Source: Burkholderia anthina (GTDB lineage Bacteria; Pseudomonadota; Gammaproteobacteria; Burkholderiales; Burkholderiaceae). From it: a stretch of DNA of 64,000 nucleotides. Location: the NCBI RefSeq assembly GCF_001547525.1, contig NZ_LNJP01000004.1, positions 186,001-250,000 on the forward strand. The letters are read 5' to 3'. The notes beneath the pieces were generated by a model. It saw only the letters and a list, made by a program, of their open reading frames with translations. It ran no database searches and was not told where the DNA came from. Below, one piece after another: positions 1 through 64,000 of the stretch. The number at the start of each line of letters is the position of its first letter. Position 1 is the first letter of the stretch. The translations under genes and the position numbers were made by a program.

Positions 1-32
1 TTCCCGTTCAGGCGCGCGACACCGGCCGCAGA

Positions 33-1328
33 TCAGTCGATTCCGTGAAACACCGCATCCTCCGGCCCCAGGTATGCCGGCGGGCGCCATGTCGCGTCGC
101 GCATCGAATGCTGGACGAGATTCTCGACGCCCAGCAGCACCGCGAAGATCGCCATCCGCACCGGAATGCCGTTGTCGGTCTGCCGGAAGATCGCGAGACG
201 CGGGTCGCGGTTCAGGTCGACCGACAGGTCGTTCGCGCCGGGCCGGCTGTCGCGCGGCAGCGGGTGCATGATCAGCGTGTCGGGCTTGCACACCGAGTCG
301 ACGAGCGCCTGGTTGATCTGGAAATCCGGCGTATAGCCTTCGAACGACTCGTCGGTGAAGCGCTCCTTCTGGATCCGCGTCGCGTAGACCACGTCCGCGC
401 CGCGCAAGCCCGCCGCGAGATCGTTCGTCTGCTCGACCGCGTGGCCGTTCGTCGAAATCTGGTCGACGATGTACGCCGGCATCTCGAGCGTCGGCGGCGA
501 CACGAGCGTGAACTTCAGCCCGCGGTACAGCGCGAGCAGCTTGACAAGCGAGTGCACGGTGCGGCCGTACTTCAGGTCGCCGACCAGCGCGATGTGCGCG
601 CCGTCGACGATCTTGCCGAGCCGCGAAAACTCGCGCTGGATCGTGTAGAGGTCGAGCAGCGCCTGGCTCGGGTGCTCGCCGGGGCCGTCGCCGCCGTTGA
701 TCACCGGCAGGTTGGTCGCCCGTGCGAATTCGGCCACCGAGCCTTTTTCCGGATGGCGGATCACGAGCGCGTCGACGTAGCCGGCCATCACGCGGCTCGT
801 GTCGTAGATCGATTCGCCCTTCGCCATCGACGAGAACGTGAAGCCCGTCGTGTCGCACACCGAGCCGCCGAGCCGGCAGAAGGCCGCGCCGAACGACACG
901 CGCGTGCGCGTGCTGGCCTCGAAGAACAGGTTGCCGAGCACGGCGCCTTCGAGCACGCGTGAAATCTTGTGACGCCGCGCGATCGGCTGCATGACGTCCG
1001 CCACGCGGAACAGCGCCTCGACCGAATCCCGCGAAAACTGGTCGACCGAGATCAATTGCGGCTTGCCTTCGAACAGGAACTGCTTCGCGAGCCCTTGTTT
1101 GTCTACGCTTTGCGTATAGTTCTCGCCATCCGGCGCCGAACGCTCGACGATTTCCGACACGAAGCGCTCGACGATCTCGGGCATCCCGCGCGATTCCTGC
1201 GAATCGTCCGGAAGCAGCCACGTATCCAGCGCGCGGCGGCTGACGCCGATGCGATTCGCGAATGCCTCGCGGGTCATGTTGAGGCGGCGCATCGCGTCGC
1301 GGAGGAAGGCTTGCTGGGGAACGGTCAT
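33..1328 (-). CDS. pyrB: Aspartate carbamoyltransferase with N-terminal helix-turn-helix domain
   Basis: Catalyses carbamoyl phosphate + L-aspartate to N-carbamoyl-aspartate, the committed step of pyrimidine synthesis. The 431-aa protein is about 120 residues longer than E. coli PyrB (311 aa). Residues ~85-431 are the ATCase: carbamoyl-phosphate loop STRTR (139-143), the GDLKYGRTVHSL stretch, and HPLPR near the C-terminus. Residues ~12-40 (LNMTREAFANRIGVSRRALD) read as a phage-repressor-like helix-turn-helix, joined by a ~45-residue linker. The start at 1328 is chosen because AGGAG (1335-1339) sits 6 bases upstream; an in-frame extension to 1583 runs through the promoter and is not believed. 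No pyrC or pyrI-like gene is adjacent. The enzyme call is secure; a DNA-binding role is inference from the HTH and the upstream dyad. Confidence 0.93.
   Translation of the reverse strand: MTVPQQAFLRDAMRRLNMTREAFANRIGVSRRALDTWLLPDDSQESRGMPEIVERFVSEIVERSAPDGENYTQSVDKQGLAKQFLFEGKPQLISVDQFSRDSVEALFRVADVMQPIARRHKISRVLEGAVLGNLFFEASTRTRVSFGAAFCRLGGSVCDTTGFTFSSMAKGESIYDTSRVMAGYVDALVIRHPEKGSVAEFARATNLPVINGGDGPGEHPSQALLDLYTIQREFSRLGKIVDGAHIALVGDLKYGRTVHSLVKLLALYRGLKFTLVSPPTLEMPAYIVDQISTNGHAVEQTNDLAAGLRGADVVYATRIQKERFTDESFEGYTPDFQINQALVDSVCKPDTLIMHPLPRDSRPGANDLSVDLNRDPRLAIFRQTDNGIPVRMAIFAVLLGVENLVQHSMRDATWRPPAYLGPEDAVFHGID
1104..1116. promoter_or_regulatory. Second, intragenic copy of the pyrB dyad core
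   Basis: TACGC-N3-GCGTA lies within pyrB codons 71-75, in the linker between the HTH and catalytic domains. It has the same core and 3-base spacing as the perfect dyad upstream of pyrB (1348-1368), but the outer bases are only partly symmetric. It may be an auxiliary operator or chance. Confidence 0.35.
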
Positions 1329-1347
1329 CGGCGGCTCCTGGGCGGAA

Positions 1348-1368
1348 AATATACGCGGTGCGTATATT
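1348..1368. promoter_or_regulatory. Perfect inverted repeat, candidate operator of the HTH-PyrB
   Basis: AATATACGC-N3-GCGTATATT is a perfect 9-3-9 palindrome, 19 bases upstream of the pyrB start codon. It overlaps the predicted -10 hexamer and transcription start, so a protein bound here would block initiation. The HTH domain of the adjacent ATCase is the obvious candidate ligand (inference). Confidence 0.6.
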
Positions 1369-1391
1369 AGTTTCTGCCGCGATGAAGTCAA
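1364..1391 (-). promoter_or_regulatory. Predicted sigma70-type promoter of pyrB
   Basis: On the minus strand, TTGACT (complement of 1386-1391) is followed after 16 bases by TAATAT (complement of 1364-1369). The -10 hexamer runs into the 21-bp palindrome at 1348-1368. Start-codon distance (about 30 bases from the expected +1) is normal. Confidence 0.5.
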
Positions 1392-1443
1392 GAAAAATCT
1401 GTGCGCACAGCGGGTGTGGCGCATGACACTCGACGCGGCCGTA

Positions 1444-1472
1444 CTGGCGCGCGGCGCGCGTCTCCGTATAAT
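1444..1472 (+). promoter_or_regulatory. Predicted promoter of the entericidin gene
   Basis: A consensus -10 hexamer TATAAT is at 1467-1472, about 90 bases before the entericidin start codon. The base run 17 upstream (CTGGCG, 1444-1449) is a poor -35, so the promoter may need an activator or another sigma factor. Confidence 0.35.
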
Positions 1473-1561
1473 CAGGTCAGGCCCCGTGTCCGGCAGCGTG
1501 CCGGGCGCCGCGCCGCACACGATTCGCCCGGTCGGGCTTGTTGATTCGAAGGAGAATGAGA

Positions 1562-1696
1562 ATGACGCGTACGATTGCTGCAATGCTGCTGGTGGTGACC
1601 GCCGCGCTCGCCGGTTGCAATACCGTCGCCGGCGTGGGCCAGGACATTTCGAAGGGCGGCCAGGCGATCAGCGATTCGGCTGAAAAGGCCAAGTAA
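1562..1696 (+). CDS. Entericidin-type small lipoprotein
   Basis: A 44-aa protein with a hydrophobic signal (residues 1-18), lipobox LAGC (Cys19), and a short polar tail ending in SAEKAK. This is the layout of the EcnA/EcnB entericidin family: small membrane-anchored lipoproteins linked in E. coli to stationary-phase lysis (EcnB) and its antidote (EcnA). Start at 1562 is favoured because GGAG (1551-1554) is 7 bases upstream; an in-frame ATG at 1556 is too close to the SD. It stands alone, divergent from pyrB, and is followed by a strong terminator. Which of EcnA or EcnB it resembles cannot be settled by eye. Confidence 0.8.
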   Translation: MTRTIAAMLLVVTAALAGCNTVAGVGQDISKGGQAISDSAEKAK

Positions 1697-1720
1697 GCCG
1701 ACCGGTTCCGGCATGCAGAA

Positions 1721-1766
1721 GGCGCCGGGCCTTCCCGCGATGGCGGGGCGGCCCGGCGCCTTTTTT
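1721..1766 (+). terminator. Rho-independent terminator after the entericidin gene
   Basis: GGCGCCGGGCC (1721-1731) pairs with GGCCCGGCGCC (1750-1760), followed by six T residues. Confidence 0.85.
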
Positions 1767-1790
1767 GCGTACGAATCGATGCCGCCGGCG

Positions 1791-2339
1791 TCAGGCGCGT
1801 TCCACGAACGCGTAGCGGCCCTCGACCTTGCGCGGCGTGAACCAGCCGTAGTCGGGGAACAACCGGTTGCGGACGAACCAGACATAACCGACCAGCGCGG
1901 CCGTGATCGCGAGGCTCGGCAGCGCGGCGGACGGATCCCGCCCGAGATCGGCGACGGTCTTCGGCATCTGCAGCAGCGACAACAGGATGAACGCGTGATA
2001 TGCGCCGACACGATGGGTCGCAAAGCCCCAGATGAACAGCAGCGACAGCGGCACGGTCAACGCCAGGAAGGCGGTGACCAGGACGCCGCCGGCGCCGGAC
2101 GCGAGGAAGTAGTATGCAAGCATCAGGCTGATGACCAACTGCGCGATGCCGAGCGCGATCAGGATCCGGATGTGTATCTTGTTCTTGCGGCAGCGTTCAG
2201 GGTCGGGGCGCGACGCGATCAGGTGCGCGAGCACGCGATCCTTGAGCCCTTGCCCGGATAGCTCGGCCAGTGCGTCGGCCTTCCTCGTTCCCGCGGACAG
2301 CAGCACCGCGATTCTTGTTTTGGCTTCCTTCCTGTTCAT
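1791..2339 (-). CDS. Conserved hypothetical inner-membrane protein
   Basis: A 182-aa protein of unknown function. The N-terminal ~55 residues are charged and cytosolic-looking (MNRKEAKTRIAVLLS...), followed by about four hydrophobic segments between residues ~60 and 155 (starting IRILIALGIAQLVISLML) and a basic C-terminal tail. I chose ATG 2339 over the longer in-frame start at 2396 because the extra 19 residues are unlike a protein start and cross a short inverted repeat. It is transcribed leftward away from the EamA gene, alone. The N-terminal portion could be a small regulatory module, but I do not recognise it. Confidence 0.65.
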   Translation of the reverse strand: MNRKEAKTRIAVLLSAGTRKADALAELSGQGLKDRVLAHLIASRPDPERCRKNKIHIRILIALGIAQLVISLMLAYYFLASGAGGVLVTAFLALTVPLSLLFIWGFATHRVGAYHAFILLSLLQMPKTVADLGRDPSAALPSLAITAALVGYVWFVRNRLFPDYGWFTPRKVEGRYAFVERA

Positions 2340-2397
2340 TGCGTGGCGGAGTGTTGTTCGATGATGGTCAAAGGGCCGGCCACGCGAATATTGCATC

Positions 2398-2415
2398 TTG
2401 CGCAGTCGTGCGCAA
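2398..2415. promoter_or_regulatory. Short inverted repeat upstream of the membrane-protein gene
   Basis: TTGCGCA-N4-TGCGCAA, a perfect 7-4-7 dyad about 60 bases upstream of the start at 2339. It is in the right place for an operator; no obvious regulator gene is adjacent. Confidence 0.3.
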
Positions 2416-2538
2416 CGGTTTTGCGGTGCGCGGACACATTCCTACAGTCGCCCGCCATGTGACGGAAAGGCTGGATCGACGAGCGCTGCGACGTCGACGG
2501 AGGCGCCGCCGTCTCCGCGGGGACGCGACGAACGCGAG

Positions 2539-3471
2539 TCAGTCGGCGGCGGCCTGCGCGGCGCGCGCGGCGAGCGATTCGACGGGCGGCTCGCGCCGTC
2601 GCATCGCGCCGACGAGCATGCCGGCGACGACGAGCGCGATGCCGGCGACACGTGTGCCGGTCAGCGTTTCGCCGAACAGCGCGACCGCGAACAGCACGGC
2701 CGAAACCGGCGCGACCGCGGTGAACAGGGCCGCCTCGGTGCCGCTCGTGCGCGCCGAGCCCGCATACCAGCACAGGTAACCCAGCACGGTCGGAATCAAT
2801 GCGTAGTAGGCGATCGCCGACACGGCGCCGACGGTCCAGCCGCTCGCCACCGCATGCCATTCGAACGCGGCCGGCACGAGTGCGAGCACGAAGCCGAGGC
2901 CCGACATCGCGGTGGATAGCGCAAGCGGCGGCAACGGCGCGGCAAGCCGACGGTTGAGCAGGATGAAGACCGCTTCGCATGCGACGGCCGCCAGCACCAG
3001 CGCATCGCCAACGAGCGTTTGCAGCGACGGCATCGCATGGCCCGGCGCGAACGTGACGAACAGCACGCCGGCCGTGGCGAGCGCGGCGGCCAGCCAGTCG
3101 CGCGGCGTCTGCCGCTCGCGCAGCACGACGGCCGCGATCAGCGTCGACATGGCCGGCAACGTGCCGAGCATTACGCCGGCATCGAGCGGCGACGACAGTT
3201 TCGTGCCGCTGATCAGCAGCACCGTATAGCCGACGCCACCCGCCGCCGCCTGAATGACGAGCAGCACGGCATCGCGTGCGCAAATGCGTGGCCAGCGCAT
3301 GCGCTGCGCGCGCATCATCGCGAACAGCAACGGGGTCGCGATCAGGAAGCGCAGCGCGGTGGCCGCGAACGGCGGCAGGCCGCCGGCCGCGAGACGGCTC
3401 GCGATGACGGTGCTGCCGACGCCCGCCATCGCGGCGGCGAGATAGAGATAGCCGATCAGTCGTGTCTTCAT
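2539..3471 (-). CDS. EamA/DMT-family transporter (metabolite exporter)
   Basis: A 310-aa inner-membrane protein with about ten hydrophobic segments in two repeated halves, the DMT superfamily layout. Typical pieces are the second-helix stretch PPFAATALRFLIATPLLFAM near the N-terminus and, in the second half, YYALIPTVLGYLCWYAG and VAPVSAVLFAVALFGETLTG. Such proteins usually export amino acids or other small metabolites; the substrate is not deducible. An alternative start at 3480 adds MQR; neither has a clear SD. It lies 185 bases downstream of an AraC-type regulator on the same strand, which probably controls it. Confidence 0.82.
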   Translation of the reverse strand: MKTRLIGYLYLAAAMAGVGSTVIASRLAAGGLPPFAATALRFLIATPLLFAMMRAQRMRWPRICARDAVLLVIQAAAGGVGYTVLLISGTKLSSPLDAGVMLGTLPAMSTLIAAVVLRERQTPRDWLAAALATAGVLFVTFAPGHAMPSLQTLVGDALVLAAVACEAVFILLNRRLAAPLPPLALSTAMSGLGFVLALVPAAFEWHAVASGWTVGAVSAIAYYALIPTVLGYLCWYAGSARTSGTEAALFTAVAPVSAVLFAVALFGETLTGTRVAGIALVVAGMLVGAMRRREPPVESLAARAAQAAAD

Positions 3472-3656
3472 GCGCTGCATCGTCGTGTATGGCGGCAACG
3501 TGCGTCTTGAACGAAATTGCAGCCAGGGACTGGACTGACGGTGGCGAACCGTCGGCTTGCGCTGACGCAACAGGTCGCGGTGGCCTTCGAGGGGGTAGTC
3601 GCTTTCGAACGCAGTGCGCCCGGCGCCCCCGGGCGTTGCGCGGCCGACGGCGTTAC

Positions 3657-4451
3657 TCAACCCGCTTGCGTAAACCGCCCCGGCGTGATGCCGAACTGGC
3701 GCGCGAATGCGCGCGTCAGGTGGCTCTGATCGGCGAAGCCGGCTTCGGCCGCGGCATCGGCGATCGGCAGGCCGCTGGCCAGCAGCGCGCGCGCCAGCCG
3801 CGTGCGCGACTGAACCAGGTATGCATGCGGCGTGATGCCGAGCTCGCGCGCAAAGCCGCGCAGCAACTGGAAGCGGCTGACGCCGCTCAACTCGGCCAGC
3901 TCGGCGAGCGACACGGGTGCGGCCGGCGCCGCGTCGAGCCGCTCCCGCGCGGCGTGGACCGCCGGCGCGACGCCGGCCGCCGGCAGCGTGCGGCTTGCGT
4001 GCCGGGCGAGCAACCCGGCGACGAGCATGACGAGCGCTTCGTCGCGGGCCAGCGGCTGGGTTTCGCCTGCCACGATGCGCGCATGCAGCCTGCCGACGGC
4101 GGCCGCAAGCCGCGTGTCGCGCACGGCCGGATGCGCAAGCTCGACGCCGCCGAGGCCTTCTTCCGCCGCGACGCCCGCGACCAGCGCGGGGGCGAGATAG
4201 AGCATCCGCCAGCGCCGCCCGGTGCCGGCCTCGAGCGGCGAGCCGTCGTGCACCTCGCCCGGGTTGACCATGATTGCGTCGCCTGCGAGCGCGTCGACCT
4301 GACCGCGGCCGCTCCACGACCGGTGCGCACCGCTGACGATCACGCCGACCCCGAATTCGTCGTGCGCGTGGCGCGGAAACGCGCGGTCGGACTCGAGGCT
4401 GATTGCCTCGATGCCTTCGCCGGTGCGTCGGTAATGGATGACACGGTGCAT
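3657..4451 (-). CDS. AraC-family transcriptional regulator
   Basis: A 264-aa regulator. Residues ~1-100 form a cupin-like sensor with the usual RHAHDEFGVGVI metal/effector strand and the PGEVHDG turn. Residues ~165-262 are the AraC double helix-turn-helix: SLAELAELSGVSRFQLLRGF is the first HTH and the stretch DAAAEAGFADQSHLTRAF the second, ending in FGITPGRF. It is upstream of, and co-oriented with, the EamA transporter, and divergent from moaF. AraC regulators paired with EamA/LysE-type exporters commonly activate the exporter. The effector is unknown. Confidence 0.88.
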   Translation of the reverse strand: MHRVIHYRRTGEGIEAISLESDRAFPRHAHDEFGVGVIVSGAHRSWSGRGQVDALAGDAIMVNPGEVHDGSPLEAGTGRRWRMLYLAPALVAGVAAEEGLGGVELAHPAVRDTRLAAAVGRLHARIVAGETQPLARDEALVMLVAGLLARHASRTLPAAGVAPAVHAARERLDAAPAAPVSLAELAELSGVSRFQLLRGFARELGITPHAYLVQSRTRLARALLASGLPIADAAAEAGFADQSHLTRAFARQFGITPGRFTQAG

Positions 4452-4621
4452 GTGCGCTCCTCGCGCCGGGTGCGGCGCGGATCACGTGCACTTTAGCGTG
4501 TTCCGGCGCCGCGCGCCCTTCATCCTTTTGGCCGATACCGCGCGGCGCGCGCAGCCCGCACCATGTGCGCATGAGCAGCGTACACGGCCCGCCGGGCCTG
4601 AGGCTGCGCGGGAGGCGGCAG

Positions 4622-5455
4622 GTGGAACGACAGGATCCGGTATTCATTCAGGTGGGTGCGCTCGCGGACGGCTTCGCGCCCGAGGCGAACATCCTCGCAT
4701 CCGTCGACGCGCTCGTCGGGCGGACGCTGACGCTCGTCGACGCATCGGGCGCGTGGCGCGTCCATACGTTCGAGCCGGGCGCGCTGCAGTGGCGCGACGC
4801 GGTGGCCGATACGGGCGGCCGCGCGCCGTGCCGCGTGACGCGGCTGCGCGACGGGCTGTACTTCGTCGACTACATCGATGCCACCGCTCGGGCGACATCG
4901 GTCAGCCTCGTGATCGATCTCGACAACGGCGTGTGGACGTCGGTCGTCGGTACGTTGCCGACGGAAGCCGACACGCGCATCGATGCGTTCACGCGCGTCG
5001 CGCGCGGGCTGCCGCTGACGGCCGTCGACGCGCAATTCCGGCATGGCACGCTCGGCGGCCACGCCGAGCCGGGCCCGCTTCACGCGCCCACGCGCGAGCT
5101 GATCGGCAAACGCACGATGTATCGCTACAGCCCGACCGAATGCTACGAGCACATCTACCTGAACGAGAATTTCTACGCATGGCAGTGTCTGCAGGGCGTC
5201 GAAGGCGGGCTGGCCGATGTCGACCGCTGTCATTACTTCAAGATTGCGGACGAGCTGTATCTGTTCGTGTGGCGCGAAAAGGTGGTGCCGACGCTCGGCG
5301 TCGTGCTGATCGACCTCGCGCAACGCAAGACCGACGGCAAGATCTTCGGCTATCAGGGCGGCGATTTCGGCACGCTGTCGAATTTCCCGGTCGGCGCTTA
5401 CGCGCAGGTGCTGAACGAAACCGTGCATCCGCTCGGCGACGAGGCGCAGCGATGA
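4622..5455 (+). CDS. MoaF-family protein
   Basis: A 277-aa cytosolic protein with an N-terminal MoaF domain (PVFIQVGALADGFAPEANIL at the very start) and a MoaF C-terminal domain (conserved YRYSPTECYEHIYLNENFY, then CHYFKIADELYLFVWREK). The first biochemical context for this family was the monoamine (moa) regulon of Klebsiella aerogenes, where moaF is next to an SDR gene, as here; the label 'molybdenum cofactor biosynthesis F' seems a naming accident. GTG 4622 is chosen because GGAGG (4611-4615) is 6 bases upstream and family similarity starts right after it; ATG 4571 adds 17 arginine/glycine-rich residues. The stop overlaps the next gene's start (ATGA). Confidence 0.8.
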   Translation: MERQDPVFIQVGALADGFAPEANILASVDALVGRTLTLVDASGAWRVHTFEPGALQWRDAVADTGGRAPCRVTRLRDGLYFVDYIDATARATSVSLVIDLDNGVWTSVVGTLPTEADTRIDAFTRVARGLPLTAVDAQFRHGTLGGHAEPGPLHAPTRELIGKRTMYRYSPTECYEHIYLNENFYAWQCLQGVEGGLADVDRCHYFKIADELYLFVWREKVVPTLGVVLIDLAQRKTDGKIFGYQGGDFGTLSNFPVGAYAQVLNETVHPLGDEAQR

Positions 5456-6261
5456 CTGCCGTGCGGGGCAGCGGCCGCCTGCATGCGGATTTCAGCGGGC
5501 GCGTCGTGCTCGTCACGGGCGCCGCGCAAGGAATCGGCGCGGCGATCGCGCGCCGTTTCGCGGAATCCGGCGCATTCGTCGCCGTGGCCGACCTGAACGG
5601 CGACGCGGCGGCCGTGCAGGCCGACGCGCTGGCGAGCGCGGGCGGCGAAGCGCGCGCGTATCGGGTCGATGCCGCAAGCCGGGACGAACTGGATGCGCTC
5701 GTTGCGGCCGTCGAGCGCGACGGCGGCCGGCTCGATGTCGTCGTCCACAATGCCGCGTATTTTCCATTGACGCCGTTCACGCGGATCGACGAGCCGACGC
5801 TCGAGCGCACGCTGTCGGTCAACCTGTCGGCGCTGTTCTGGCTTGCGCAGGCCGCATTGCCGGCCTTCGAGCGCGCGGGGGCCGGGCGGCTGCTCGTCAC
5901 GTCGTCGGTGACGGGGCCGCGCGTCGTCTATCCGGGGCTCGCGCATTACGCGGCGTCGAAGGCCGGCGTGAACGGCTTCATTCGGGCGGCGGCGCTGGAG
6001 CTGGCGCGTCGCAACGTGACGGTCAACGGCGTCGAACCGGGGATGATCCGCACGCCGGCGGCCGGCAATCTCGGCGACGCGTCCGTCGCGGCGCAGATCG
6101 CGCGCGACATTCCGCTCGCGCGGATGGGCGAGCCCGAGGACATCGCGAACGCGATGCTGTTTCTCGCATCGGCCGACGCGGCGTACATCACCGGGCAGAC
6201 GATCGTCGTCGACGGCGGCGCGACCTTGCCGGAGAGCGGGGCGGTGCTGGGCAACGGGTAG
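5452..6261 (+). CDS. Short-chain dehydrogenase/reductase (partner of MoaF)
   Basis: A 269-aa classical SDR. Cofactor motif TGAAQGIG (~residues 22-29), acidic residue after the second strand (VADLNG, suggesting NAD over NADP), HNAAY instead of the usual NNAG, catalytic Ser in TSSVTGP and YAASK. C-terminal GQTIVVDGGATLP is typical of the family. Translationally coupled to moaF through a 4-base ATGA overlap, so the two act together; in Klebsiella the equivalent pair is induced by monoamines. The substrate is unknown. Confidence 0.87.
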   Translation: MTAVRGSGRLHADFSGRVVLVTGAAQGIGAAIARRFAESGAFVAVADLNGDAAAVQADALASAGGEARAYRVDAASRDELDALVAAVERDGGRLDVVVHNAAYFPLTPFTRIDEPTLERTLSVNLSALFWLAQAALPAFERAGAGRLLVTSSVTGPRVVYPGLAHYAASKAGVNGFIRAAALELARRNVTVNGVEPGMIRTPAAGNLGDASVAAQIARDIPLARMGEPEDIANAMLFLASADAAYITGQTIVVDGGATLPESGAVLGNG

Positions 6262-6356
6262 CGGTGAGCCAGCGAGGGCATCGGTTTCGGCGAGGCCGTG
6301 CGGGCATCTGCGGACGGCCCGTATCATGAGGGCACGTGCCGCACGCCGTGCCGCGA

Positions 6357-7063
6357 CTACAGCCAGCCGTTGCGGATGAACTCGACGATCGAATAGCGGC
6401 GATGCTCGAGATCGTGCTGCCGGACGGCTTCGACGATGCGCGATACGCCATCCGCATAGGGTGTCGCGCCGGATACGCGCGATTCGAACTGCAGGCTGCA
6501 TGCGCCGTCGTCGATGCGTATCCGGTGAACCGCATGGCGGCCGAGCTGATCGTCGGGATGCCGAATTCGCTGCGCTGCACGGCCGGGTCGCGCACGGAGC
6601 GGATGTCTTCCGGCCGTACGCCGAGCGATTGGGCGATACCGACGGCCGTGCCGGGGACGGACGTCTTGCCGGCCTGATGCGATTCCGTCACGCCGATCTC
6701 GCAGTCGCGAAACAGGTGGCCGCTGGCTTCCAGCATGCACATGAACTTCAGCATCAGGATGTTCGTGTTCGGGCACAGCACGACCGGAAAGCCGTACGTC
6801 CCGGTTTCGAGGTCGGAGCCGGTCGACAACTCGACGAGCGGCGACGCGGTGGCCTGGCAGAATGCGATCGCGTCGGGGAGTTCGCGGCCCGAGCCGGCAT
6901 GGACGACGATCGTTCGGGCGTCGGTATGTCGGGCGTCGCTACGTCGGGCGTCGGTTCGCGCGCTGTCCGGCCACGGCATCACGCGGCAGGCGGCCGGGTC
7001 GAGCGTGTGCGAGCCGAGCAACTCGTTGGCGAGCTTGCCGGTTCCGATGACGAGTACTTGCAT
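6357..7063 (-). pseudogene. DapB-like reductase gene with a -1 frameshift
   Basis: The first ~168 codons from ATG 7063 (MQVLVIGTGKLANELL) resemble a short dihydrodipicolinate-reductase-like protein: Rossmann glycine motif GTGKLA, the loop PLVELSTGSDLE, PNTNILMLKF, and ESHQAGKTSVPGTA, the counterpart of the DapB substrate-binding loop. After FGIP the homologous C-terminus (DDQLGRHAVHRI ... EFIRNGWL) continues in another frame to the stop at 6357. Restoring one base in the C run (GGG on the + strand, 6555-6557) rejoins the frames and gives 235 aa. Either a real inactivating deletion or a sequencing error in a homopolymer. It does not look like the housekeeping dapB (too short, no lysine-gene neighbours). 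Confidence 0.75.
6914..6958. repeat. Three tandem 15-bp repeats inside the DapB-like gene
   Basis: Three near-identical copies of TCGGGCGTCGGTATG-like sequence, encoding a run of Thr/Ser-Asp-Ala-Arg repeats after residue ~35 of the DapB-like protein. Being a multiple of three, copy-number changes would keep frame. Confidence 0.8.
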
Positions 7064-7469
7064 GGGATTGACGGTTGAGATTGGGGAGGCGAGTCGGCGG
7101 TGGTACATGCCGTCGGGCAGGCGGGCTTGGTTGTCGTGCCGCGCGCCGCGCCTGGCGGACATCGCGCATTATGCCCGGCTGTCCGTTGGCGCGCTTGTCG
7201 GGCCGGGCATGGGGTGCCGCGGCGCATAGGCTCGCCGACGTCCAACCCTCGGCAATCCTCGGCAACCGATCTCTCCCGCGACGTTGCGATGTCCCGCGGC
7301 GTGTGGGCCGCGATCCGCTTCCTGACGCCGCCGGGCGGGCTCCCGCGCAACCAAAGCGAAACGGCCGAAACCGCATTACGGCACCCTCATCGCCGTGCGC
7401 ACGAACGCGTGAACGGCGCTACGCTGTCGGCATTTCAACCTATCACCCTCGATCCAGGAGAACACATCG
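7064..7469. other. Intergenic region without a convincing gene
   Basis: About 400 bases between the DapB-like gene (leftward) and the SDR at 7470 (rightward). The open frames here have no start with an SD and no recognisable protein. It must hold two divergent promoters. The SDR has GGAG at 7458-7461 ahead of its ATG. Confidence 0.5.
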
Positions 7470-8183
7470 ATGGAACACCACCTGAAAGGCAAGGCGGTCG
7501 CGATCACCGGCGGCTTCGGTCATCTGGGCGTCGCGACGGCTATGTGGCTCGGCGAGCGCGGCGCCCGCGTCGCGCTGATCGGCCGCGGCACGGCTCCGGC
7601 GGCGCAGGCGCTGCCCGGCGTGCCGGCCGATGCGTTGCGCATCGGCGGCATCGATCTCGTCGATCCGCGGGCCGCCGTGCAGGCGCTCGAAACGGTCAAC
7701 CGCGAATTCGGCCGGGTCGACGCGCTGCTGAACATCGCCGGCGCATTCGTGTGGCAGACGATCGCTGACGGCGATGCCGCCACGTGGGACCGCATGTACG
7801 AACTGAACGTGAAGACGGCGCTGAATGCGTCGAAGGCCGCGCTGCCATACCTGGTGGCGAGCCAGGCCGGCCGCATCGTCAACATCGGCGCGGGCGCGGC
7901 GTTCAAGGCCGGCGCGGGGATGGGCGCGTATGCGGCCGCGAAGGCGGGTGTCGCGCGGCTCACCGAGGCGCTCGCGGCGGAGCTGCTCGATCGCGGCGTG
8001 ACCGTGAACGCGCTGTTGCCGAGCATCATCGACACGCCGCCGAACCGCAAGGACATGCCCGACGCCGACTTCTCGCGCTGGGTCCGCCCGGAACAGCTCG
8101 CGGCGACGATCGGATTCCTGCTGTCGCCCGACGCGCAGGCGATCACCGGTGCGTCGATTCCGGTGAGCGGGCGCGTCGCGTAG
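7470..8183 (+). CDS. SDR-family protein lacking the catalytic serine
   Basis: A 237-aa Rossmann-fold SDR. Cofactor motif TGGFGHLG at residues ~13-20, NIAGA after the fourth strand, and YAAAK as the active-site Tyr/Lys. The position 13 residues before that Tyr, Ser in classical SDRs, is Ala (stretch NIGAGAAFKAGAGMGAY). Mammalian quinonoid dihydropteridine reductase has the same Ala and a very similar GAKAAL...GTPGMIGY segment, so a pterin or quinone substrate is conceivable. No regulator or partner gene is adjacent; creB starts 113 bases downstream. Function unknown. Confidence 0.8.
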   Translation: MEHHLKGKAVAITGGFGHLGVATAMWLGERGARVALIGRGTAPAAQALPGVPADALRIGGIDLVDPRAAVQALETVNREFGRVDALLNIAGAFVWQTIADGDAATWDRMYELNVKTALNASKAALPYLVASQAGRIVNIGAGAAFKAGAGMGAYAAAKAGVARLTEALAAELLDRGVTVNALLPSIIDTPPNRKDMPDADFSRWVRPEQLAATIGFLLSPDAQAITGASIPVSGRVA

Positions 8184-8296
8184 TGCACCGGGGAGGGCGT
8201 GCCGGGTCCGGCCGTGCGTACAATGTCGCACCGGATCGCGCGACCCGAACCCGAGACCCGAATCCGAGACCGAATACGAGACCCGAATCCGAGGCC

Positions 8297-9010
8297 ATGA
8301 CCCAGCCCACCATCCTGATCGTCGAAGACGAACAGGCGATCGCGGACACGATCGTCTATGCCCTCGGCACCGACGGCATGCAGACCATGCACTGCACGCT
8401 CGGGCAGGCGGCGCTCGATCATCTGCGCGCTACGCGTGTCGATCTCGTGGTGCTCGACGTCGGCCTGCCGGACCTCAGCGGCTTCGAGGTATGCCGGCGG
8501 CTGCGCACGTTCACCGATATCCCGGTGATCTTCCTGACCGCGCGGCACGACGAGATCGACCGGATCGTCGGGCTCGAGATCGGCGCCGACGATTACGTCG
8601 TCAAGCCGTTTTCGCCGCGCGAGCTGGCGGCGCGGGTGCGCGTGATCCTGCGCCGCTTCCACCGGGCGGCCGCGCCGGAACCGGTGCCCGCGCCCGTGCC
8701 AGCCGATGCGTGCGCACCGGTTGCCTCCGGCTTCACGCTCGACATCGACGGCGCGCGCGTGTCGTGGCTCGGCCACGCGCTGGACCTCACGCGCTACGAA
8801 TTCGGGCTGCTCGCGCTGCTGGTCCGGCATCCGGGGCGCATCTACTCGCGCGAGCAACTGATGGATCTCGTGTGGCACGAAGCGCTCGATTCGGCCGACC
8901 GCACGGTCGACACGCATATCAAGACGCTGCGCGCCAAGCTGCGCGCGATCGATCCCGAGCGCGACCCGATCCGCACGCATCGCGGGATGGGTTATTCGCT
9001 GCAACCGTAA
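8297..9010 (+). CDS. creB: Response regulator CreB
   Basis: A 237-aa OmpR-type response regulator. Receiver domain residues ~5-120 with acidic pocket EDE (10-12), phospho-acceptor Asp54 in VVLDVGLP, Thr in FLTARHD and Lys in VVKPFSPRE. After an Ala/Pro linker (~124-142) the winged-helix DNA-binding domain follows (LTRYEFGLLALLVRHPGRIYS ... DTHIKTLRAKLR). CreB with kinase CreC responds to carbon source and, in E. coli, Aeromonas and Pseudomonas, to penicillin-binding-protein inhibition. Start 8297 is the ATG giving the family N-terminus. It is 15 bases before creC; the creA gene found first in the E. coli operon is absent. Confidence 0.9.
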   Translation: MTQPTILIVEDEQAIADTIVYALGTDGMQTMHCTLGQAALDHLRATRVDLVVLDVGLPDLSGFEVCRRLRTFTDIPVIFLTARHDEIDRIVGLEIGADDYVVKPFSPRELAARVRVILRRFHRAAAPEPVPAPVPADACAPVASGFTLDIDGARVSWLGHALDLTRYEFGLLALLVRHPGRIYSREQLMDLVWHEALDSADRTVDTHIKTLRAKLRAIDPERDPIRTHRGMGYSLQP

Positions 9011-9025
9011 CGATCGGCTCCGCCC

Positions 9026-10495
9026 ATGCATATCGGCCTGCGCATCTTCTTCGGCTTTTTCCTGATCGTCGGCCTGGCCGCGCTGATCACGCTGCGCGTG
9101 TTCGTGCAGGAGGTGAAGCCCGGCGTGCGCGAAGCGATGGAGGACACGCTCGTCGACACCGCGCAGGTGCTGGCGACGCTGGCCGCCGACGACATGGCGA
9201 ACGGGCATATCGCCGACGGCGCGTTCGCGCGGCAGCTCGGGAAACTGCACGAGCGCCCGGTCAGCGCGAACGTGTGGGGCATCCAGAAGAACGCGATCGG
9301 CTACCGCCTCTACATCACCGACGCACACGGCATCGTGCGCTACGACTCGTCCGGCAGCGCGGTCGGGCAGGACTACTCTCGCTGGAACGACGTGTACCGG
9401 ACGCTGCGCGGCGAATACGGCGCGCGCAGCACGCGCAGCGATCCGAACGACGACGGCAGCACCGTGATGCACGTGGCGGCGCCGATCCGGCGCGGCGACG
9501 AGATCATCGGCGTGCTGACGATCGCGAAACCGAACCAGACGGTCGCGCCGTTCATCGCGCGCAGCCAGCGCAAGATCATGCTGTACGGTGCGTTGCTGAT
9601 GGGCGGCGCGATGCTGATCGGCGTCGGGTGCACGGGGTGGCTGGTGCTCGGGCTGCGGCGCCTGCAGCGCTATGCGCGCGCGATCGCGGCCGGCGAGCGC
9701 GCGTCGATGCCGCTGCAGGGCGCGAACGAGCTGGCCGAGCTCGGGCGCGCGGTGGAAAGCATGCATCGGCGGCTGGAAGACCGGCAATACGTCGAAACCT
9801 ACATTCACACGCTCACGCACGAGATGAAGAGCCCGCTGGCCGCGATCAGCGGCGCGGCCGAGCTGTTGCAGGAGGACATGCCGGTCGCGAACCGCCGGCG
9901 CTTCACCGAGAACATCCGCCGTCAGGCCGGCCGCTTGGAACAGATGATCCGCAAGCTGCTCGCGCTGGCCGAGGTCGAGCAGAAGCAGCGCCTGTCGGTG
10001 CACGAACCGGTCGCGCTGCGGCCGGTGCTCGAACAGCTCGTCGACGATATCGAGCCGCGCGCGCGGCAGCGCGGCGTGAGCTTGCGGATCGACGCGAATG
10101 GTGCGGCGGATGCGGCCGATGGGGCCGATGCGGTGGTCGTCGACGGCGATCCGTTCCTGCTGCGGCAGGCGCTCGGCAACCTGCTCGACAACGCGCTGGA
10201 TTTCGCGCCGCCGGGCAGCACCATCCGGATCGCGCTCGAGCGGCAGCCGGCGGGCAGGGCGCACGTCGCGGTCGTGCGCGTGGCGGACGACGGCCCCGGC
10301 GTGCCCGACTACGCATTGTCGCGCGTGTTCGAACGCTTCTATTCGCTGCCGAGGCCCGACGGGCAGGATCGCAGCACGGGCCTCGGGCTGTGTTTCGTCC
10401 GTGAAGTCGCGATGCTGCACCGCGGCCAGGTCGCGCTCGCGAACCGCGCGGAAGGCGGCGCGTGTGCAACGCTCACGCTGCCGTCGGCCGGCTGA
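9026..10495 (+). CDS. creC: Sensor histidine kinase CreC
   Basis: A 489-aa membrane kinase. TM1 ~5-27, periplasmic sensor ~28-185 with the CreC-like stretch YRLYITDAHGIVRYDSS, TM2 ~186-210, HAMP ~211-255. Dimerisation domain with phospho-acceptor His265 in THEMKSPLAAI, then ATPase domain with N-box LGNLLDNALDFAP, G1 DDGPGVP, F-box FERFYSLPR and G2 STGLGLCFV. Co-transcribed with creB. It phosphorylates CreB; the periplasmic signal is not established. Confidence 0.92.
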   Translation: MHIGLRIFFGFFLIVGLAALITLRVFVQEVKPGVREAMEDTLVDTAQVLATLAADDMANGHIADGAFARQLGKLHERPVSANVWGIQKNAIGYRLYITDAHGIVRYDSSGSAVGQDYSRWNDVYRTLRGEYGARSTRSDPNDDGSTVMHVAAPIRRGDEIIGVLTIAKPNQTVAPFIARSQRKIMLYGALLMGGAMLIGVGCTGWLVLGLRRLQRYARAIAAGERASMPLQGANELAELGRAVESMHRRLEDRQYVETYIHTLTHEMKSPLAAISGAAELLQEDMPVANRRRFTENIRRQAGRLEQMIRKLLALAEVEQKQRLSVHEPVALRPVLEQLVDDIEPRARQRGVSLRIDANGAADAADGADAVVVDGDPFLLRQALGNLLDNALDFAPPGSTIRIALERQPAGRAHVAVVRVADDGPGVPDYALSRVFERFYSLPRPDGQDRSTGLGLCFVREVAMLHRGQVALANRAEGGACATLTLPSAG

Positions 10496-10503
10496 TCGCG
10501 CGC

Positions 10504-10552
10504 TTCACGCCCGCCACACATTCGCTTCACATCGGCTTCAATCGCCCTTCAC
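10504..10552 (+). promoter_or_regulatory. Phased array of CreB binding half-sites (cre tags) upstream of creD
   Basis: TTCAC half-sites begin at 10504, 10526 and 10548, with TTCAA at 10537, all on an 11-bp register. Thus TTCAC-N6-TTCAA-N6-TTCAC covers 10526-10552. The cre tag described for E. coli CreB targets is TTCAC-N6-TTCAC. The array ends 48 bases before the creD start codon, a position suited to activation of a creD-specific promoter. Confidence 0.7.
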
Positions 10553-10600
10553 CGGGGCCGCTCATGCTGACCGTACCTTCCACTCCGGTGCCTGCCAGCA

Positions 10601-11995
10601 ATGAATCGAGTCCTGTTGTTCAAGTCCATGATCACCGCGTTTCTCGCGCTGGCGATCCTGATCCCGCTGCAGATGGTCCAGAGCATCGTGCGGGAACGCG
10701 CCGACTATCGGCGAAGTGCGCTGGAAAGCATCTGGGCGAGCTATGCGGGGCCGCAGACGGTGACGGGGCCGGTGCTTGTCGTCCGTTACACGGAAGTCAC
10801 GCGCGTGAGCGACGACGTGCGGGCCGGCGGCAAGGCGAAAACCAGCCTGAAAAGCGAGGCGAAACGGCTGCTCGTGTTCCCGAAGACGTTGAACGTCGAC
10901 GGCACGCTGTCGGTCAGCACGCGCTATCGCGGCATTCACAAGGCGCTCGTGTACGCGCTCGACAGCCGGATGACCGGCACGCTGCCGCTGCCGGACCTGA
11001 AGAAGCTGCCGCAGGCCGACGGCCACGTGAGCTTCAAGGTCGACGGCGCGTACGTCGCGCTCGGCATCGGCGATCTTCGCGGGCTGAAGGCGCAGCCCGA
11101 CCTGCGCATCGGCGGCACGCGGATCGACGTGGAACAGGGCACGCGGCTCGACAGCCTGCGCCAGGGCGTGCATGCGAACGTCGATCTCGCGGCGCTGGCG
11201 GACGCAAACGCGGGGGCGACGGTCGTGCCGTTCAGCATTGCGCTGCCGCTGGCCGGTGCGGAGTCGGTCGCGTTCGCGCCGGTGGGCGACCAGAACGACT
11301 TCTCGCTGAAATCGACTTGGCCGCACCCGAGCTTCGGCGGCGAATTCCTGCCGGCCGAGCGCACGGTCGATGCGCGCGGCTTCGTCAGCAACTGGCGCGT
11401 GACGTCGTTCAACACGAAGGCGCGCGAGCAAGTGGCGTCCGGCAACGGCAACGGCGACGGTGGGATCGAGAGGGCGTCGGTGTCGGTGATCGAACCCGTG
11501 AACGTCTATCTGCAGGCCGAACGCGCGACGAAATACGGTGCGCTGTTCGTGATGCTCACGTTCGCGAGCTTCTTCATGTACGAACTCGTGAAGCGGTTGC
11601 GCATTCACCCGATCCAGTACACGCTGGTCGGCCTGTCGCTCGCGCTGTTCTTCCTGCTGCTGCTGAGCCTGTCCGAACACATTGCGTTCGGCTATGCGTA
11701 TCTCGTGGCGAGCGGCGCATGCATCGGGCTGCTCGGCTTCTACCTGTCGTTCGTGCTGCACAGCGTGAAGCGCGGCGCGACGTTCACGGCGCTGCTCGCG
11801 ATGCTGTACGCGGCGCTCTACGGGCTGCTGCTGTCGGAAGACAATGCGCTGATGCTCGGCTCGCTGCTGCTGTTCGCGATCCTCGCCGGCATCATGACGC
11901 TCACGCGCCGCGTCGACTGGTATTCGCTCGGCGCCGCGTGGCAGCCGCTGGCCGACAAACCGGACGCGGTGAAGGTGGGCCCGCCCGCGAAGTAG
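10601..11995 (+). CDS. creD: Inner-membrane protein CreD
   Basis: A 464-aa CreD-family protein. One N-terminal membrane segment (residues ~7-25, FKSMITAFLALAILIPLQMV), a ~280-residue periplasmic domain with GPVLVVRYTEV and the conserved WPHPSFGGEFLP, then about five or six membrane helices from residue ~310 (YGALFVMLTFASFFMYELV onward). Family length is about 450. CreD is the most strongly induced CreBC target in E. coli; its role is tied to envelope integrity and beta-lactam response, mechanism unknown. It lies 105 bases after creC with its own cre-tag array, so it may be expressed both with creBC and separately. Confidence 0.93.
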   Translation: MNRVLLFKSMITAFLALAILIPLQMVQSIVRERADYRRSALESIWASYAGPQTVTGPVLVVRYTEVTRVSDDVRAGGKAKTSLKSEAKRLLVFPKTLNVDGTLSVSTRYRGIHKALVYALDSRMTGTLPLPDLKKLPQADGHVSFKVDGAYVALGIGDLRGLKAQPDLRIGGTRIDVEQGTRLDSLRQGVHANVDLAALADANAGATVVPFSIALPLAGAESVAFAPVGDQNDFSLKSTWPHPSFGGEFLPAERTVDARGFVSNWRVTSFNTKAREQVASGNGNGDGGIERASVSVIEPVNVYLQAERATKYGALFVMLTFASFFMYELVKRLRIHPIQYTLVGLSLALFFLLLLSLSEHIAFGYAYLVASGACIGLLGFYLSFVLHSVKRGATFTALLAMLYAALYGLLLSEDNALMLGSLLLFAILAGIMTLTRRVDWYSLGAAWQPLADKPDAVKVGPPAK

Positions 11996-12016
11996 GTGAG
12001 CGGGGAGGCGAGCAAG

Positions 12017-12053
12017 CGCGCGCCGGTCGGGAATGCCGCGACCGGCGCGCGGT
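12017..12053. terminator. Strong hairpin between convergent creD and the RidA-like gene
   Basis: CGCGCGCCGGTCG (12017-12029) pairs perfectly with CGACCGGCGCGCG (12039-12051) around a 9-base loop. The + strand has only TTT after it, so termination may be modest or work with Rho. Confidence 0.65.
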
Positions 12054-12074
12054 TTCAGGCGGGCAGGATACCCT

Positions 12075-12497
12075 TCATGCGGCCGTCCCGGGACGACGAA
12101 ACCGCGCCAGCGGAATCTCGGCGATGGCCGCGATCTCGATCAGCAGGTCGGGACGGTAGAGACGCTCGACCTGGACGGTCGTCGTCACCGGGTAGGGTTC
12201 GGCGAAATAAGCGTTGCGGATGTCGCCGGCGTGCATGAATGCGTCGATGTCGATGGCGTAATGGACGAGCGAGATCACGTCGCGCATTTGCCCGCCCAGT
12301 GCGGCCAGCACGTCGCGGATGTTGTCGAGCGTTTGCCGGACCTGGGCGCGCATGTCGCCGGCGCCGACGACCTGCCCGGCGCGGTCGAGCGCGACCTGAC
12401 CCTTCAGGTGCACGATCCGGCCGTCGCCCTGGATCACGGCCATCGAGAATGCGCCGAACGGCGCCCAGACTTCCGGCGGATTCACGGCTTCGGCCAT
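12075..12497 (-). CDS. RidA (YjgF/YER057c/UK114)-family protein
   Basis: A 140-aa small protein of the RidA fold (trimer expected). Recognisable parts are GQVALDRAGQVVGAGDMRAQVRQ (split by me here only for family shape), the helix TLDNIRDVLAALGG and the strand LLIEIAAIAEIPL. Archetypal RidA enzymes deaminate reactive enamine/imine intermediates using an Arg four residues before the Glu of the VEV strand; here that position appears to be Asp (RPDLLIEI). That would place it among Rid subfamilies without imine-deaminase activity. Convergent with creD, alone. The family call is firm; activity is doubtful. Confidence 0.85.
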   Translation of the reverse strand: MAEAVNPPEVWAPFGAFSMAVIQGDGRIVHLKGQVALDRAGQVVGAGDMRAQVRQTLDNIRDVLAALGGQMRDVISLVHYAIDIDAFMHAGDIRNAYFAEPYPVTTTVQVERLYRPDLLIEIAAIAEIPLARFRRPGTAA

Positions 12498-12664
12498 CGC
12501 GCAGCTCCTGTGGGGGCGGAAATGGGGTAACGCAGCGGCGTGCCGCGTTCGGCGATCGCGCCATGATGAACGTGGACGCGTTCATCGTCGACGGCCAGCC
12601 CTGCCGAAAGCGGCGGCGGCCCGGATCGCCCTATACTCGCTTCTCCACATTACCGGACCACGCC

Positions 12665-12862
12665 GTGCCTAACCAAGCTTCCGGAGATCCGTCCATCGAC
12701 GATCCCCGTCCGATCCCGCCTATCCAACCCGAACTGGAAGACTGCTGCAACAGCGGCTGCTCGCCGTGCGTCTTCGACCTGTACGACGAAGCGCTCGCGC
12801 GCTATCGCGTCGAGCTGGCCGAATGGGAGGCGCGGCAAGCGCAGCGCGAGCATCGCAAATAA
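12665..12862 (+). CDS. Small oxidoreductase-like-domain protein
   Basis: A 65-aa protein built around the Oxidored-like motif: PELEDCCNSGCSPCVFDLYD, i.e. CC-N-x-GC-x-PC, followed by an amphipathic helix (YRVELAEWEARQAQRE). In eukaryotes this motif is an N-terminal segment of oxidoreductase-like proteins; in beta-proteobacteria it is a stand-alone small protein of unknown role. The four cysteines suggest metal or redox chemistry. The GTG at 12665 matches the usual length of such proteins; ATG 12563 would add 34 Arg/Pro-rich residues with no family look. Confidence 0.65.
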   Translation: MPNQASGDPSIDDPRPIPPIQPELEDCCNSGCSPCVFDLYDEALARYRVELAEWEARQAQREHRK

Positions 12863-12952
12863 GCCGGATGCCTGCGAGCGGCCATGCATTGCATGCACCG
12901 CATCGGTTGCCGGCGTTGGACTGACGAGGCCATTTCCGTCGCGCATCAGGCG

Positions 12953-14413
12953 TCACGCATCCGCATGCAGCCGCCGATGCAGCGGCCCGAGCGCCATCGA
13001 CAGCGCGCTGCAGCCGAGCAACACGGCCGTCAGCGTGAACATCGACACCCTGAACCCCTGCACGTAATCGAGCGCGGCCGGATGCACGCCGAGCCGCGCG
13101 AAGAACACGCCGCCGATCGTCGCGGCGCCGACCGCCGCGCCAATCTGCAGCATCGCGCTGACCATTCCCGACGCCACGCCCGCGCGGGCCGCGTCGACTT
13201 CCGCGAGCACGATCCGCACGACCGACGGCAGCACGAGCCCTTGCCCGATGCCGATCGCCGCGATGCCCGCATAGAAGCCGGGCCCGGGCACGCCGTCGCG
13301 GGCGAGCGTGGCGGCGGTCGCGACGCCGGCCGCGAGCATCGCGAAGCCGAGCGTGAGCACGCGATACGCGCCGAACCGGGCGACGAGGCGCGGCATCAGC
13401 AGCGGGCTCGCGAGAAAACCGAGCCCGAGCGGCAGGATCGCGAACCCGGACGCGAGCGGCGACCAGTTCAGGCAGCCCTGCAGATAGATCCCGTAGCTCA
13501 GGAAGAACGCGCTCAGCATGTAGAACAGGAACGCGAGCAGGAGCCCGAGCGCGACGACCGGGTTGCGGAACAGGCGCACGTCGAGCAGCGGATCGCGGCC
13601 GCGCGCGAGCCGGCGCGATTCGACCGTCAGCAGCGCGCCGAGCATCGGCAGCGCGCCGACGCCGCACGCGATCATCCATAGCGGCCAGCCGGCTTCGCGG
13701 CCGTGCGTGAGCGGATACACGAGCATCAGCAGGAACAGCGACAGCAGCACCGTGCCCGGCACGTCGATGCGCTGGCCGCGCGGCGGACGGTTTTCCGGGA
13801 TGAAGCGCCAGCTGCCGATCAGCGCCAGGATGCCGATCGGCAGATTGACGAGGAAGATCGCGCGCCAGCCGAGCCCGAACGGATGCAGGCTGATCAGCGC
13901 GCCGCCGCCGAGCTGGCCGATTACGGCCGCCAGGCCGAACGCGAACCCGTAGAAGCCCATCACGCGCACCTGTTCGTGCGGGCTGAACACGCTGCGGATC
14001 GTCGCGAGCACCTGCGGCGCGAGGATCGCGGCGAACAGGCCTTGCAGCACGCGTCCGCCGACGAGCACGGTGCCGTTGTCGGCGAGCCCGCACAGCGTCG
14101 ACGCGAGCACGAAGCCGGCCATGCCGACCATGAACATGCGTTTGCGTCCGTACAGGTCGCCGAGCCGCCCGCCGGTGATCTGGGCGACCGCGTTAGCGCA
14201 TGCATAGGCCGACACGACGAGCTGCAACTCGGCCTGGCGCGCGCCGATGCCGTCGCGAATGGCCGGCAGCGCGAGATTCACGATGAAGTAGTCGAGCGGC
14301 GGCAGAATGGCACCGACCAGCAGGACCACGAGCGCCCAGCCGTGATGGCTGCGGGGCGTCGCCGCGGCAGCCGCGCCGGCCGACGCGCAGGGGGCAAGGG
14401 TGTTGTTCGTCAT
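12953..14413 (-). CDS. MFS transporter, DHA2 (EmrB/QacA-like) drug exporter
   Basis: A 486-aa protein with about 14 membrane helices, matching DHA2 drug:proton antiporters. Motif A is GRLGDLYGRKRMFMVGMAG (after TM2), motif D1-like PPLDYFIVNLALPAI in TM1, and motif C-like GFYGFAFGLAAVIGQLGGG in TM5. ATG 14413 is preferred to an in-frame start at 14494, which would cross the regulator's operator. No membrane-fusion partner is adjacent. Divergent from a LysR regulator that probably controls it; substrate unknown. Confidence 0.88.
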   Translation of the reverse strand: MTNNTLAPCASAGAAAAATPRSHHGWALVVLLVGAILPPLDYFIVNLALPAIRDGIGARQAELQLVVSAYACANAVAQITGGRLGDLYGRKRMFMVGMAGFVLASTLCGLADNGTVLVGGRVLQGLFAAILAPQVLATIRSVFSPHEQVRVMGFYGFAFGLAAVIGQLGGGALISLHPFGLGWRAIFLVNLPIGILALIGSWRFIPENRPPRGQRIDVPGTVLLSLFLLMLVYPLTHGREAGWPLWMIACGVGALPMLGALLTVESRRLARGRDPLLDVRLFRNPVVALGLLLAFLFYMLSAFFLSYGIYLQGCLNWSPLASGFAILPLGLGFLASPLLMPRLVARFGAYRVLTLGFAMLAAGVATAATLARDGVPGPGFYAGIAAIGIGQGLVLPSVVRIVLAEVDAARAGVASGMVSAMLQIGAAVGAATIGGVFFARLGVHPAALDYVQGFRVSMFTLTAVLLGCSALSMALGPLHRRLHADA

Positions 14414-14522
14414 GAAAGCGGATCCAGAAAAAGAGGGCCCGATAAGCGATGGACGCGAGCAGGCCGTTGACCCCATATTCTGGTCATCGCTCATGGTTCG
14501 GAAAAGCGGGAAAGAGTGGTAG

Positions 14523-14547
14523 CATCCATCGGGTTATTCGATGGATG
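14523..14547. promoter_or_regulatory. LysR-type operator between the DHA2 exporter and its LysR gene
   Basis: CATCCATCG-N7-CGATGGATG, a perfect 9-7-9 dyad that fits the LysR T-N11-A rule (T14529, A14541). It ends 10 bases before the LysR start codon and overlaps its SD region, which suggests autorepression. Confidence 0.6.
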
Positions 14548-14557
14548 GAGGAAGGCG

Positions 14558-15430
14558 ATGCGCGGTTTCGATCTGGACCAGTTGCGCACGTTCGCGGCGG
14601 TCGCGGACGCCGGCAGCCTGACGGCCGCCGCGCCGCTGCTGCACCTGTCGCAATCGACGGTCAGCGAGCAGGTGCGCAAGCTCGAATCGCGCGCGGGCGT
14701 GCCGCTGTTCGTGCGCAGCAAGCGCGGTGTCGAGCCGACGCCGGCCGGCTCGCGGCTGTTGCAGCACGCGCGGCGCATCGTCGCGCTGAACGAGGCCGCG
14801 TTCGACGAACTGCGTGGGCAGGCGATCAAGGGCGAGTTGCGCGTCGCGATCACCGACTACTACCGCACGAACGAAGTGGCGGGCATGCTGGCGCGGCTGC
14901 GCGAGTGCTATCCGCAGCTGAGCCTGCACGTGAGCGCGATGAAGAGCGCGGATATCGAAGCGGCGCATGCGCGCGGGCAGATCGATCTGGGCGTCGTGAT
15001 GAACATGTCGAGCGGGCCGTTCCGGCCGGTGTCGGCCGATACGCGCTGGGTGCTGCGGCGCGAACCGCTGTCGTGGGTCGCGTCGCCCGCGCTCGCCGAG
15101 CAGTTGCCCGAACCGCTGCCGCTCGTGTTGCTGCCGGACGACTGCATGATGCATCAGGTCGCGGTGCGCTCGCTCGACGAGCGGCATACGCCGTACGTGC
15201 TCGTGCACAGCGCGTCGGGCGTCGCGGGGTTGCAGTCGATGCTCGCGGCGGGGCTCGGGGTCGGCTGCCTGTGTGCGTCGGCGATCGGCGACGGCCTGAT
15301 GCGGCTCGGCACGAAATACCGGCTGCCGCCGCTGCCCGACGCGGTGTTTTCGCTGACGCCGCCGCTGCCGGGCGAGCGCGAGACCGTCACCCAGGCGCGC
15401 GAGGTGCTGTCGCGTCAATTGCTGATGTAA
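14558..15430 (+). CDS. LysR-family regulator divergent from the DHA2 exporter
   Basis: A 290-aa LTTR. Winged HTH residues ~4-62 (DLDQLRTFAAVADAGSLTAA, then LSQSTVSEQVRKLESRAGVPLF), effector-binding domain ~90-285. The start at 14558 has a purine-rich GGAG/GAAGG SD 4-11 bases upstream; an in-frame start at 14516 would put the operator dyad inside the gene. It probably controls itself and the exporter. Ligand unknown. Confidence 0.88.
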   Translation: MRGFDLDQLRTFAAVADAGSLTAAAPLLHLSQSTVSEQVRKLESRAGVPLFVRSKRGVEPTPAGSRLLQHARRIVALNEAAFDELRGQAIKGELRVAITDYYRTNEVAGMLARLRECYPQLSLHVSAMKSADIEAAHARGQIDLGVVMNMSSGPFRPVSADTRWVLRREPLSWVASPALAEQLPEPLPLVLLPDDCMMHQVAVRSLDERHTPYVLVHSASGVAGLQSMLAAGLGVGCLCASAIGDGLMRLGTKYRLPPLPDAVFSLTPPLPGERETVTQAREVLSRQLLM

Positions 15431-15515
15431 AACCGTGCCGCGCGCATCGCGGACATCTGTTCGCCGGGAAAAATCCTCGAATAGCGCGGCCCGCGCGATT
15501 CACGCACGCCGCTTT

Positions 15516-16418
15516 CTACTCGGCGAGCTCACCGTCCGCATACGTACGCAGCCCGTTGGCCAGTGCATCGAACACGGCCCGGCAGCGCGGGCTCGTCCGC
15601 AGATCCTCGTGCATCACGACCCAGGTTTCCAGCCGCATCGCGGGCCCGTCGGGCAGCACGCGCACGAGCCGCGCGTCGCGTTTCGCGAGCGCCGTCTGGC
15701 AGAAGCCGATCCCGTAGCCGGCGCGGATCAGCGCAAGCTGCGCGAGGTTGCTGTCGGTGCGCAGCGCGAACGCGTCGCGCTTCCACTGCGGCATGCCGCG
15801 CCCCGCCGAGCGGATGAACGGCGTGACCGTATCGAAGCCGATCAGCGCGTGATGGGCGAGCGCGTCGATCGTCGCCGGCGCGCCGTGGTGCGCCAGGTAA
15901 TCGTCGCGGGCATACAGTCCGACCTCGATTTCGCCGACACGCCGCGCGACGAGCGCGTCCTGCGCGGGCGGCGCCATCCGGACCGCGATGTCGGCCTCGC
16001 GCTTGAGCACGTCCTGGATGCGGTCGGTCGGCACCAGTTCGATCACGAGCCCCGGATGGTCGCGCCGCAATTGCGCGAGCATCGGCGGCAGCACCTCGAC
16101 GGCGATCACGTCGCTGGCCGAGATCCGCACGATGCCGCGCACGCCGGCGCCGTGGCTGGCCGCCGCGCGCTCGAACGCGGCCGCCGCGCTGCGCAGCGCC
16201 TCCGCATGGCCGCGCAGCGCGAGCGCGGCCTCGGTCGGCAGCAGGCCCGACGGCGACCGCGTGAACAGCGTCTGGCCGAACGCGGCTTCGAGCGCCGCGA
16301 CATGGCGGCCGGCCGTCGGCTGCGTGATGCCGAGCGCGCGGGCCGCGCCGGACAGCGAGCCTTCCGTCAGCACCGCGAGGAAGGTGCGGTAGCGTTCCCA
16401 GTTCAGATCGGTGGTCAT
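15516..16418 (-). CDS. LysR-family regulator divergent from the epimerase-like gene
   Basis: A 300-aa LTTR. HTH residues ~7-65 (WERYRTFLAVLTEGSLSGAA, ITQPTAGRHVAALE), then the periplasmic-binding-like effector domain (VRISASDVIAVEVLPPMLAQ onward). Sequence type is the AaeR/DmlR-like group that usually regulates a neighbouring gene. It shares a 99-base intergenic region with the rightward NAD-binding protein at 16518, its likely target. Convergent with the previous LysR gene. Confidence 0.87.
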   Translation of the reverse strand: MTTDLNWERYRTFLAVLTEGSLSGAARALGITQPTAGRHVAALEAAFGQTLFTRSPSGLLPTEAALALRGHAEALRSAAAAFERAAASHGAGVRGIVRISASDVIAVEVLPPMLAQLRRDHPGLVIELVPTDRIQDVLKREADIAVRMAPPAQDALVARRVGEIEVGLYARDDYLAHHGAPATIDALAHHALIGFDTVTPFIRSAGRGMPQWKRDAFALRTDSNLAQLALIRAGYGIGFCQTALAKRDARLVRVLPDGPAMRLETWVVMHEDLRTSPRCRAVFDALANGLRTYADGELAE

Positions 16419-16517
16419 GCATAAATGTATAGCTGATCGACTGGGTTCGGCAATTCCTTGATAGCCATCGGCGCCTCAGAATGCGTGTCGTGATGGTTTC
16501 ATTCAAGGAGAGCGGCA

Positions 16518-17495
16518 ATGACGGCAAACGCAAGCGGGATGCAACGGCAGGCGCTCGTGCTCGGCGCGAGCGGCGGGATCGGCGGGGAAGTCGCACGGCA
16601 GTTGCGCGATGCGGGCTGGCAGGTGCGTGCGCTCAAGCGCGGGCTCGATGCCGAGGGCGTGGAGCGCGACGGCATCGCATGGGTGGGCGGCGACGCGCTG
16701 GATCGCGATGCAGTGGTGCGCGCCGCCCGCGGCTGCAGCGTGATCGTGCATGCGGTGAACCCGCCCGGATACCGGAACTGGGCCACGCAGGTGCTGCCGA
16801 TGATCGACAACACGATCGCGGCGGCCGGGGCCGCGCAGGCGACCGTCGTGCTGCCGGGCACGGTCTACAACTTCGGCGCCGATGCATTTCCGGTGCTGCG
16901 GGAAGATGCGCCGCAGCATCCGGCGACCCGCAAGGGCGCGATCCGCGTCGAACTGGAGCGGCGGCTGCAGGACGCCAGCGCGCACGGCGTGCGGACGATC
17001 GTCGTGCGCGCCGGCGATTTCTTCGGGCCGCAACTCGGCAACAGCTGGTTCTCGCAGGGGCTGGTCAAGCCGGGGCGGCCCGTCGCGGCCATCAGCGTGC
17101 CGAGCCGCGGCGTTGGCCATCAATGGGCGTATGTGCCGGACGTGGCCCGCACGATGGTCGAGCTGATCGAGCGGCGCGAGACGCTGGAGCCGTTCGCGCG
17201 TTTCCATCTGGGCGGGCATTGGGACGAAGACGGCATGCAGATGGCGCGGGCCGTGCAACGCGTCGCGCAGCGGCACGGCATGCGGCCGGCGCTGCGCGAT
17301 TTTCCGTGGTGGCTCGTGTGGGTCGCCGCGCCGTTCGTGACGACGCTGCGCGAATTGCTCGAGATGCGCTACCTGTGGCGCGAACCGATCCGGATGGGCA
17401 ACGCGCGCGTGACCGCGGTGCTCGGCCGCGAGCCGGTGACGCCGCTCGATACGGCGGTGGAGGCGACGCTGGCGGGGCTCGGTTGTCTCGGGTGA
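16518..17495 (+). CDS. NAD-dependent epimerase/dehydratase-family protein
   Basis: A 325-aa extended-type SDR. Rossmann motif LVLGASGGIGGEVARQL at ~13-29; second strand and acidic region follow. Middle part has VLPGTVYNFG and VRAGDFFGP, typical of NAD(P)-binding epimerase-like proteins, but the usual YxxxK is not evident at the standard position, so it may be an atypical reductase or a nucleotide-sensing protein. AAGGAG (16505-16510) precedes the ATG. Divergent from a LysR regulator. Substrate unknown. Confidence 0.8.
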   Translation: MTANASGMQRQALVLGASGGIGGEVARQLRDAGWQVRALKRGLDAEGVERDGIAWVGGDALDRDAVVRAARGCSVIVHAVNPPGYRNWATQVLPMIDNTIAAAGAAQATVVLPGTVYNFGADAFPVLREDAPQHPATRKGAIRVELERRLQDASAHGVRTIVVRAGDFFGPQLGNSWFSQGLVKPGRPVAAISVPSRGVGHQWAYVPDVARTMVELIERRETLEPFARFHLGGHWDEDGMQMARAVQRVAQRHGMRPALRDFPWWLVWVAAPFVTTLRELLEMRYLWREPIRMGNARVTAVLGREPVTPLDTAVEATLAGLGCLG

Positions 17496-17643
17496 GCAAC
17501 GGCAGGCAGTAAAGGCTGCGCCCCCGCACGGAAACGCGCCATGCCGAACCGAAGAAGCCGCGGGGCCACAATTCTCCACATACCCGCGCGCGTCCGATGC
17601 GCATCATGTCGGGCAATGCCGATAACGCGAAAACGGGGGCGCG

Positions 17644-17787
17644 ATGGGGTACTTCGGGTGGAAAATGTCGGTTGCGGGAGCAATCATGTTCACATTGAGT
17701 GGATGTACGAACCTGGCCGGCGTGCTGTATTGCGGCAACTCGCAGTTCAACTTTCCGGACTACCACTGCTTTGAGTCGTACAGGTAG
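17644..17787 (+). CDS. Small predicted lipoprotein
   Basis: A 47-aa reading frame with a hydrophobic segment (MSVAGAIMFTLSGC) ending in a good lipobox LSGC, then a short mature part rich in aromatic residues and two more cysteines (YCGNSQFNFPDYHCFESYR). Start could be 17644 (GGGGGCG upstream) or the in-frame ATG at 17665. The lipobox plus terminal Cys pair, which could form a disulfide, argue it is real. Transcribed between the epimerase gene and the convergent DUF2848 gene. No family recognised. Confidence 0.55.
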   Translation: MGYFGWKMSVAGAIMFTLSGCTNLAGVLYCGNSQFNFPDYHCFESYR

Positions 17788-17860
17788 GAACAGGCGCGAC
17801 GCCTGAATGCCGTCGTGCCCGTGCCCCGTGCGGTTTTCCGCTTGCCGTCAGGGCTTGCCG

Positions 17861-18562
17861 TTACGCGATGACCGGCAACACCTCGACTGCATAGCGATGC
17901 GTGAGACTGCGCCCGAGCACCGGATCGTGCAGTTCCATTTCGAACGCGTCGCCGTCGCTCATCGCGGCAATTTCGCCATGCACGGCGACGGTCCCGCCAT
18001 ACATCGCGCAGCGCGCGGGCATCGTGCGGCGACCGTCGAACCGCTGCCACAGCACGTCGGGCGCGAGCAGGCCGCTGACCGGGCCGTGCTGGTACGCCGT
18101 CCGCTCGCCGTCGCGCGCAATCAGCCATGAGCGCATCTCGAGCGCATCCCAGTGATCGGCGACATCCGCATGACGCCACGCGTCGCGGCCGAGCGGCTTC
18201 GCGCACACCTGCTTCGACACGGCCACGCCGTACGCCTCCACTTCGCGATCCGTGTGATCGGAGCCGATCGTGACGAGCGTGCCGGCCGGGCTGTCGACCA
18301 GCACGCATTCGATCTCGCCGCCCGAGCGCGCGCCGAGCACGCCGATCGACGGTGCCTGCGTAAGCAGCGCGGCCGACACGCGATAGAAGCACGGCGTGGT
18401 CGACGGCGGCGCGACGCCGAGCGCCGCGAGTTCGTCGATATGCGCGTGGATCGCGGCCGGGTCGCGTCCGGCCCAGCCGGCGATCACGACGCGCTCGATG
18501 TCGACGTCGACGGCGGCCGGCGCGTGTTGCAGGGAAATCACGTTGAACGACAGGGTTGGCAT
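17861..18562 (-). CDS. DUF2848-family protein (FAH-like hydrolase superfamily)
   Basis: A 233-aa cytosolic protein of the DUF2848 family, related to fumarylacetoacetate-hydrolase folds. Recognisable pieces are the N-terminal VVIAGWAGRDPAAIHAHIDEL, PPSTTPCFYRVS, the central GSDHTDREVEAYGVAVSKQ with His/Asp/Glu that could bind metal, and KPLGRDAW. It follows the MFS gene by 49 bases in a leftward operon and probably hydrolyses or isomerises the imported acid. The precise reaction is unknown. Confidence 0.83.
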   Translation of the reverse strand: MPTLSFNVISLQHAPAAVDVDIERVVIAGWAGRDPAAIHAHIDELAALGVAPPSTTPCFYRVSAALLTQAPSIGVLGARSGGEIECVLVDSPAGTLVTIGSDHTDREVEAYGVAVSKQVCAKPLGRDAWRHADVADHWDALEMRSWLIARDGERTAYQHGPVSGLLAPDVLWQRFDGRRTMPARCAMYGGTVAVHGEIAAMSDGDAFEMELHDPVLGRSLTHRYAVEVLPVIA

Positions 18563-18611
18563 GCGGCTATCCGTTTGAAATGCGAAGGAATGATTCGGCC
18601 GGCGGCGACGC

Positions 18612-19919
18612 TCAGCCCTCGAGCGGCCGGTGCGCGGTCTCGCGCGCGGCGACGAGCGCGATCGACGTGACGACGAGCGCGGCGGTGACGTACAGCGACA
18701 CGGCCGTCGTCGTGCCCGTCTGCCGGAACAGCGCGGCGATCACGAGCGGCGCGAAGCCGCCGCCGACGATGCCGGCGAGCGTGTACGCAAGCGACGAGCC
18801 CGCATAGCGCACGCGTGTCGGGAATTGCTCGGTCACGAACGCGCCCTGCGGGCCATACATCACCGCATGGATCACGAGGCCGATCGCGACGGCCGCGACG
18901 ATCGCCGCGGGGCGCGCCGAATCGAGCAGCGCGAAGAACACGAACGCCCATACGATGCCGGCCATTGCGCCGGCGAGATACACGGGCCGACGGCCGAAAC
19001 GGTCCGACAGCGCGCCGAAGAACGGCACCGCGAGCGCGTTGCAGGCCGTGCCGATCATCACGGCCGTCAGCGCGACGGGGCGCGACAGGTGCAGCACGGT
19101 CGTCACGTAGGTCAGCGTGAATACGACGATCAGCGCGTACAGCACGTCCGAGCCGATTCGCGAGCCGCCCGCGATCAGCAGGCGCTTCCAGTGGTACTTC
19201 AGCACGTCGGCGACGGGCACTTCGGCGGTTGCGTGCGATTCGGCGAGTTGCTCGAACTGCGGCGTTTCGTCGACGCCGCGCCGCACCCAGAAGCCGAACG
19301 CGACGAGCAGCGCGCTGGCCGCGAACGGCACGCGCCAGCCCCACGACAGGAAGTTCTCCGAGGTGGTCGACAGCGTGACGAGCGCGATGCAGCCGGTGCC
19401 GAGCAGCGTGCCGAACGACGGGCCGATCTGCGTCCACGACGCGGACAGCCCGCGCCGCTTCTGGTCGCCATGCTCGACCGACAGCAGCACCGCGCCGGCC
19501 CATTCGCCGCCGAGCGCGACGCCCTGCACGAAACGCAGCGCGACGAGCAGGATCGGGCTCAGGATGCCGGCCTGCGCGTAGGTCGGCAGCGCGCCCATCA
19601 ACGCGGTCGTCACGCCCATCAGCACGAGCGTGAGCATCAGCACCGCGCGGCGGCCGATGCGGTCGCCGAGGTTGCCGAACACGAAGCCGCCGAGCGGGCG
19701 TGACACGTAGCCGACCGCATAGGTCGAGAACGCGAGGATCGTGCCGGCCAGCGGATCGACCGACGGGAAGAACAGATGGTTGAAAACGAGCGCGGCGAGC
19801 GTGTTGTAGATCGTGAAGTCGTACCACTCGAGCGACGTGCCGATCATGCTCGCGGTCGCGAGTCGGCTGTTGCGGACACGACGGGGCGCGTGGGCGGCGG
19901 GCTGGGCGAGCGTGTTCAT
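18612..19919 (-). CDS. MFS transporter, metabolite:H+ symporter (MHS) type
   Basis: A 435-aa, 12-helix permease. The N-terminus ASMIGTSLEWYDFTIYNTLA is the MHS signature (ShiA/ProP/KgtP group); then GGFVFGNLGDRIGRR (motif A) and GVALGGEWAGAVLL. This subfamily imports organic acids such as shikimate, alpha-ketoglutarate or protocatechuate. It is 70 bases after the ferredoxin-fold gene and 49 before DUF2848, in one leftward operon, so it likely imports the substrate of that pathway. Confidence 0.9.
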   Translation of the reverse strand: MNTLAQPAAHAPRRVRNSRLATASMIGTSLEWYDFTIYNTLAALVFNHLFFPSVDPLAGTILAFSTYAVGYVSRPLGGFVFGNLGDRIGRRAVLMLTLVLMGVTTALMGALPTYAQAGILSPILLVALRFVQGVALGGEWAGAVLLSVEHGDQKRRGLSASWTQIGPSFGTLLGTGCIALVTLSTTSENFLSWGWRVPFAASALLVAFGFWVRRGVDETPQFEQLAESHATAEVPVADVLKYHWKRLLIAGGSRIGSDVLYALIVVFTLTYVTTVLHLSRPVALTAVMIGTACNALAVPFFGALSDRFGRRPVYLAGAMAGIVWAFVFFALLDSARPAAIVAAVAIGLVIHAVMYGPQGAFVTEQFPTRVRYAGSSLAYTLAGIVGGGFAPLVIAALFRQTGTTTAVSLYVTAALVVTSIALVAARETAHRPLEG

Positions 19920-19989
19920 GGTGTCGGGCAGATCGTGACGGGTGACGGGGTGAAGCGTGGGGCCGGTGTTGGCGTCGGCGTCGGGCGTT

Positions 19990-20679
19990 TCAGGCAGACA
20001 GGGCGGCAGCGGCGGCCGGTTCGGTTTCGGCGTCGCGTCGCCGGGCAGGCAGCGGTGAAGCGGCGCGCCATAGCAGGCCGAAGGTGCGCACGTCGTCGTG
20101 TCCGGCGAGCGAGGCGGACACGCGGCGCGTGGCCGCTGCGTCGCTGCCTTCGATCAGCACCAGCGCATCGGCGGCCGGGCGGGCGGCCGCGGCGGCGCCG
20201 ATCGGCGCGGACAGATCCGGGGACGTGCGGAAGAGTCGCGCGGCGTGGATGCCCGGTTCTTGCAGGGCCGTGTCGAAGCGCTCGCGCAGGCGGGGCACAT
20301 CGATGCGGTCGGGCGGCAGCACGAACAGCGCGAGATGCGCGCCTTCGCCGTCGCCGGCCTCGATCGTCAGCTCGCCGACACGCCGCTGCGTACCCGTCAT
20401 GCGCGCGAAGTTCGCGAGCGACCATGCGGTCTGCTGCGTGAACGCCCGCCGGTACGCGTCGCCGCGGAACACGTCGAGCGAATCCGTCACGTACAGCGCG
20501 AGGTATCGGCGCGGGCCGCCGTCGGTCGCGCGAAACCGCCGCGCATGCGTGAAGCCGGGAATCGCGACACGCTCCTGCATGTGCTCGCGGTCGTACCACG
20601 CGTTGAAATCGGCCTCGTGCGCGGGGTCGATATCCGTCCAGACGCAAAGCTGGCCGTGCGGAAGGGAAAAGCGGGTCAT
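19990..20679 (-). CDS. Dimeric alpha/beta-barrel (EthD/DUF4286-like) protein
   Basis: A 229-aa protein that appears to contain two ferredoxin-like repeats. The first half has VWTDIDPAHEADFNAWYDREHM, the DFNxWYDxEHM signature of EthD/DUF4286-like small catabolic proteins, then VAIPGFTHARRF and RYLALYVTD. The second half, from ~LALFVLPPDRID, is a weaker copy ending in DALVLIEGSDAAA. Such proteins often act as isomerases, lactone-handling or heme-degrading-like enzymes. First gene of the leftward operon with the MFS and DUF2848 genes. Confidence 0.72.
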   Translation of the reverse strand: MTRFSLPHGQLCVWTDIDPAHEADFNAWYDREHMQERVAIPGFTHARRFRATDGGPRRYLALYVTDSLDVFRGDAYRRAFTQQTAWSLANFARMTGTQRRVGELTIEAGDGEGAHLALFVLPPDRIDVPRLRERFDTALQEPGIHAARLFRTSPDLSAPIGAAAAARPAADALVLIEGSDAAATRRVSASLAGHDDVRTFGLLWRAASPLPARRRDAETEPAAAAALSA

Positions 20680-20746
20680 CGCGGGTTCCTCGTGACGGGG
20701 ATGTCAGGAACCTCAGTGTCCCGAAGACCGGCCGCGCCAGTCCAAC

Positions 20747-20779
20747 AAGAAAACAAATTCGCGGTGAACAGGTTTTCTT
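20747..20779. promoter_or_regulatory. Inverted repeat between LysR and the ferredoxin-fold gene
   Basis: AAGAAAAC (20747-20754) and GTTTTCTT (20772-20779) form a perfect 8-17-8 dyad. It lies 68-100 bases upstream of the operon start at 20679 and touches the LysR stop codon, a fit for a regulator-binding site of the operon. A weak terminator for the LysR gene is the alternative. Confidence 0.4.
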
Positions 20780-21803
20780 ATGAGCGGCGCGGGCGGCGTT
20801 TGGCGGTGGGCGCGGCAGGCGACGCGGCTTTCGTCGTGCGCTTCGCTTTCGCCGTGGGGCGCGTCGTTGTCGCGGTCGCGTTGCGCGTGGGCATTGAGTC
20901 GGCGGCCGTTGCGTCGACGCGATCGGCGGCCCCCGTCGCACGCGCCACTTCGCTCGCGAGTTCCGCGATGCGCGCGGCCACCGGCAGCCCCTGGCTGCGG
21001 TACGTCGCGACGAGCGGCAGCGCCGGGAATTCGGGCTCGACGTCGAGCAGTTCGAGCGTGCCTTCGTGTAGCTCGCGCCCGATGATGGCAGGCGGCAGCG
21101 CGGCCACGCCGAAGCCGTCGGCGACGAGGCGGATCATCGCGGCGACCGACGTGATGCAGTTGATGCTGGCCGGCCGTTCGACGGCGGCGAACAGCCGCTC
21201 GATCGTCGCGTGCGGCCCCGAATGGCGCGAGAAGCTGATGATCGGAAACCCGGCCAGGCGCGCGACGTCTAGCGGCTGGCCGCCGAGCCCGAGGCGCGGG
21301 CTCGCGGCCCAGCGCACCGGGAATTCGCACAGCGGCAGGTTCGTGAAGTCCGGCCCCGGCACCGGATCGGTCTGCAGGATCAGGTCGACGCCGTCGGTGC
21401 TGAGCAGGCGCGTCAGATGCAGCGTCGTGTCGCTGGTGATCTCGACGTCGAGGCGCGGGTAGCGCTCGCGCAGTTGCGCCATCAGCGCGGGAAACCAGCT
21501 GTGCACGATCGATTCGATCACGCCGATCCGGATCAGGCCCGCATCGCTCGCCGCGTCGATGTCGCGCCGCATTTCTCCGTCGAGCCGCACGATCCGCTCC
21601 GCGTAGGCCAGCATGCGCCGGCCCGCGGGCGTGAGCGTGGCCGAGCGCGTGTTGCGGTCGAACAGGCGCACGTCGAACGCTTCCTCGAGCGATGCGATGC
21701 GGCTCGACACGGCGGCCTGCGTGGTGTGCAGTTTCTCGGCCGTGAGCCGGAAGTTTTCCAGCTTCGCGAGCCAGACGAAGGTTTCCAGAAACCGGATGTT
21801 CAT
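20778..21803 (-). CDS. LysR-family regulator with basic, Ala/Thr/Lys-rich C-terminal tail
   Basis: A 341-aa LTTR; the standard part ends near residue 295. HTH ~4-62 (RFLETFVWLAKLENFRLTAE, TTQAAVSSRIASLEEAFDVRLF), effector domain ~90-295. The last ~45 residues (TATTTRPTAKAKRTTKAA ... KRRPRRS) are low-complexity, strongly basic and resemble histone-H1-like tails. It is upstream of and co-oriented with the ferredoxin-fold/MFS/DUF2848 operon and downstream of an SDR gene, and probably regulates this catabolic cluster. Confidence 0.88.
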   Translation of the reverse strand: MNIRFLETFVWLAKLENFRLTAEKLHTTQAAVSSRIASLEEAFDVRLFDRNTRSATLTPAGRRMLAYAERIVRLDGEMRRDIDAASDAGLIRIGVIESIVHSWFPALMAQLRERYPRLDVEITSDTTLHLTRLLSTDGVDLILQTDPVPGPDFTNLPLCEFPVRWAASPRLGLGGQPLDVARLAGFPIISFSRHSGPHATIERLFAAVERPASINCITSVAAMIRLVADGFGVAALPPAIIGRELHEGTLELLDVEPEFPALPLVATYRSQGLPVAARIAELASEVARATGAADRVDATAADSMPTRNATATTTRPTAKAKRTTKAASPAAPTAKRRPRRS

Positions 21804-21905
21804 CGCGTTCCGAACGGTGAGGCGGTGCCGCGCCCGGGCGGCGGATCGGGACGATGTTAGCGGATTCGGCAGCGGGCGGGCACGCGCGACGCCTTCTTGT
21901 GGGCG

Positions 21906-22697
21906 TCAAAGCCGGTCGAACGCGAGCGTCGGCACGTCGACGGCCAGCGCGCCGCCGTCCGCGACGAGCGTCGCGCCGGTCACGAACGAGGCGTCCGGCG
22001 ACGCCAGGAACGCGCAGACGGCCGCGATCTCGTCCGGATCGGCCGCGCGCCGCAGCGGCACGTCGGCGCTCACGCGTGTGTACGCATCGTCGAGCGAATC
22101 GCCGTGCGCGGCCATCAGCGGTGCCATTTCCGCATCGGCCATCGGCGTGCGGACCCAGCCCGGGCAGACGGCGTTCGCCCGCACGCCGTGCGGGCCGTAG
22201 TCGCGTGCGAGCGATCGCGCCAGCCCGAGCAGCGCGTGCTTGCCGACCGTATAGCCGCATACGCCGGGCCCGGCCGCGAGCGCCGCGATCGACGCGACCA
22301 GCACGATATTGCCGCGCTGCGCGATCAGGTCGGGCAGGCATGCGCGCGCACTGACGAACGCGGTATCGAGGTTCGCGTGCATCGCGTCGCGCCATTGCGC
22401 GTCGCCGGTTTCGTCCGCGCGGCCGACGCCGTGGCCGCCCGCGCACGCGACGAGTGCGTCGACGCGGCCGAAGCGATCGGCGATGCGTGGCAGGAAAGCG
22501 GCCCAGTCGGCTGCGCTGGCGGCGTCGCCAGCAAGCGCGAGGCCGCCGGTTTCGGCCGCGAGTGCAGCGAGCGGCGCCGGGCGGCGCCCGATCAGCACGA
22601 CGCGGTCGCCGCGACGGGCGAAGCGGCGCGCGCACGCAGCGCCGATGCCGGTGCCTGCGCCGGTGATCGCGATCGTGCGGGGTGGCGGGTGCGTCAT
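21906..22697 (-). CDS. Short-chain dehydrogenase/reductase
   Basis: A 263-aa classical SDR: TGAGTGIG at ~12-19, LVACAGGHG, Ser in VLVASIAAL exactly 13 residues before Tyr of YTVGK, and the family C-terminus VTGATLVADGGALAV. ATG 22697 has GGAG six bases upstream. It is the first gene of the leftward catabolic cluster, 102 bases before the LysR gene. Probably oxidises a hydroxy intermediate of the same pathway; substrate unknown. Confidence 0.88.
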   Translation of the reverse strand: MTHPPPRTIAITGAGTGIGAACARRFARRGDRVVLIGRRPAPLAALAAETGGLALAGDAASAADWAAFLPRIADRFGRVDALVACAGGHGVGRADETGDAQWRDAMHANLDTAFVSARACLPDLIAQRGNIVLVASIAALAAGPGVCGYTVGKHALLGLARSLARDYGPHGVRANAVCPGWVRTPMADAEMAPLMAAHGDSLDDAYTRVSADVPLRRAADPDEIAAVCAFLASPDASFVTGATLVADGGALAVDVPTLAFDRL

Positions 22698-23136
22698 GTC
22701 GTTCTCCGGAAAGGGGGGTGTTCCGGCCACTTTAGGCGGCGCCGGCGCGCGCCGGTATCCGCCGAAAGGATGAACGCGGGCCGTCCGGATGGCCAAGCGC
22801 GGCGGCCGGGGCCCATTTTGCAAAGGCTGACGATGTTCGGCGCCGAATCGCTCTATCCTCCACATTTTTGCGATAAGCCACGAAAGCCCGGCAAAATAGC
22901 GTGGGCGGGCGCGCAGCGGTGCGTCGGCCGTCCGATTCCGTCGTACGAATCGTGCAACCCGCAAGGGCGCGGCCGGCGAAGGCGCGGCCGGCAAAATGCG
23001 CGGCAGGCGGGATCGGCGCGAGCGGGCATCCGATGCGCAGGTATCGCGTCCGCCGACGGATCGTGTCGCCACGGCGTATCGCCCGGTCGCGCGTTGGCGC
23101 GGGCGGACCATCGACAAGAACAGGGAGGGGCCGGCA
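22698..23136. other. Divergent intergenic region, no convincing gene
   Basis: About 440 bases between the leftward SDR and the rightward ypfJ-like gene. It holds two direct copies of a 15-bp unit, GGCGCGGCCGGCRAA, at 22966-22980 and 22981-22995. Open frames across it lack a start signal and a recognisable product. Confidence 0.5.
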
Positions 23137-24018
23137 ATGAGGCTGGACGACGAAAGAGAAAGCATGAACGTCGAGGATCGCCGTGGCGCCGGCGGTTTCG
23201 GCGGCGGACGCGGCGCGACGATCGGCATCGGCACGATCGTGGTCGCGCTGGCCGCATCGTATTTCTTCGGCATCGACCCGCGCGTCGTGCTCGAAGGCGC
23301 GTCGGCGCTGCAGGGCCGCCAGCAGCAGGCGCAGCCCGCGCCGACCCAGCGCCAGGGCGCGCCGGCGAACGATCCGGGCGCGGTGTTCACGCGCAAGGTG
23401 CTCGGCAATATCGAACGCACGTGGACGGGCGTGTTCAACACGCAATTGCACGCGCAGTACGAACCGCCGAAGCTCGTGATGTTCACGAACTCGACGCCGA
23501 CCGCGTGCGGCACCGGCCAGACCGCGATGGGGCCGTTCTACTGCCCGGGCGACCGCAACGTGTACATCGATCTCGGCTTCTACGACGAGCTGCGCAAGCG
23601 CTTCGGCGCGGGCGGCGATTTCGCGCAGGCCTACGTGATCGCGCACGAAGTCGGCCATCACGTGCAGAACCTGCTCGGCATCGCCGACAAGGTCGATGCC
23701 GCGCGCCGGCGATCGAGCCAGACGCGCGCGAATGCGCTGTCGGTGCGGATGGAACTGCAGGCCGACTGTTTCGCCGGCGTGTGGGCGAACAACGCGCAGC
23801 GCGCGAACCAGCGGCTGATGGAGCCCGGCGATTTCGAGCAGGGGCTGAAGGCGGCGGCCGCGATCGGCGACGACCGTCTGCAGCAGCAAGGGCAGGGCTA
23901 CGTCGTGCCCGAAAGCTTCACGCACGGCACCAGCGAACAGCGCGTGTACTGGCTGCGGCGGGGGATGGAGTCGGGCGAGGTGAGCGCCTGCGACACGTTC
24001 GCCGCGAACGCCCGCTGA
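23137..24018 (+). CDS. YpfJ-family neutral zinc metallopeptidase
   Basis: A 293-aa membrane-anchored protease-like protein. A Gly-rich cytosolic N-terminus is followed by one membrane segment (~28-46, TIGIGTIVVALAASYFFGID), a Gln/Pro-rich linker (~58-80) and the YpfJ domain. The zinc motif HEVGHH is at 170-175, with the downstream stretch ELQADCFAGVWAN supplying the likely third ligand (Glu) as in the family. Conserved cysteines in TACGTG and FYCPGD. ATG 23137 follows GGGAGGGG. Stands alone; physiological substrate unknown. Confidence 0.9.
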   Translation: MRLDDERESMNVEDRRGAGGFGGGRGATIGIGTIVVALAASYFFGIDPRVVLEGASALQGRQQQAQPAPTQRQGAPANDPGAVFTRKVLGNIERTWTGVFNTQLHAQYEPPKLVMFTNSTPTACGTGQTAMGPFYCPGDRNVYIDLGFYDELRKRFGAGGDFAQAYVIAHEVGHHVQNLLGIADKVDAARRRSSQTRANALSVRMELQADCFAGVWANNAQRANQRLMEPGDFEQGLKAAAAIGDDRLQQQGQGYVVPESFTHGTSEQRVYWLRRGMESGEVSACDTFAANAR

Positions 24019-24095
24019 AACGAGGCGCGCGCACCGTCGCGCGCCGATATCGTCTCGGCTGAACCGGCCACTGGCCGCTGGCCGGCCCGGCACGA

Positions 24096-24140
24096 TTTGC
24101 CGATTTGTGCTCACCGGCGCTTTTTCGGCGCCGGTAGGCT
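24096..24140 (+). promoter_or_regulatory. Amine-cluster promoter element 1 (upstream of the LuxR gene)
   Basis: Direct repeat TTTGC-CGA-TTTGT (24096-24108), then GCTCACCGG, then the -10-like hexamer TAGGCT at 24135-24140, 32 bases after the A preceding the second TTTG. The same spacing recurs at three other promoters of the cluster. Confidence 0.6.
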
Positions 24141-24188
24141 GGCCCGGACGTCGACATTCGTTGTCGTCCATCCGCCAGCCGATTCCCG

Positions 24189-24917
24189 ATGCCGACCTCA
24201 TTCGTTTCCGCCGACCACGACGCCGCCGACTGGCGACGCACGCTGCGCGCGTGCGTGGACGCGTTCGACGCATTCGCGAGCCCGTCGGCGATCGTGTTCT
24301 ATCGGCTCGACCACAGCGGCGAGCCGGCCGATTTCGAGCTGTTCGGGATGCCGGAATCGATGCATCGCACCTATGTCGCCCGCTACCGGATGCTCGATCC
24401 GCTGCATCCGTCGCGCTGCGCGTCGGGCGAATGCGCGGTCGTCACGCTCGCATCCCAACTGCCTGACGAAAGACGCGCCGCGTCCGCGTACTGGACCCGG
24501 TTTCTGCGGCGGCACGACGTGGCCGACGTCGTCGAGATCTGGCTGCGCGACGCGGGCCGCACGGTCGGCGCGTTCTCGCTGCTGCGCTTCGGCATGGGCG
24601 ACGCGAACGGCAACGGCACGGCAGGACGGTTCGCACCCGGCGAGATCGACGCGCTCGCGCGGCTGCAACCTGTCGCCGAAGCCGCGCTGAGCCCGCTGCT
24701 GCGCGTGCGGCGCGGAATCCACCGGATCGGTTGCGAGGAACGGCTGACCTACCGCGAGGAGCAGATCGCACGGCTCGTGCGCGACGGCCGCTCGAACAAG
24801 GAGATCGCGCGCGATCTCGCGCTCGCGCAACCGACGATCAAGACCCACCTGATGCGCATGTACCGCAAGCTCGGCGTGTCGAATCGCACGGAGCTGGTCG
24901 GCGCATTGTTCCTGTAA
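24189..24917 (+). CDS. LuxR-family transcriptional regulator
   Basis: A 242-aa regulator. The N-terminal ~160 residues are an unassigned sensor domain (no receiver Asp pattern; partly reminiscent of autoinducer-domain or GAF-like folds but I cannot name it). The C-terminal NarL/LuxR HTH is at ~183-240: LTYREEQIARLVRDGRSNKE, then TIKTHLMRMYRKLGVSNRTE. It precedes the aldehyde dehydrogenase gene by 169 bases and carries its own copy of the cluster promoter element, so it is a member, and maybe a controller, of the amine regulon. Confidence 0.85.
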   Translation: MPTSFVSADHDAADWRRTLRACVDAFDAFASPSAIVFYRLDHSGEPADFELFGMPESMHRTYVARYRMLDPLHPSRCASGECAVVTLASQLPDERRAASAYWTRFLRRHDVADVVEIWLRDAGRTVGAFSLLRFGMGDANGNGTAGRFAPGEIDALARLQPVAEAALSPLLRVRRGIHRIGCEERLTYREEQIARLVRDGRSNKEIARDLALAQPTIKTHLMRMYRKLGVSNRTELVGALFL

Positions 24918-24980
24918 TCGCGCTGCCGGCCGGCCCGCGAGATCGTGCAATTCGATGCGCGATCGTCTTGCCGATGACGC

Positions 24981-25025
24981 GCTGCCAATTTGCGCTCACC
25001 GGGCGCGATCCCTCGTCGATACAGT
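24981..25025 (+). promoter_or_regulatory. Amine-cluster promoter element 2 (upstream of the aldehyde dehydrogenase)
   Basis: GCTGC-CAA-TTTGC (24981-24993), then GCTCACCGG, then TACAGT at 25020-25025 with the same 32-base offset as element 1. TGCC[G/A]ATTTG[T/C]GCTCACCGG is nearly identical between elements 1 and 2. Confidence 0.6.
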
Positions 25026-25086
25026 GGTCCGACGCCCGCGTGCCTTACCGGCACGCGGCCCAGCCACGACAATCAACGAGACGCCC

Positions 25087-26589
25087 ATGAGCAACACGAA
25101 CTTCGTCGCCGTCAGCGACACCGTGCGCACCTTCGTCGCGCGCGATTTCGGCCTCTTCGTCGACGGCGCCATGCAGCCCGCGCATGCGGCGGCACGCCTC
25201 GACGTGTACAACCCGGCCACGGGCGAGCGGCTCGCCACCGTCGCGGACGCCGACGCACACGACGTCGACCGCGCGGTCGCCAGCGCGAAACACGCGTTCG
25301 ACGCGCGCGTGTGGAGCGGGCTGCGGCCGGCCGAGCGCGAGCGCATCCTTCTGAAACTCGCGGACCTGATCGAAGCCGACGCCGAAACGCTCGCGCAGCT
25401 CGAAACGCTGAACCAGGGCAAGTCGATTCACGTGTCGCGCGCGATCGAAGTCGGCGCGAGCGTCGAATACGTGCGCTACATGGCCGGCTGGGCGACCAAG
25501 ATCACCGGCCAGACGCTCGACGTGTCGATTCCGTTTCCGCCCGGCGCGCGCTATACGGCCTATACGCGCAAGGAGCCCGTCGGCGTGGTCGCCGCGATCG
25601 TGCCGTGGAATTTCCCGCTGATGATCGCGGTGTGGAAACTGATTCCCGCGCTCGCGGCCGGCTGCACGATCGTGCTGAAGCCGTCGCCGGAAACGCCGCT
25701 CACCGCGCTGCGCCTCGCCGAGCTCGCGCGTGACGCCGGCGTGCCGCCCGGCGTGTTCAACGTCGTTACGGGCGGGCGTGTCTGCGGCGCGGCGCTCGCG
25801 AGCCATCCGTCGATCGCGAAGATCTCGTTCACCGGGTCGACCGCGACCGGCAAGCTGGTCGGCGCGGCGGCCGTGCAGAACATGACGCGCTTCTCGCTGG
25901 AGCTCGGCGGCAAGAACCCGATCGTGATGCTCGACGACGTCGACGTCGCGCAGGCGCTCGACGGCGTCGCCGCCGGCGCGTTCTTCAACCAGGGGCAGGT
26001 GTGCGCGGCCGCGTCGCGCCTTTATGTGCATCGCAGCAAGTTCGCGCAGCTCGCGGACGGCCTCGCGGGCGTCGCGCGGTCGATGAAGCTCGGCGCGGGG
26101 CTCGACACCACCGCGCAGATCAACCCGCTCGTGTCCGCGCACCATCGCGACAAGGTGGTCGAGCACATCGAAGGCGCGCGCCGCGCGGGCCTCACGTTCC
26201 TCGCGGGCGGCACGCCGGCCGACGATCTGCCCGGCTATTACGTGAAGCCGGCCGTGATCGCCGATCCGCATCCGGACAGCGCGATCGTGCGCGACGAGGT
26301 GTTCGGCCCGGTGATCGTCGTCGTGCCGTTCGACGACGCGGCCGACGCGATACGCCTCGCGAACGCGTCGCCGTACGGCCTCGCCGCGAGCATCTGGAGC
26401 AACGACCTGAAGCGCGTGATGAATCTCGTGCCGCGGATCGAGGCCGGCACCGTGTGGGTGAACTGCCATATCCCGCTCGATCCGTCGATGCCGTTCGGCG
26501 GCTACAAGCAATCGGGCATCGGCCGCGAATTCGGGCAGTACGCGATCGAAGGCTTCACCGAAACCAAATCCGTGTGCATCGCGCACTGA
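25087..26589 (+). CDS. NAD-dependent aldehyde dehydrogenase (phenylacetaldehyde/aminoaldehyde type)
   Basis: A 500-aa ALDH. NAD-site WNFP (174-177), general base Glu272 in LELGGKNP, catalytic Cys306 in NQGQVCAAASR and C-terminal PFGGYKQSGIGRE are all present, so it should be active. Overall it resembles FeaB/BetB-like enzymes that oxidise aldehydes made from amines. It is the first gene of an operon with the omega-aminotransferase 61 bases downstream, so it most likely oxidises the aldehyde produced by that enzyme to the carboxylate. Substrate chain not deducible. Confidence 0.92.
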   Translation: MSNTNFVAVSDTVRTFVARDFGLFVDGAMQPAHAAARLDVYNPATGERLATVADADAHDVDRAVASAKHAFDARVWSGLRPAERERILLKLADLIEADAETLAQLETLNQGKSIHVSRAIEVGASVEYVRYMAGWATKITGQTLDVSIPFPPGARYTAYTRKEPVGVVAAIVPWNFPLMIAVWKLIPALAAGCTIVLKPSPETPLTALRLAELARDAGVPPGVFNVVTGGRVCGAALASHPSIAKISFTGSTATGKLVGAAAVQNMTRFSLELGGKNPIVMLDDVDVAQALDGVAAGAFFNQGQVCAAASRLYVHRSKFAQLADGLAGVARSMKLGAGLDTTAQINPLVSAHHRDKVVEHIEGARRAGLTFLAGGTPADDLPGYYVKPAVIADPHPDSAIVRDEVFGPVIVVVPFDDAADAIRLANASPYGLAASIWSNDLKRVMNLVPRIEAGTVWVNCHIPLDPSMPFGGYKQSGIGREFGQYAIEGFTETKSVCIAH

Positions 26590-26650
26590 CGCGCGGGCCG
26601 ATCCGACCACCGCAAAAACTGCAACAACCGATCCGAAAGTGGAGACTGCA

Positions 26651-27991
26651 ATGAGCTACAACGAAGCGAAGTTCTGGCACCCGATGCTGCACCCGAACGA
26701 AATGAAACAGCGCAAGCCGATCCGCATCGTGCGCGGCGACGGCTGCTACGTGTTCGACGAGACCGGCAAGCAACTCGTCGACGGCGTCGCGGGTCTGTGG
26801 AACGTGAACGTCGGCCACAACCGTCAGGAAGTGAAGGACGCGATCGTGCGCCAGCTCGACGAGCTCGAATACTTCCAGCTGTTCGACGGTATCTCGCATC
26901 CGCGCGCCGAGGAGCTGTCGAAGAAGGTGATCGACATGCTCGAACCGGAAGGGATGCGCCGCGTGCTGTACAGCTCGGGCGGCTCCGATTCGATCGAGAC
27001 CGCGCTGAAGATCGCGCGCCAGTACTGGAAGGTGCGCGGCCAGGCCGATCGCACGAAGTTCATCTCGCTGAAGCAGGGTTATCACGGCACGCATTTCGGC
27101 GGCGCGTCGGTGAACGGCAACACGGTGTTCCGCCGCAACTACGAGCCGAATTTGCCCGGCTGCTTCCACGTCGAGACGCCGTGGCTGTACCGCAATCCGT
27201 TTACGCAGGACCCGGAGGAACTCGGCCGAATCTGCGCGGAAATGCTGGCGCGCGAGATCGAGTTCCAGAGCCCCGACACCGTCGCCGCGTTCATCGCGGA
27301 GCCGATCCAGGGTGCGGGCGGCGTGATCGTGCCGCCGGCCAACTACTGGCCGCTCGTGCGCGAGGTGTGCGACCGCTACGGCGTGCTGCTGATCGCCGAC
27401 GAAGTCGTGACGGGCTTCGGCCGCAGCGGCAGTATGTTCGGCAGCCGCGGGTGGGGCGTGCGCCCGGACATCATGTGTCTCGCGAAGGGGATTTCGTCGG
27501 GCTACGTGCCGCTCGGCGCGACGGTCGTGAACGCGCGGATCGAGGACGCGTTCGCCGCGAACGCCGATTTCGGCGGCGCGATCATGCACGGCTACACGTA
27601 CGCCGGCCACCCGGTCGCATGCGCGGCCGCGATCGCGAGCCTCGACATCGTCGTGAAGGAGGATCTGCCGGCGAATGCGGCGAAGCAGGGCGCGTATCTG
27701 CTCGAGGCGCTGCGGCCGTTCGCGGAACGCTTCGCGGCGGTCGGCGAGGTGCGCGGCAAGGGGCTGATGCTCGCGCTCGACCTCGTCGCGAACAAGGACA
27801 CGCGCGAGCCGATCGATCCGCTGTCCGGCTACGCGAACGCGGTCGCGGAAGTCGCGCGCGAGAACGGCGTGCTGGTGCGCCCGGTCGGCACGAAGATCAT
27901 CCTGTCGCCGCCGCTCGTGATCCAGCGCGAACAGCTCGACCGGATCGTCGACGCGCTCGCCGCCGGCTTCGAGGCCGTGCCGTTCGCATGA
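26651..27991 (+). CDS. Class III omega-aminotransferase (PLP-dependent)
   Basis: A 446-aa aminotransferase of the beta-alanine/putrescine/taurine:pyruvate type. PLP features: SSGGSDSIETALK (phosphate loop, ~108-120), YHGTH (144-148), Asp250 in LLIADEVVTGFGR, and Schiff-base Lys279 in CLAKGISSGY. GGAG (26641-26644) is 6 bases before ATG. Operonic with the upstream aldehyde dehydrogenase. It would move an amino group from a terminal amine to pyruvate, giving the aldehyde. The nearby permease and porin imply an external amine. Confidence 0.92.
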   Translation: MSYNEAKFWHPMLHPNEMKQRKPIRIVRGDGCYVFDETGKQLVDGVAGLWNVNVGHNRQEVKDAIVRQLDELEYFQLFDGISHPRAEELSKKVIDMLEPEGMRRVLYSSGGSDSIETALKIARQYWKVRGQADRTKFISLKQGYHGTHFGGASVNGNTVFRRNYEPNLPGCFHVETPWLYRNPFTQDPEELGRICAEMLAREIEFQSPDTVAAFIAEPIQGAGGVIVPPANYWPLVREVCDRYGVLLIADEVVTGFGRSGSMFGSRGWGVRPDIMCLAKGISSGYVPLGATVVNARIEDAFAANADFGGAIMHGYTYAGHPVACAAAIASLDIVVKEDLPANAAKQGAYLLEALRPFAERFAAVGEVRGKGLMLALDLVANKDTREPIDPLSGYANAVAEVARENGVLVRPVGTKIILSPPLVIQREQLDRIVDALAAGFEAVPFA

Positions 27992-28028
27992 CGGCCAACC
28001 CGCGGCGGCGGGTAAACGCCATCGCGGG

Positions 28029-28073
28029 TTTGCCGATTTGCGCTATGACCGGATTATTTTGCCTGCGTATTTT
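28029..28073 (+). promoter_or_regulatory. Amine-cluster promoter element 3 (upstream of the APC permease)
   Basis: TTTGC-CGA-TTTGC (28029-28041), then GCTATGACCGG, then TATTTT at 28068-28073 at the same 32-base offset. It lies 140 bases before the permease start codon, leaving a longer leader than at the other sites. Confidence 0.55.
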
Positions 28074-28212
28074 TTCGACATCGGATCACGGTGTGATCGA
28101 CAGGGGCCCCGGGCATCGACGCGCTGACGCACCGCCCGGGGCCGACCGCAAAGCATCTGGCCCCGGCCGCTGACGAAGCGCCGGTTCGGGCCAACCCACG
28201 AAGGAGACAACG

Positions 28213-29715
28213 ATGTCGGGATGGTCGGGAATGACCGGCGCCGCGGGCGATACGTCCGCCGGCTCGCCGGCTGAAGCAGGCGGCGGCGCCGCATTGAAGG
28301 CCGGTGCGGTCGGTTTCCCGACCGCGCTGGCGAGCGCGGTCGGCCTCATCATGGCGAGCCCGGTGATCCTCACCGCGACGTCGGGCTTCGGGATGGGCGG
28401 CTGGGCGTTCGCGGTCGCGATGATCGTCGCGTTCGTGATGATGCAGGCGCAGGCGACGACCTTCTCCGAAGCCGCCGCGATGCTGCCGACGGCCGGCTCG
28501 GTTTACGATTACCTGTCGTGCGGGCTCGGCCGCTTCTGGGCGATCACCGGCACGATTTCCGCGTATTTCCTCGTGCACGTGTTCGCCGGCACGGCGGAGA
28601 CGATCCTGAGCGGCATCATGGCGCTCGTGAACTTCGAATCGCTGAACGCGGCGTTCGAGAAGCACAACAGCGCGTGGCTCGTCGGCGTCGGCCTCGTGGT
28701 CACGTTCGCGATCACCAACATCATCGGCATCAAGGTGTTCAGCAAGCTGGAGATCGTGCTGACGGCCGGCATGTGGCTGTCGCTGATGACCTTCGGGATC
28801 CTCGGGCTCGCGGCCGCGCCGGCCGTGCATCTGGACGGCTGGTTCGGCGGCTCGGAAGTCGGTACGTCGATCCCGTCCGTGCTGTCGCTGGTCGGGATGG
28901 CGATGTTCATGTTCGTCGGCTGCGAGTTCGTCACGCCGCTCGCGCCGGAAATGAAGGCGCCGGGGCGCACGATTCCGCGCGCGATGGCGCTCGGCCTCGT
29001 CGGCGTCGCGATCTGCATGTTCCTGTACGGCGCGGCGATCCGCCGCCAGGTCGCGAACGTGCCGGTGAGCCCCGACGGCCTCACGCATCTGCTCGACACG
29101 CCGGGCGCGATCCCCGCGTTCGCGCTGCAGGTGCTCGGGCCGTTCGGGCGCGTGTGGTTCGGCATCGCGTTCCTGTGCGCGGGCGCCGCGACGATCAACA
29201 CGCTGATGGCCGGGCTGCCGCGCATCCTGTACGGGATGGCGATCGACGGGGCGCTGCCGCGCTGCTTCGCGTACCTGCATCCGCGCTTCAAGACGCCGGT
29301 GGTCGGCATCGTCGTGTCGGCGATCGTGCCGATCGTTCATGCGTGGCTGATCAACGGCAATCTCGACAGCATCCTCCACCTCGTGCTCGCCGCCACCTGC
29401 GCGTGGGGCACCGCGTACCTGCTCGTCACCGCGTCGGTCGTGATGCTGCGCATCCGCCGGCCTGACTTGCCGCGCCCGTACCGCTCGCCGCTGTTCCCGC
29501 TGCCGCAGATCGTGTCGAGCGTCGGCATCGTGCTCGCGATCTGGTACATCACGCCGCCTGGCATGAACCCGCGCGACATCTACGTGCCGTTCGGCGCGAT
29601 GCTCGGGCTCACCGCGCTGTATGCGCTGTTCTGGACGCTCGTCGTGCAGCGCCGGCATCCGTTCAGGCCGGTGCCGGTCGAGGACGTGCTGCGCAACGAG
29701 CACGTCGCGTCGTGA
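28213..29715 (+). CDS. APC-family amino acid/amine permease
   Basis: A 500-aa inner-membrane transporter with about 12-13 hydrophobic helices. A Gly/Ala-rich cytosolic N-terminus is followed by FPTALASAVGLIMASPVIL, then TTFSEAAAMLPTAGSVYDYL, the conserved APC Glu/Pro-rich segment, and CEFVTPLAPEMKAPGRTIPR. Homologues import amino acids, ethanolamine or polyamines by proton symport. It is translationally coupled to the DUF3156 gene (4-base overlap) and lies between the aminotransferase and the EutR-like regulator, so it is the probable importer of the pathway substrate. Confidence 0.9.
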   Translation: MSGWSGMTGAAGDTSAGSPAEAGGGAALKAGAVGFPTALASAVGLIMASPVILTATSGFGMGGWAFAVAMIVAFVMMQAQATTFSEAAAMLPTAGSVYDYLSCGLGRFWAITGTISAYFLVHVFAGTAETILSGIMALVNFESLNAAFEKHNSAWLVGVGLVVTFAITNIIGIKVFSKLEIVLTAGMWLSLMTFGILGLAAAPAVHLDGWFGGSEVGTSIPSVLSLVGMAMFMFVGCEFVTPLAPEMKAPGRTIPRAMALGLVGVAICMFLYGAAIRRQVANVPVSPDGLTHLLDTPGAIPAFALQVLGPFGRVWFGIAFLCAGAATINTLMAGLPRILYGMAIDGALPRCFAYLHPRFKTPVVGIVVSAIVPIVHAWLINGNLDSILHLVLAATCAWGTAYLLVTASVVMLRIRRPDLPRPYRSPLFPLPQIVSSVGIVLAIWYITPPGMNPRDIYVPFGAMLGLTALYALFWTLVVQRRHPFRPVPVEDVLRNEHVAS

Positions 29716-30302
29716 AGGCCGCGCTTGGCTCGCGGCGTGCGGCGCCCGATGCGCCGCCGCCCGGCCATCGGCCCGGCGCGATCGCCGCGCGCGTGCTCGC
29801 CGACCTGCGGGCCGTGCGCGACGCCGACGGGGTCGGTGGCGGCGTCTCGGCACGGCTGCCGAACGGCGTGCGCGTGGGCATCGACGAGCGCGTCGAGCGC
29901 CAGTTCCTGATGCATACGGTCAGCGTGACGGTGACGGCCGCCGTCGACGGCCCGGCCGCGCAGGGCAGCGCATGCGTGCGGCAGACCGGCTGGCTGCGCC
30001 GTACGGGTATCGAAGCCGTGCCCGCGCCCGGATGCGACCCCGTCTTCATCGACACGCTGGCCGCGCTGCTTGCCGGGCCGTCGCTGGCCGACGCGCTGCG
30101 TGGGCTGCACCTGACCGACTGCGCGATCGCCGCGCGCGACGGCCGCTGGACGCTCGCGATCGTGCCGTTCGGCGGTAGCGAGGTCGTGAACCGGATGCCG
30201 TCGTTTCGCCGCTATGTCAGGCTGATCGACGAGCAGGCCGCCGCGCTGTCGGCGGCCTGTCTTGCGTTCGAAGCCGCACTGCGCGGGATTTTGCGAGGGT
30301 AA
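29712..30302 (+). CDS. DUF3156-family protein
   Basis: A 196-aa protein matching, as far as I can recall, the DUF3156 family often found beside amine permeases. It starts with GTG whose last bases form the permease stop (GTGA overlap). After a Pro-rich N-terminus come ADLRAVRDADGVGGGVSARL, FLMHTVSVTVTA, and the C-terminal FGGSEVVNRMPSFRRYVRL. No catalytic motif or membrane segment is evident. Its coupling to the permease suggests a shared function in amine use. Confidence 0.7.
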   Translation: MKAALGSRRAAPDAPPPGHRPGAIAARVLADLRAVRDADGVGGGVSARLPNGVRVGIDERVERQFLMHTVSVTVTAAVDGPAAQGSACVRQTGWLRRTGIEAVPAPGCDPVFIDTLAALLAGPSLADALRGLHLTDCAIAARDGRWTLAIVPFGGSEVVNRMPSFRRYVRLIDEQAAALSAACLAFEAALRGILRG

Positions 30303-30371
30303 GCTGTGGCGATGCGTGCCGCATGAACCCGGCGGCCGCATCGAGGAATCAGGGTTTTACCGGAGGTGCCG

Positions 30372-31310
30372 ATGCTGTTCCAGTCACGCTCACACGAAGA
30401 CGTGCACGATCACGGGCTCGCGATCGCGGGCTGGCATCAGGTGTACCGTCAGATGACGCCGGGCCGTTTCAAGGGCACCGTCACGCAGGTGCTGTACGAC
30501 GATTTTCACTTTTTCCGGGAAACGACCAACCGGCGCGTCGCGCAAACCGGGCTCGCGCCGGCCGGGCGCACGTCGCTCGCGGTGCCGTTGTCCGTGCCGC
30601 TCGCGGGCACGTTCCAGGGCCAGCCGGTCGACGGCTATGCGCTGCTCGCGCTGCGCGCCGGCGAGGATTTCGAATTCCACACGCCGGAAGGGATGGGGCT
30701 CGTCGGGATCAGCGCGGCGTCCGACATGGTCGACGAGCTGTGCGAGGCCGAATTCGGCGCGGCCGGCGCGCGCCGGCTGCGGCACGTGACGCGGCTGTCC
30801 GACGCGCAGGGCGTCGCGCTCGGCGTGCGGCTGTCGTCGCTGATCGACGACGCGCAGCGCAATCCGGGCTGCCTCGAATACGCGGCCACCCGCAAGATGT
30901 TTCGCGACGCGATGCTCGGCATGTTCCTCGACGCGCTCGAACAGGGGATCGGCGTCGAGCGCCGCGACATCACGCACGCCACCTACAGCGACATCGTGAG
31001 CCGCTGCGAGAAGCATCTGCGCGACCGGCCCGAGGAACCCGTCACCGTGCTCGAACTCTGCCGCGCGCTGCGTTGCAGCCGTCGTACGCTGCAAACGAGC
31101 TTCCAGCGCGTGGCCGACGTCACGCCGGTCGGCTACCTGCGCACGATCCGGCTGAATGCGGTGCGCCGCCTGCTGCGCACGACGTCGGTGCGGCAACTCG
31201 GCGTCGGCGAAGCCGCCGCGAGCTGGGGCTTCACGCATCTCGGCTATTTCGCGCGCGAGTATCGCGACCTGTTCGGCGAGCTGCCGTCGCAAACCTTGCG
31301 TCCCGAATGA
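30372..31310 (+). CDS. EutR-like AraC-family regulator of the amine cluster
   Basis: A 312-aa regulator resembling E. coli EutR, the ethanolamine-utilisation activator, across its whole length: N-terminal GLAIAGWHQVYRQMTPGRF matches ITAWQQIYDQLHPGKF, and the C-terminal AraC domain (~205-305) has EPVTVLELCRALRCSRRTLQ and GFTHLGYFAREYRDLFGE. ATG 30372 has GGAGG (30362-30366) 5 bases upstream; GTG 30366 overlaps that SD. It follows DUF3156 by 69 bases. No eutBC genes are present, so the ligand is probably a different amine. Best candidate for binding the TTTGC direct repeats. Confidence 0.87.
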   Translation: MLFQSRSHEDVHDHGLAIAGWHQVYRQMTPGRFKGTVTQVLYDDFHFFRETTNRRVAQTGLAPAGRTSLAVPLSVPLAGTFQGQPVDGYALLALRAGEDFEFHTPEGMGLVGISAASDMVDELCEAEFGAAGARRLRHVTRLSDAQGVALGVRLSSLIDDAQRNPGCLEYAATRKMFRDAMLGMFLDALEQGIGVERRDITHATYSDIVSRCEKHLRDRPEEPVTVLELCRALRCSRRTLQTSFQRVADVTPVGYLRTIRLNAVRRLLRTTSVRQLGVGEAAASWGFTHLGYFAREYRDLFGELPSQTLRPE

Positions 31311-31370
31311 CGCCTTCCCGCCGCGGCCGCGCCGCCGAGTATCGTCATGTGTCGCCCGTCCTCATCACCA

Positions 31371-31415
31371 TTTGCTGATTTGGGATAGAGGTCCGGAATT
31401 TTCGCTGGATACAGT
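31371..31415 (+). promoter_or_regulatory. Amine-cluster promoter element 4 (upstream of the porin)
   Basis: TTTGC-TGA-TTTGG (31371-31383), a GTCCGG block, then TACAGT at 31410-31415, again 32 bases after the reference A. The -10 region ATACAGT is identical to that of element 2. Confidence 0.6.
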
Positions 31416-31481
31416 CCTGCCACCCATATCGACAACACCATCGATTCGCACTGCGTATCGATGATCACGGAGGGGCGGGAC

Positions 31482-32693
31482 ATGAAGAACGGACGACGAC
31501 TGGCCGCAGCTGCGGCCATGCTGGGTTGCGCGCATGCGGCGCACGCGCAGACGACGGGGAGCGTGACGCTGTACGGCACCGTGGACACCGGCATCATCTA
31601 TTCGACGAACCAGCAGTTCACGCGCGCCGACGGCAGCACGGGCGGCGGCCATGCATGGCAGATGGGCGGCGGCAACCTCGTGCCGTCCCGTTTCGGCTTC
31701 CAGGGCGCCGAGCCGCTCGGCGGCGGCCTGAATGCGGTGTTCACGCTCGAGCAGCAGTTCCTGTCCGCGAGCGGGCAGGCGCTGCAGGGCGGCACCGCGT
31801 TCAGCCGGCAGGCGTGGGTCGGGCTGCGCCACGATTCGATCGGCACGCTCGGCCTCGGCCGCCAATACGATTCGTACACGGACATGCTCGGCGCGTACGT
31901 GTCGAGCAACAACTGGGCGACGCCGTATGGCTCGCACCTCGGCGACGTCGACAACCTGAATGCCGCGTTCAACTTCAACAACGCGGTGAAGTTCACCAGC
32001 GCCGATTTCAACGGCCTCACGTTCGGCGGCACGTTCAGCTTCGGCGGCCAGGCCGGCGATTTTTCCGCGAAGCGTGGCTATGCGGTAGCCGCGACGTACA
32101 CGCGCTCGCCGGTGGCCTTCTCGGTCGGCTACCTCGACCTGCACCAGCCGCTCGACGCGGCGCTCGGCGGCGCGAGCGGCTATATCGGTGATTTCGCGTG
32201 CGGCAACCCGGGCGCGATGTATTGTCTGCTGCAGGATGCGGGCTCGATGCGCGCGTTCGGCGCGGGCGGGTCGGTCACGCTCGGCGCGGCGACGCTCGCG
32301 CTGACCTATACGCATACGCGACTCGGCGACAGCCGCTATTTTTCGACCGCTGCGCAGCCGCGCACGCAGGCGTTCACGTTCGACGTCGGCGAGCTGAACG
32401 TCACGTACATGTTCACGCCGGCGCTGCAAGGCGGCGTCGCGTACATCTTCAACGCCGCGCATACGGACGGGCGCGGCACGACGCGGTTCCACCAGGTAAA
32501 CGTCGGCACGAACTACAGCCTGTCGAAGCGCACCGCGCTGTATGCGGTCGCGATCGGCCAGATCGCGAGCGGCACGGGGCTCGGCACCGATGCGGACGGC
32601 AACGCGGCGAACTATGCGCAGATTCCGGTGCTCGCGAACAGCAATTCGAGCCGGCAACTGGCGGTCATGGCCGGGATTCGCGTGAACTTCTGA
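31482..32693 (+). CDS. Outer-membrane porin of the amine cluster
   Basis: A 403-aa Gram-negative (beta-proteobacterial OmpC-like) trimeric porin: signal peptide to ~residue 23 (AHAAHA-Q), first strand GSVTLYGTVDTGIIYST, LGRQYD in the L3 region, and C-terminal Phe (AGIRVNF) needed for BAM assembly. ATG 31482 has GGAGGGG upstream; an in-frame ATG at 31461 is less likely. It shares the cluster promoter element, so it probably lets the amine substrate cross the outer membrane. Confidence 0.9.
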   Translation: MKNGRRLAAAAAMLGCAHAAHAQTTGSVTLYGTVDTGIIYSTNQQFTRADGSTGGGHAWQMGGGNLVPSRFGFQGAEPLGGGLNAVFTLEQQFLSASGQALQGGTAFSRQAWVGLRHDSIGTLGLGRQYDSYTDMLGAYVSSNNWATPYGSHLGDVDNLNAAFNFNNAVKFTSADFNGLTFGGTFSFGGQAGDFSAKRGYAVAATYTRSPVAFSVGYLDLHQPLDAALGGASGYIGDFACGNPGAMYCLLQDAGSMRAFGAGGSVTLGAATLALTYTHTRLGDSRYFSTAAQPRTQAFTFDVGELNVTYMFTPALQGGVAYIFNAAHTDGRGTTRFHQVNVGTNYSLSKRTALYAVAIGQIASGTGLGTDADGNAANYAQIPVLANSNSSRQLAVMAGIRVNF

Positions 32694-32749
32694 TCTGGCC
32701 GGGAAGGTCTGGCCGGGAAGGTCTGGCCGGGAAGGTCCGGCCGGGAAGG
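32694..32749. repeat. Four tandem 14-bp repeats after the porin gene
   Basis: Unit TCTGGCCGGGAAGG occurs three times exactly and once with one change, directly after the porin stop codon; degenerate copies continue to about 32777 (e.g. CTGGCCGGGCAGG). Purine/pyrimidine skew is low; no hairpin with a T run is formed. Confidence 0.85.
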
Positions 32750-32785
32750 TCCGGTTAGGAATCTCTGGCCGGGCAGGTCGGGCGC

Positions 32786-33007
32786 GTGCGCGACACATGG
32801 TCCCGCAAGGCGGGGCAGCCGGATCGCGCACGGCATCCCCGTCCGCGCTGGCATGGCGGCGGCACGCTGCCTGCGCTCTGCATCGACCTGACCGCATGGC
32901 CCGACAACGCGACGTTGACGATCGACCATCCGGACGGCGCGCTCGTGATCCACGACGATCGCCTGGATCGGGCATTCGACACGATACGTGTGAAGTTTCG
33001 ACTATAG
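32786..33007 (+). CDS. Possible small hypothetical protein
   Basis: A 73-aa frame from GTG 32786. The N-terminal 25 residues are Arg/Pro-rich and unlike a protein, but the second half (LCIDLTAWPDNATLTIDHPDG, here only as composition, then RAFDTIRVKFRL) has balanced composition and could be a beta-rich domain. It sits between the tandem repeats and the GNAT gene, has no clear SD and no recognised family. It may be a gene remnant. Confidence 0.25.
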   Translation: MRDTWSRKAGQPDRARHPRPRWHGGGTLPALCIDLTAWPDNATLTIDHPDGALVIHDDRLDRAFDTIRVKFRL

Positions 33008-33044
33008 TGACGGCCGTTCCAGACTGCCTGCCTGAATTGCCGTG

Positions 33045-33572
33045 ATGCCTGCATCGATCCTGATTCGCCCCGCCACGCGGGAAGACGCGGCCGCGATGGC
33101 CGCCGTGGAAGTCGCCGCAGCGCAGCGGTTTCGTGCGATCGGCATGGCCGACATCGCCGACGGAGAGCCGACCGATGCGGCCGCCGTGCTCGAGCGCATC
33201 GACGACGGCCGCGCGTACGTCGCGGTCGATCCGCAACGCACGTGCGTGGGGTTCGCGTTCTACCGGCTGCTCGATGCGCGGCGGTTGTATCTGGAGGAAC
33301 TGGATGTCGCGCCGTCGCATGCGGGGCAGCGTATCGGCGCGCGCCTGATCGAACAGGTGACGGCGCGCGCGGCGCGGGAAGGGATCACGGAGATCGTGCT
33401 GTCGACGTTCCGCGACGCGCCGTGGAATGCGCCGTACTACGCGCGCCTCGGTTTCCGGATCATCGACGATGCAGCACTCGACGACGCGCTGCGCGCGATC
33501 CGTGCGCACCACGTCGCGCTCGGTCTCGACGAAACACGGCGCGTGTTCATGCGCGCGGACGTGCGCATCTGA
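33045..33572 (+). CDS. GNAT-family N-acetyltransferase
   Basis: A 175-aa acetyltransferase. It begins with the family's ILIRPATREDAAAMAAVE; strand 4 and the acetyl-CoA loop are LYLEELDVAPSHAGQRIGAR (Q/R-x-x-G-x-A variant: GQRIGAR), and APYYARLGFRIID is the C-terminal strand. ATG 33045 is preferred to GTG 33042. Convergent with the old yellow enzyme gene, 18 bases between stops. Substrate unknown. Confidence 0.85.
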   Translation: MPASILIRPATREDAAAMAAVEVAAAQRFRAIGMADIADGEPTDAAAVLERIDDGRAYVAVDPQRTCVGFAFYRLLDARRLYLEELDVAPSHAGQRIGARLIEQVTARAAREGITEIVLSTFRDAPWNAPYYARLGFRIIDDAALDDALRAIRAHHVALGLDETRRVFMRADVRI

Positions 33573-33590
33573 ACCCGCGCCGTTGTGCCG

Positions 33591-34652
33591 TCAGGCCGCG
33601 TCGCTCAGCGCCGGGTAGTCGGTGTAGCCGGTTTCGCCTTCCGCGTAGAACGTCTCCGGCACCGGCTGGTTGAGCGGCGCGCCGAGTTCGAGACGGCGCG
33701 GCAGGTCCGGGTTCGCGATGAACAGCTTGCCCCACGCGATCGCGTCGGCGGTGCCGTTCGCGAGCGCGGCCTGCGCGGTGTCGAGCGTGAACTGCTCGTT
33801 CGCGATCAGCGGGCCGCCGAACGCTTCCTTCAGGCGCGGGCTCAACTGATCGCCCGAATACGATTCGCGCGTGAAGATGAACGCGATCTTGCGGCGGCCG
33901 AGTTCGCGCGCGACATAACCGAAGGTTGCCGCCGGATCGGAATCGCCCATCGTATGCGCGTCGCCGCGCGGTGCCAGATGCACGCCGACCCGGCCCGCGC
34001 CCCACACGTCGATCGCCGCGTCGACCACTTCGAGCAGCAGGCGCGCGCGATTCTCGATCGGGCCGCCGTATGCATCGGTGCGGCGATTGGTGCTGTCCTG
34101 CAGGAACTGGTCGAGCAGGTAGCCGTTCGCGCCGTGAATCTCCACGCCGTCGAAGCCGGCTGCCTTCGCGTTCTCGGCGCCCTTGCGATACGCGGCGACG
34201 ATGCCCGGAATCTCGTCGAGTTCGAGTGCGCGCGGCGTCACGAACGGACGCGGCGGACGCACGAGGCTCACGTGGCCGCCCGCGGCGATCGCGCTCGGCG
34301 CGACCGGCAGGTCGCCGTTCAGGAACATCGGATCGGAGATCCGGCCGACGTGCCAGAGTTGCAGCACGATGCGCCCGCCGGCCGCGTGCACGGCCTGCGT
34401 GATCTGCTTCCAGCCTTCGACCTGCTCGTCGGACCAGATGCCGGGCGTGTCGGCATAGCCGACGCCTTGCGGCGTGACCGACGTCGCTTCGGTGATGATC
34501 AGGCCGGCCGATGCGCGCTCGGCGTAGTAGCGCGCCATCAGCGCGTTCGGCACGCGCGCCGTGCCCGCACGGGCGCGGGTGAGCGGCGCCATCACGATGC
34601 GGTTCGGCAGGGTCAGGTCACCGAGGGTAACGGGATCGAACAGCGTGGGCAT
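33591..34652 (-). CDS. Old yellow enzyme / N-ethylmaleimide-type alkene reductase
   Basis: A 353-aa FMN-dependent ene-reductase (NemA/xenobiotic reductase group). FMN-binding PNRIVMAPLTR (16-26) with Thr/Arg; active-site His173 and Asn176 in EIHGANGY and proton donor Tyr178; FLQDSTNRRTDAYGG and ENRARLL are diagnostic. It reduces electron-poor alkenes, nitrate esters and quinones with NADPH. It follows an ArsR-type regulator by 80 bases on the same strand, forming a likely repressor-enzyme operon. Confidence 0.93.
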   Translation of the reverse strand: MPTLFDPVTLGDLTLPNRIVMAPLTRARAGTARVPNALMARYYAERASAGLIITEATSVTPQGVGYADTPGIWSDEQVEGWKQITQAVHAAGGRIVLQLWHVGRISDPMFLNGDLPVAPSAIAAGGHVSLVRPPRPFVTPRALELDEIPGIVAAYRKGAENAKAAGFDGVEIHGANGYLLDQFLQDSTNRRTDAYGGPIENRARLLLEVVDAAIDVWGAGRVGVHLAPRGDAHTMGDSDPAATFGYVARELGRRKIAFIFTRESYSGDQLSPRLKEAFGGPLIANEQFTLDTAQAALANGTADAIAWGKLFIANPDLPRRLELGAPLNQPVPETFYAEGETGYTDYPALSDAA

Positions 34653-34732
34653 GGCAAATAACCTCTTACGAAAGGCGGAGAAGCCGTCGCGTCGGATACG
34701 ACGGCGCTCCGCATGGCCGGTTCGGCCGTTGG

Positions 34733-35041
34733 CTAGAGTTCGCGACGCAGCGCGTCGTGAAATGCGTCGATGACGGCCTCGTTGCGCCGGAAGAACGCCC
34801 ACTGGCCGATCCGCGTCGACGTCACGAGCCCCGCGCGCTGCAGCGTCGCGAGGTGCGCGGAGACGGTCGACTGCGACAGCCCGCAGCGCGCGTCGATCTG
34901 GCCCGCGCAGACGCCGTGTTCGTATGGCAGCGTCTGCTGCGGAAAATGCTCGTCGGGCGTTTTCAGCCAGACGAGGATTTCCCGGCGCACGGGGTTCGAG
35001 AGCGCTTTCAGGATCGCGTCGATGTCGAGTTCGGTCGGCAT
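34733..35041 (-). CDS. ArsR-family repressor upstream of the old yellow enzyme
   Basis: A 102-aa winged-helix regulator: DIDAILKALSNPVRREILVW at the N-terminus, recognition helix LSQSTVSAHLATLQRAGLV, and wing TSTRIGQWAFFRRN. The two cysteines, Cys45 and Cys53, flank the helix before the recognition helix. They differ from the ELCVCDL arsenic motif of classical ArsR but could form a thiol switch sensing electrophiles, matching the enzyme's substrates (inference). Start 35041 is the first ATG giving the family N-terminus. Confidence 0.85.
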   Translation of the reverse strand: MPTELDIDAILKALSNPVRREILVWLKTPDEHFPQQTLPYEHGVCAGQIDARCGLSQSTVSAHLATLQRAGLVTSTRIGQWAFFRRNEAVIDAFHDALRREL

Positions 35042-35387
35042 GGAAAGGCTGGGTGTTTCGGTCGGGCAAACGGGTATCGTCGATGGGCGAATCATATATC
35101 GTCTTTTTGCGATATGTTTGAAAGCACTGCCGGCAATGGGGTTGATAGGACGTTGTAATCTCGGGGTCGGATAGAGCGCGACGTGAACCGCCGTCGATGG
35201 GGCCGCCGGCTTCAGGTCGCCTTGCCTGCAATCCGCTATCGCCGTACGAGATCGGGCGAAGCGTGCATCGGCGCGGAGCGCGGTACGCAACCGGCGGGCT
35301 GATTCGTTTTCCGCAACGGACCGGCGGCGCGCGACGGATTCTGCGACCATCGCCGTTCAAGTCATATCCGCCACCCGAGCCGCCGCC
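35042..35387. promoter_or_regulatory. Divergent region with a candidate ArsR operator at 35094-35117
   Basis: ATATATCG (35094-35101) and CGATATGT (35110-35117) form a dyad with an 8-base spacer, perfect over ATATCG/CGATAT, 53-76 bases upstream of the ArsR start. AT-rich dyads of this kind are usual ArsR/SmtB operators. The rest, up to the hydrolase gene at 35388, holds no gene that I can support. Confidence 0.45.
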
Positions 35388-36557
35388 ATGTCCGTCACTT
35401 CCGCTGCCTTTTCCCGCATCCGACTCTCGCGCATGCTGCCGGCCGCTCGAGCCCTGTCCTATGCCGTTCCGCTCGCGCTGGCCTGTGCCGCCGTCGGCAT
35501 GCTGGTCGGCGCGCGGCCGGCCGAAGCCATTACGCCCACACAGCGCGAACGTCTCGAAGCGCCGGTCAAGGCCGTCGCCGACCAGCGCATAACCGTCGAC
35601 ACGCCGCAAGGCCGTGCGGTGTTGCCCGTCTACGCCGATCATCCGCTCGACCAGGCCGCGCCCGACGTCACGCGCGTGTTCATCGTGATTCACGGCACGC
35701 TGCGTAATGCCGACGCGTACTACGCATCGGGGCGCGAGGTCGTCGAGAAGGCCGGTGCGGCCGGCACGGGCACGATGGTCGTCGCGCCGCAGTTCCTGAC
35801 ACGCGCCGACGTGCGCGCGTTTTCGTTGCCCGCGCCGACGCTCGCATGGACGCAGGAAGGATGGAAGGGCGGTGAACCGGCCCGCCAGCCGGGCCCGATC
35901 AGCTCGTTCGCGGCGCTCGACGCGCTGCTCGCGCATTTCGCCGACCGCGGCCGGTACCCGTCGTTGTCGACGGTCGTCGTGATCGGCCACTCGGCCGGTG
36001 CACAGTTGCTGCAGCGTTATGCGGTGGCCGGGCGCGAAGGCGACGCGCTCGCGCGTACCGGCATTGCCGTGCGCTACGTGGTTGCGAACCCGTCGAGCTA
36101 TGTGTATTTCGACGACGAACGGCCGAATGCCGAGGCCATGGCAGGCGGCGCCTGCCCGCGCGCGACCGAATGGAAGTACGGGTTGAAGTCGGCGCCGCCT
36201 TACGTTGCGTCGCAGGACGTGCGCGATCTCGAAACGCGCTACGTCGCGCGCCATGTCGTGTACCTGCTTGGGCAGGCCGACACGAATCCCACCACGCATT
36301 TCATCGACCGTTCGTGCGCGGCGATGGCGCAGGGGCCGTACCGGCTCGCGCGCGGGCTCGCGTATTTCGATTACCTGAAGAAGCGGCATCCGGACGATCT
36401 CGCGCAGCAGGTCGTCGAAGTGCCGGGCGTCGGGCATGACGGCCTCGGCATGTTCACATCCGCTTGCGGGCTGGCCGTGCTGTTCGGGCAGGCGCTGCCG
36501 CAGTCGTGCCCGGTCGTCGCCGGTACTGCGCCGGGCATGCGCTCGGCGGGGCAGTGA
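35388..36557 (+). CDS. Predicted exported alpha/beta hydrolase
   Basis: A 389-aa protein with a long N-terminal signal (hydrophobic ~24-42, cleavage near AEA-ITPT at 47). The hydrolase core has oxyanion-hole HGTLRNA (102-108), nucleophile Ser202 in VVIGHSAGAQLLQRY and a likely catalytic His in GVGHDG near the C-terminus. Four mature cysteines are consistent with periplasmic disulfides. It is probably an esterase or lipase-like enzyme; substrate unknown. Stands alone, convergent with the cupredoxin gene. Confidence 0.82.
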   Translation: MSVTSAAFSRIRLSRMLPAARALSYAVPLALACAAVGMLVGARPAEAITPTQRERLEAPVKAVADQRITVDTPQGRAVLPVYADHPLDQAAPDVTRVFIVIHGTLRNADAYYASGREVVEKAGAAGTGTMVVAPQFLTRADVRAFSLPAPTLAWTQEGWKGGEPARQPGPISSFAALDALLAHFADRGRYPSLSTVVVIGHSAGAQLLQRYAVAGREGDALARTGIAVRYVVANPSSYVYFDDERPNAEAMAGGACPRATEWKYGLKSAPPYVASQDVRDLETRYVARHVVYLLGQADTNPTTHFIDRSCAAMAQGPYRLARGLAYFDYLKKRHPDDLAQQVVEVPGVGHDGLGMFTSACGLAVLFGQALPQSCPVVAGTAPGMRSAGQ

Positions 36558-36587
36558 GCATACGCCGATGACGACCGGCCGGCATCG

Positions 36588-36929
36588 TCATTCGACGGTG
36601 ATCGTTTCCTTCATGTACGGATGGATGCCGCAGAACACCTTGTAGACGCCCGGCTTGTCGAAGCGGAACGCATACGTCTCGTCCTGGTCGAGCGCCTTCG
36701 AATGAAAGATGCCGGCATCGTTGACGACGGTGTGCGGCTCCGCGTCGAGGTTCTTCCACGTGATCGTCGTGCCGGCCTTGATCGTGGTCGACATCGGCGA
36801 GAACATGAAATTGCGGATCGTCACGAGCGGGCCGTTCGGGCCTTGCGCGAACGCGGCGGGCGGCATGCCGGCGGCCGCGCCGCACAGGAACAGCACCGCG
36901 ACGATTCGAGATGGCTTGAAGCGGATCAT
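36588..36929 (-). CDS. Periplasmic cupredoxin (blue copper) protein
   Basis: A 113-aa protein with a signal peptide (cleavage about AFA-Q, residue 29). The plastocyanin/azurin-like core has the type 1 copper ligands His66 (EPHTVV), Cys100, His103 and Met106 (CGIHPYM). Expected to be a periplasmic electron carrier. ATG 36929 follows an AGGAGA SD. It begins 19 bases after the metallophosphoesterase stop, in the same operon; the pairing is recurrent in Burkholderia-like genomes as I recall, but its meaning is unknown. Confidence 0.88.
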   Translation of the reverse strand: MIRFKPSRIVAVLFLCGAAAGMPPAAFAQGPNGPLVTIRNFMFSPMSTTIKAGTTITWKNLDAEPHTVVNDAGIFHSKALDQDETYAFRFDKPGVYKVFCGIHPYMKETITVE

Positions 36930-36948
36930 GTCGGTCTCCTTATTTTTG

Positions 36949-37893
36949 TCACGCAAGCGTCGTGTCATGCAGCGACGACGCGACCGGATGGCCGGCGAAT
37001 TCGACGGTCGTCACGCCGAGCATCGAAGGCAGCCGGTCGTGCGGCACCGTGAGCGGCACCGGTCCCGGGCCGTTGCCGGCCGTCGGCTGCGGGAACGCGG
37101 TCGAGCGGGCGGTATGAAACGTCACGTTGCCCTCGACCTTCGACACGATCTGGTGGATGTGCCCGTTCAGCACGGTGACCGAGCCGAAGCGGCGCAGCAG
37201 CGCCATCGTCTGCGGCGCATCGCCGGTGCCCCAGCCCCACGGTTCGTAGATGGTCCACATCGGCATGTGCGAGAACACGACGATTGGCGTGCTCGACGAG
37301 CGGCCTTTCAGGTCCTGCGCGAGCCACGCGAGCTGCTCGTCGCCGAAGCTGCCGAGCCCGTTCGGCTTGAAGTGCATCACGTTGACGAGGCCGATGAAGT
37401 GCACGCCCGCGTGGTCGAAGCTGTAATAGCCGCGGTTGTCCGACGCGTTGCCGAACCGGCCGAAATATTCGGCACCCGAACCGTCGGTGACGTCGTGTTC
37501 GCCGGGCACCGTGTGCAGTTCCGGCACGCGCAGCGCGGACAGCAACTGCGACGCGTGGTCGAATTCCTCGGGCTTCGACAGATGCGTGATGTCGCCGGTA
37601 TGGATCGCCAGCGCGGGCAGCGCAGGCATCCCGTTGACGAGATCGATCGTCTGCTTCAGCGTGGCCGACACGTCGGGATTCGCGTCCTTGTTGAAGCCGA
37701 TGTGCGTATCGCTGATCTGCACGAACAGCGGCTGGCCCGCGGCGGCCGGGCGCGCGTCGCCGGCCTGCGCGAGGGCGATATCGAACGGCGTGAGGATGCC
37801 GCCCGACAGCGTGAACAGCGTGCCGAGCCCGCCGAAGGCCATGCATTGCAGAGCCTTGCGACGCGACGGGCGGGTGGGGGTCGATGAAGCCAT
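36949..37893 (-). CDS. Exported metallophosphoesterase
   Basis: A 314-aa calcineurin-like phosphoesterase. The N-terminus SRRKALQCMAFGGLGTLFTL looks like a twin-arginine (Tat) signal. Metal motifs: SDTHIG (D-x-H), GDITH, PGEHDV where the family usually has GNH(D/E), FSHMP and NGHIHQ. The Asn-to-Glu change at the bridging-ligand position is notable. Probably folded with its metals in the cytosol and exported to the periplasm. Co-transcribed with the cupredoxin. The natural substrate is unknown. Confidence 0.88.
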   Translation of the reverse strand: MASSTPTRPSRRKALQCMAFGGLGTLFTLSGGILTPFDIALAQAGDARPAAAGQPLFVQISDTHIGFNKDANPDVSATLKQTIDLVNGMPALPALAIHTGDITHLSKPEEFDHASQLLSALRVPELHTVPGEHDVTDGSGAEYFGRFGNASDNRGYYSFDHAGVHFIGLVNVMHFKPNGLGSFGDEQLAWLAQDLKGRSSSTPIVVFSHMPMWTIYEPWGWGTGDAPQTMALLRRFGSVTVLNGHIHQIVSKVEGNVTFHTARSTAFPQPTAGNGPGPVPLTVPHDRLPSMLGVTTVEFAGHPVASSLHDTTLA

Positions 37894-38044
37894 GTGAGCC
37901 TCGCATTCGCGTGACGAAACCGGACGGCCGGATCGTCCTGGAATAAGCCGGCGCCTTCGCATGCGATACCGGCGAAGCGGCGGATTTATTCCCAGCCGTT
38001 GCGAGGTCGAAAGCCGGCGCCCGCGCCCGCCACGCGAACGATCG

Positions 38045-38923
38045 TCATTCGGGCAGGTCGCGCTGGTTGGTATCCCACTCGATCCCGCCGGCATTGAGCC
38101 GCTCGATCTTTTCCATCCGCTGCCGCGCGAGCTCCGGCAGCCGGTTCGTCACGGCAATCACGAGCGCCTCGGTGAGCGCCAGCGCCGGCACGTTGGTCTG
38201 CAGCATCGCGAACGGGCGCCCCTGGATCCGCAGCACGATTTCCGCGAACGCGGCGATCGGCGAGCGCCATTCGTCGGTGATCAGCAGGATTCGCGCGCCG
38301 AGCCGGTGCGCGGCCTGCGCGAAGCGGATGCTGTCCTTCTGGTAACGGCGAAAGTCGAAGATCACGAGCACGTCGTTGCGCCCCATGTCGACCAGCGCGA
38401 CGGATGCGAGATTCACGTTCGGCTCGACGTACTGCACACGCGGCCGCGCATAGGCGAGCGTGAACGAGAACAGCGACGCGAGCGGCGCCGTATACCGCCC
38501 GCCGCCGCAGAAAATGCGTACGTCCGGATCGGCCAGCACCGCCACGGCCGCGTCGAACGCGGCCGCGTCGAGCCCTTCGATCGTCGCCGCGAGCGATTCG
38601 GACAGCCGCTGGAAGATCGCCGCATGACTGTCGCGCATGCCGGTTTCCGAGTGGAACGCATCCATCCGCGCGAGCGGCGAATTCATCGCGGTGTCGATCT
38701 CGTCGTGCAGCGCCTGTTGGAACGACGAGTAGTTCGGGAAACCGATCCGGACGACGAAGCGGAACACGGTCGGGTCGCTGACTTCCGCCTGCTTCGCAAA
38801 CTGCGCGATGGGGCCCAGCCCGAGACTGGGATAGCGCTCCAGCAACGCCTGCGCGACCTTCTGTTCCGACGGCGTGAAGCTATCCATCTGGGATAACAAC
38901 AACGCCCTGATGCTCGTCCCCAT
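38045..38923 (-). CDS. RpiR/MurR-family regulator
   Basis: A 292-aa regulator. N-terminal RpiR HTH (~1-75): FTPSEQKVAQALLERY, AKQAEVSDPTVFRFVVRIGF. The C-terminal SIS domain (~130-260), with FCGGGRYTAPLASLFSFTLA and VLVIFDFRRYQKDS, normally binds phosphosugars, but members next to amino-acid genes are known. It is divergent from the gamma-glutamyltranspeptidase gene, 373 bases away, and is the probable regulator of that gene and of the symporter. Confidence 0.88.
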   Translation of the reverse strand: MGTSIRALLLSQMDSFTPSEQKVAQALLERYPSLGLGPIAQFAKQAEVSDPTVFRFVVRIGFPNYSSFQQALHDEIDTAMNSPLARMDAFHSETGMRDSHAAIFQRLSESLAATIEGLDAAAFDAAVAVLADPDVRIFCGGGRYTAPLASLFSFTLAYARPRVQYVEPNVNLASVALVDMGRNDVLVIFDFRRYQKDSIRFAQAAHRLGARILLITDEWRSPIAAFAEIVLRIQGRPFAMLQTNVPALALTEALVIAVTNRLPELARQRMEKIERLNAGGIEWDTNQRDLPE

Positions 38924-39082
38924 CGGTACTCCGGCTTTCTATCTGAATTGAACTGAACGACCAAACGGCAGACGGGCGTCTGCCGCCAACTGCACGCATG
39001 TTAGCCGATCGACGTGCCGCAGGCCGCGTACGGCCTGAAATTAGAGGGACGCATCACCCTGCTCAACGAATACGTTCATATG

Positions 39083-39101
39083 TGTAATAAATCGAACATT
39101 C
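39083..39101 (+). promoter_or_regulatory. 19-bp element upstream of ggt (left copy)
   Basis: TGTAATAAATCGAACATTC. An inverted copy with 15 of 19 matching bases is found at 39196-39214; the two flank the predicted ggt promoter. Candidate RpiR binding sites that could be bridged by a DNA loop. Confidence 0.45.
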
Positions 39102-39153
39102 ATTGTCAGTCTTATCGACGTGCTTTCGCGTCAAATTCAGGGCTTACCCTAGG

Positions 39154-39182
39154 TTTTGGCCCAAAAAACCGAGTGCTATGAT
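39154..39182 (+). promoter_or_regulatory. Predicted ggt promoter
   Basis: TTTTGG (39154-39159), 17-base spacer, TATGAT (39177-39182). An AGGG-CTTA-CCCT dyad (39139-39150) lies immediately upstream of the -35, resembling dyads before the major porin and the DUF4148 gene. Confidence 0.45.
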
Positions 39183-39195
39183 CGCGGCCTCACTG

Positions 39196-39214
39196 GAATG
39201 TATCGTTTATTACA
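39196..39214 (-). promoter_or_regulatory. 19-bp element upstream of ggt (right, inverted copy)
   Basis: On the minus strand reads TGTAATAAACGATACATTC, the counterpart of 39083-39101. Its position just after the predicted +1 would suit repression. Confidence 0.45.
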
Positions 39215-39296
39215 TTTCGGATTGGCAGCGTCGACACGTAGTTGCGCACCGGTGCATTCCCGCATGGCCCGGTTTATTCGTCTGGAGGATCCCGTC

Positions 39297-41048
39297 ATGA
39301 GGCGGCTCGTAATACTCACCCTGTTGTCGGCGATGAGCGTGTGCGCGTTCGCCGCGTCGGACCCGGCGGTCGAAGCGAAGAACGGCATGGTCGTGTCGTC
39401 GCAGCACTTCGCGTCGCAGATCGGCGTCGACATCCTGAAGGCAGGCGGCAACGCGGTGGACGCGGCGGTCGCCGTCGGCTATGCGCAGGCGGTGACCAAT
39501 TCGTGCTGCGGCAACATCGGCGGCGGCGGTTTCATGACGATCCATCTGGCCGACGGTCGCGACCGCTTCATCAATTTCCGCGAGACGGCGCCGGCCGCGG
39601 CGTCCGCGAACATGTATCTCGATGCGTCGGGCAACGTCATTCCGGAGCAGAGCCTGTACGGCTATCGCGCGGTCGGCGTACCGGGTACGGTGGCGGGCCT
39701 CGATCTCGCGCAGCGCAAGTACGGGAAGCTGACGCGCCGGCAGGTGATGGCGCCGGCGATCCGGCTCGCGCGTGACGGCTTCGTGCTGACGCGCGGCGAT
39801 ACCGACATCCTCGACACGACGGTCGAGCGCTTCAGGAAGGATCCCGAAGCCGCACGCATCTTCCTGCGCCCGGACGGCTCGGCGCTGCAGCCGGGCGACC
39901 GCCTGGTGCAGAAGGATCTGGCCCGCACGCTCGAACGCATCGCGGAGCAGGGGCCCGACGCGTTCTATCACGGCGAGATCCCGAAGATCGTCGAGGCGGC
40001 CGCCAAGCGCGGCGGCGGCGTGATCACGGCGGCAGACTTCGCGTCCTATCGCGCGCAGGACATGGCGCCGCTGACGTGCACGTATCGCGGCTACGAGTTC
40101 GTGTCGGCGCCGCCGCCGAGCTCGGGCGGCGTGACGATGTGCGAGACGCTGAACATCCTCGAAGGGTATGACCTGCGCAAGCTCGGCTACCACTCGGCCG
40201 CGGCGGTCCACTACATGACCGAAGCGATGCGCCACGCGTACGAAGACCGCAACACGCTCCTCGGCGATCCGGACTTCATCGACAACCCGGTCGCGAAGCT
40301 GACGAGCAAGGAATACGCGGCGCAGATCCGCAAGAGCATCCATGCGGATACGGCTACGCCGTCGGTCGACGTGCAGCCCGGTGTCGGCGTGCACGAGAAG
40401 CCGGAAACGACGCATTACTCGATCGTCGACCACGACGGCAATGCGGTGTCGACGACCTATACGGTCAACGGCCGCTTCGGCGCCGTGGTCATCGCGCCGG
40501 GCACGGGTTTCTTCCTCAACGACGAGATGGACGACTTCACCGTGAAGGTCGGCGCGCAGAACCTGTTCGGCCTCGTGCAGGGCACGCGCAACTCGATCGC
40601 GCCGGGCAAGCGTCCGCTGTCGTCGATGGCGCCGACCATCGTGAAGAAGGACGGCAAGGTGTTCATGGTGGTCGGCTCGCCGGGCGGCTCGCGCATCATC
40701 ACGATCACGCTGCAGACCGTGCTGAACGTGATCGACTACGGGATGACGCCGCAGGACGCGGTCGCCGCGCCGCGCATCCATCACCAGTGGCTGCCCGACG
40801 CGGTCTATTACGAAACCTACGGCCTGTCGCCCGACACGCTCGCGATCCTGCGCAACATGGGCTACAAGATGGTCGAGCAGACGCCGTGGGGCGCCGCCGA
40901 GCTGATCATGGTCGGCCTGCCGGGCACCGAAGCGGCGAGCCGCCAGAGTTCCGGGAACGATTCGTCCGTGTCCGGCAACGTGCGTGTCGGCTTCATCTAC
41001 GGCTACAACGACCCGCGCCGTCCGGCCGGTTCGGCGATCGGCTACTGA
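39297..41048 (+). CDS. ggt: Gamma-glutamyltranspeptidase
   Basis: A 583-aa periplasmic enzyme that cleaves or transfers gamma-glutamyl groups from glutathione and similar peptides. Signal peptide to ~residue 20 (CAFAAS). The autoprocessing site is Thr371 in PETTHYSIVDHDGNAVS, which would give subunits of ~350 and ~213 residues; substrate residues are seen in RETAPA, LNDEMDDF, KRPLSSMAPTIV and GSPGGSRII. ATG 39297 has TGGAGGA 8 bases upstream; a longer in-frame start at 39156 would cross the promoter. Followed by a glutamate-type symporter. Confidence 0.94.
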   Translation: MRRLVILTLLSAMSVCAFAASDPAVEAKNGMVVSSQHFASQIGVDILKAGGNAVDAAVAVGYAQAVTNSCCGNIGGGGFMTIHLADGRDRFINFRETAPAAASANMYLDASGNVIPEQSLYGYRAVGVPGTVAGLDLAQRKYGKLTRRQVMAPAIRLARDGFVLTRGDTDILDTTVERFRKDPEAARIFLRPDGSALQPGDRLVQKDLARTLERIAEQGPDAFYHGEIPKIVEAAAKRGGGVITAADFASYRAQDMAPLTCTYRGYEFVSAPPPSSGGVTMCETLNILEGYDLRKLGYHSAAAVHYMTEAMRHAYEDRNTLLGDPDFIDNPVAKLTSKEYAAQIRKSIHADTATPSVDVQPGVGVHEKPETTHYSIVDHDGNAVSTTYTVNGRFGAVVIAPGTGFFLNDEMDDFTVKVGAQNLFGLVQGTRNSIAPGKRPLSSMAPTIVKKDGKVFMVVGSPGGSRIITITLQTVLNVIDYGMTPQDAVAAPRIHHQWLPDAVYYETYGLSPDTLAILRNMGYKMVEQTPWGAAELIMVGLPGTEAASRQSSGNDSSVSGNVRVGFIYGYNDPRRPAGSAIGY

Positions 41049-41199
41049 CCCGACCGTTTCATCCCGAATCGCTGCCGCCGGCGTTCGCGTTGCCGCGAAT
41101 GCCGGTGCGGCGGCAGCGCGCCCGTCGGCGGACATCCACCAGCCTGAGCGGCGCGCACCTTTCTTCCGTCAACTCCATCGCCACTCGGCGAACTCCGTC

Positions 41200-42528
41200 A
41201 TGAACAAACGAATGTCTGCGGCAGGCTGGATCCTGCTCGCCATGGCAGCCGGCATCCTGATCGGCTACCTGATCTACACGCAGCTTCCGGACAAGCAGTC
41301 GGCCGCGGAAATCGCCGGCTACATCTCGCTCGTGTCCGACGTGTTCCTGCGGCTGATCAAGATGGTGATCGGGCCGCTGGTGTTCTCGACGCTGGTCGTC
41401 GGCATCGCGCACATGGGCGACGCGGCGTCGGTCGGGCGCGTGTTCGCGAAAGCGTTCGGCTGGTTCGTCACCGCGTCGCTGGTCTCGCTGCTGCTGGGCC
41501 TGCTGATGGCGAACTTGTTGCGGCCGGGCGAGAATCTCGGCCTGCCGCTGCCGGACATCGGCGCGTCCGCGCATCTCGCGACGTCCAAGTTCACGCTGAA
41601 GGATTTCGTCGGCCATATGGTGCCGAAGTCGATCGCCGAGGCGATGGCGAACAACGAAATCCTGCAGATCGTCGTGTTCTCGCTGTTCTTCGGCGTGGCG
41701 CTCGCCGCGCTCGGCGAACGCGGCAAGATTCTCGTCGCCGCGATCGACCAGCTCGCGCACGTGATGCTGAAGATCACCGGCTACGTGATGAAGCTCGCGC
41801 CGCTCGCGGTGATGGCCGCGATGGCGTCGACCGTCGCGGTCAACGGGCTGTCGATCCTGCTGAAGTTCGCGGTGTTCATGGGCGACTTCTACGCGAGCCT
41901 CGTGCTGCTGTGGGCCGCGCTCGTCGCGGCCGGGCTGCTGTTCCTCGGCCGCCGCGTGTTCAAGCTGCTCGCGTTGATCAAGGAAGCGTTCATGCTGTCG
42001 TTCGCGACGGCCAGCTCCGAAGCCGCGTATCCGAAGATTCTCGACGCGCTCGACCGCTTCGGCGTGAAGCGCAAGATCTCCAGTTTCGTGATGCCGATGG
42101 GCTATTCGTTCAATCTCGACGGCTCGATGATGTACTGCACGTTCGCGTCGCTGTTCATCGCGCAGGCGTACAACATCCACCTGTCGCTCGGCACGCAGAT
42201 CACGATGCTGCTCGTGCTGATGCTCACGTCGAAGGGGATGGCCGGCGTGCCGCGCGCGTCGCTCGTCGTGATCGCGGCGACGCTGCACCAGTTCAACATC
42301 CCGGAAGCCGGGCTGCTGCTGATTCTCGGGGTCGACACGTTCCTCGACATGGGCCGCTCGGCCACCAATGCGGTCGGCAACTCGATCGCGAGCGCGGTGG
42401 TCGCGAAGTGGGAAGGCGAGCTGATGTCGGAGTCCGAAGCACGCGCGCATGCCGCGCATCTCGATGCCGAACTCGAACGGCAGAACGGCGATCCGGCCTA
42501 CGGCGCCGGTCAGACCACGGCGACCTGA
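41200..42528 (+). CDS. Dicarboxylate/amino acid:cation symporter (DAACS family)
   Basis: A 442-aa GltP/DctA-type inner-membrane transporter with about eight helices and two re-entrant loops. Diagnostic are SFATASSEAAYPKIL (serine-rich HP1, here S-x-x-T variants), GYSFNLDGSMMYCTFASLFI (TM7 with NLDGS), and VDTFLDMGRSATNAVGNS (TM8 with the substrate Asp and Arg). The Arg in DMGRS favours dicarboxylic substrates such as glutamate/aspartate or C4-dicarboxylates. Located 151 bases after ggt, it plausibly imports glutamate released by that enzyme. Confidence 0.92.
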   Translation: MNKRMSAAGWILLAMAAGILIGYLIYTQLPDKQSAAEIAGYISLVSDVFLRLIKMVIGPLVFSTLVVGIAHMGDAASVGRVFAKAFGWFVTASLVSLLLGLLMANLLRPGENLGLPLPDIGASAHLATSKFTLKDFVGHMVPKSIAEAMANNEILQIVVFSLFFGVALAALGERGKILVAAIDQLAHVMLKITGYVMKLAPLAVMAAMASTVAVNGLSILLKFAVFMGDFYASLVLLWAALVAAGLLFLGRRVFKLLALIKEAFMLSFATASSEAAYPKILDALDRFGVKRKISSFVMPMGYSFNLDGSMMYCTFASLFIAQAYNIHLSLGTQITMLLVLMLTSKGMAGVPRASLVVIAATLHQFNIPEAGLLLILGVDTFLDMGRSATNAVGNSIASAVVAKWEGELMSESEARAHAAHLDAELERQNGDPAYGAGQTTAT

Positions 42529-42531
42529 CGC

Positions 42532-42921
42532 TCAGGCCGCCAGCGCGTCGTCGATGCATGCCGCGAGGACCATCGCGGCGGCGTTGCCCGGCGTTGAGCC
42601 GAGCAGTTGCGGCGCATAGACGCTGTCGCCGATCTCGATCGGCCGCCCCGACAGCGCGCACACGCCGCGCTTGCGCGTCGTGAACAGGCGCCATTTCTGG
42701 TAGCCGTAGTGTCCGGTGCACGCGTCGCACCACGAAATCATCACGGTGTCGGCCGTGGGCCGTTCGAGCACGTCGATGGTCGGCTTGCTCGTCGCGTCCC
42801 ACGACGGCAGCCGGTCGCGCGTGACGCTGCGCCGCCGCGGCGCACCCCACGAGACGGACGGCATGTCGAAGCTGCCGATCGCGGCGACGGTCATGAGCCA
42901 GGGCGCTGCACGGTTGTTCAT
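42532..42921 (-). CDS. DUF3331-family protein
   Basis: A 129-aa protein of the DUF3331 type found mainly in Burkholderia. After an N-terminal ~45 residues of no clear structure it has VMISWCDACTGHYGYQKWRL and RGVCALSGRPIEIGDSVY, i.e. CDAC followed ~20 residues later by CALS, a pattern suggesting a small zinc-ribbon-like fold. No function is known. Converges on the symporter gene with only 3 bases between stops and lies 44 bases downstream of ndh on the same strand. Confidence 0.72.
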   Translation of the reverse strand: MNNRAAPWLMTVAAIGSFDMPSVSWGAPRRRSVTRDRLPSWDATSKPTIDVLERPTADTVMISWCDACTGHYGYQKWRLFTTRKRGVCALSGRPIEIGDSVYAPQLLGSTPGNAAAMVLAACIDDALAA

Positions 42922-42965
42922 GTCTCTGTTCCTCGAAACGTTACGCGGTGCCGCGACGCGCGGCA

Positions 42966-44258
42966 TCACGACAGGCGGATGCGCGGCTGCACCCAGCCGT
43001 TGATCCGTTCGGCGATCCACAGCAAGGTCGCCTTGGAAAAACCGTGCAGCGCCTGCTGGTGCCGCCGGTAGAGCATCAGGTGGCTGAACTGCGCGAAGCG
43101 CCCCTGGATGAAGCCGCCGCGGAAGAACCCGAACTGCCCGAGCGTGCCGAATGCGTCGTAATCGCTGATCGACACCAGCGCGCCGAAATCGTGGAATGCG
43201 AACGGTGGAATCGGCGTGCCGTCGAGCCATGCGGGCAGATGCTTCGCGAGGTGCTCGGCCTGCTGCGTCGCGACCTGCGCGGTCGGCGGCAGCGGCCGTT
43301 CGTGGCCGTCGGGCAGCAGGCTGCCGCAATCGCCGATCGCGAACACGCATTCGTCGCCGGTTGCCTGCAGCGTGGGGCCGACGACGATCTGGTTCGCGCG
43401 GTTCGTGTCGAGCCCGCCCAGCGCCTGCATGAAATCGGGCGCCTTCACGCCGGCCGCCCAGACCATCAGGTCGGCTTCGGCGAACGACCCGTCGCCGTAG
43501 TGGAAACCGTTCGCGTCGGCCGACGTGACGCGCGTCGACGTCAGCACGCGAAAGCCGATCTGTTCGAGCCGCCGCCGGGCCGACGCGGAAATGCGCGGCG
43601 GAAACGCGTTGAGGATGCGCGGGCCGCTTTCGAGCAGCGTGAGCTGCAGCCGCTCGCGTACCGTCTCGTCGCCGTACGCCTGCGCCACTTCCAGCAAGCG
43701 GCTCAGCTCCGCCGCGAGTTCCACGCCCGTCGCGCCCGCGCCGACGATCGCGACGCGAAACGGCTCGTCGCGCGCGATGCTGCGGAACACGCGCATCCGC
43801 AACGCTTCGTTGAAGGTCTCGGCTTGCTGCTGGCTGTCGATGAAGTAGCAGTGCTCACGCACGCCGGGCACGCCGAAATCGTTGGCCTGGCTGCCGAGCG
43901 CGAGGATCAGCACGTCGTATTCGAGTTCGCGTGCGCCGATCACCACGTCGCCGTCCCGCGAGCGGATCGCGCCGAGCTGCACGCGGCGGCGCGCGCGATC
44001 GAGCCCCTTCAGTTCGCCGGGCTGGTATGTGTAGCCGTGGTCGCGCGCATGGGCGAGGAAGATCACCTGTTGCTGCTGGACGTCGCGCGTGCCGGCCGCG
44101 ATCGTGTGCAGCATCGGCTTCCAGATGTGCGTCGGGCTCCGATCGACGACCGTGATCCGTGCCTGCCCGGACCGGCCGAGACGCTCGCCCAGGCGGGTCG
44201 CGAGCTGCAGCCCGGCGATCCCGCCGCCGACGATGACGATGCGTGTAGGGGTTGTCAT
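42966..44258 (-). CDS. ndh: Type II NADH:quinone dehydrogenase
   Basis: A 430-aa single-subunit, non-proton-pumping NADH dehydrogenase. FAD site IVGGGIAGLQLATRL (~9-23), NADH site AIVGAGATGVELAAEL (~165-180), second FAD motif CVFAIGDCGSL and the quinone-side AQVATQQAEHL. The C-terminal ~50 residues are amphipathic and hydrophobic (FAQFSHLMLYRRHQQAL), the membrane anchor. It feeds electrons from NADH to quinone at the inner membrane. It is divergent from a TetR regulator with a palindromic site between. Confidence 0.9.
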   Translation of the reverse strand: MTTPTRIVIVGGGIAGLQLATRLGERLGRSGQARITVVDRSPTHIWKPMLHTIAAGTRDVQQQQVIFLAHARDHGYTYQPGELKGLDRARRRVQLGAIRSRDGDVVIGARELEYDVLILALGSQANDFGVPGVREHCYFIDSQQQAETFNEALRMRVFRSIARDEPFRVAIVGAGATGVELAAELSRLLEVAQAYGDETVRERLQLTLLESGPRILNAFPPRISASARRRLEQIGFRVLTSTRVTSADANGFHYGDGSFAEADLMVWAAGVKAPDFMQALGGLDTNRANQIVVGPTLQATGDECVFAIGDCGSLLPDGHERPLPPTAQVATQQAEHLAKHLPAWLDGTPIPPFAFHDFGALVSISDYDAFGTLGQFGFFRGGFIQGRFAQFSHLMLYRRHQQALHGFSKATLLWIAERINGWVQPRIRLS

Positions 44259-44265
44259 GGATAAA

Positions 44266-44279
44266 TCATCACGTGATGA
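44266..44279. promoter_or_regulatory. Perfect palindrome between ndh and tetR-like genes
   Basis: TCATCACGTGATGA, a 14-bp perfect palindrome 8 bases upstream of the ndh start codon and 125 bases before the TetR start. Candidate operator for the adjacent TetR regulator; CACGTG cores can also arise by chance in GC-rich DNA, but the 14-bp symmetry is unlikely to. Confidence 0.55.
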
Positions 44280-44403
44280 ATAAGGTATGATCCTAGCGCT
44301 TCCCGGCTCCGCGTGTCAACGGAGCGGGGTGGACCGCCCGATTCCGGCACGTCGAAGCGGGGCCGGACACGGGCATTCGAATCGTTTAAGGAGCAGGAAA
44401 AAC

Positions 44404-45057
44404 GTGGCAGAAGTCACTGAGCGCGCGCCGTCGAAGCGGCGGACGCGCGGACGGCCGCTGGCGGATGCGTCCGTCGGTCCGGACGTGATATTGCGGGCCG
44501 CGCGCCGGACGTTCGCGAAGCGCGGCTACGACGCGACGAGCGTGCGTGAAGTCGCGCGCGAGCTGGGCATCGACGCGGCGCTGATCGCCCATCACTTCGG
44601 CACGAAGGAAACGTTGTGGCTGGCGGTCGTCGAGCAGATCGTCGAGCTGGCCGAACCGATGTTCGACGCGCTGCGTGCGTTGCGCGCGTCGCCGCTGCCG
44701 CATCGCGAGCGCGTGCGGCGCGCGCTCGAGCTGTGCGTCGATCACGAATTCGCGGAGCCGGATATCGGCATGTTCTTCTCGACGGCGGCGACCGAGGAGG
44801 GCGCGCGGCTCGACCGGCTGCGGGAGCGGCTCGTGCGCCCGTACCACGACGCGATGTTTCCGCTGCTGGCGGACGCGGTCGAGGCCGGCGCGATTCGTCC
44901 GGTCGATCCGAACGTGCTGTTCTTCATGATCGCGAGCGCCGTGGGTACGACCGTGTCGTACAGCCACATGATGCTGGAGTTCACGTCGCTGCCCACGCGG
45001 CAGCACGAATTCAGGCAGGCCGTGCTCGCGGTCGCGCTGAACATTCTCGGCGACTGA
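44404..45057 (+). CDS. TetR-family regulator divergent from ndh
   Basis: A 217-aa TetR repressor. A basic N-terminal tail (SKRRTRGRP), then HTH ~28-72 with AARRTFAKRGYDATSVREVA and LIAHHFGTKETLW, and a C-terminal ligand domain. Starts at GTG 44404, with AAGGAG about 10 bases upstream; no ATG is available nearby. It probably represses ndh and perhaps itself through the palindrome at 44266-44279. Ligand unknown. Confidence 0.87.
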   Translation: MAEVTERAPSKRRTRGRPLADASVGPDVILRAARRTFAKRGYDATSVREVARELGIDAALIAHHFGTKETLWLAVVEQIVELAEPMFDALRALRASPLPHRERVRRALELCVDHEFAEPDIGMFFSTAATEEGARLDRLRERLVRPYHDAMFPLLADAVEAGAIRPVDPNVLFFMIASAVGTTVSYSHMMLEFTSLPTRQHEFRQAVLAVALNILGD

Positions 45058-45060
45058 GCG

Positions 45061-45080
45061 CCGCGCGCGCGATGCGCGCG
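45061..45080. other. GC-rich hairpin between convergent TetR and LysR genes
   Basis: CCGCGCGC (45061-45068) can pair with GCGCGCGG (45074-45081 region) around a short loop; no T run. It may aid Rho-type termination of both converging genes. Confidence 0.3.
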
Positions 45081-45081
45081 G

Positions 45082-45993
45082 TCACGTCGCCGCAACCAGC
45101 CCCAGCTCGCGCACCGCGTTCCGCGCGCTCTCGCGCAGCGCATCGACGAGCGGCGACGGCGCGCGGTATGCGATCGCCAGCTCGTACGCGAGCGGGCTGC
45201 CCGCGCCCTTCAGTTCGCAGAACGTAATGCCTCGCGGCTGCATCGGCACGAACAGGCGCGGCATCAGCGCGACGCCGATGCCGCCCGCGACGAGCCCGGC
45301 CGTCGTCTGCATCTGGCGCGGCTGCTGGACCACGCGCGGCGCGAAGCCCGCCTGCGCGCACGCCGTCACGATCAGCGCGTGCATGCCGGGCCCGTGGTGC
45401 GCGGCAAACATGACCCACGGTTCATCCGCCAGCTCGGCCAGCGCGATGCGGCGGCGCCGCGCGAGCCGGTGGCCGTCGGGCAGCGCGGCCACCATCCGGT
45501 CGCGCAGCAGCGGCTCGACATGCACGTCGCCGGCATCGGCCACCGGCAGCACGACGATGCCGACGTCCGTGCGGTCCTGACGCAGCGCGAGCATCTGCTC
45601 GGCGGTCGTACCTTCCTCGAGCTGGAAATCGACGTCCGGATGGCGCTGCTGGAACGCGCGCAGGATCAGCGGCAACAGCGCGTTGACCGTGCTGTCGACG
45701 AAGCGCAGCCGCAGCGTGCCGCCGAGGCCGGCGCCCGCGCGGCGCGCCACGGCCACCGCGCGCTCGGCCTGTTCGAGCGCGCGCCGCGCTTCGAGCAGGA
45801 ACGCTTCGCCGGCCGGCGTGAGCCGCGAGCCGCGGTTGTCGCGCTCGAGCAATGCGACGCCCAGTTCGTCCTCGAGCTTGCGGATCGCCGCGCTGAGCGG
45901 CGGCTGAGCCATGTGCAGTCGCTCGGCCGCGCGCCGGAAGCTGAGCGTTTCGGCGACCGCGATGAATTGCCGGAACTGGCGCAGATCGATCAT
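45082..45993 (-). CDS. LysR-family regulator divergent from an SDR gene
   Basis: A 303-aa LTTR of the BenM/CatR-like type. HTH ~3-60 with RQFRQFIAVAETLSFRRAAE and MAQPPLSAAIRKLEDELG; the effector domain has RLRFVDSTVNALLPLILRAF and ELAIAYRAPSPLVDAL. Divergent from an SDR gene with a textbook LTTR box directly at its start. It probably activates the SDR gene in response to an aromatic or short-chain acid, unknown which. Confidence 0.88.
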   Translation of the reverse strand: MIDLRQFRQFIAVAETLSFRRAAERLHMAQPPLSAAIRKLEDELGVALLERDNRGSRLTPAGEAFLLEARRALEQAERAVAVARRAGAGLGGTLRLRFVDSTVNALLPLILRAFQQRHPDVDFQLEEGTTAEQMLALRQDRTDVGIVVLPVADAGDVHVEPLLRDRMVAALPDGHRLARRRRIALAELADEPWVMFAAHHGPGMHALIVTACAQAGFAPRVVQQPRQMQTTAGLVAGGIGVALMPRLFVPMQPRGITFCELKGAGSPLAYELAIAYRAPSPLVDALRESARNAVRELGLVAAT

Positions 45994-45995
45994 GC

Positions 45996-46012
45996 GATAC
46001 CTTCCATGTATC
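45996..46012. promoter_or_regulatory. LysR-type box upstream of the LysR/SDR pair
   Basis: GATAC-N7-GTATC, containing ATAC-N7-GTAT and obeying T-N11-A (T45998, A46010). It starts 3 bases from the LysR start codon and is ~90 bases upstream of the SDR, a normal spacing for autorepression with activation of the divergent gene. Confidence 0.6.
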
Positions 46013-46101
46013 AGTAGATCATCGAATTCGTATTTTACCTATCACCCTGCGCTGCCCAGAATGTCCTTGTCGTCAACCGTCGATACTCGGGAGGGCAGAT
46101 C

Positions 46102-46863
46102 ATGACGGGCAATGAACAGCAGCGCACGGCCATCGTCACGGGCGGGTCGAGCGGGATCGGCTTCGCGATCGCGAGCCGGCTGGTGCGGGACGGGTATCGC
46201 GTCGCGCTCGTCGGGCGCGATGCGGCGCGGCTGGAGGCGGCTGTCGCGCGTCTGGGCGGAGCGGCAGTCGGGCAGGCCGGCGATCTGAGCGTGCGACGCG
46301 ATGCGGAGGCGGTGGTGGCGGCGATCGTCGCAAGATGGCCGCGTATCGACGTCCTCGTCAACAACGCGGGGCGGACCGCTCGCGTCAGTGCGGACACCGA
46401 AGCGAGCGAGGCCGAGGCCGTGTGGGATACCGTGCTCGGCGCAAACCTCAAGAGCCTGTTCCTGACGACGATGGCCGTGCTGCCGCATCTCGCCGATCGC
46501 GCGGCGCGAATCGTCAACATCGGCTCGATCGCGGCGCGCGCCGGCAGCCTGTTGCCGGGCGGCCTCGCCTATGCGGCCGCGAAGGCCGGCGTCGAAGGCT
46601 TCACCGTCGCGCTGGCACGCGAACTCGGGCCGCGCGGCGCAACGGTCAATACGGTGGCGCCCGGCTATATCGCCGGCACGCGTTTCTTCGGGGACGGCGG
46701 GGTCGCCCCGGCGGTCGCGGCGATGATCCGCGCGCAGACGCCGGCCGGCCGCGCCGGGCAGCCGGACGACGTCGCCGATGCGGTTGCCTGGCTCGCCGGG
46801 CCGCGCGCGTCGTTCGTCACCGGCGCGACGATCGCGGTGAACGGCGGCTGGCGCGTCGGGTGA
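46102..46863 (+). CDS. Short-chain dehydrogenase/reductase under LysR control
   Basis: A 253-aa FabG-like SDR: TGGSSGIG (~13-20), NNAGR, IVNIGSIAAR, YAAAKAG as the Tyr/Lys site (the loop between Ser and Tyr is two residues longer than usual), NTVAPGYIAGT and C-terminal VTGATIAVNGG. Alone in its transcription unit, divergent from its LysR regulator. Substrate unknown. Confidence 0.88.
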   Translation: MTGNEQQRTAIVTGGSSGIGFAIASRLVRDGYRVALVGRDAARLEAAVARLGGAAVGQAGDLSVRRDAEAVVAAIVARWPRIDVLVNNAGRTARVSADTEASEAEAVWDTVLGANLKSLFLTTMAVLPHLADRAARIVNIGSIAARAGSLLPGGLAYAAAKAGVEGFTVALARELGPRGATVNTVAPGYIAGTRFFGDGGVAPAVAAMIRAQTPAGRAGQPDDVADAVAWLAGPRASFVTGATIAVNGGWRVG

Positions 46864-46887
46864 CGCACGGCATCCACGATCGGCGCG

Positions 46888-47367
46888 TCATTCGCAATCC
46901 GTCGGCGGCTTGTCGCCGAGCCAGCGTCGCGCGCCGGGCCCGTTGCGGCCCGCGCGGTCTTCCGGGTTGGTCAGCTTGCAGCGTTTCAGCGACAGGCAGC
47001 CGCAGCCGATGCATTCGTCGAGGTTGATGTAGAGCCGCTGCAATTCCTCGATCCGGCTCGCGACGCGCTGCTTCCAGCCGCGCGACAGCCGCTGCCAGTC
47101 CTTGTTGGTCGGCGCGGTGTCCTCGGGCAGGCTGACGAGCTGCTCGGCGATTTCGTCGAGCGAATAGCCGATCTTCTGCGCGAACACGATGAACGCGATC
47201 AGCCGCAGCACCGCACGCGAATAGTGGCGATGGCTCGAGCCGTTGCGGTGCGACTTGATCAGCCCGCGCATCTCGTAGAAACGCAGCGTCGACGCCGGCA
47301 CGCCGCTGCGCGCGGCCACTTCGCGGATCGACATCAGCGGCCATTGCGGGGTTTCCGGGATACCCAT
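46888..47367 (-). CDS. soxR: Redox-sensing regulator SoxR
   Basis: A 159-aa MerR-family sensor. DNA-binding domain ~12-80 (SIREVAARSGVPASTLRFYE), dimerisation helix ~85-115, and the [2Fe-2S] cluster motif CIGCGCLSLKRC with Cys119, 122, 124 and 130. The oxidised cluster (redox-cycling drugs, phenazines) switches SoxR to the activating form. ATG 47367 has GGAGGGC just upstream. It is divergent from an RND efflux operon with a canonical SoxR promoter between, as in Pseudomonas where SoxR drives mexGHI-opmD rather than soxS. Confidence 0.94.
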   Translation of the reverse strand: MGIPETPQWPLMSIREVAARSGVPASTLRFYEMRGLIKSHRNGSSHRHYSRAVLRLIAFIVFAQKIGYSLDEIAEQLVSLPEDTAPTNKDWQRLSRGWKQRVASRIEELQRLYINLDECIGCGCLSLKRCKLTNPEDRAGRNGPGARRWLGDKPPTDCE

Positions 47368-47385
47368 GACGCCCTCCGGGAAAGC

Positions 47386-47416
47386 TTGACTTGAAGTTAA
47401 CTTCAACTTTTATGCT
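47386..47416 (+). promoter_or_regulatory. SoxR-regulated promoter of the RND efflux operon
   Basis: TTGACT (-35, 47386-47391), 19-base spacer, TATGCT (-10, 47411-47416). The palindrome TTGAAGTTAACTTCAA (47391-47406) fills the spacer. An overlong 19-base spacer with a central dyad is the hallmark of MerR/SoxR-activated promoters, and the core AAGTTAACTT matches the E. coli SoxR box. Confidence 0.85.
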
Positions 47417-47446
47417 ACGCGGCAGTTTAACCCGTCGCGAGGCATC

Positions 47447-48613
47447 ATGCGCTCCTTTTCCCTACGCAGGACGTCGCCTTTGGGCGTGGCCTGCGCCCTG
47501 TTGCTGGCGTTGTCGGGCTGTCACGACGGCAAAGGCACGTCGTCGGCCCAGCCGCTGCCCGAAGTCGGCGTCGCCACCGTCGCGCCGCGTACCGTTCGCC
47601 TCGCGGACGAATTCAACGGACGCGTCGAAGCGGTCGACGCGGTCGAGTTGCGGCCGCGCGTGAGCGGCTATCTGCAGCGTGTCGCGTACAAGGAGGGCGA
47701 CGTGGTCGCGCAGGGCGCGCTGCTGTTCGAGATCGATCCGCGCCCGTACCGGATCGCGCTCGACCGTGCGAATGCGCAGCAGCAGCGCGCCCGTGCGGCC
47801 GCGAACCTCGCGAACCTGCAGCTCAAGCGCGTGCAGACGCTGATCGATGCGCATGCGACGTCGCAGGAGGAACTCGACAACGCGCGCGCCACCGCCGAGC
47901 AGGCGCGCGCCGACCTGCAGGCAGCCGACGCGGCCGTTGCCGACGCGAAGCTCAATCTCGGCTTCACCGAAGTGCGCGCGCCGATCGCGGGCCGCGTCGG
48001 CCGCGCGGTCGCGACCGTCGGCAACCTCGCGCGCGCGGACGACACGCTGCTGACGACCGTCGTGTCGCAGGATCCGGTCTACGTGTATTTCGATTGCGAC
48101 GAGCAGAGCTACCTGCGCTACAACGCGCGGCGTACCGATCCGGCGCATCGCGCGATCGGCGCCGATCCGGTGCGCGTCGGCCTCGCGAACGAGACGGGCT
48201 TCCCGCATGCGGGCACCGTCGATTTCCTCGACAACCGGCTCGATCCGCAAACCGGCACGATCCGCGCCCGCGTGCGGCTGCCGAATGCGGACCATACGTT
48301 TACGCCGGGCCTGTATGCGCGCGTGCAGCTCATGAGCGGCCGCGACCAGGACGCATTGCTGGTCGACGACAAGGCCGTGCTGACCGACCAGGACCGCAAG
48401 TACGTGTACGTGATCGGCCCCGGCGACAAGGCGTTGCGTCGCGACGTGACGATCGGCCGCGAACTCGACGGCGAGCGGATCGTCGAGAAGGGGTTGCAGG
48501 CGGGCGACCGCGTGGTGGTCGACGGCGTGCAGCGCATCTACTATCCGGGCGCGCAGGTGAAGCCGAAGGCGCTGCCCGCGCGCGCCGATGCCGGCGCGCC
48601 TGCCGCGCAATGA
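47447..48613 (+). CDS. RND efflux periplasmic adaptor (membrane-fusion lipoprotein)
   Basis: A 388-aa adaptor. Signal and lipobox LSGC at ~21-24 anchor it to the inner membrane. Barrel-sandwich halves are VDAVELRPRVSGYLQRVAYK and GFTEVRAPIAGRVGRA, flanking an alpha-hairpin (~100-165); the beta-barrel and membrane-proximal domains follow (HTFTPGLYARVQL, then ERIVEKGLQAGDRVVVDGVQ). First gene of the SoxR-controlled operon, 13 bases before the pump gene. Confidence 0.92.
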   Translation: MRSFSLRRTSPLGVACALLLALSGCHDGKGTSSAQPLPEVGVATVAPRTVRLADEFNGRVEAVDAVELRPRVSGYLQRVAYKEGDVVAQGALLFEIDPRPYRIALDRANAQQQRARAAANLANLQLKRVQTLIDAHATSQEELDNARATAEQARADLQAADAAVADAKLNLGFTEVRAPIAGRVGRAVATVGNLARADDTLLTTVVSQDPVYVYFDCDEQSYLRYNARRTDPAHRAIGADPVRVGLANETGFPHAGTVDFLDNRLDPQTGTIRARVRLPNADHTFTPGLYARVQLMSGRDQDALLVDDKAVLTDQDRKYVYVIGPGDKALRRDVTIGRELDGERIVEKGLQAGDRVVVDGVQRIYYPGAQVKPKALPARADAGAPAAQ

Positions 48614-48626
48614 CGGGAGCGATACG

Positions 48627-51600
48627 ATGGATTTCTCCCGCTTCTTCATCGACCGCCCGATTTTCGCGGTCGTGCTGTCGATCGTCATTTTCGCGATCGG
48701 CCTGATCTCGATCCCGATGCTGCCGGCCGGCGAATATCCCGAAGTCGTGCCGCCGAGCGTCGTCGTGCGTGCGACGTACCCGGGCGCGAACCCGAAGGAA
48801 ATCGCCGAGTCGGTCGCCGAACCGCTGGAAGAGGCGATCAACGGCGTCGAAGGCATCATGTACATGAAGTCGGTCGCCGGGTCGGACGGCAGCCTGCAGG
48901 TCGTCGTCACGTTCCTGCAGGGCGTCGATCCCGACACGGCCGCCGTGCGCGTGCAGAACCGCGTGAGTCAGGCGCTGTCGCGCCTGCCCGACGAGGTCCG
49001 CCAGTACGGCGTGACCACGCAGAAGCAGTCGCCCACGCCGCTGATGTACGTGAGCCTCTATTCGCCGGACAACAGCCGCGATTCGCTGTACCTGCGCAAC
49101 TACCTGACGCTGAACGTGAAGGACGAGTTGTCGCGGCTGACCGGCATCGGCGACGTTGGCGTGTACGGCTCGGGCGATTACGCGATGCGGCTGTGGCTCG
49201 ACCCGAACCGGCTCGCATCGCGCGGCCTGACCGCGAGCGACGTGATCGCGGCCGTGCGCGAGCAGAACGTGCAGGTGTCGGCCGGCCAGCTCGGCGCGGA
49301 GCCGTCGCCGAAGAAGAACGACTTTCTCGTGTCGATCAACGTGCGCGGCCGCCTGCGCACGGTGCAGGAATTCAGCGACATCGTGCTGCGCAACGGCGAC
49401 GACGGGCAGGTCGTGAAGCTGTCCGACGTCGCGCGCATCGAGCTCGGCGCGGGCGACTACACGCTGCGCTCGTATTTCAACGACAAGCATTCGGCCGTGG
49501 TCGGCATCTTCCTGTCGCCGGGCGCGAACGCGCTCGACGTCGCGAAGGCCGTGTATGCGAAGCTCGACGAGCTGTCGAAGCGTTTCCCGCCCGGCGTCGC
49601 GTACCGCCCGGTGTGGGACCCGACGGTGTTCGTGCGCGAATCGATCCGCGCGGTGCAGCACACGCTGATCGAGGCCGTGGTGCTGGTCGTGCTCGTCGTG
49701 ATCCTGTTCCTGCAGACGTGGCGCGCGTCGATCATTCCGCTCGTCGCGGTGCCGGTATCGGTGGTCGGCACGTTCGCGTGGCTCTATCTGCTCGGCTATT
49801 CGATCAACACGCTGACGCTGTTCGGGCTCGTGCTCGCGATCGGGATCGTCGTCGACGATGCGATCGTCGTGGTCGAGAACGTCGAGCGCAACATCGCGCA
49901 AGGGTTGAGCCCGCGCGATGCCGCGCACCAGGCGATGCGCGAGGTGTCGGGGCCGATCGTCGCGATCGCGCTCGTGCTGTGCGCGGTGTTCGTGCCGATG
50001 GCGTTCATGTCGGGCGTCACCGGCCAGTTCTACAAGCAGTTCGCGGTGACGATCGCGATCTCGACGGTGATCTCCGCGATCAACTCGCTGACGCTGTCGC
50101 CCGCGCTCGCCGCGAAGCTGCTGCGTCCGCACGGCGCGCCGAAGGATGCGCTGACGCGCGCGCTCGACCGCGCATTCGGCTGGTTGTTTCATCCGTTCAA
50201 CCGCTTCTTCGAGCGCAGCGCCGATCGCTATCACGGCGTCGTCGCGCGCACGCTGAAGCGGCGCGGCGTGGTGTTCGCGGTTTATGCGGCGCTGCTCGCG
50301 GCGACCGCGCTGCTGTTCGACGCGGTGCCGGGCGGTTTCATCCCGGTGCAGGACAAGCTGTACCTGTTCGCGGGCGCGAAGCTGCCGGAAGGCGCGTCGC
50401 TCGCGCGCACCAGCGCGGTGACCGAGCAGATGACGAAGATCGCGCTCGGTACCGACGGCGTCGAGATGGTGCCGGCGTTCGCCGGGCTGAATGCGCTGCA
50501 GGGCGTGAACACGCCGAACATCACGAACTCCTACGTGATCCTCAAGCCGTTCGACCAGCGTCACCGCAGCGCCGCGCGGATCAACGCGGACCTGAACGCG
50601 CGCTTCGCGGCGATTGGCGGCGGCATCACGTATGCCCTGATGCCGCCGCCGATCCAGGGCCTGGGCAACGGCTCCGGGTACGCGCTGTATCTGGAGGATC
50701 GCGGCGGCCTCGGCTACGGCGAATTGCAGAAGGCGCTCGCCGCGTTCCAGGCCGCGGTCGCGAAGACGCCGGGGATGAGCTATCCCGTCAGCTCGTACCA
50801 GGCGAACATCCCGCAGCTCGAGGTGAAGGTCGACCGGCTGAAGGCGAAGGCGCAGGGCGTCGCGCTGACCGATCTGTTCAATACGTTGCAGGTGTATCTC
50901 GGCTCGATGTACGTGAACGACTTCAACGTGTTCGGCCGCGTATATCGCGTGATGGCGCAGGCGGATGCCGGCCACCGGCAGACGGCCGCCGACATCGCGA
51001 ACCTGCGCACACGCAACGCGAAGGGCGAGATGGTGCCGATCGGCTCGATGGTGACGGTCGGGCCCGCGTACGGCCCCGATCCGGTCGTGCGCTACAACGG
51101 CTATCCGGCCGCCGACCTCATCGGCGATGCCGACCCGAAGACGATGTCGTCGTCGCAGGCGATCGCGAAGCTGCAGCAGATCGCGAAGGACGTGCTGCCG
51201 CCGGGCATCACGCTCGAATGGACCGACCTCAGCTACCAGCAGGTCACGCAGAGCAACGCGGCGATCGTCGTGTTCCCGCTGGCCGTGATGCTCGTGTTCC
51301 TGGTGCTCGCGTCGCTGTACGAGAGCTGGACGCTGCCGCTCGCGGTGATCCTGATCGTGCCCGTGTGCATGTGCGCGGCGCTGTTCGGCGTGTGGCTGTC
51401 CGGCGGCGACAACAACGTGTTCGTGCAGGTCGGTCTCGTCGTGCTGATGGGGCTGGCGTGCAAGAACGCGATCCTGATCGTCGAATTCGCGCGCGAGCTC
51501 GAGATCCAGGGCAAGGGTGTGGTCGAGGCGGCGCTCGAAGCGTGCAAGCTGCGGTTGCGTCCGATCGTGATGACGTCGGTCGCGTTCATCGCGGGCTCGG

Positions 51601-51800
51601 TGCCGCTGCTGATCGGCAGCGGCGCGGGCAGCGAGGTGCGGGCGGCCACCGGCGTCACCGTGTTCGCCGGGATGCTGGGCGTCACGCTGTTCGGGCTGTT
51701 CCTGACGCCCGTGTTCTACGTGGCGATCCGCAAGCTCGCGGGCGGCACGCCGGCCGTCTGGAGCGAACAGCATGGCACCCTCGAAGGAGAAAACCGATGA
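48627..51800 (+). CDS. RND multidrug efflux pump (HAE1/AcrB-type)
   Basis: A 1057-aa, 12-helix proton-driven pump. N-terminal FSRFFIDRPIFAVVLSIVIF, two large periplasmic loops, and the proton-relay Asp-Asp in TM4 (IGIVVDDAIVVVENVERN, ~residues 405-422), with the matching Lys in TM10 (GLACKNAILIVEFA). Length is close to AcrB (1049). Start 48627 gives the family N-terminus. Expected to expel redox-active or other drugs since SoxR controls it. Its stop overlaps the outer-membrane gene start by 4 bases. Confidence 0.95.
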   Translation: MDFSRFFIDRPIFAVVLSIVIFAIGLISIPMLPAGEYPEVVPPSVVVRATYPGANPKEIAESVAEPLEEAINGVEGIMYMKSVAGSDGSLQVVVTFLQGVDPDTAAVRVQNRVSQALSRLPDEVRQYGVTTQKQSPTPLMYVSLYSPDNSRDSLYLRNYLTLNVKDELSRLTGIGDVGVYGSGDYAMRLWLDPNRLASRGLTASDVIAAVREQNVQVSAGQLGAEPSPKKNDFLVSINVRGRLRTVQEFSDIVLRNGDDGQVVKLSDVARIELGAGDYTLRSYFNDKHSAVVGIFLSPGANALDVAKAVYAKLDELSKRFPPGVAYRPVWDPTVFVRESIRAVQHTLIEAVVLVVLVVILFLQTWRASIIPLVAVPVSVVGTFAWLYLLGYSINTLTLFGLVLAIGIVVDDAIVVVENVERNIAQGLSPRDAAHQAMREVSGPIVAIALVLCAVFVPMAFMSGVTGQFYKQFAVTIAISTVISAINSLTLSPALAAKLLRPHGAPKDALTRALDRAFGWLFHPFNRFFERSADRYHGVVARTLKRRGVVFAVYAALLAATALLFDAVPGGFIPVQDKLYLFAGAKLPEGASLARTSAVTEQMTKIALGTDGVEMVPAFAGLNALQGVNTPNITNSYVILKPFDQRHRSAARINADLNARFAAIGGGITYALMPPPIQGLGNGSGYALYLEDRGGLGYGELQKALAAFQAAVAKTPGMSYPVSSYQANIPQLEVKVDRLKAKAQGVALTDLFNTLQVYLGSMYVNDFNVFGRVYRVMAQADAGHRQTAADIANLRTRNAKGEMVPIGSMVTVGPAYGPDPVVRYNGYPAADLIGDADPKTMSSSQAIAKLQQIAKDVLPPGITLEWTDLSYQQVTQSNAAIVVFPLAVMLVFLVLASLYESWTLPLAVILIVPVCMCAALFGVWLSGGDNNVFVQVGLVVLMGLACKNAILIVEFARELEIQGKGVVEAALEACKLRLRPIVMTSVAFIAGSVPLLIGSGAGSEVRAATGVTVFAGMLGVTLFGLFLTPVFYVAIRKLAGGTPAVWSEQHGTLEGENR

Positions 51801-53320
51801 GCGCCGCTTTCCGTCTTTCCGCGCTCGCGATGTCGGTGACGCTTGCCGCATGCGCGGTCGGCCCCGATTTCAAACGACCGGATACGGCCACGGCCGCGCG
51901 GTTCGCGCGCGATGCGCATCCGGCGACGCAGCGCGATGCGGCGCCGGCCGATACATGGTCCGATACACGGCCCGATATGCCGCCCGACGCATCGGCGGCG
52001 GCCGATGCCGCGTTCTGGCGCGGTTTCGGCGATCCGGCGCTGACGCAGTTGATCGACGCGGCGCTCGCGGCGAACCAGGATCTGCAGGTGGCCGTATCGC
52101 GCTACGACGCGGCGAATGCGTTGCTGTCGCAGGCGACGTTCGACCGCTATCCGACAATCACCGCGAGCGGCCGGATCGGCCATCAGTTGATGAGCAAGGA
52201 CCAGGCGTTCGGCGCGCCGCGCAGCCAGCGCGATGCGCCGACGTCGAGCGTGGGCGTCAATGCCGCGTGGGAACTCGACCTGTTCGGCCGCGTGCGGCGC
52301 TCGATCGAATCGCAGCGCGCGGAAACGGCCGCCAGCGCGGCCGACGTGCGCGCGGTGCGCGTCGCGATCGCGGGGGAGGTCGCGAGCACGTACGTCGAAC
52401 TGCGAGGCTCGCAGGAACGGTTGCGGATCGCGCGCGAGAACGCCGACAACCAGAAGCAGACGCTTGCGCTGATCAATGCGCGCGTCGGCGCGGGGCGCGG
52501 CTCCGAACTCGATGCGGCGCGAGCGCGTGCGCAGTACGAATCGACGACGTCGCGGATCGCCGTGTACGAAGCCGCGATCGGCGTCGACGAGCATCGGCTC
52601 GCGGTGCTGACCGGGCAGACGCCGGATGCGTTGATCGGCCGGTTCGACCCGCCGAAGACGGCCGCACCGGTGCCGCTGCCGGCGCTCGCGGCCGACATCG
52701 ATCCCGGCACGCCAGGCGACTTGCTGCGCCGCCGCCCCGATGTCGCGGCCGCCGAGGCGCGGCTGCATGCGGCGACCGCGCGCGTCGGCGTCGCGACGGC
52801 CGACCTGTTTCCGCGCTTCACGCTGTCGGGGCTGCTCGGCAGCGCGACGAGCAGCTACGGGTTCTTCCGCGCGGGCAGCGACACGAACCTGATCGCGCTC
52901 GGCATCGACTGGTCGTTCCTCGACGTCGGCCGCGTGCGCGCGCGGATCGCCGCGAGCGACGCGGAGGCCGCCGGCCAGCTTGCGCAGTACCGGCAGACCG
53001 TGCTCGGCGCGCTGGAGGAAACCGAGAACGCACTGCTGCGCGTCGCGCGCACGCGTGACGAGACCGCCCATCTCGTGCGCGCGGCCGACGACAGCGCGCG
53101 CGCCGCGCAGCTTGCGCAGGCGCGCTTCTCGGCGGGCGCGATCGACTACTACGAAGTGCTCGACGCGCAACGGACGCTGCTGCAGGCGCAGGACGCGGCG
53201 GCCGACGGGCGGATGCGCAGCGCGGCATCGACGGTCGCGCTGTACAAGGCGCTCGCGGGCGGCTGGCCGTCGGGTACGGGGCGGGGCGAACAAGGCCCGC
53301 TTGCTCAGTCGGAGAAGTAG
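51797..53320 (+). CDS. RND efflux outer-membrane channel lipoprotein (NodT/OprM type)
   Basis: A 507-aa TolC-family channel. Signal with lipobox LAAC (~16-19) followed by AVGPDFKRP, typical of NodT-type OM lipoproteins. Two repeats of OEP domain: VNAAWELDLFGRVRRSIESQ in the first, LLRRRPDVAAAEARLHAATA and LGIDWSFLDVGRVRARI in the second. An Asp/Pro-rich insertion with imperfect TWSDTRPDMPPD repeats follows the N-terminus. Completes the tripartite pump; coupled to the pump gene by an ATGA overlap. Confidence 0.93.
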   Translation: MSAAFRLSALAMSVTLAACAVGPDFKRPDTATAARFARDAHPATQRDAAPADTWSDTRPDMPPDASAAADAAFWRGFGDPALTQLIDAALAANQDLQVAVSRYDAANALLSQATFDRYPTITASGRIGHQLMSKDQAFGAPRSQRDAPTSSVGVNAAWELDLFGRVRRSIESQRAETAASAADVRAVRVAIAGEVASTYVELRGSQERLRIARENADNQKQTLALINARVGAGRGSELDAARARAQYESTTSRIAVYEAAIGVDEHRLAVLTGQTPDALIGRFDPPKTAAPVPLPALAADIDPGTPGDLLRRRPDVAAAEARLHAATARVGVATADLFPRFTLSGLLGSATSSYGFFRAGSDTNLIALGIDWSFLDVGRVRARIAASDAEAAGQLAQYRQTVLGALEETENALLRVARTRDETAHLVRAADDSARAAQLAQARFSAGAIDYYEVLDAQRTLLQAQDAAADGRMRSAASTVALYKALAGGWPSGTGRGEQGPLAQSEK

Positions 53321-53445
53321 CGCGAACAGTGCGGCGCGGCGATCGTAGCGTCGCGTCGCTCCGCGCGAAGCAACGCGCAGCGATCGGCGAGCAAGGCGGC
53401 CATTGCAATCGCATGAAAGGGTCATCGTTCTCGCGGTAAAATTTG

Positions 53446-53459
53446 ATTGCAAATGCAAT
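53446..53459. promoter_or_regulatory. MarR operator upstream of marR-like gene
   Basis: ATTGCA-AA-TGCAAT, perfect 6-2-6 palindrome, 22 bases before the MarR start codon. The same arms occur twice before the glutathione transferase gene. Confidence 0.7.
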
Positions 53460-53481
53460 TAAGAGAGAGGAACGACCTGAC

Positions 53482-53937
53482 ATGAGCGCAACCGAACCCG
53501 ATCTGTGGTTCTCGTTCGTCCGCGCGCACCGGACGATGATTCGCGAGATCGAGCGTCGCCTCGCGGCGGCGTCCCTGCCCGCATACGCGTGGTACGACGC
53601 ACTGTGGGGGCTCGAAAGCGGGCCCGACGGCACGCGCCGCATGCACGAACTGGCCGATGTGCTGGCGATCGAGCGCTACAACCTGACGCGGCTCATCGAC
53701 CGGCTCGAACAGGAGGGGCTCGTCACGCGCACGCGTTCGGCGGACGACGGCCGCGCCGCGTTCGCGAGCATCACCGCCAAGGGGCGGACGCTGCGCAAAA
53801 AGATGTGGAAGGTCTACCAGTCGACGGTCGCCGAGCTTTTTCTCGACCAGTTCACCGGCAAGGAGCGGGCGGCGATGGCCGTTGCGCTCGATCGCGCGGC
53901 CGCTGCCGCGCGCGACGCGGCAGCCGGAGTGAAGTAA
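53482..53937 (+). CDS. MarR-family regulator
   Basis: A 151-aa winged-helix repressor: helix LWFSFVRAHRTMIREIERRL, recognition helix LADVLAIERYNLTRLIDRLE, and wing TRTRSADDGRAAFASITAKG. ATG 53482 is preferred over the in-frame 53443 because the operator palindrome lies between them. It probably autorepresses at 53446-53459 and represses the downstream glutathione transferase gene at 54153-54181. Ligand unknown; no cysteine sensor is evident. Confidence 0.9.
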   Translation: MSATEPDLWFSFVRAHRTMIREIERRLAAASLPAYAWYDALWGLESGPDGTRRMHELADVLAIERYNLTRLIDRLEQEGLVTRTRSADDGRAAFASITAKGRTLRKKMWKVYQSTVAELFLDQFTGKERAAMAVALDRAAAAARDAAAGVK

Positions 53938-54009
53938 CGGTATCCGGCACACGGAGCGGCCGCGCGCCGCCCATCGAGCGCGGCCGCCGGCCGGCCATGC
54001 GGCACGAGC

Positions 54010-54051
54010 CGCCGCGTCGTCAGCCGTTCGAGGCGGGCTGACGACGCGGCG
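54010..54051. other. Long perfect hairpin between marR and the glutathione transferase gene
   Basis: A 16-bp arm, CGCCGCGTCGTCAGCC (54010-54025), pairs perfectly with 54036-54051 around a 10-base loop. No T run follows on either strand. It could end the marR transcript with Rho or be a structured leader; a gene remnant is less likely. Confidence 0.6.
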
Positions 54052-54152
54052 CGGCAGGTGTCGGGCGCCGCACGGGCGGACCAGGCCGCGCCATCTGCAT
54101 GTCCCTCCTTCGAGTACTGGCATGTCGCCGGCATCGCCGGTTTCGGCATAGG

Positions 54153-54181
54153 ATTGCAATTGCAACGATTGCAGTTGCAAT
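54153..54181. promoter_or_regulatory. Tandem MarR operators upstream of the glutathione transferase gene
   Basis: ATTGCA-AT-TGCAAC (54153-54166) and ATTGCA-GT-TGCAAT (54168-54181), 15 bases centre to centre, match the site before marR. They end 23 bases before the GST start codon. Confidence 0.7.
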
Positions 54182-54204
54182 GCTAACTGATGACAAGGAC
54201 CGAC

Positions 54205-54852
54205 ATGACCTCGACGCACTCCCTCACGTTCTATACAGCCGACACGCCGAACGGGCACAAGATCGCGATCTACCTGGAAGAGGCCGGGCTTGCCCACGAC
54301 CGCGTGCAGGTGAACCTGTCCGCCGGCGAGCAGCGCAGCGCGGCGTATCTCGCGATCAATCCGAACGGCAAGATCCCGGCCATCGTCGACCACGACACGG
54401 GGCTGGCCGTATTCGAATCCGGCGCGATCCTCGGCTATCTCGCCGAGAAGACGGGCTGCCTGCAGCCTGAAACGCTGGCCGAGCGCACGGCGGTCCAGCA
54501 ATGGCTGCATGTCCAGATCGGCGGGATCGGGCCGATGCTCGGTCAGCTGTGGTGGTTCCTGCACGCCTCGAAGACGGGCAATGCGGAAGCGATCGACCGC
54601 TACCGGAAGGAGGCGCTGCGTCTCTACGGCGTCGTGAACGGCCGCTTGTCGGAATCGGCGTATCTCGCGTCGTCGCGGTATTCGATCGCCGACATTGCCG
54701 CGTTCCCGTGGCTGCGCACGGCGGCCGAGCTGGATCTCGACCTTGCCGGCTTTCCGCACGTCGAGCGCTGGCTCGCCGAGATCGCCGCGCGGCCGGCCGT
54801 TCAGCGCGGCCTGAGCGCATGCCGGGTGCCGACGGCCGAGGCGGCGCACTGA
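54205..54852 (+). CDS. Glutathione transferase, nu-class (YfcG/YghU-like)
   Basis: A 215-aa GST. The N-terminal thioredoxin-like domain has YTADTPNGHKIAIYLEEAGL (TPNGxK is the nu-class active-site motif), NPNGKIPAIVD (cis-Pro loop) and FESGAILGYLAEKTG. The C-terminal helical domain includes GGIGPMLGQLWWFLH and SIADIAAFPWLR. Nu-class enzymes have disulfide-bond reductase and peroxidase activity with bound glutathione. ATG 54205 has AAGGA upstream; 54190 is an alternative. Under likely MarR control. Confidence 0.92.
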   Translation: MTSTHSLTFYTADTPNGHKIAIYLEEAGLAHDRVQVNLSAGEQRSAAYLAINPNGKIPAIVDHDTGLAVFESGAILGYLAEKTGCLQPETLAERTAVQQWLHVQIGGIGPMLGQLWWFLHASKTGNAEAIDRYRKEALRLYGVVNGRLSESAYLASSRYSIADIAAFPWLRTAAELDLDLAGFPHVERWLAEIAARPAVQRGLSACRVPTAEAAH

Positions 54853-55143
54853 CGTCACATCGCCGGCGCTGCCTGGGCCGTGATCGCACCAAGGCGTGCG
54901 CTTCGTGTGGTTCAGACGGATGAGCCCGTCGCACGCGGGCGGCGGGCAGGGCCGTGTGGTGCGGCGCCCCGACGCGCTGCGCGCCCGATGTAGCGGCCGC
55001 CCGGGCGGGACGGCGACCCATCGGCGCAGGCGGTATCGCGGGTATCGGGCGAGCCGATGATCAGCATCGCGTCCGGCGGCCTACCGCGGCCGTCGCCTGG
55101 TCTTTACGCTGGCGCGATCATCCACTCTGTCCGGAAGGTCGCC

Positions 55144-56394
55144 ATGTCCCGGCTCGACTACAAGTTGCTCGGCCCCTGCTTGCTCGCCATCGCGCTCGAC
55201 GCGATGGGGTTCGGCCTCGTTTATCCGATGATGTCCGCCATTTTCAGCGATCCGCACGCGGGCATCCTGCCGGCCGACGCCGGCGTGCACGTGCGCAATT
55301 TCTATCTCGGCCTCGGCTACGGGATCTATCCGCTGTGCATGTTCTTCGGCTCGTCGCTGATGGGCGAACTGTCCGATCGCTACGGCCGCCGCCGGATCCT
55401 GCTGCTGTGCGTGTTCGGCCTCGCGGCCGGCTACGCGATGATGGCGGCCGGTGCGTCGCATGCCGGCGTCGCGCTGCTGCTGGCCGGGCGCGGGCTCACG
55501 GGCTTGATGGCCGGCTGCCAGGGCATCGCGCAGGCGGCCATCACCGATCTCAGCACGCCCGAGACGAAGGCGTACAACATGAGCATCATGTCGCTCGCGT
55601 TCAGCGCGGGCGTGATCGTCGGCCCGGTGCTCGGCGGCGTGACGTCCGACCGGACGATCTCGCCGCTGTTCGACTACGGCACGCCGTTCGCACTGGTCGC
55701 CGCGTTGTCGCTGATCTGCGCGTGCTGGACCTGGGCGTCGTATCGCGATTCCGCGGCGCCGCGCGGCGACACGCGCATCGATCCGTTGTTGCCGCTGCGG
55801 ATCATCCGGGAAGCCGCGCGGCAGCGCGACGTCGCATTCCTGTCGGTGGTGTTCTTCCTGATGCAGGTCGGCTACGGGCTCTACCTGCAGACCGTCATGC
55901 TGCTGTTGCAGGCGAAATTCGGTTACACGAGCGCGCGGCTCGGGTTGTTCAGCGGCGTGATCGGCATCTGCTTCGTGTTCGGCCTGTTGTGCGTCGTGCG
56001 GCTGATGCTGCGCGTGTGGCGCGTGATCGATATCGCGAAGACGGGCCTGCTCGTGGCCGGCCTTGGCCAGATCCTGTCCGCGCTGTTCCCGCATGAACCG
56101 GTGCTGTGGACGCTCGCGATGGTCGTCGGCTGCTTCGATATGGTTGCGTACACGACGATGTATACGGCGTTTTCCGACGCCGTCAGCGACGATCGGCAGG
56201 GCTGGGCGCTCGGCGTCGCGGGCTCGGTGATGGCGGTCGCGTGGGTCGTGACGGGCGCGCTGACGAATCTGCTGCCGGTATTCGGCGAAATCGGATTGCT
56301 GCTGATCGGCGGCGCGGGTTTCCTGTTCAGCTTCGCGATGATGGTGGCGTACGGCCGTACGCGGCCGGGCGCGCGAACGGCCGTGTTGTCGTAG
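55144..56394 (+). CDS. MFS transporter, DHA1 (TetA/Bcr-like) exporter
   Basis: A 416-aa protein with about 12 helices. TM1 LAIALDAMGFGLVYPMMSAI, motif A GELSDRYGRRRILLLCVFGL, and TM5 motif C-like SLAFSAGVIVGPVLGG identify a drug:H+ antiporter-1. The start at 55144 gives the family N-terminus; upstream in-frame extension to 55057 is not coding-like. No partner gene or adjacent regulator on its strand (291-base gap upstream shows nothing). Substrate unknown. Confidence 0.87.
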   Translation: MSRLDYKLLGPCLLAIALDAMGFGLVYPMMSAIFSDPHAGILPADAGVHVRNFYLGLGYGIYPLCMFFGSSLMGELSDRYGRRRILLLCVFGLAAGYAMMAAGASHAGVALLLAGRGLTGLMAGCQGIAQAAITDLSTPETKAYNMSIMSLAFSAGVIVGPVLGGVTSDRTISPLFDYGTPFALVAALSLICACWTWASYRDSAAPRGDTRIDPLLPLRIIREAARQRDVAFLSVVFFLMQVGYGLYLQTVMLLLQAKFGYTSARLGLFSGVIGICFVFGLLCVVRLMLRVWRVIDIAKTGLLVAGLGQILSALFPHEPVLWTLAMVVGCFDMVAYTTMYTAFSDAVSDDRQGWALGVAGSVMAVAWVVTGALTNLLPVFGEIGLLLIGGAGFLFSFAMMVAYGRTRPGARTAVLS

Positions 56395-56554
56395 GGGGGG
56401 GGCTGTCGTGGGCCGCGCGACGTTGGCCCGCTCCTGTCGAACGGGGCCCCGTGCGTGGTCGTCGCGCAACTTCGCACGGCCCGACACCGGCGCGGCGGAC
56501 GCGGTCCGGGCCGCGTCCCAGCCGCCTGGCATCGCGACGCGCCGGCGCGATGCC

Positions 56555-57031
56555 TCAGAACATGGTGTTCCGGTTCGCCGACGTTTCCGGCACCGGCTGG
56601 ATCACGTCCCAATGTTCGACGATCTTGCCGTCCTTCACGCGGAAGATGTCGACCACCGCTTCGCCGCGATCGCCCGGGCGCTCGGTCGCATGCACGTGCA
56701 GGTACACCAGATCCCCGTCGGCCGCGCTGCGGACGATGCGTGCGCGTGACGCCGGATTCTTCTGGAACGCGCCGACGAAGTACGACACGAACGGCTTCTT
56801 GCCGTCCGGCACGTGCGGGTTGTGCTGTTTGTAGTCGTCCGCGACGACGGCGGCGGCCTCGAGCGCTTCGTGCCGGTTGAAGAAGCGGTCGTAGAACGTC
56901 AGCACGAGCTGGCGGTTGGCTTCCTCGGCCGCCAGGTCGCGCGTGGCCGGGCCGGTGGCCAGCGCGGCCGTCGATGCGGCCAGCAGAACGACTGCGGCAA
57001 CGGCGTGAACGGGGGAGCGAAACGATGACAT
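56555..57031 (-). CDS. Exported SnoaL/NTF2-like protein
   Basis: A 158-aa protein with a signal peptide (cleavage near ALA-TG, residue ~26) and a SnoaL-type fold: EANRQLVLTFYDRFFNRHEA, then DDYKQHNPHVPDGK and the C-terminal VVDIFRVKDGKIVEHWDVIQ. Such proteins range from polyketide cyclases to binding proteins of unknown ligand; export to the periplasm is unusual but recurrent in Burkholderia. Divergent from an HxlR regulator, which probably controls it. Confidence 0.85.
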   Translation of the reverse strand: MSSFRSPVHAVAAVVLLAASTAALATGPATRDLAAEEANRQLVLTFYDRFFNRHEALEAAAVVADDYKQHNPHVPDGKKPFVSYFVGAFQKNPASRARIVRSAADGDLVYLHVHATERPGDRGEAVVDIFRVKDGKIVEHWDVIQPVPETSANRNTMF

Positions 57032-57355
57032 GTAGCGTTTTCCTGGTCTGACGATGCATGGAGGGAGGCGCGACTCGGGCGGCGCTGAACGCGCTGGCCG
57101 GCGAGCGATCGAGCCGTGGCCGCGCGATGCATCCCGTATCGGCATGAACGATTCGCCGACAAGACCACGAGATGCCGCTGCCGATAGTGCGCGATATCGT
57201 CATGCTTCGTTGAACTGGCGAATCCGGACGACGGGCAGGCGGCTGTCGGGCCGATCGAATGGTACAGTTGCCGCGAACCCGTCACAAGAAGTCACCGCGG
57301 TGTGAACAGGTCACGCCGCGGTGACTGTGTACCGCCCGTGAAAGAGAATTCCGTC
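57032..57355. promoter_or_regulatory. Divergent region with two HxlR-type dyads at 57293-57325
   Basis: CACCGCGGTG (57293-57302, perfect palindrome, within GTCACCGCGGTGTGA) and GTCAC-GCCGCG-GTGAC (57310-57325) lie side by side, 31 bases before the HxlR start. Both contain GTCAC/GTGAC-type arms and a third GTCAC at 57281, so the regulator may bind several half-sites. The remaining sequence to 57032 holds no gene I can support. Confidence 0.55.
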
Positions 57356-57742
57356 ATGCCGCTGCCGTCCGCCGACGAATCCGTCGATCTCGATCAGCCG
57401 TGCCCGATCCGCGATGTGCTGGACCGCATCGGCGACCAGTGGAGCCTGCTCGTGCTCGAGGCGCTGTCGGGCGGAACGATGCGCTTCAACGAACTCGGCC
57501 GTACGATCGGCGATGTGTCGAACCAGATGCTGTCGCGTACGCTGAAGCGGCTGGAGCAGGATGGCTTCGTCAGCCGCACGCTGTTCGCCGAAGTGCCGCC
57601 GCGGGTCGAATATGCGTTGACCGACCTCGGGCGGTCGTTCCTGACACCGATGCACGCGATGATCCGGTGGGCCGATGAACATCATCGTGCGATCCGCGCG
57701 GCGCGCCGTCGTGCGCGCGAGTCGGAAGAGGGCGTGAGGTGA
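57356..57742 (+). CDS. HxlR-family regulator
   Basis: A 128-aa winged-helix regulator: DQPCPIRDVLDRIGDQWSLL is the family signature (Cys16 conserved, and a redox or electrophile sensor in homologues such as HypR/YodB), MRFNELGRTIGDVSNQMLSR the recognition helix and PRVEYALTDLGRSF the wing. ATG 57356 is used; an in-frame start at 57302 would include the dyads. Probably controls the divergent SnoaL-like gene. Confidence 0.9.
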   Translation: MPLPSADESVDLDQPCPIRDVLDRIGDQWSLLVLEALSGGTMRFNELGRTIGDVSNQMLSRTLKRLEQDGFVSRTLFAEVPPRVEYALTDLGRSFLTPMHAMIRWADEHHRAIRAARRRARESEEGVR

Positions 57743-57964
57743 GCGTGGTACGTGGCGAATGAGCGGGGCGCGGTGAAGCGTGGCGGATGCACTTGCATCG
57801 TCACGAAATCACTTCGCGATCCAAAAGATGTAGTCGAAATGGATAGCCCGACGATATGTTGCCGGGCACCCGCTGCCGTCGCGCATGATTCCGTGGCGCG
57901 GACGGCGCCGGCTCGCGCGCGCCGTTCCGCTCGGAACCTTCATCGGCCGGAGCCGGGCTGCTGT

Positions 57965-58336
57965 TTACCGCCACGAACCGTCGACGTAGACCCACACGGG
58001 CCCCTGGCGGCGCCAGTAGCCGGGCACCCAGCGGCGCCCGGGGCGCCGGGCGACCCAGCGACCGGGCACCCATATATAGCGGCCGCGCTGCCAGCGCCAG
58101 TAGCCGTCCGTCCATATATAGCCATGCGGCCGTGGCGGTGGTGGGCGGCGGTCGCGCCGCGCGGCCGGCGGCGCGAAGGTCGGGCGATCCGCATGGGGCG
58201 GGCCGCCCGGTACGCGGTTCGGGCCGGATGGACGGTACACGGGCGGGGCGGGCTGGGCCGAGGCGGCGCGCAGCCAGCCGGTACCCGCGAAGGCGGCGGT
58301 CAATCCGATGGCGCGCAGCAGCGAGCGTCGATTCAT
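57965..58336 (-). CDS. Exported WXXGXW-repeat protein
   Basis: A 123-aa protein with an N-terminal signal carrying twin arginines (MNRRSLLRAIGLTAAFAGTG), a Pro/Arg-rich linker, and a C-terminal run of aromatic repeats: YIWTDGYWRWQRGRYIWVPG, then WVPGYWRRQG and WVYVDGSW. These W-x-x-G-x-W units are the YXWGXW/BcpO-type repeat, a periplasmic protein family of unknown role. The Tat-like signal is unusual for such a small repeat protein. Confidence 0.82.
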   Translation of the reverse strand: MNRRSLLRAIGLTAAFAGTGWLRAASAQPAPPVYRPSGPNRVPGGPPHADRPTFAPPAARRDRRPPPPRPHGYIWTDGYWRWQRGRYIWVPGRWVARRPGRRWVPGYWRRQGPVWVYVDGSWR

Positions 58337-58915
58337 GGCGATTCCTGTTCAGTATTCGAGGTCGCCTTACATTAGCCTGCCGGCGCGCCCGGAGGGTTAC
58401 ACGGGCGGTCAAGGCTGTTACCGAGTGTCACGAAACGCCACTCTTCCCTTTTTGACGGCTGACGCGATCTCGCCGTGGCTTTGGGCGTCGCTCCGGTTTG
58501 TGGGGCGGAGGGGCCGTCCGAGATGCCGGCTGGCCAATATTTGAGATTGAATCGGGTAACAATTACCGATTTTGGGGTGCCGAACCGAATCCGCTTGTTG
58601 TTTCTATGCAACCGTCAAGACGCTGACATGTAAGAATGGTGCGATGAAAGGCTCCAAAAACCACGCGTCAAGAAGTCAAAAACAAACGTTAAAACAAATA
58701 CTTATGACGCATCCCCACTTTCATTATTTCTAGTTCTGGAAAAGGTTATTTCTTTATTTGCGGATCGCTCCCCTAGGGTACACCCCTAAACTCACGGTTC
58801 CCAAACGGGCAACTATCCGGGCGCCGCCAGCAGGACCGATGGCGCTCCCGGGCGGTTGAGACCGTTTATGAACAAGGTCGCGAGACCTGCCTCTTTTTAG
58901 AAGGGAGCTCCACGA
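58337..58915. promoter_or_regulatory. Long AT-rich leader and promoter region of the major porin
   Basis: About 580 bases without a gene, much lower in GC (58530-58760) than its surroundings. It has an imperfect inverted repeat AATCGGGTAA / TTACCGATT (58550-58571), runs of A/T (58640-58760) and a TAGGG-N5-CCCTA dyad (58774-58788). GGGAGCT at 58903-58908 is the SD. A long untranslated leader is likely and could carry OmpR- or small-RNA-type control. Confidence 0.5.
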
Positions 58916-60037
58916 ATGAACAAGACTCTGATCGTTGCAGCAGCTGCAGCATCGTTCGCTACCGTCGCTCACGCACAAAGCAGCGTCACGCTGTACGGCG
59001 TGCTGGACGCAGGCATCACCTACACGAGCAACGTCCAGCCGGCACTCGGCCAAGCTGGCAAGTCGCGTTGGGCGATGGGTTCGGGCATTGACCAGAGCCG
59101 TTTCGGCCTGCGTGGTTCGGAAGACCTGGGTGGCGGCCTGAAGGCAATCTTCACGTTGGAAAGCGGCTTCGGCATCGGTGACGGCCGTCTGGGCAACAAC
59201 GGCGGCATGTTCAACCGTCAAGCATTTGTCGGTCTGTCGAGCCAGTACGGCACGGTCACGCTGGGTAAGCAGTACGACGCAACGCAAGACTACCTGGCGC
59301 CGCTGACGGCAACGGGCTCGTGGGGCGGCACGTACTTCGCGCACCCGCTGAACCTCGATCGCCTGAGCACGACCGGCGACGTCGCATCGAACAACACGAT
59401 CAAGTTCACGAGCGCGAACTACGCTGGCCTGCAATTCGGCGGCACGTACTCGTTCTCGAACAACACGAACTTCGGCAACAACCGTGCGTACAGCGCAGGC
59501 GTTGCATACCAGTTCCAAGGCCTGAAGCTGGCGGGTGCATACTCGCAAGCGAACCTGGGTGACGGTACGAACGGAAGCGGCGCAACGTCGTCGGCAATCG
59601 GTGGTGTCGCTAGCCAAGGCCGCGTCCGCACGTACGGTGCTGCTGCTGGCTACGCATTCGGCCCGGCACAAGTCGGCGCTGCATGGACGCAAGCACGTCT
59701 CGACAACAACGCAGCCGGTGCTCTGGGCACGGTGCGCACCGACAACTACGAAGTCAACGCCAAGTACAACCTGACGCCGGCTCTCGGCCTGGGTGCTGCT
59801 TACACGTACACGAACGCGAAGATCAGCAACGGCAGCACGCACTGGAACCAGTTCGGTCTGCAAGCTGACTACGCGCTGTCGAAGCGCACCGACGTCTACG
59901 CACAAGCTGTGTACCAGCGTGCAGCGAAGAACGGCATCGGCGCACAGATCTACAACGGCAACAGCTTTGCTGACAACCTGCCGAGCTCGTCGATCAACCA
60001 AACCGCAGCAACGGTTGGTCTGCGTCACCGCTTCTAA
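58916..60037 (+). CDS. Major outer-membrane porin (OpcP/Omp38-like)
   Basis: A 373-aa trimeric general porin. Signal peptide to residue ~20 (AHA-QSSVTLYGVLD), L3 constriction region around GKQYDATQDYL, YALSKRTDVYAQAVYQR near the end and C-terminal Phe (GLRHRF). Codon choice differs from neighbouring genes (GCA, CGT, CAA, AAC in place of GCG, CGC, CAG), the pattern of very highly expressed Burkholderia genes. Followed by a strong terminator. Likely the major permeability porin, relevant to beta-lactam entry. Confidence 0.94.
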   Translation: MNKTLIVAAAAASFATVAHAQSSVTLYGVLDAGITYTSNVQPALGQAGKSRWAMGSGIDQSRFGLRGSEDLGGGLKAIFTLESGFGIGDGRLGNNGGMFNRQAFVGLSSQYGTVTLGKQYDATQDYLAPLTATGSWGGTYFAHPLNLDRLSTTGDVASNNTIKFTSANYAGLQFGGTYSFSNNTNFGNNRAYSAGVAYQFQGLKLAGAYSQANLGDGTNGSGATSSAIGGVASQGRVRTYGAAAGYAFGPAQVGAAWTQARLDNNAAGALGTVRTDNYEVNAKYNLTPALGLGAAYTYTNAKISNGSTHWNQFGLQADYALSKRTDVYAQAVYQRAAKNGIGAQIYNGNSFADNLPSSSINQTAATVGLRHRF

Positions 60038-60072
60038 GCGTGACGGGCGGGGCAACCCGCTTCGCAGCATCG

Positions 60073-60099
60073 AAAAGGCGCCTTCGGGCGCCTTTTTTT
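60073..60099 (+). terminator. Terminator of the major porin gene
   Basis: AGGCGCC-TTCG-GGCGCCT hairpin (60076-60093) with an extra-stable TTCG tetraloop, followed by T residues to 60099. Confidence 0.92.
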
Positions 60100-60143
60100 C
60101 GTCCGCAGAAAGCGATGACGATAATCGGGAGCGTCCGAATGCA

Positions 60144-60171
60144 AAAAAGCGAGGCTCGTGCCTCGCTTTTT
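60144..60171 (-). terminator. Bidirectional terminator after rnk
   Basis: AAAAAGCGAGGC-TCGT-GCCTCGCTTTTT, perfect 12-bp arms with A and T tracts on either side, so it can work for rnk (minus) and as a back-up for the porin transcript. Confidence 0.88.
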
Positions 60172-60212
60172 CGTTCTGCGCCCGTATGGCGCGGTGCGGG
60201 TCGACCGGTGGC

Positions 60213-60611
60213 TCAGCGCGTGTATTCGCCGTTGGCTTCCGGCTGGAACACGATCTCGGCGACCTTCATCAGCTTTTCGGCACCGCTCGGCTGCATCACC
60301 TTGACCATCTGGCCGCGTTGCGTGCCCAGCAGCGCCATGCCGACGGGCGAGAAGACGTTCAAACGGCCGAGTTCGAGGTTGGCGGCGTCCGGATAAACGA
60401 TCGTCCAGGTGGCCTGTTCCTGGGTCGCTTCGTCGAGTAGCGTGATCTGCGAGTTCATCGTGACGACGTTCGCCTTGATGGCGTCGGGCTGAACGATATC
60501 GGCGCGTTCGAGCAGCGTGTCGAGCATCGTCTGGAAGCGCGGGTTGTGCTCGGCGTGCTTTTCGAGGCGAGCGACGTCGAGTTCGGTCAGTTGGTAAAGG
60601 CGTTGTTTCAT
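60213..60611 (-). CDS. rnk: Regulator of nucleoside diphosphate kinase (GreA/B-fold)
   Basis: A 132-aa protein with an N-terminal short coiled-coil (YQLTELDVARLEKHAEHN) and a C-terminal GreA/GreB-type FKBP-like domain (VFSPVGMALLGTQRGQMVKV). Rnk binds RNA polymerase in the secondary channel but its shorter coiled-coil lacks the Gre cleavage tip; it affects nucleoside diphosphate kinase levels. GGAG lies just before the ATG at 60611. Alone, convergent with the porin. Confidence 0.9.
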   Translation of the reverse strand: MKQRLYQLTELDVARLEKHAEHNPRFQTMLDTLLERADIVQPDAIKANVVTMNSQITLLDEATQEQATWTIVYPDAANLELGRLNVFSPVGMALLGTQRGQMVKVMQPSGAEKLMKVAEIVFQPEANGEYTR

Positions 60612-61125
60612 GGGAGTTCTCCAAATGATCGGCAGGGGCAGGCGTGGCGTGCCTATGAGGATCGCCCGGAGCCTGTCTGACCGGGCTCCGGGGTGGAGAC
60701 CGAGCGGTCAGATCAGGCGCCGGGCAGGGGCGAGCGGCGCCTGGGCCGTGCGTCGAGCGAGGGGATGTGCCGGCTGGCCGGCGCACGCGCGCACGCCGGC
60801 CGGGCCGGACGGCGAAACCGAAAGGGGCGTGAGCGCGTACATGGTGGACGGAATATCGACTGGCGAATAAAACCTTACGATTCTACAACACAACCTTCCG
60901 GGCAAGTGATTCGATTGTTGGCGTTTCGTCAGCGATTGTTGTGTGGATGAAGCAAGTTGCAACGCCTCCGACTGAAAACCATCGGCGATTTTTTCCAGAA
61001 ATGCAACGCTGTATATTCAAACTAAGGGTTTCCCCTTGGTTTGGCGAGCACTACACTGGACTCAATCGCTTCAGACAGTCCCCGTCGAGGCGACGTCAAA
61101 AGAGAACATATTCCGGAGGTAAATC
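60612..61125. promoter_or_regulatory. Divergent rnk/DUF4148 region with promoter dyad
   Basis: About 510 bases with no supported gene. The last part is AT-rich. An AAGGG-TTTC-CCCTT dyad (61024-61037) precedes a likely -10 TACACT (61052-61057) and CGGAGG (61114-61119) before the DUF4148 start. The similar dyads before ggt and the major porin point to a shared factor. Confidence 0.5.
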
Positions 61126-61455
61126 ATGAAGTCGATCGTCTACGCAGCCATCGCCGCATCCGTCCTTGCCGCTCCGATTGCATCGTTCGCGCAGTCCGAG
61201 CAGGGGTTGACCCGCGCTCAGGTCAAGGCCGAACTCGTGCAACTCGAGCAGAATGGCTACAAGCCGGTGGCGAGCGATTCGCAATATCCGAGCGACATCC
61301 AGGCTGCCGAACAGCGTATCCAGCCGAACCAGCCGGCGCTCGCTCAGGCCGATACGAGCGGCTACGGTGCCGTGGCGACGGGTGCCGCACAATCCGGCCG
61401 CCGTGTGACGCGGGAAGCGCCGAATCCCGTGAATTCGGTCTACTTCGGTAACTAA
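61126..61455 (+). CDS. DUF4148-family exported protein
   Basis: A 109-aa secreted small protein typical of Burkholderia/Cupriavidus: signal MKSIVYAAIAASVLAAPIAS-FAQ, then the DUF4148 core GLTRAQVKAELVQLEQNGYK and PSDIQAAEQRI, and a flexible tail ending PVNSVYFGN. These occur in large paralogous families, are often strongly expressed and have no known function. Clear SD CGGAGG upstream. Confidence 0.9.
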   Translation: MKSIVYAAIAASVLAAPIASFAQSEQGLTRAQVKAELVQLEQNGYKPVASDSQYPSDIQAAEQRIQPNQPALAQADTSGYGAVATGAAQSGRRVTREAPNPVNSVYFGN

Positions 61456-61570
61456 TTGAACGTTCCCCGGGTCTGCCCGAGCGCACCGCTGAATCGACGA
61501 GACGCGCGCTGACCGCGCGTCGTTCGCCCGCAGGAGCAGAACCTCCGTCGCCGCATGCCGGCGGCTTTGA

Positions 61571-61601
61571 GCCCAGACGCTGACGCGTTTGGGCCTTTTT
61601 T
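61571..61601 (+). terminator. Terminator between DUF4148 and the CBS-domain gene
   Basis: GCCCAGACGC-TGAC-GCGTTTGGGC, a 10-bp stem with one G-T pair, followed by TTTTTT. Confidence 0.82.
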
Positions 61602-61612
61602 GCTGACGCGAA

Positions 61613-62074
61613 TCAGGCCGACGTGACGGTAGGCGTGCCGTGGATATAGTGTTCGAGCTGGCTGATCGTGAACTGCTGATCGGCAATCACGCTCTTCACG
61701 AGGTCGCCGATCGAGATGAGGCCGACCAGCTTGCCGCCGTCGAGCACGGGCAGGTGGCGCATCCGGTGCTCGGTCATCAGCGCCATGCACTCGTCCGTGG
61801 ATTGTGACGGTTCGACGTAGCGCACCTTCGCCGTCATGATTTCCTCGACGCGGGTGGCTTTCGACGAGCGGTCCTGCAGGACGATCTTGCGCGCGTAGTC
61901 GCGCTCGGTGACGATGCCCGCGATGTCGTCGCCGTCCACGACCAGCAGTGCACCGATACCCTTTTCGGCCATCAGCTTGATGGCGTCGTAGACGAGATCG
62001 GTCTTCGTGACGGTGTAGATGGTACGGCCCGAATCCGGCTTGGCCTTGAGAATCTGCGCGACAGTCGTGCTCAT
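61613..62074 (-). CDS. CBS-domain pair protein
   Basis: A 153-aa cytosolic protein made of two CBS motifs. First: TIYTVTKTDLVYDAIKLMAE ... GALLVVDGDDIAGIVTERDY; second: VEPSQSTDECMALMTEHRMR ... LPVLDGGKLVGLISIGDLVK. Paired CBS domains (Bateman module) bind adenine nucleotides; stand-alone proteins of this size may sense energy state and contact other proteins. Alone, divergent from ribA. Confidence 0.9.
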   Translation of the reverse strand: MSTTVAQILKAKPDSGRTIYTVTKTDLVYDAIKLMAEKGIGALLVVDGDDIAGIVTERDYARKIVLQDRSSKATRVEEIMTAKVRYVEPSQSTDECMALMTEHRMRHLPVLDGGKLVGLISIGDLVKSVIADQQFTISQLEHYIHGTPTVTSA

Positions 62075-62251
62075 TCGCTTTCTCCGTATGCAGGTCGATG
62101 CAGGGCAGGCGGGACGTGATGCGCGTCACCCGGTGAGCCCAGTATAGCCGGGCGGGCGGCGGCAGTCGCGTGACGTTTCCAGATTAGCGGTAAACTCCCG
62201 TCACGCACCATCCACACAACTCCTACATTCCTGAACGTTTCGATTGAATTC

Positions 62252-62902
62252 ATGATGTCTTCGCGTCCCCAATCGCCCTCGCCGGGCAATGGCCAGGCCG
62301 ACGAGTGCGTGACGCTCGTCGCCACCGCGTCGCTGCCTACGCGCTACGGTACGTTCACGTCATACGCGTTTCGCGTATCGGGCAGCGATGCCGAACATCT
62401 CGCGCTCGTGATGGGCGACGTGACCGGCGAGCAGTCCGTGCTCACCCGTCTGCATTCCGAATGCCTGACCGGTGACGTGTTCGGCTCGTACCGCTGCGAT
62501 TGCGGCGAGCAACTCGATCTCGCGTTGCGCTACATCGCCGCCGAAAACCGCGGCGTGCTGCTGTATCTGCGCGGTCATGAAGGCCGCGGCATCGGCCTGA
62601 GCAACAAGATCCGCGCGTACGCGCTGCAGGAGCAGGGGCGCGATACCGTCGAGGCGAACCTCGATCTCGGTCTCCCCGACGACGCCCGCGAATACGACTC
62701 GGCCGCCGCGATCCTGCGCATCCTCGGCGTGACGTCGGTTCGGCTGATGAGCAACAACCCGAAGAAGTTCGACACGCTCGTGAAGCACGGTATTCCCGTC
62801 TGCGAGCGCGTGGCGCTCGCGGTGCCTGTGCGCGAGGAAAACGAACGTTATATCCGCACGAAGCAAACGAAGTTCGGGCATTACTTCGAAGAAAACGAAT
62901 AA
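62252..62902 (+). CDS. ribA: GTP cyclohydrolase II
   Basis: A 216-aa enzyme that opens GTP to give 2,5-diamino-6-ribosylamino-4(3H)-pyrimidinone 5'-phosphate, the first step of riboflavin synthesis. Zinc ligands Cys71, Cys82 and Cys84 in [21 protein letters not shown]-binding [17 protein letters not shown] (E. coli has RQEGRGIGL). It is a stand-alone RibA, not fused to RibB. Starts at ATG 62252 or the adjacent 62255. No FMN riboswitch is evident upstream. Confidence 0.93.
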
Positions 62903-62908
62903 CCGGGC

Positions 62909-62930
62909 GGGGCGCGCCAGCGCCCCGTTT
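62909..62930 (+). terminator. Weak terminator after ribA
   Basis: GGGGCGC-GCCA-GCGCCCC followed by GTTT. The stem is strong but the T run is short. Confidence 0.55.
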
Positions 62931-63183
62931 CTCGTCATCTGTTCTTCCGATCGTTGCCGGTACACGCGACGATCGCGATCGTCTTCCGTCATGCATTCCA
63001 GTACCGGGCATGTGACGTCGGCTGCGTTGTGCGCGGCGTCCGTCCGCTCCGTACTCCCGTCATGATCACGCCGCTGAATCGAAACCGAATGCCTGACGCA
63101 GCGTCGCTCGCAACCGGCCGACGCGGAGACGCGACCGCGACGACGGCCACGTCGGCGTGTAACGGCTCACGCGCGTCAGCCCG

Positions 63184-63570
63184 TCAATGCCACGTCCCGT
63201 TCTGCAACACGATCCGGTAGCCGTCGGCATCCTCGAAGGTTTGACCTGATATTTCCCAGTATGGATTGAACGACGTCACCGGCATGAAGCCGTGTTCGGT
63301 CGCGCGCTCGCAGGCGGCTTCCCATTCCGGACGATCGGGCACGTAGAACACGATCAGGTCCTCGGGCGTCGGCGACGGCGCGATCGGATGGTCGGGGCAG
63401 TGCGTGAACTCGAAGTGGTAGTCGAGGCCTTCGCGTCCGAGCATCACGCCGAAAAAGCCGTCGTGATCCTCGAAGCGCGCCAGTACCGACAGATCGAGGG
63501 CGTCGCGATACATGCGCTCGGTGCGGGCGAGGTTGCTGACCGGGCGGGCAATGCGCAGATGGGCGTGCAA
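63184..63570 (-). CDS. VOC-family (glyoxalase/bleomycin-resistance fold) protein
   Basis: A 128-aa single-domain VOC protein. Family similarity begins at LHAHLRIARPVSNLARTERM and continues with YRDALDLSVLARFEDHDGF, GVMLGREGLDYHFEFTHC and the C-terminal DADGYRIVLQNGTW. His/Glu residues could bind a metal. I chose TTG 63570 because homology starts there and GAGG lies upstream; the in-frame ATG at 63783 would add 71 residues unlike the family. Metal-dependent lyase, isomerase or binding roles are all possible. Confidence 0.75.
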   Translation of the reverse strand: MHAHLRIARPVSNLARTERMYRDALDLSVLARFEDHDGFFGVMLGREGLDYHFEFTHCPDHPIAPSPTPEDLIVFYVPDRPEWEAACERATEHGFMPVTSFNPYWEISGQTFEDADGYRIVLQNGTWH

Positions 63571-63869
63571 GATGGCCTCGGCGGGAAGTGGTGGGCCGCT
63601 CGATGATAAGCGGCCGATCGCGATTGCGCGAGGCGAGCGAACCGCGCTTCGGGCGATACTTGCCGTATCGAACGATATCGATTCGACGCGGCCAAACGGA
63701 TCGAATTGTCGAGCCACGTTTCGCGCAAGAAAAAACATGACGCTTCTCGATCCAGTGTGTGCACACCGCATTGCAGTGGCCACTCGTCAGCAAGACCTTT
63801 GAAGGCATGCGTTCGGCTGCGCCTGCCGCACGACGTACGGATATGCGCATACCGGGCCGGAGGTGACGA

Positions 63870-64000
63870 ATGGGTAAGCCCGATCTTCGCCGGCCGGTTG
63901 CCGGACCTTATCGCCAGTCGCGATGGGCGGCCGGACTAGAGGTTGCCTTCGGATGGGTGGCAAAAGGGACGTTGGCGCTGGCCGGCCTGACGATGGTCGC
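63870..64000 (+). CDS. Start of an unidentified gene cut by the window edge
   Basis: Open reading frame from ATG 63870 with a clean SD, GGAGG (63859-63863), six bases upstream, open to the end of the window (43 codons, MGKPDLRRPVAGPYRQSR...). The last visible part turns hydrophobic (VAKGTLALAGLTMV), suggesting an N-terminal membrane segment. No family can be assigned from this fragment. Confidence 0.5.
   Translation, partial: MGKPDLRRPVAGPYRQSRWAAGLEVAFGWVAKGTLALAGLTMV

Follow-up and report, generated by a model that had tools for sequence, protein, structure and literature searches.

A helix-turn-helix-fused aspartate carbamoyltransferase of Burkholderiales with candidate operators at its own promoter and inside its own gene

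The pyrB gene of Burkholderia anthina encodes an aspartate carbamoyltransferase (ATCase) that carries an N-terminal helix-turn-helix (HTH) domain, and most loci with this fusion also carry two copies of one palindrome, the first (O1) upstream of the gene, where in B. anthina it lies over the -10 element of the pyrB promoter, and the second (O2), an imperfect copy absent from an earlier note on this DNA, inside the coding sequence. We propose that PyrB probably binds both sites and limits its own transcription, a reading to which we give a probability of about 0.83 on the strength of comparative sequence evidence. The fusion is already known as a sequence family; the operator evidence is new. 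The stretch analysed here, referred to as the window, comprises 64,000 nucleotides of the B. anthina genome, which is assembled as 7.27 Mb in four contigs.

The fusion gene occupies positions 33 to 1328 of the window on the minus strand (start codon 1328-1326, stop codon 35-33) and encodes 431 amino acids; direct reading of the sequence places a likely ribosome-binding site, AGGAG, at 1335-1339 on the same strand, six bases 5' of the start codon. The ATCase catalytic region spans residues 91 to 431 (36-1058, minus strand) and contains both carbamoyltransferase domains of Pfam (PF02729, E = 7.5e-43, and PF00185, E = 1.8e-28; residues 92-231 and 243-397). The match to TIGR00670 exceeds the cut-off, and the alignment contains FFEASTR, RIQKER and HPLP, corresponding to motifs named FxExSTR, RxQxER and HPLP in part of PMC4581275. 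Judged by its domains and motifs, the protein appears to be a catalytically competent ATCase, intact by its motifs. Protein identity to a Burkholderia cenocepacia record is 98.8%, and because PyrB matches NCBIfam NF008853/PRK11891 along the whole chain (898 bits, the cut-off being 560; residues 1-431), the fusion belongs to a known sequence family that goes under an ordinary enzyme name. The earlier note had described some 80 extra N-terminal residues with a recognizable HTH; the HTH is borne out, and the extension is nearer 90 residues, as the carbamoyltransferase domains start near residue 91. The HTH domain itself comprises residues 1-64 (1137-1328, minus strand) and is predicted by AlphaFold2, at a mean pLDDT of 84.3, to be an all-helical, four-helix HTH (helices at residues 5-16, 20-27, 31-37 and 51-64) with no strand. 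Pfam sees it weakly, as HTH_3 within the first 83 residues (E = 0.003; 17.9 bits, below the cut-off of 23). A variable linker, delimited by alignment, covers residues 65-90 (1059-1136, minus strand), and the full-length AlphaFold model, with a pLDDT of 63, is too poor for the arrangement of the domains to be read.

Pattern search and promoter scanning confirmed that a perfect 9-3-9 palindrome, O1, lies at 1348-1368 (no strand) and overlaps the predicted -10. The promoter, TTGACT-16-TAATAT, is sigma-70-like, lies at 1364-1391 on the minus strand and is the sole promoter-like site of the region; five of the six bases of its -10 fall inside O1. With up to three mismatches allowed, the window contains a single instance of the O1 pattern and 100 shuffles contain none; in the whole genome the pattern occurs at two places (the second with three mismatches) versus one for a reversed control pattern. 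These shuffles and the genome-wide control, together with the control stretches described below, rule out O1 as a chance palindrome.

To place the B. anthina locus among its relatives, 300 genomes of Burkholderiales were screened, of which 21 hold a close relative, 17 with the HTH and 4 without it. The pooled set contained 188 fused loci, reduced to 163 by removal of identical copies; the partial match G533 and the weak match G129:C5 are left out of it. One search, of whose 427 matches the best 80 were kept, nearly all from Alcaligenaceae (Achromobacter, Bordetella and kin), supplied 76 of the 163, and counts were therefore repeated on 55 sequence clusters. Each locus was scored by its best match to TATACGCNNNGCGTATA (14 bases, TATACGC-NNN-GCGTATA) between -150 and +20. 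A score of at least 12 of 14 was found in 161 of the 163 distinct fused loci (14 in 54 loci, 13 in 98, 12 in 9, 11 in 1 and 8 in 1) and in 53 of the 55 clusters, and none of 1375 control stretches scored above 11. The site starts 28 to 60 bases 5' of the first codon in 156 of the 161, and a -35 with at least four of six bases, at a fitting distance from the place of the -10, is present in 27 of the 55 clusters. Records from Comamonas, Variovorax, Caballeronia and B. cenocepacia have sites scoring 12 to 14; in Caballeronia sp. SBC2, O1 scores 13 of 14 and O2, described below, 12 of 14. The earlier note had named HTH-bearing orthologues that lack the palindrome as the case that would refute its idea, and had asked whether fusion and palindrome co-occur; the idea survives this comparison, with O1 in 161 of 163 fused loci and in none of four non-fused relatives, three of which belong to one genus and whose best sites score 7, 8, 8 and 9. 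One fused ATCase, L134, from the 0.8-Mb genome G378, has a best score of 8 and thus no operator, and its recognition helix is altered, reading LHTLNLW where the other fusions read RRALDTW. This co-occurrence of operator and HTH supports the suggestion that enzyme and transcriptional regulator may be joined in one chain. It also bears on a different explanation, in which a separate, unlinked transcription factor binds the palindromes and the HTH of PyrB does some other job, such as oligomerization. Unlinked repressors do control many biosynthetic genes; such a factor would nevertheless have to account for sites that go with the HTH and are absent from all four non-fused relatives as well as from L134, whose HTH is altered, and we consider it improbable.

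The second site, O2, lies at 1102-1118 (no strand), within the part of the gene that encodes the linker, and comprises the codons of Y71-T72-Q73-S74-V75 (TAT ACG CAA AGC GTA) plus two bases of codon 76, with one mismatch to TATACGCNNNGCGTATA. At the same place in the linker, 135 of the 163 fused loci have a site of at least 11 of 14 and 145 have one of at least 10, and 18 have none of 10; on the chance scale provided by the control stretches, 90 of 1375 reach 10 and 19 reach 11. When the best in-frame site was sought in codons 55-80, a score of 11 was reached in 36 of 55 clusters, whereas nine other windows taken from these same genes each gave none. A conserved linker peptide, YTQSV, that merely resembles an operator in its DNA could produce such a pattern beside a genuine HTH and a genuine O1, and the conservation of the linker residues in the alignment, the presence of a perfect O2 in only one of the 163 loci and the 18 loci just mentioned all fit that reading. 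Two further observations speak against it, and we think it correspondingly unlikely. First, the most operator-like of the synonymous codons are used at O2 in 35 of 55 clusters, whereas control windows give 1 to 7 of 55; combining the codon tests yields P = 2.6e-51, a nominal figure given that one control window reaches 9e-6 and that the clusters share ancestry. Second, the DNA palindrome is kept where the peptide differs: many Alcaligenaceae have TATGCGC-AAA-GCGCACA, in which the arms co-vary and Ala takes the place of Thr and Val, and the linkers YTHSV (L018) and YAQSAQ (Pollutimonas and others) also retain it. Computation thus shows that codon choice at O2 favours the operator. The distance between O1 and O2 averages 245 bases (standard deviation 9; 41 clusters), and no helical phasing of the two sites was found among these 41 clusters, so that nothing supports a stiff loop.

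Seventeen of the 163 loci lack O2, their best score not exceeding 9. Five of them, L019, L020, L021, L130 and L131 (families f8 and f23), have instead a second upstream site of 11 of 14, separated from the first by 30 or 45-46 bases, versus 3 of the 146 other loci (Fisher P = 3e-4). The remaining twelve have no second upstream site of at least 11, which suggests that O2 is not always needed. A plasmid copy from Comamonas has two upstream sites of 12 of 14 and no O2, and Variovorax paradoxus has upstream sites scoring 13 and 10. As a separate observation, L212 and L214 join the lineages that lack O2 and have two upstream operator-like sites, 30-32 or 45-46 bases apart in the group as a whole.

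Across the B. anthina genome, the sites with no mismatch or one are exactly O1 and O2, the two best matches; two further sites have two mismatches, and the reversed control pattern gives three matches. For sites with up to two mismatches, 17 of 19 other genomes lie at or below the reversed control, the exceptions being G188 (9 versus 6) and G460 (10 versus 9). Among the matches listed, which come from nine genomes, the best site is O1, O2 also has at most one mismatch in five, and there is one extra site with a single mismatch, G119:C55:89288, within a coding frame of what reads as a sugar-transferase/flippase cluster. A wider regulon that includes carAB or other pyr genes was considered and rejected, there being no further site of one mismatch or less in the B. 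anthina genome. For the same reason a separate regulator would have pyrB as its only target in the genome, which again counts against the unlinked factor and favours PyrB as the binder.

The pyrB fusion appears to be monocistronic, since the next same-strand frame downstream, TonB-receptor-like by reading, starts about 420 bases away. On the other side, the intergenic region is shared with a divergent small ORF (1562-1696, plus strand, 44 amino acids, lipoprotein-like by reading), which we take to be entericidin-like. The B. anthina genome has two carbamoyltransferase matches besides the fusion. One is a second ATCase (L002) with an HPGP motif, lying between frames that read as pyrR-like and pyrC-like; the other falls below the ATCase cut-off and is probably an ornithine carbamoyltransferase. 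Class A ATCases are defined by a pyrR-pyrB-pyrC' arrangement and the HPGP motif. Assignment of the fusion to this class was rejected, as it has HPLP rather than HPGP and a TonB-receptor-like downstream neighbour, and the pyrR-pyrB-pyrC-like cluster lies elsewhere in the genome.

A TIGR00670 search of 24 genomes found the fusion in 20. Thirteen of these have a second ATCase above the cut-off, and in the other seven (G098, G138, G194, G207, G237, G267 and G378) the fusion is the sole one; five of the seven are genomes of 4-6 Mb from the family that holds Achromobacter, and the remaining two measure 1.2 and 0.8 Mb. Being the only ATCase there, the fusion is biosynthetic in those seven genomes, and a catabolic role is ruled out for them. 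PMC4581275 notes, in part of its text, an HPLP form of ATCase of about 430 residues and asks whether one of the two ATCases of Burkholderia is catabolic; that form is of the PRK11891/NF008853 type, the family that PyrB matches over its full length, and the biosynthetic role of the HPLP form where it stands alone bears on this question.

Among the genomes examined, the fusion of HTH and ATCase was seen only in Burkholderiales, and a search for the HTH in a sample of 369 genomes of the class gave only the B. anthina genome and one weak match, in a frame of 69 residues. In a tree built from the catalytic parts, the non-fused L022 sits among fused proteins, on a long branch, and the HTH has likely been lost in its lineage; L134 groups with the Alcaligenaceae and likewise has a long branch. 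The order also contains stand-alone relatives of the PyrB HTH (L132, L133, L135 and L136). L135 adjoins a frame matching DUF6036 and AbiEii nucleotidyltransferases, and by reading L132 and L136 adjoin frames similar to this neighbour. Just 5' of the HTH in L133, L135 and L136 lie palindromes of the CCCC-ATT-GGGG type, whose half-sites are three bases apart, as in O1 (the computed centre is one base because the outer two also pair), and L132 has a similar palindrome-like sequence that falls below threshold. These palindromes suggest, without proof, that the domain was perhaps an autoregulator before it joined the ATCase. They also lend weight to a simpler account of the fusion, namely that PyrB is a pure autorepressor blind to metabolites, or an activator, and that the fusion only sets the level of the enzyme. 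Those unfused relatives that have palindromes before their own frames resemble plain autorepressors in this; as for the activator form, the position of O1 over the -10 fits repression better. We regard this account as quite possible, if short of even odds.

The earlier note knew of no described ATCase that acts as its own regulator, and the open-access literature agrees: among the open-access papers listed, nothing on the fusion as a regulator was found. The main text of PMC5343134, on regulons of Proteobacteria, contains neither 'pyrB' nor 'aspartate carbamoyltransferase', and the main text of PMC4581275 contains neither 'DNA-binding' nor 'helix-turn-helix'. As expected of trigger enzymes, an enzyme and a DNA-binding domain, the latter an HTH by predicted fold, occur in one PyrB chain, and cognate operators, linked to PyrB by co-occurrence, are present at the gene thought to be regulated.

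The DNA-binding domain of PutA is a ribbon-helix-helix, and PyrB was rejected as a regulator of the PutA type, its HTH being predicted to be all-helical with no strand. BirA, a biosynthetic enzyme with its HTH at the N-terminus, controls a separate biotin operon; it is a different enzyme with a different HTH, and the proposed target of PyrB is its own gene. Both are trigger enzymes according to sections of PMC8249747, which list BirA, a biotin ligase and repressor, among them and describe PutA, a proline dehydrogenase, as a repressor that binds only the putA-putP spacer. PutA thus resembles PyrB as a metabolic enzyme with DNA binding that acts at its own locus, and differs in being catabolic, whereas in PyrB an HTH sits on a biosynthetic ATCase and one candidate operator lies within the coding sequence. 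At carAB of Escherichia coli, PepA and PyrH are enzymes that regulate a pyrimidine-arginine operon; in the account given in part of PMC6245113, PepA wraps carAB DNA over a length of about 230 bp, and direct DNA binding by PyrH was not seen. Unlike PyrB, neither pairs an HTH with a palindrome on the enzyme's own gene.

The closest solved fold to the PyrB HTH is that of Aca1, an anti-CRISPR-associated protein of phage JBD30 solved with palindromic DNA, at a Foldseek E value of 0.03-0.17, a range also reached by common HTH arrangements. The aligned residues are 17-25% identical, and a profile search of solved structures with the PyrB HTH gave no Aca1 match, so that the likeness is one of fold. 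Aca1 represses its own operon and is a stand-alone phage protein, not fused to an enzyme as the PyrB HTH is.

We infer that the sites are bound by PyrB and that the effect is repression; modulation by substrates or nucleotides and a bridging of O1 and O2 are hypotheses. The N-terminal HTH would serve as the autoregulatory module of an ATCase intact by its motifs and would bind the TATACGC-NNN-GCGTATA operators of its own gene, O1 at the -10 and O2 about 245 bases downstream. The location of O1 over the -10 points to repression: PyrB on O1 would block RNA polymerase, and the level of the enzyme would feed back on its own transcription. Catalytic subunits of known ATCases are trimers, and a palindrome needs two HTHs; the HTHs may therefore pair, either within or between trimers, and a single PyrB oligomer could engage both operators at once. 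A more elaborate version, which we put forward only tentatively and regard as doubtful, is that the HTHs on the catalytic trimers of the oligomer bridge O1 and O2, that occupation of the active sites or nucleotides shift their geometry such that saturation of the enzyme sets transcription, and that the need for an operator fixed the sequence of the linker. If true, the operator in the linker would show clearly how a regulatory DNA site can constrain protein sequence. ATCase is the textbook allosteric enzyme, and if it is also its own transcription factor, two levels of control would reside in one chain; in the seven genomes in which the fusion is the sole ATCase, such an autoregulatory switch would govern all pyrimidine synthesis.
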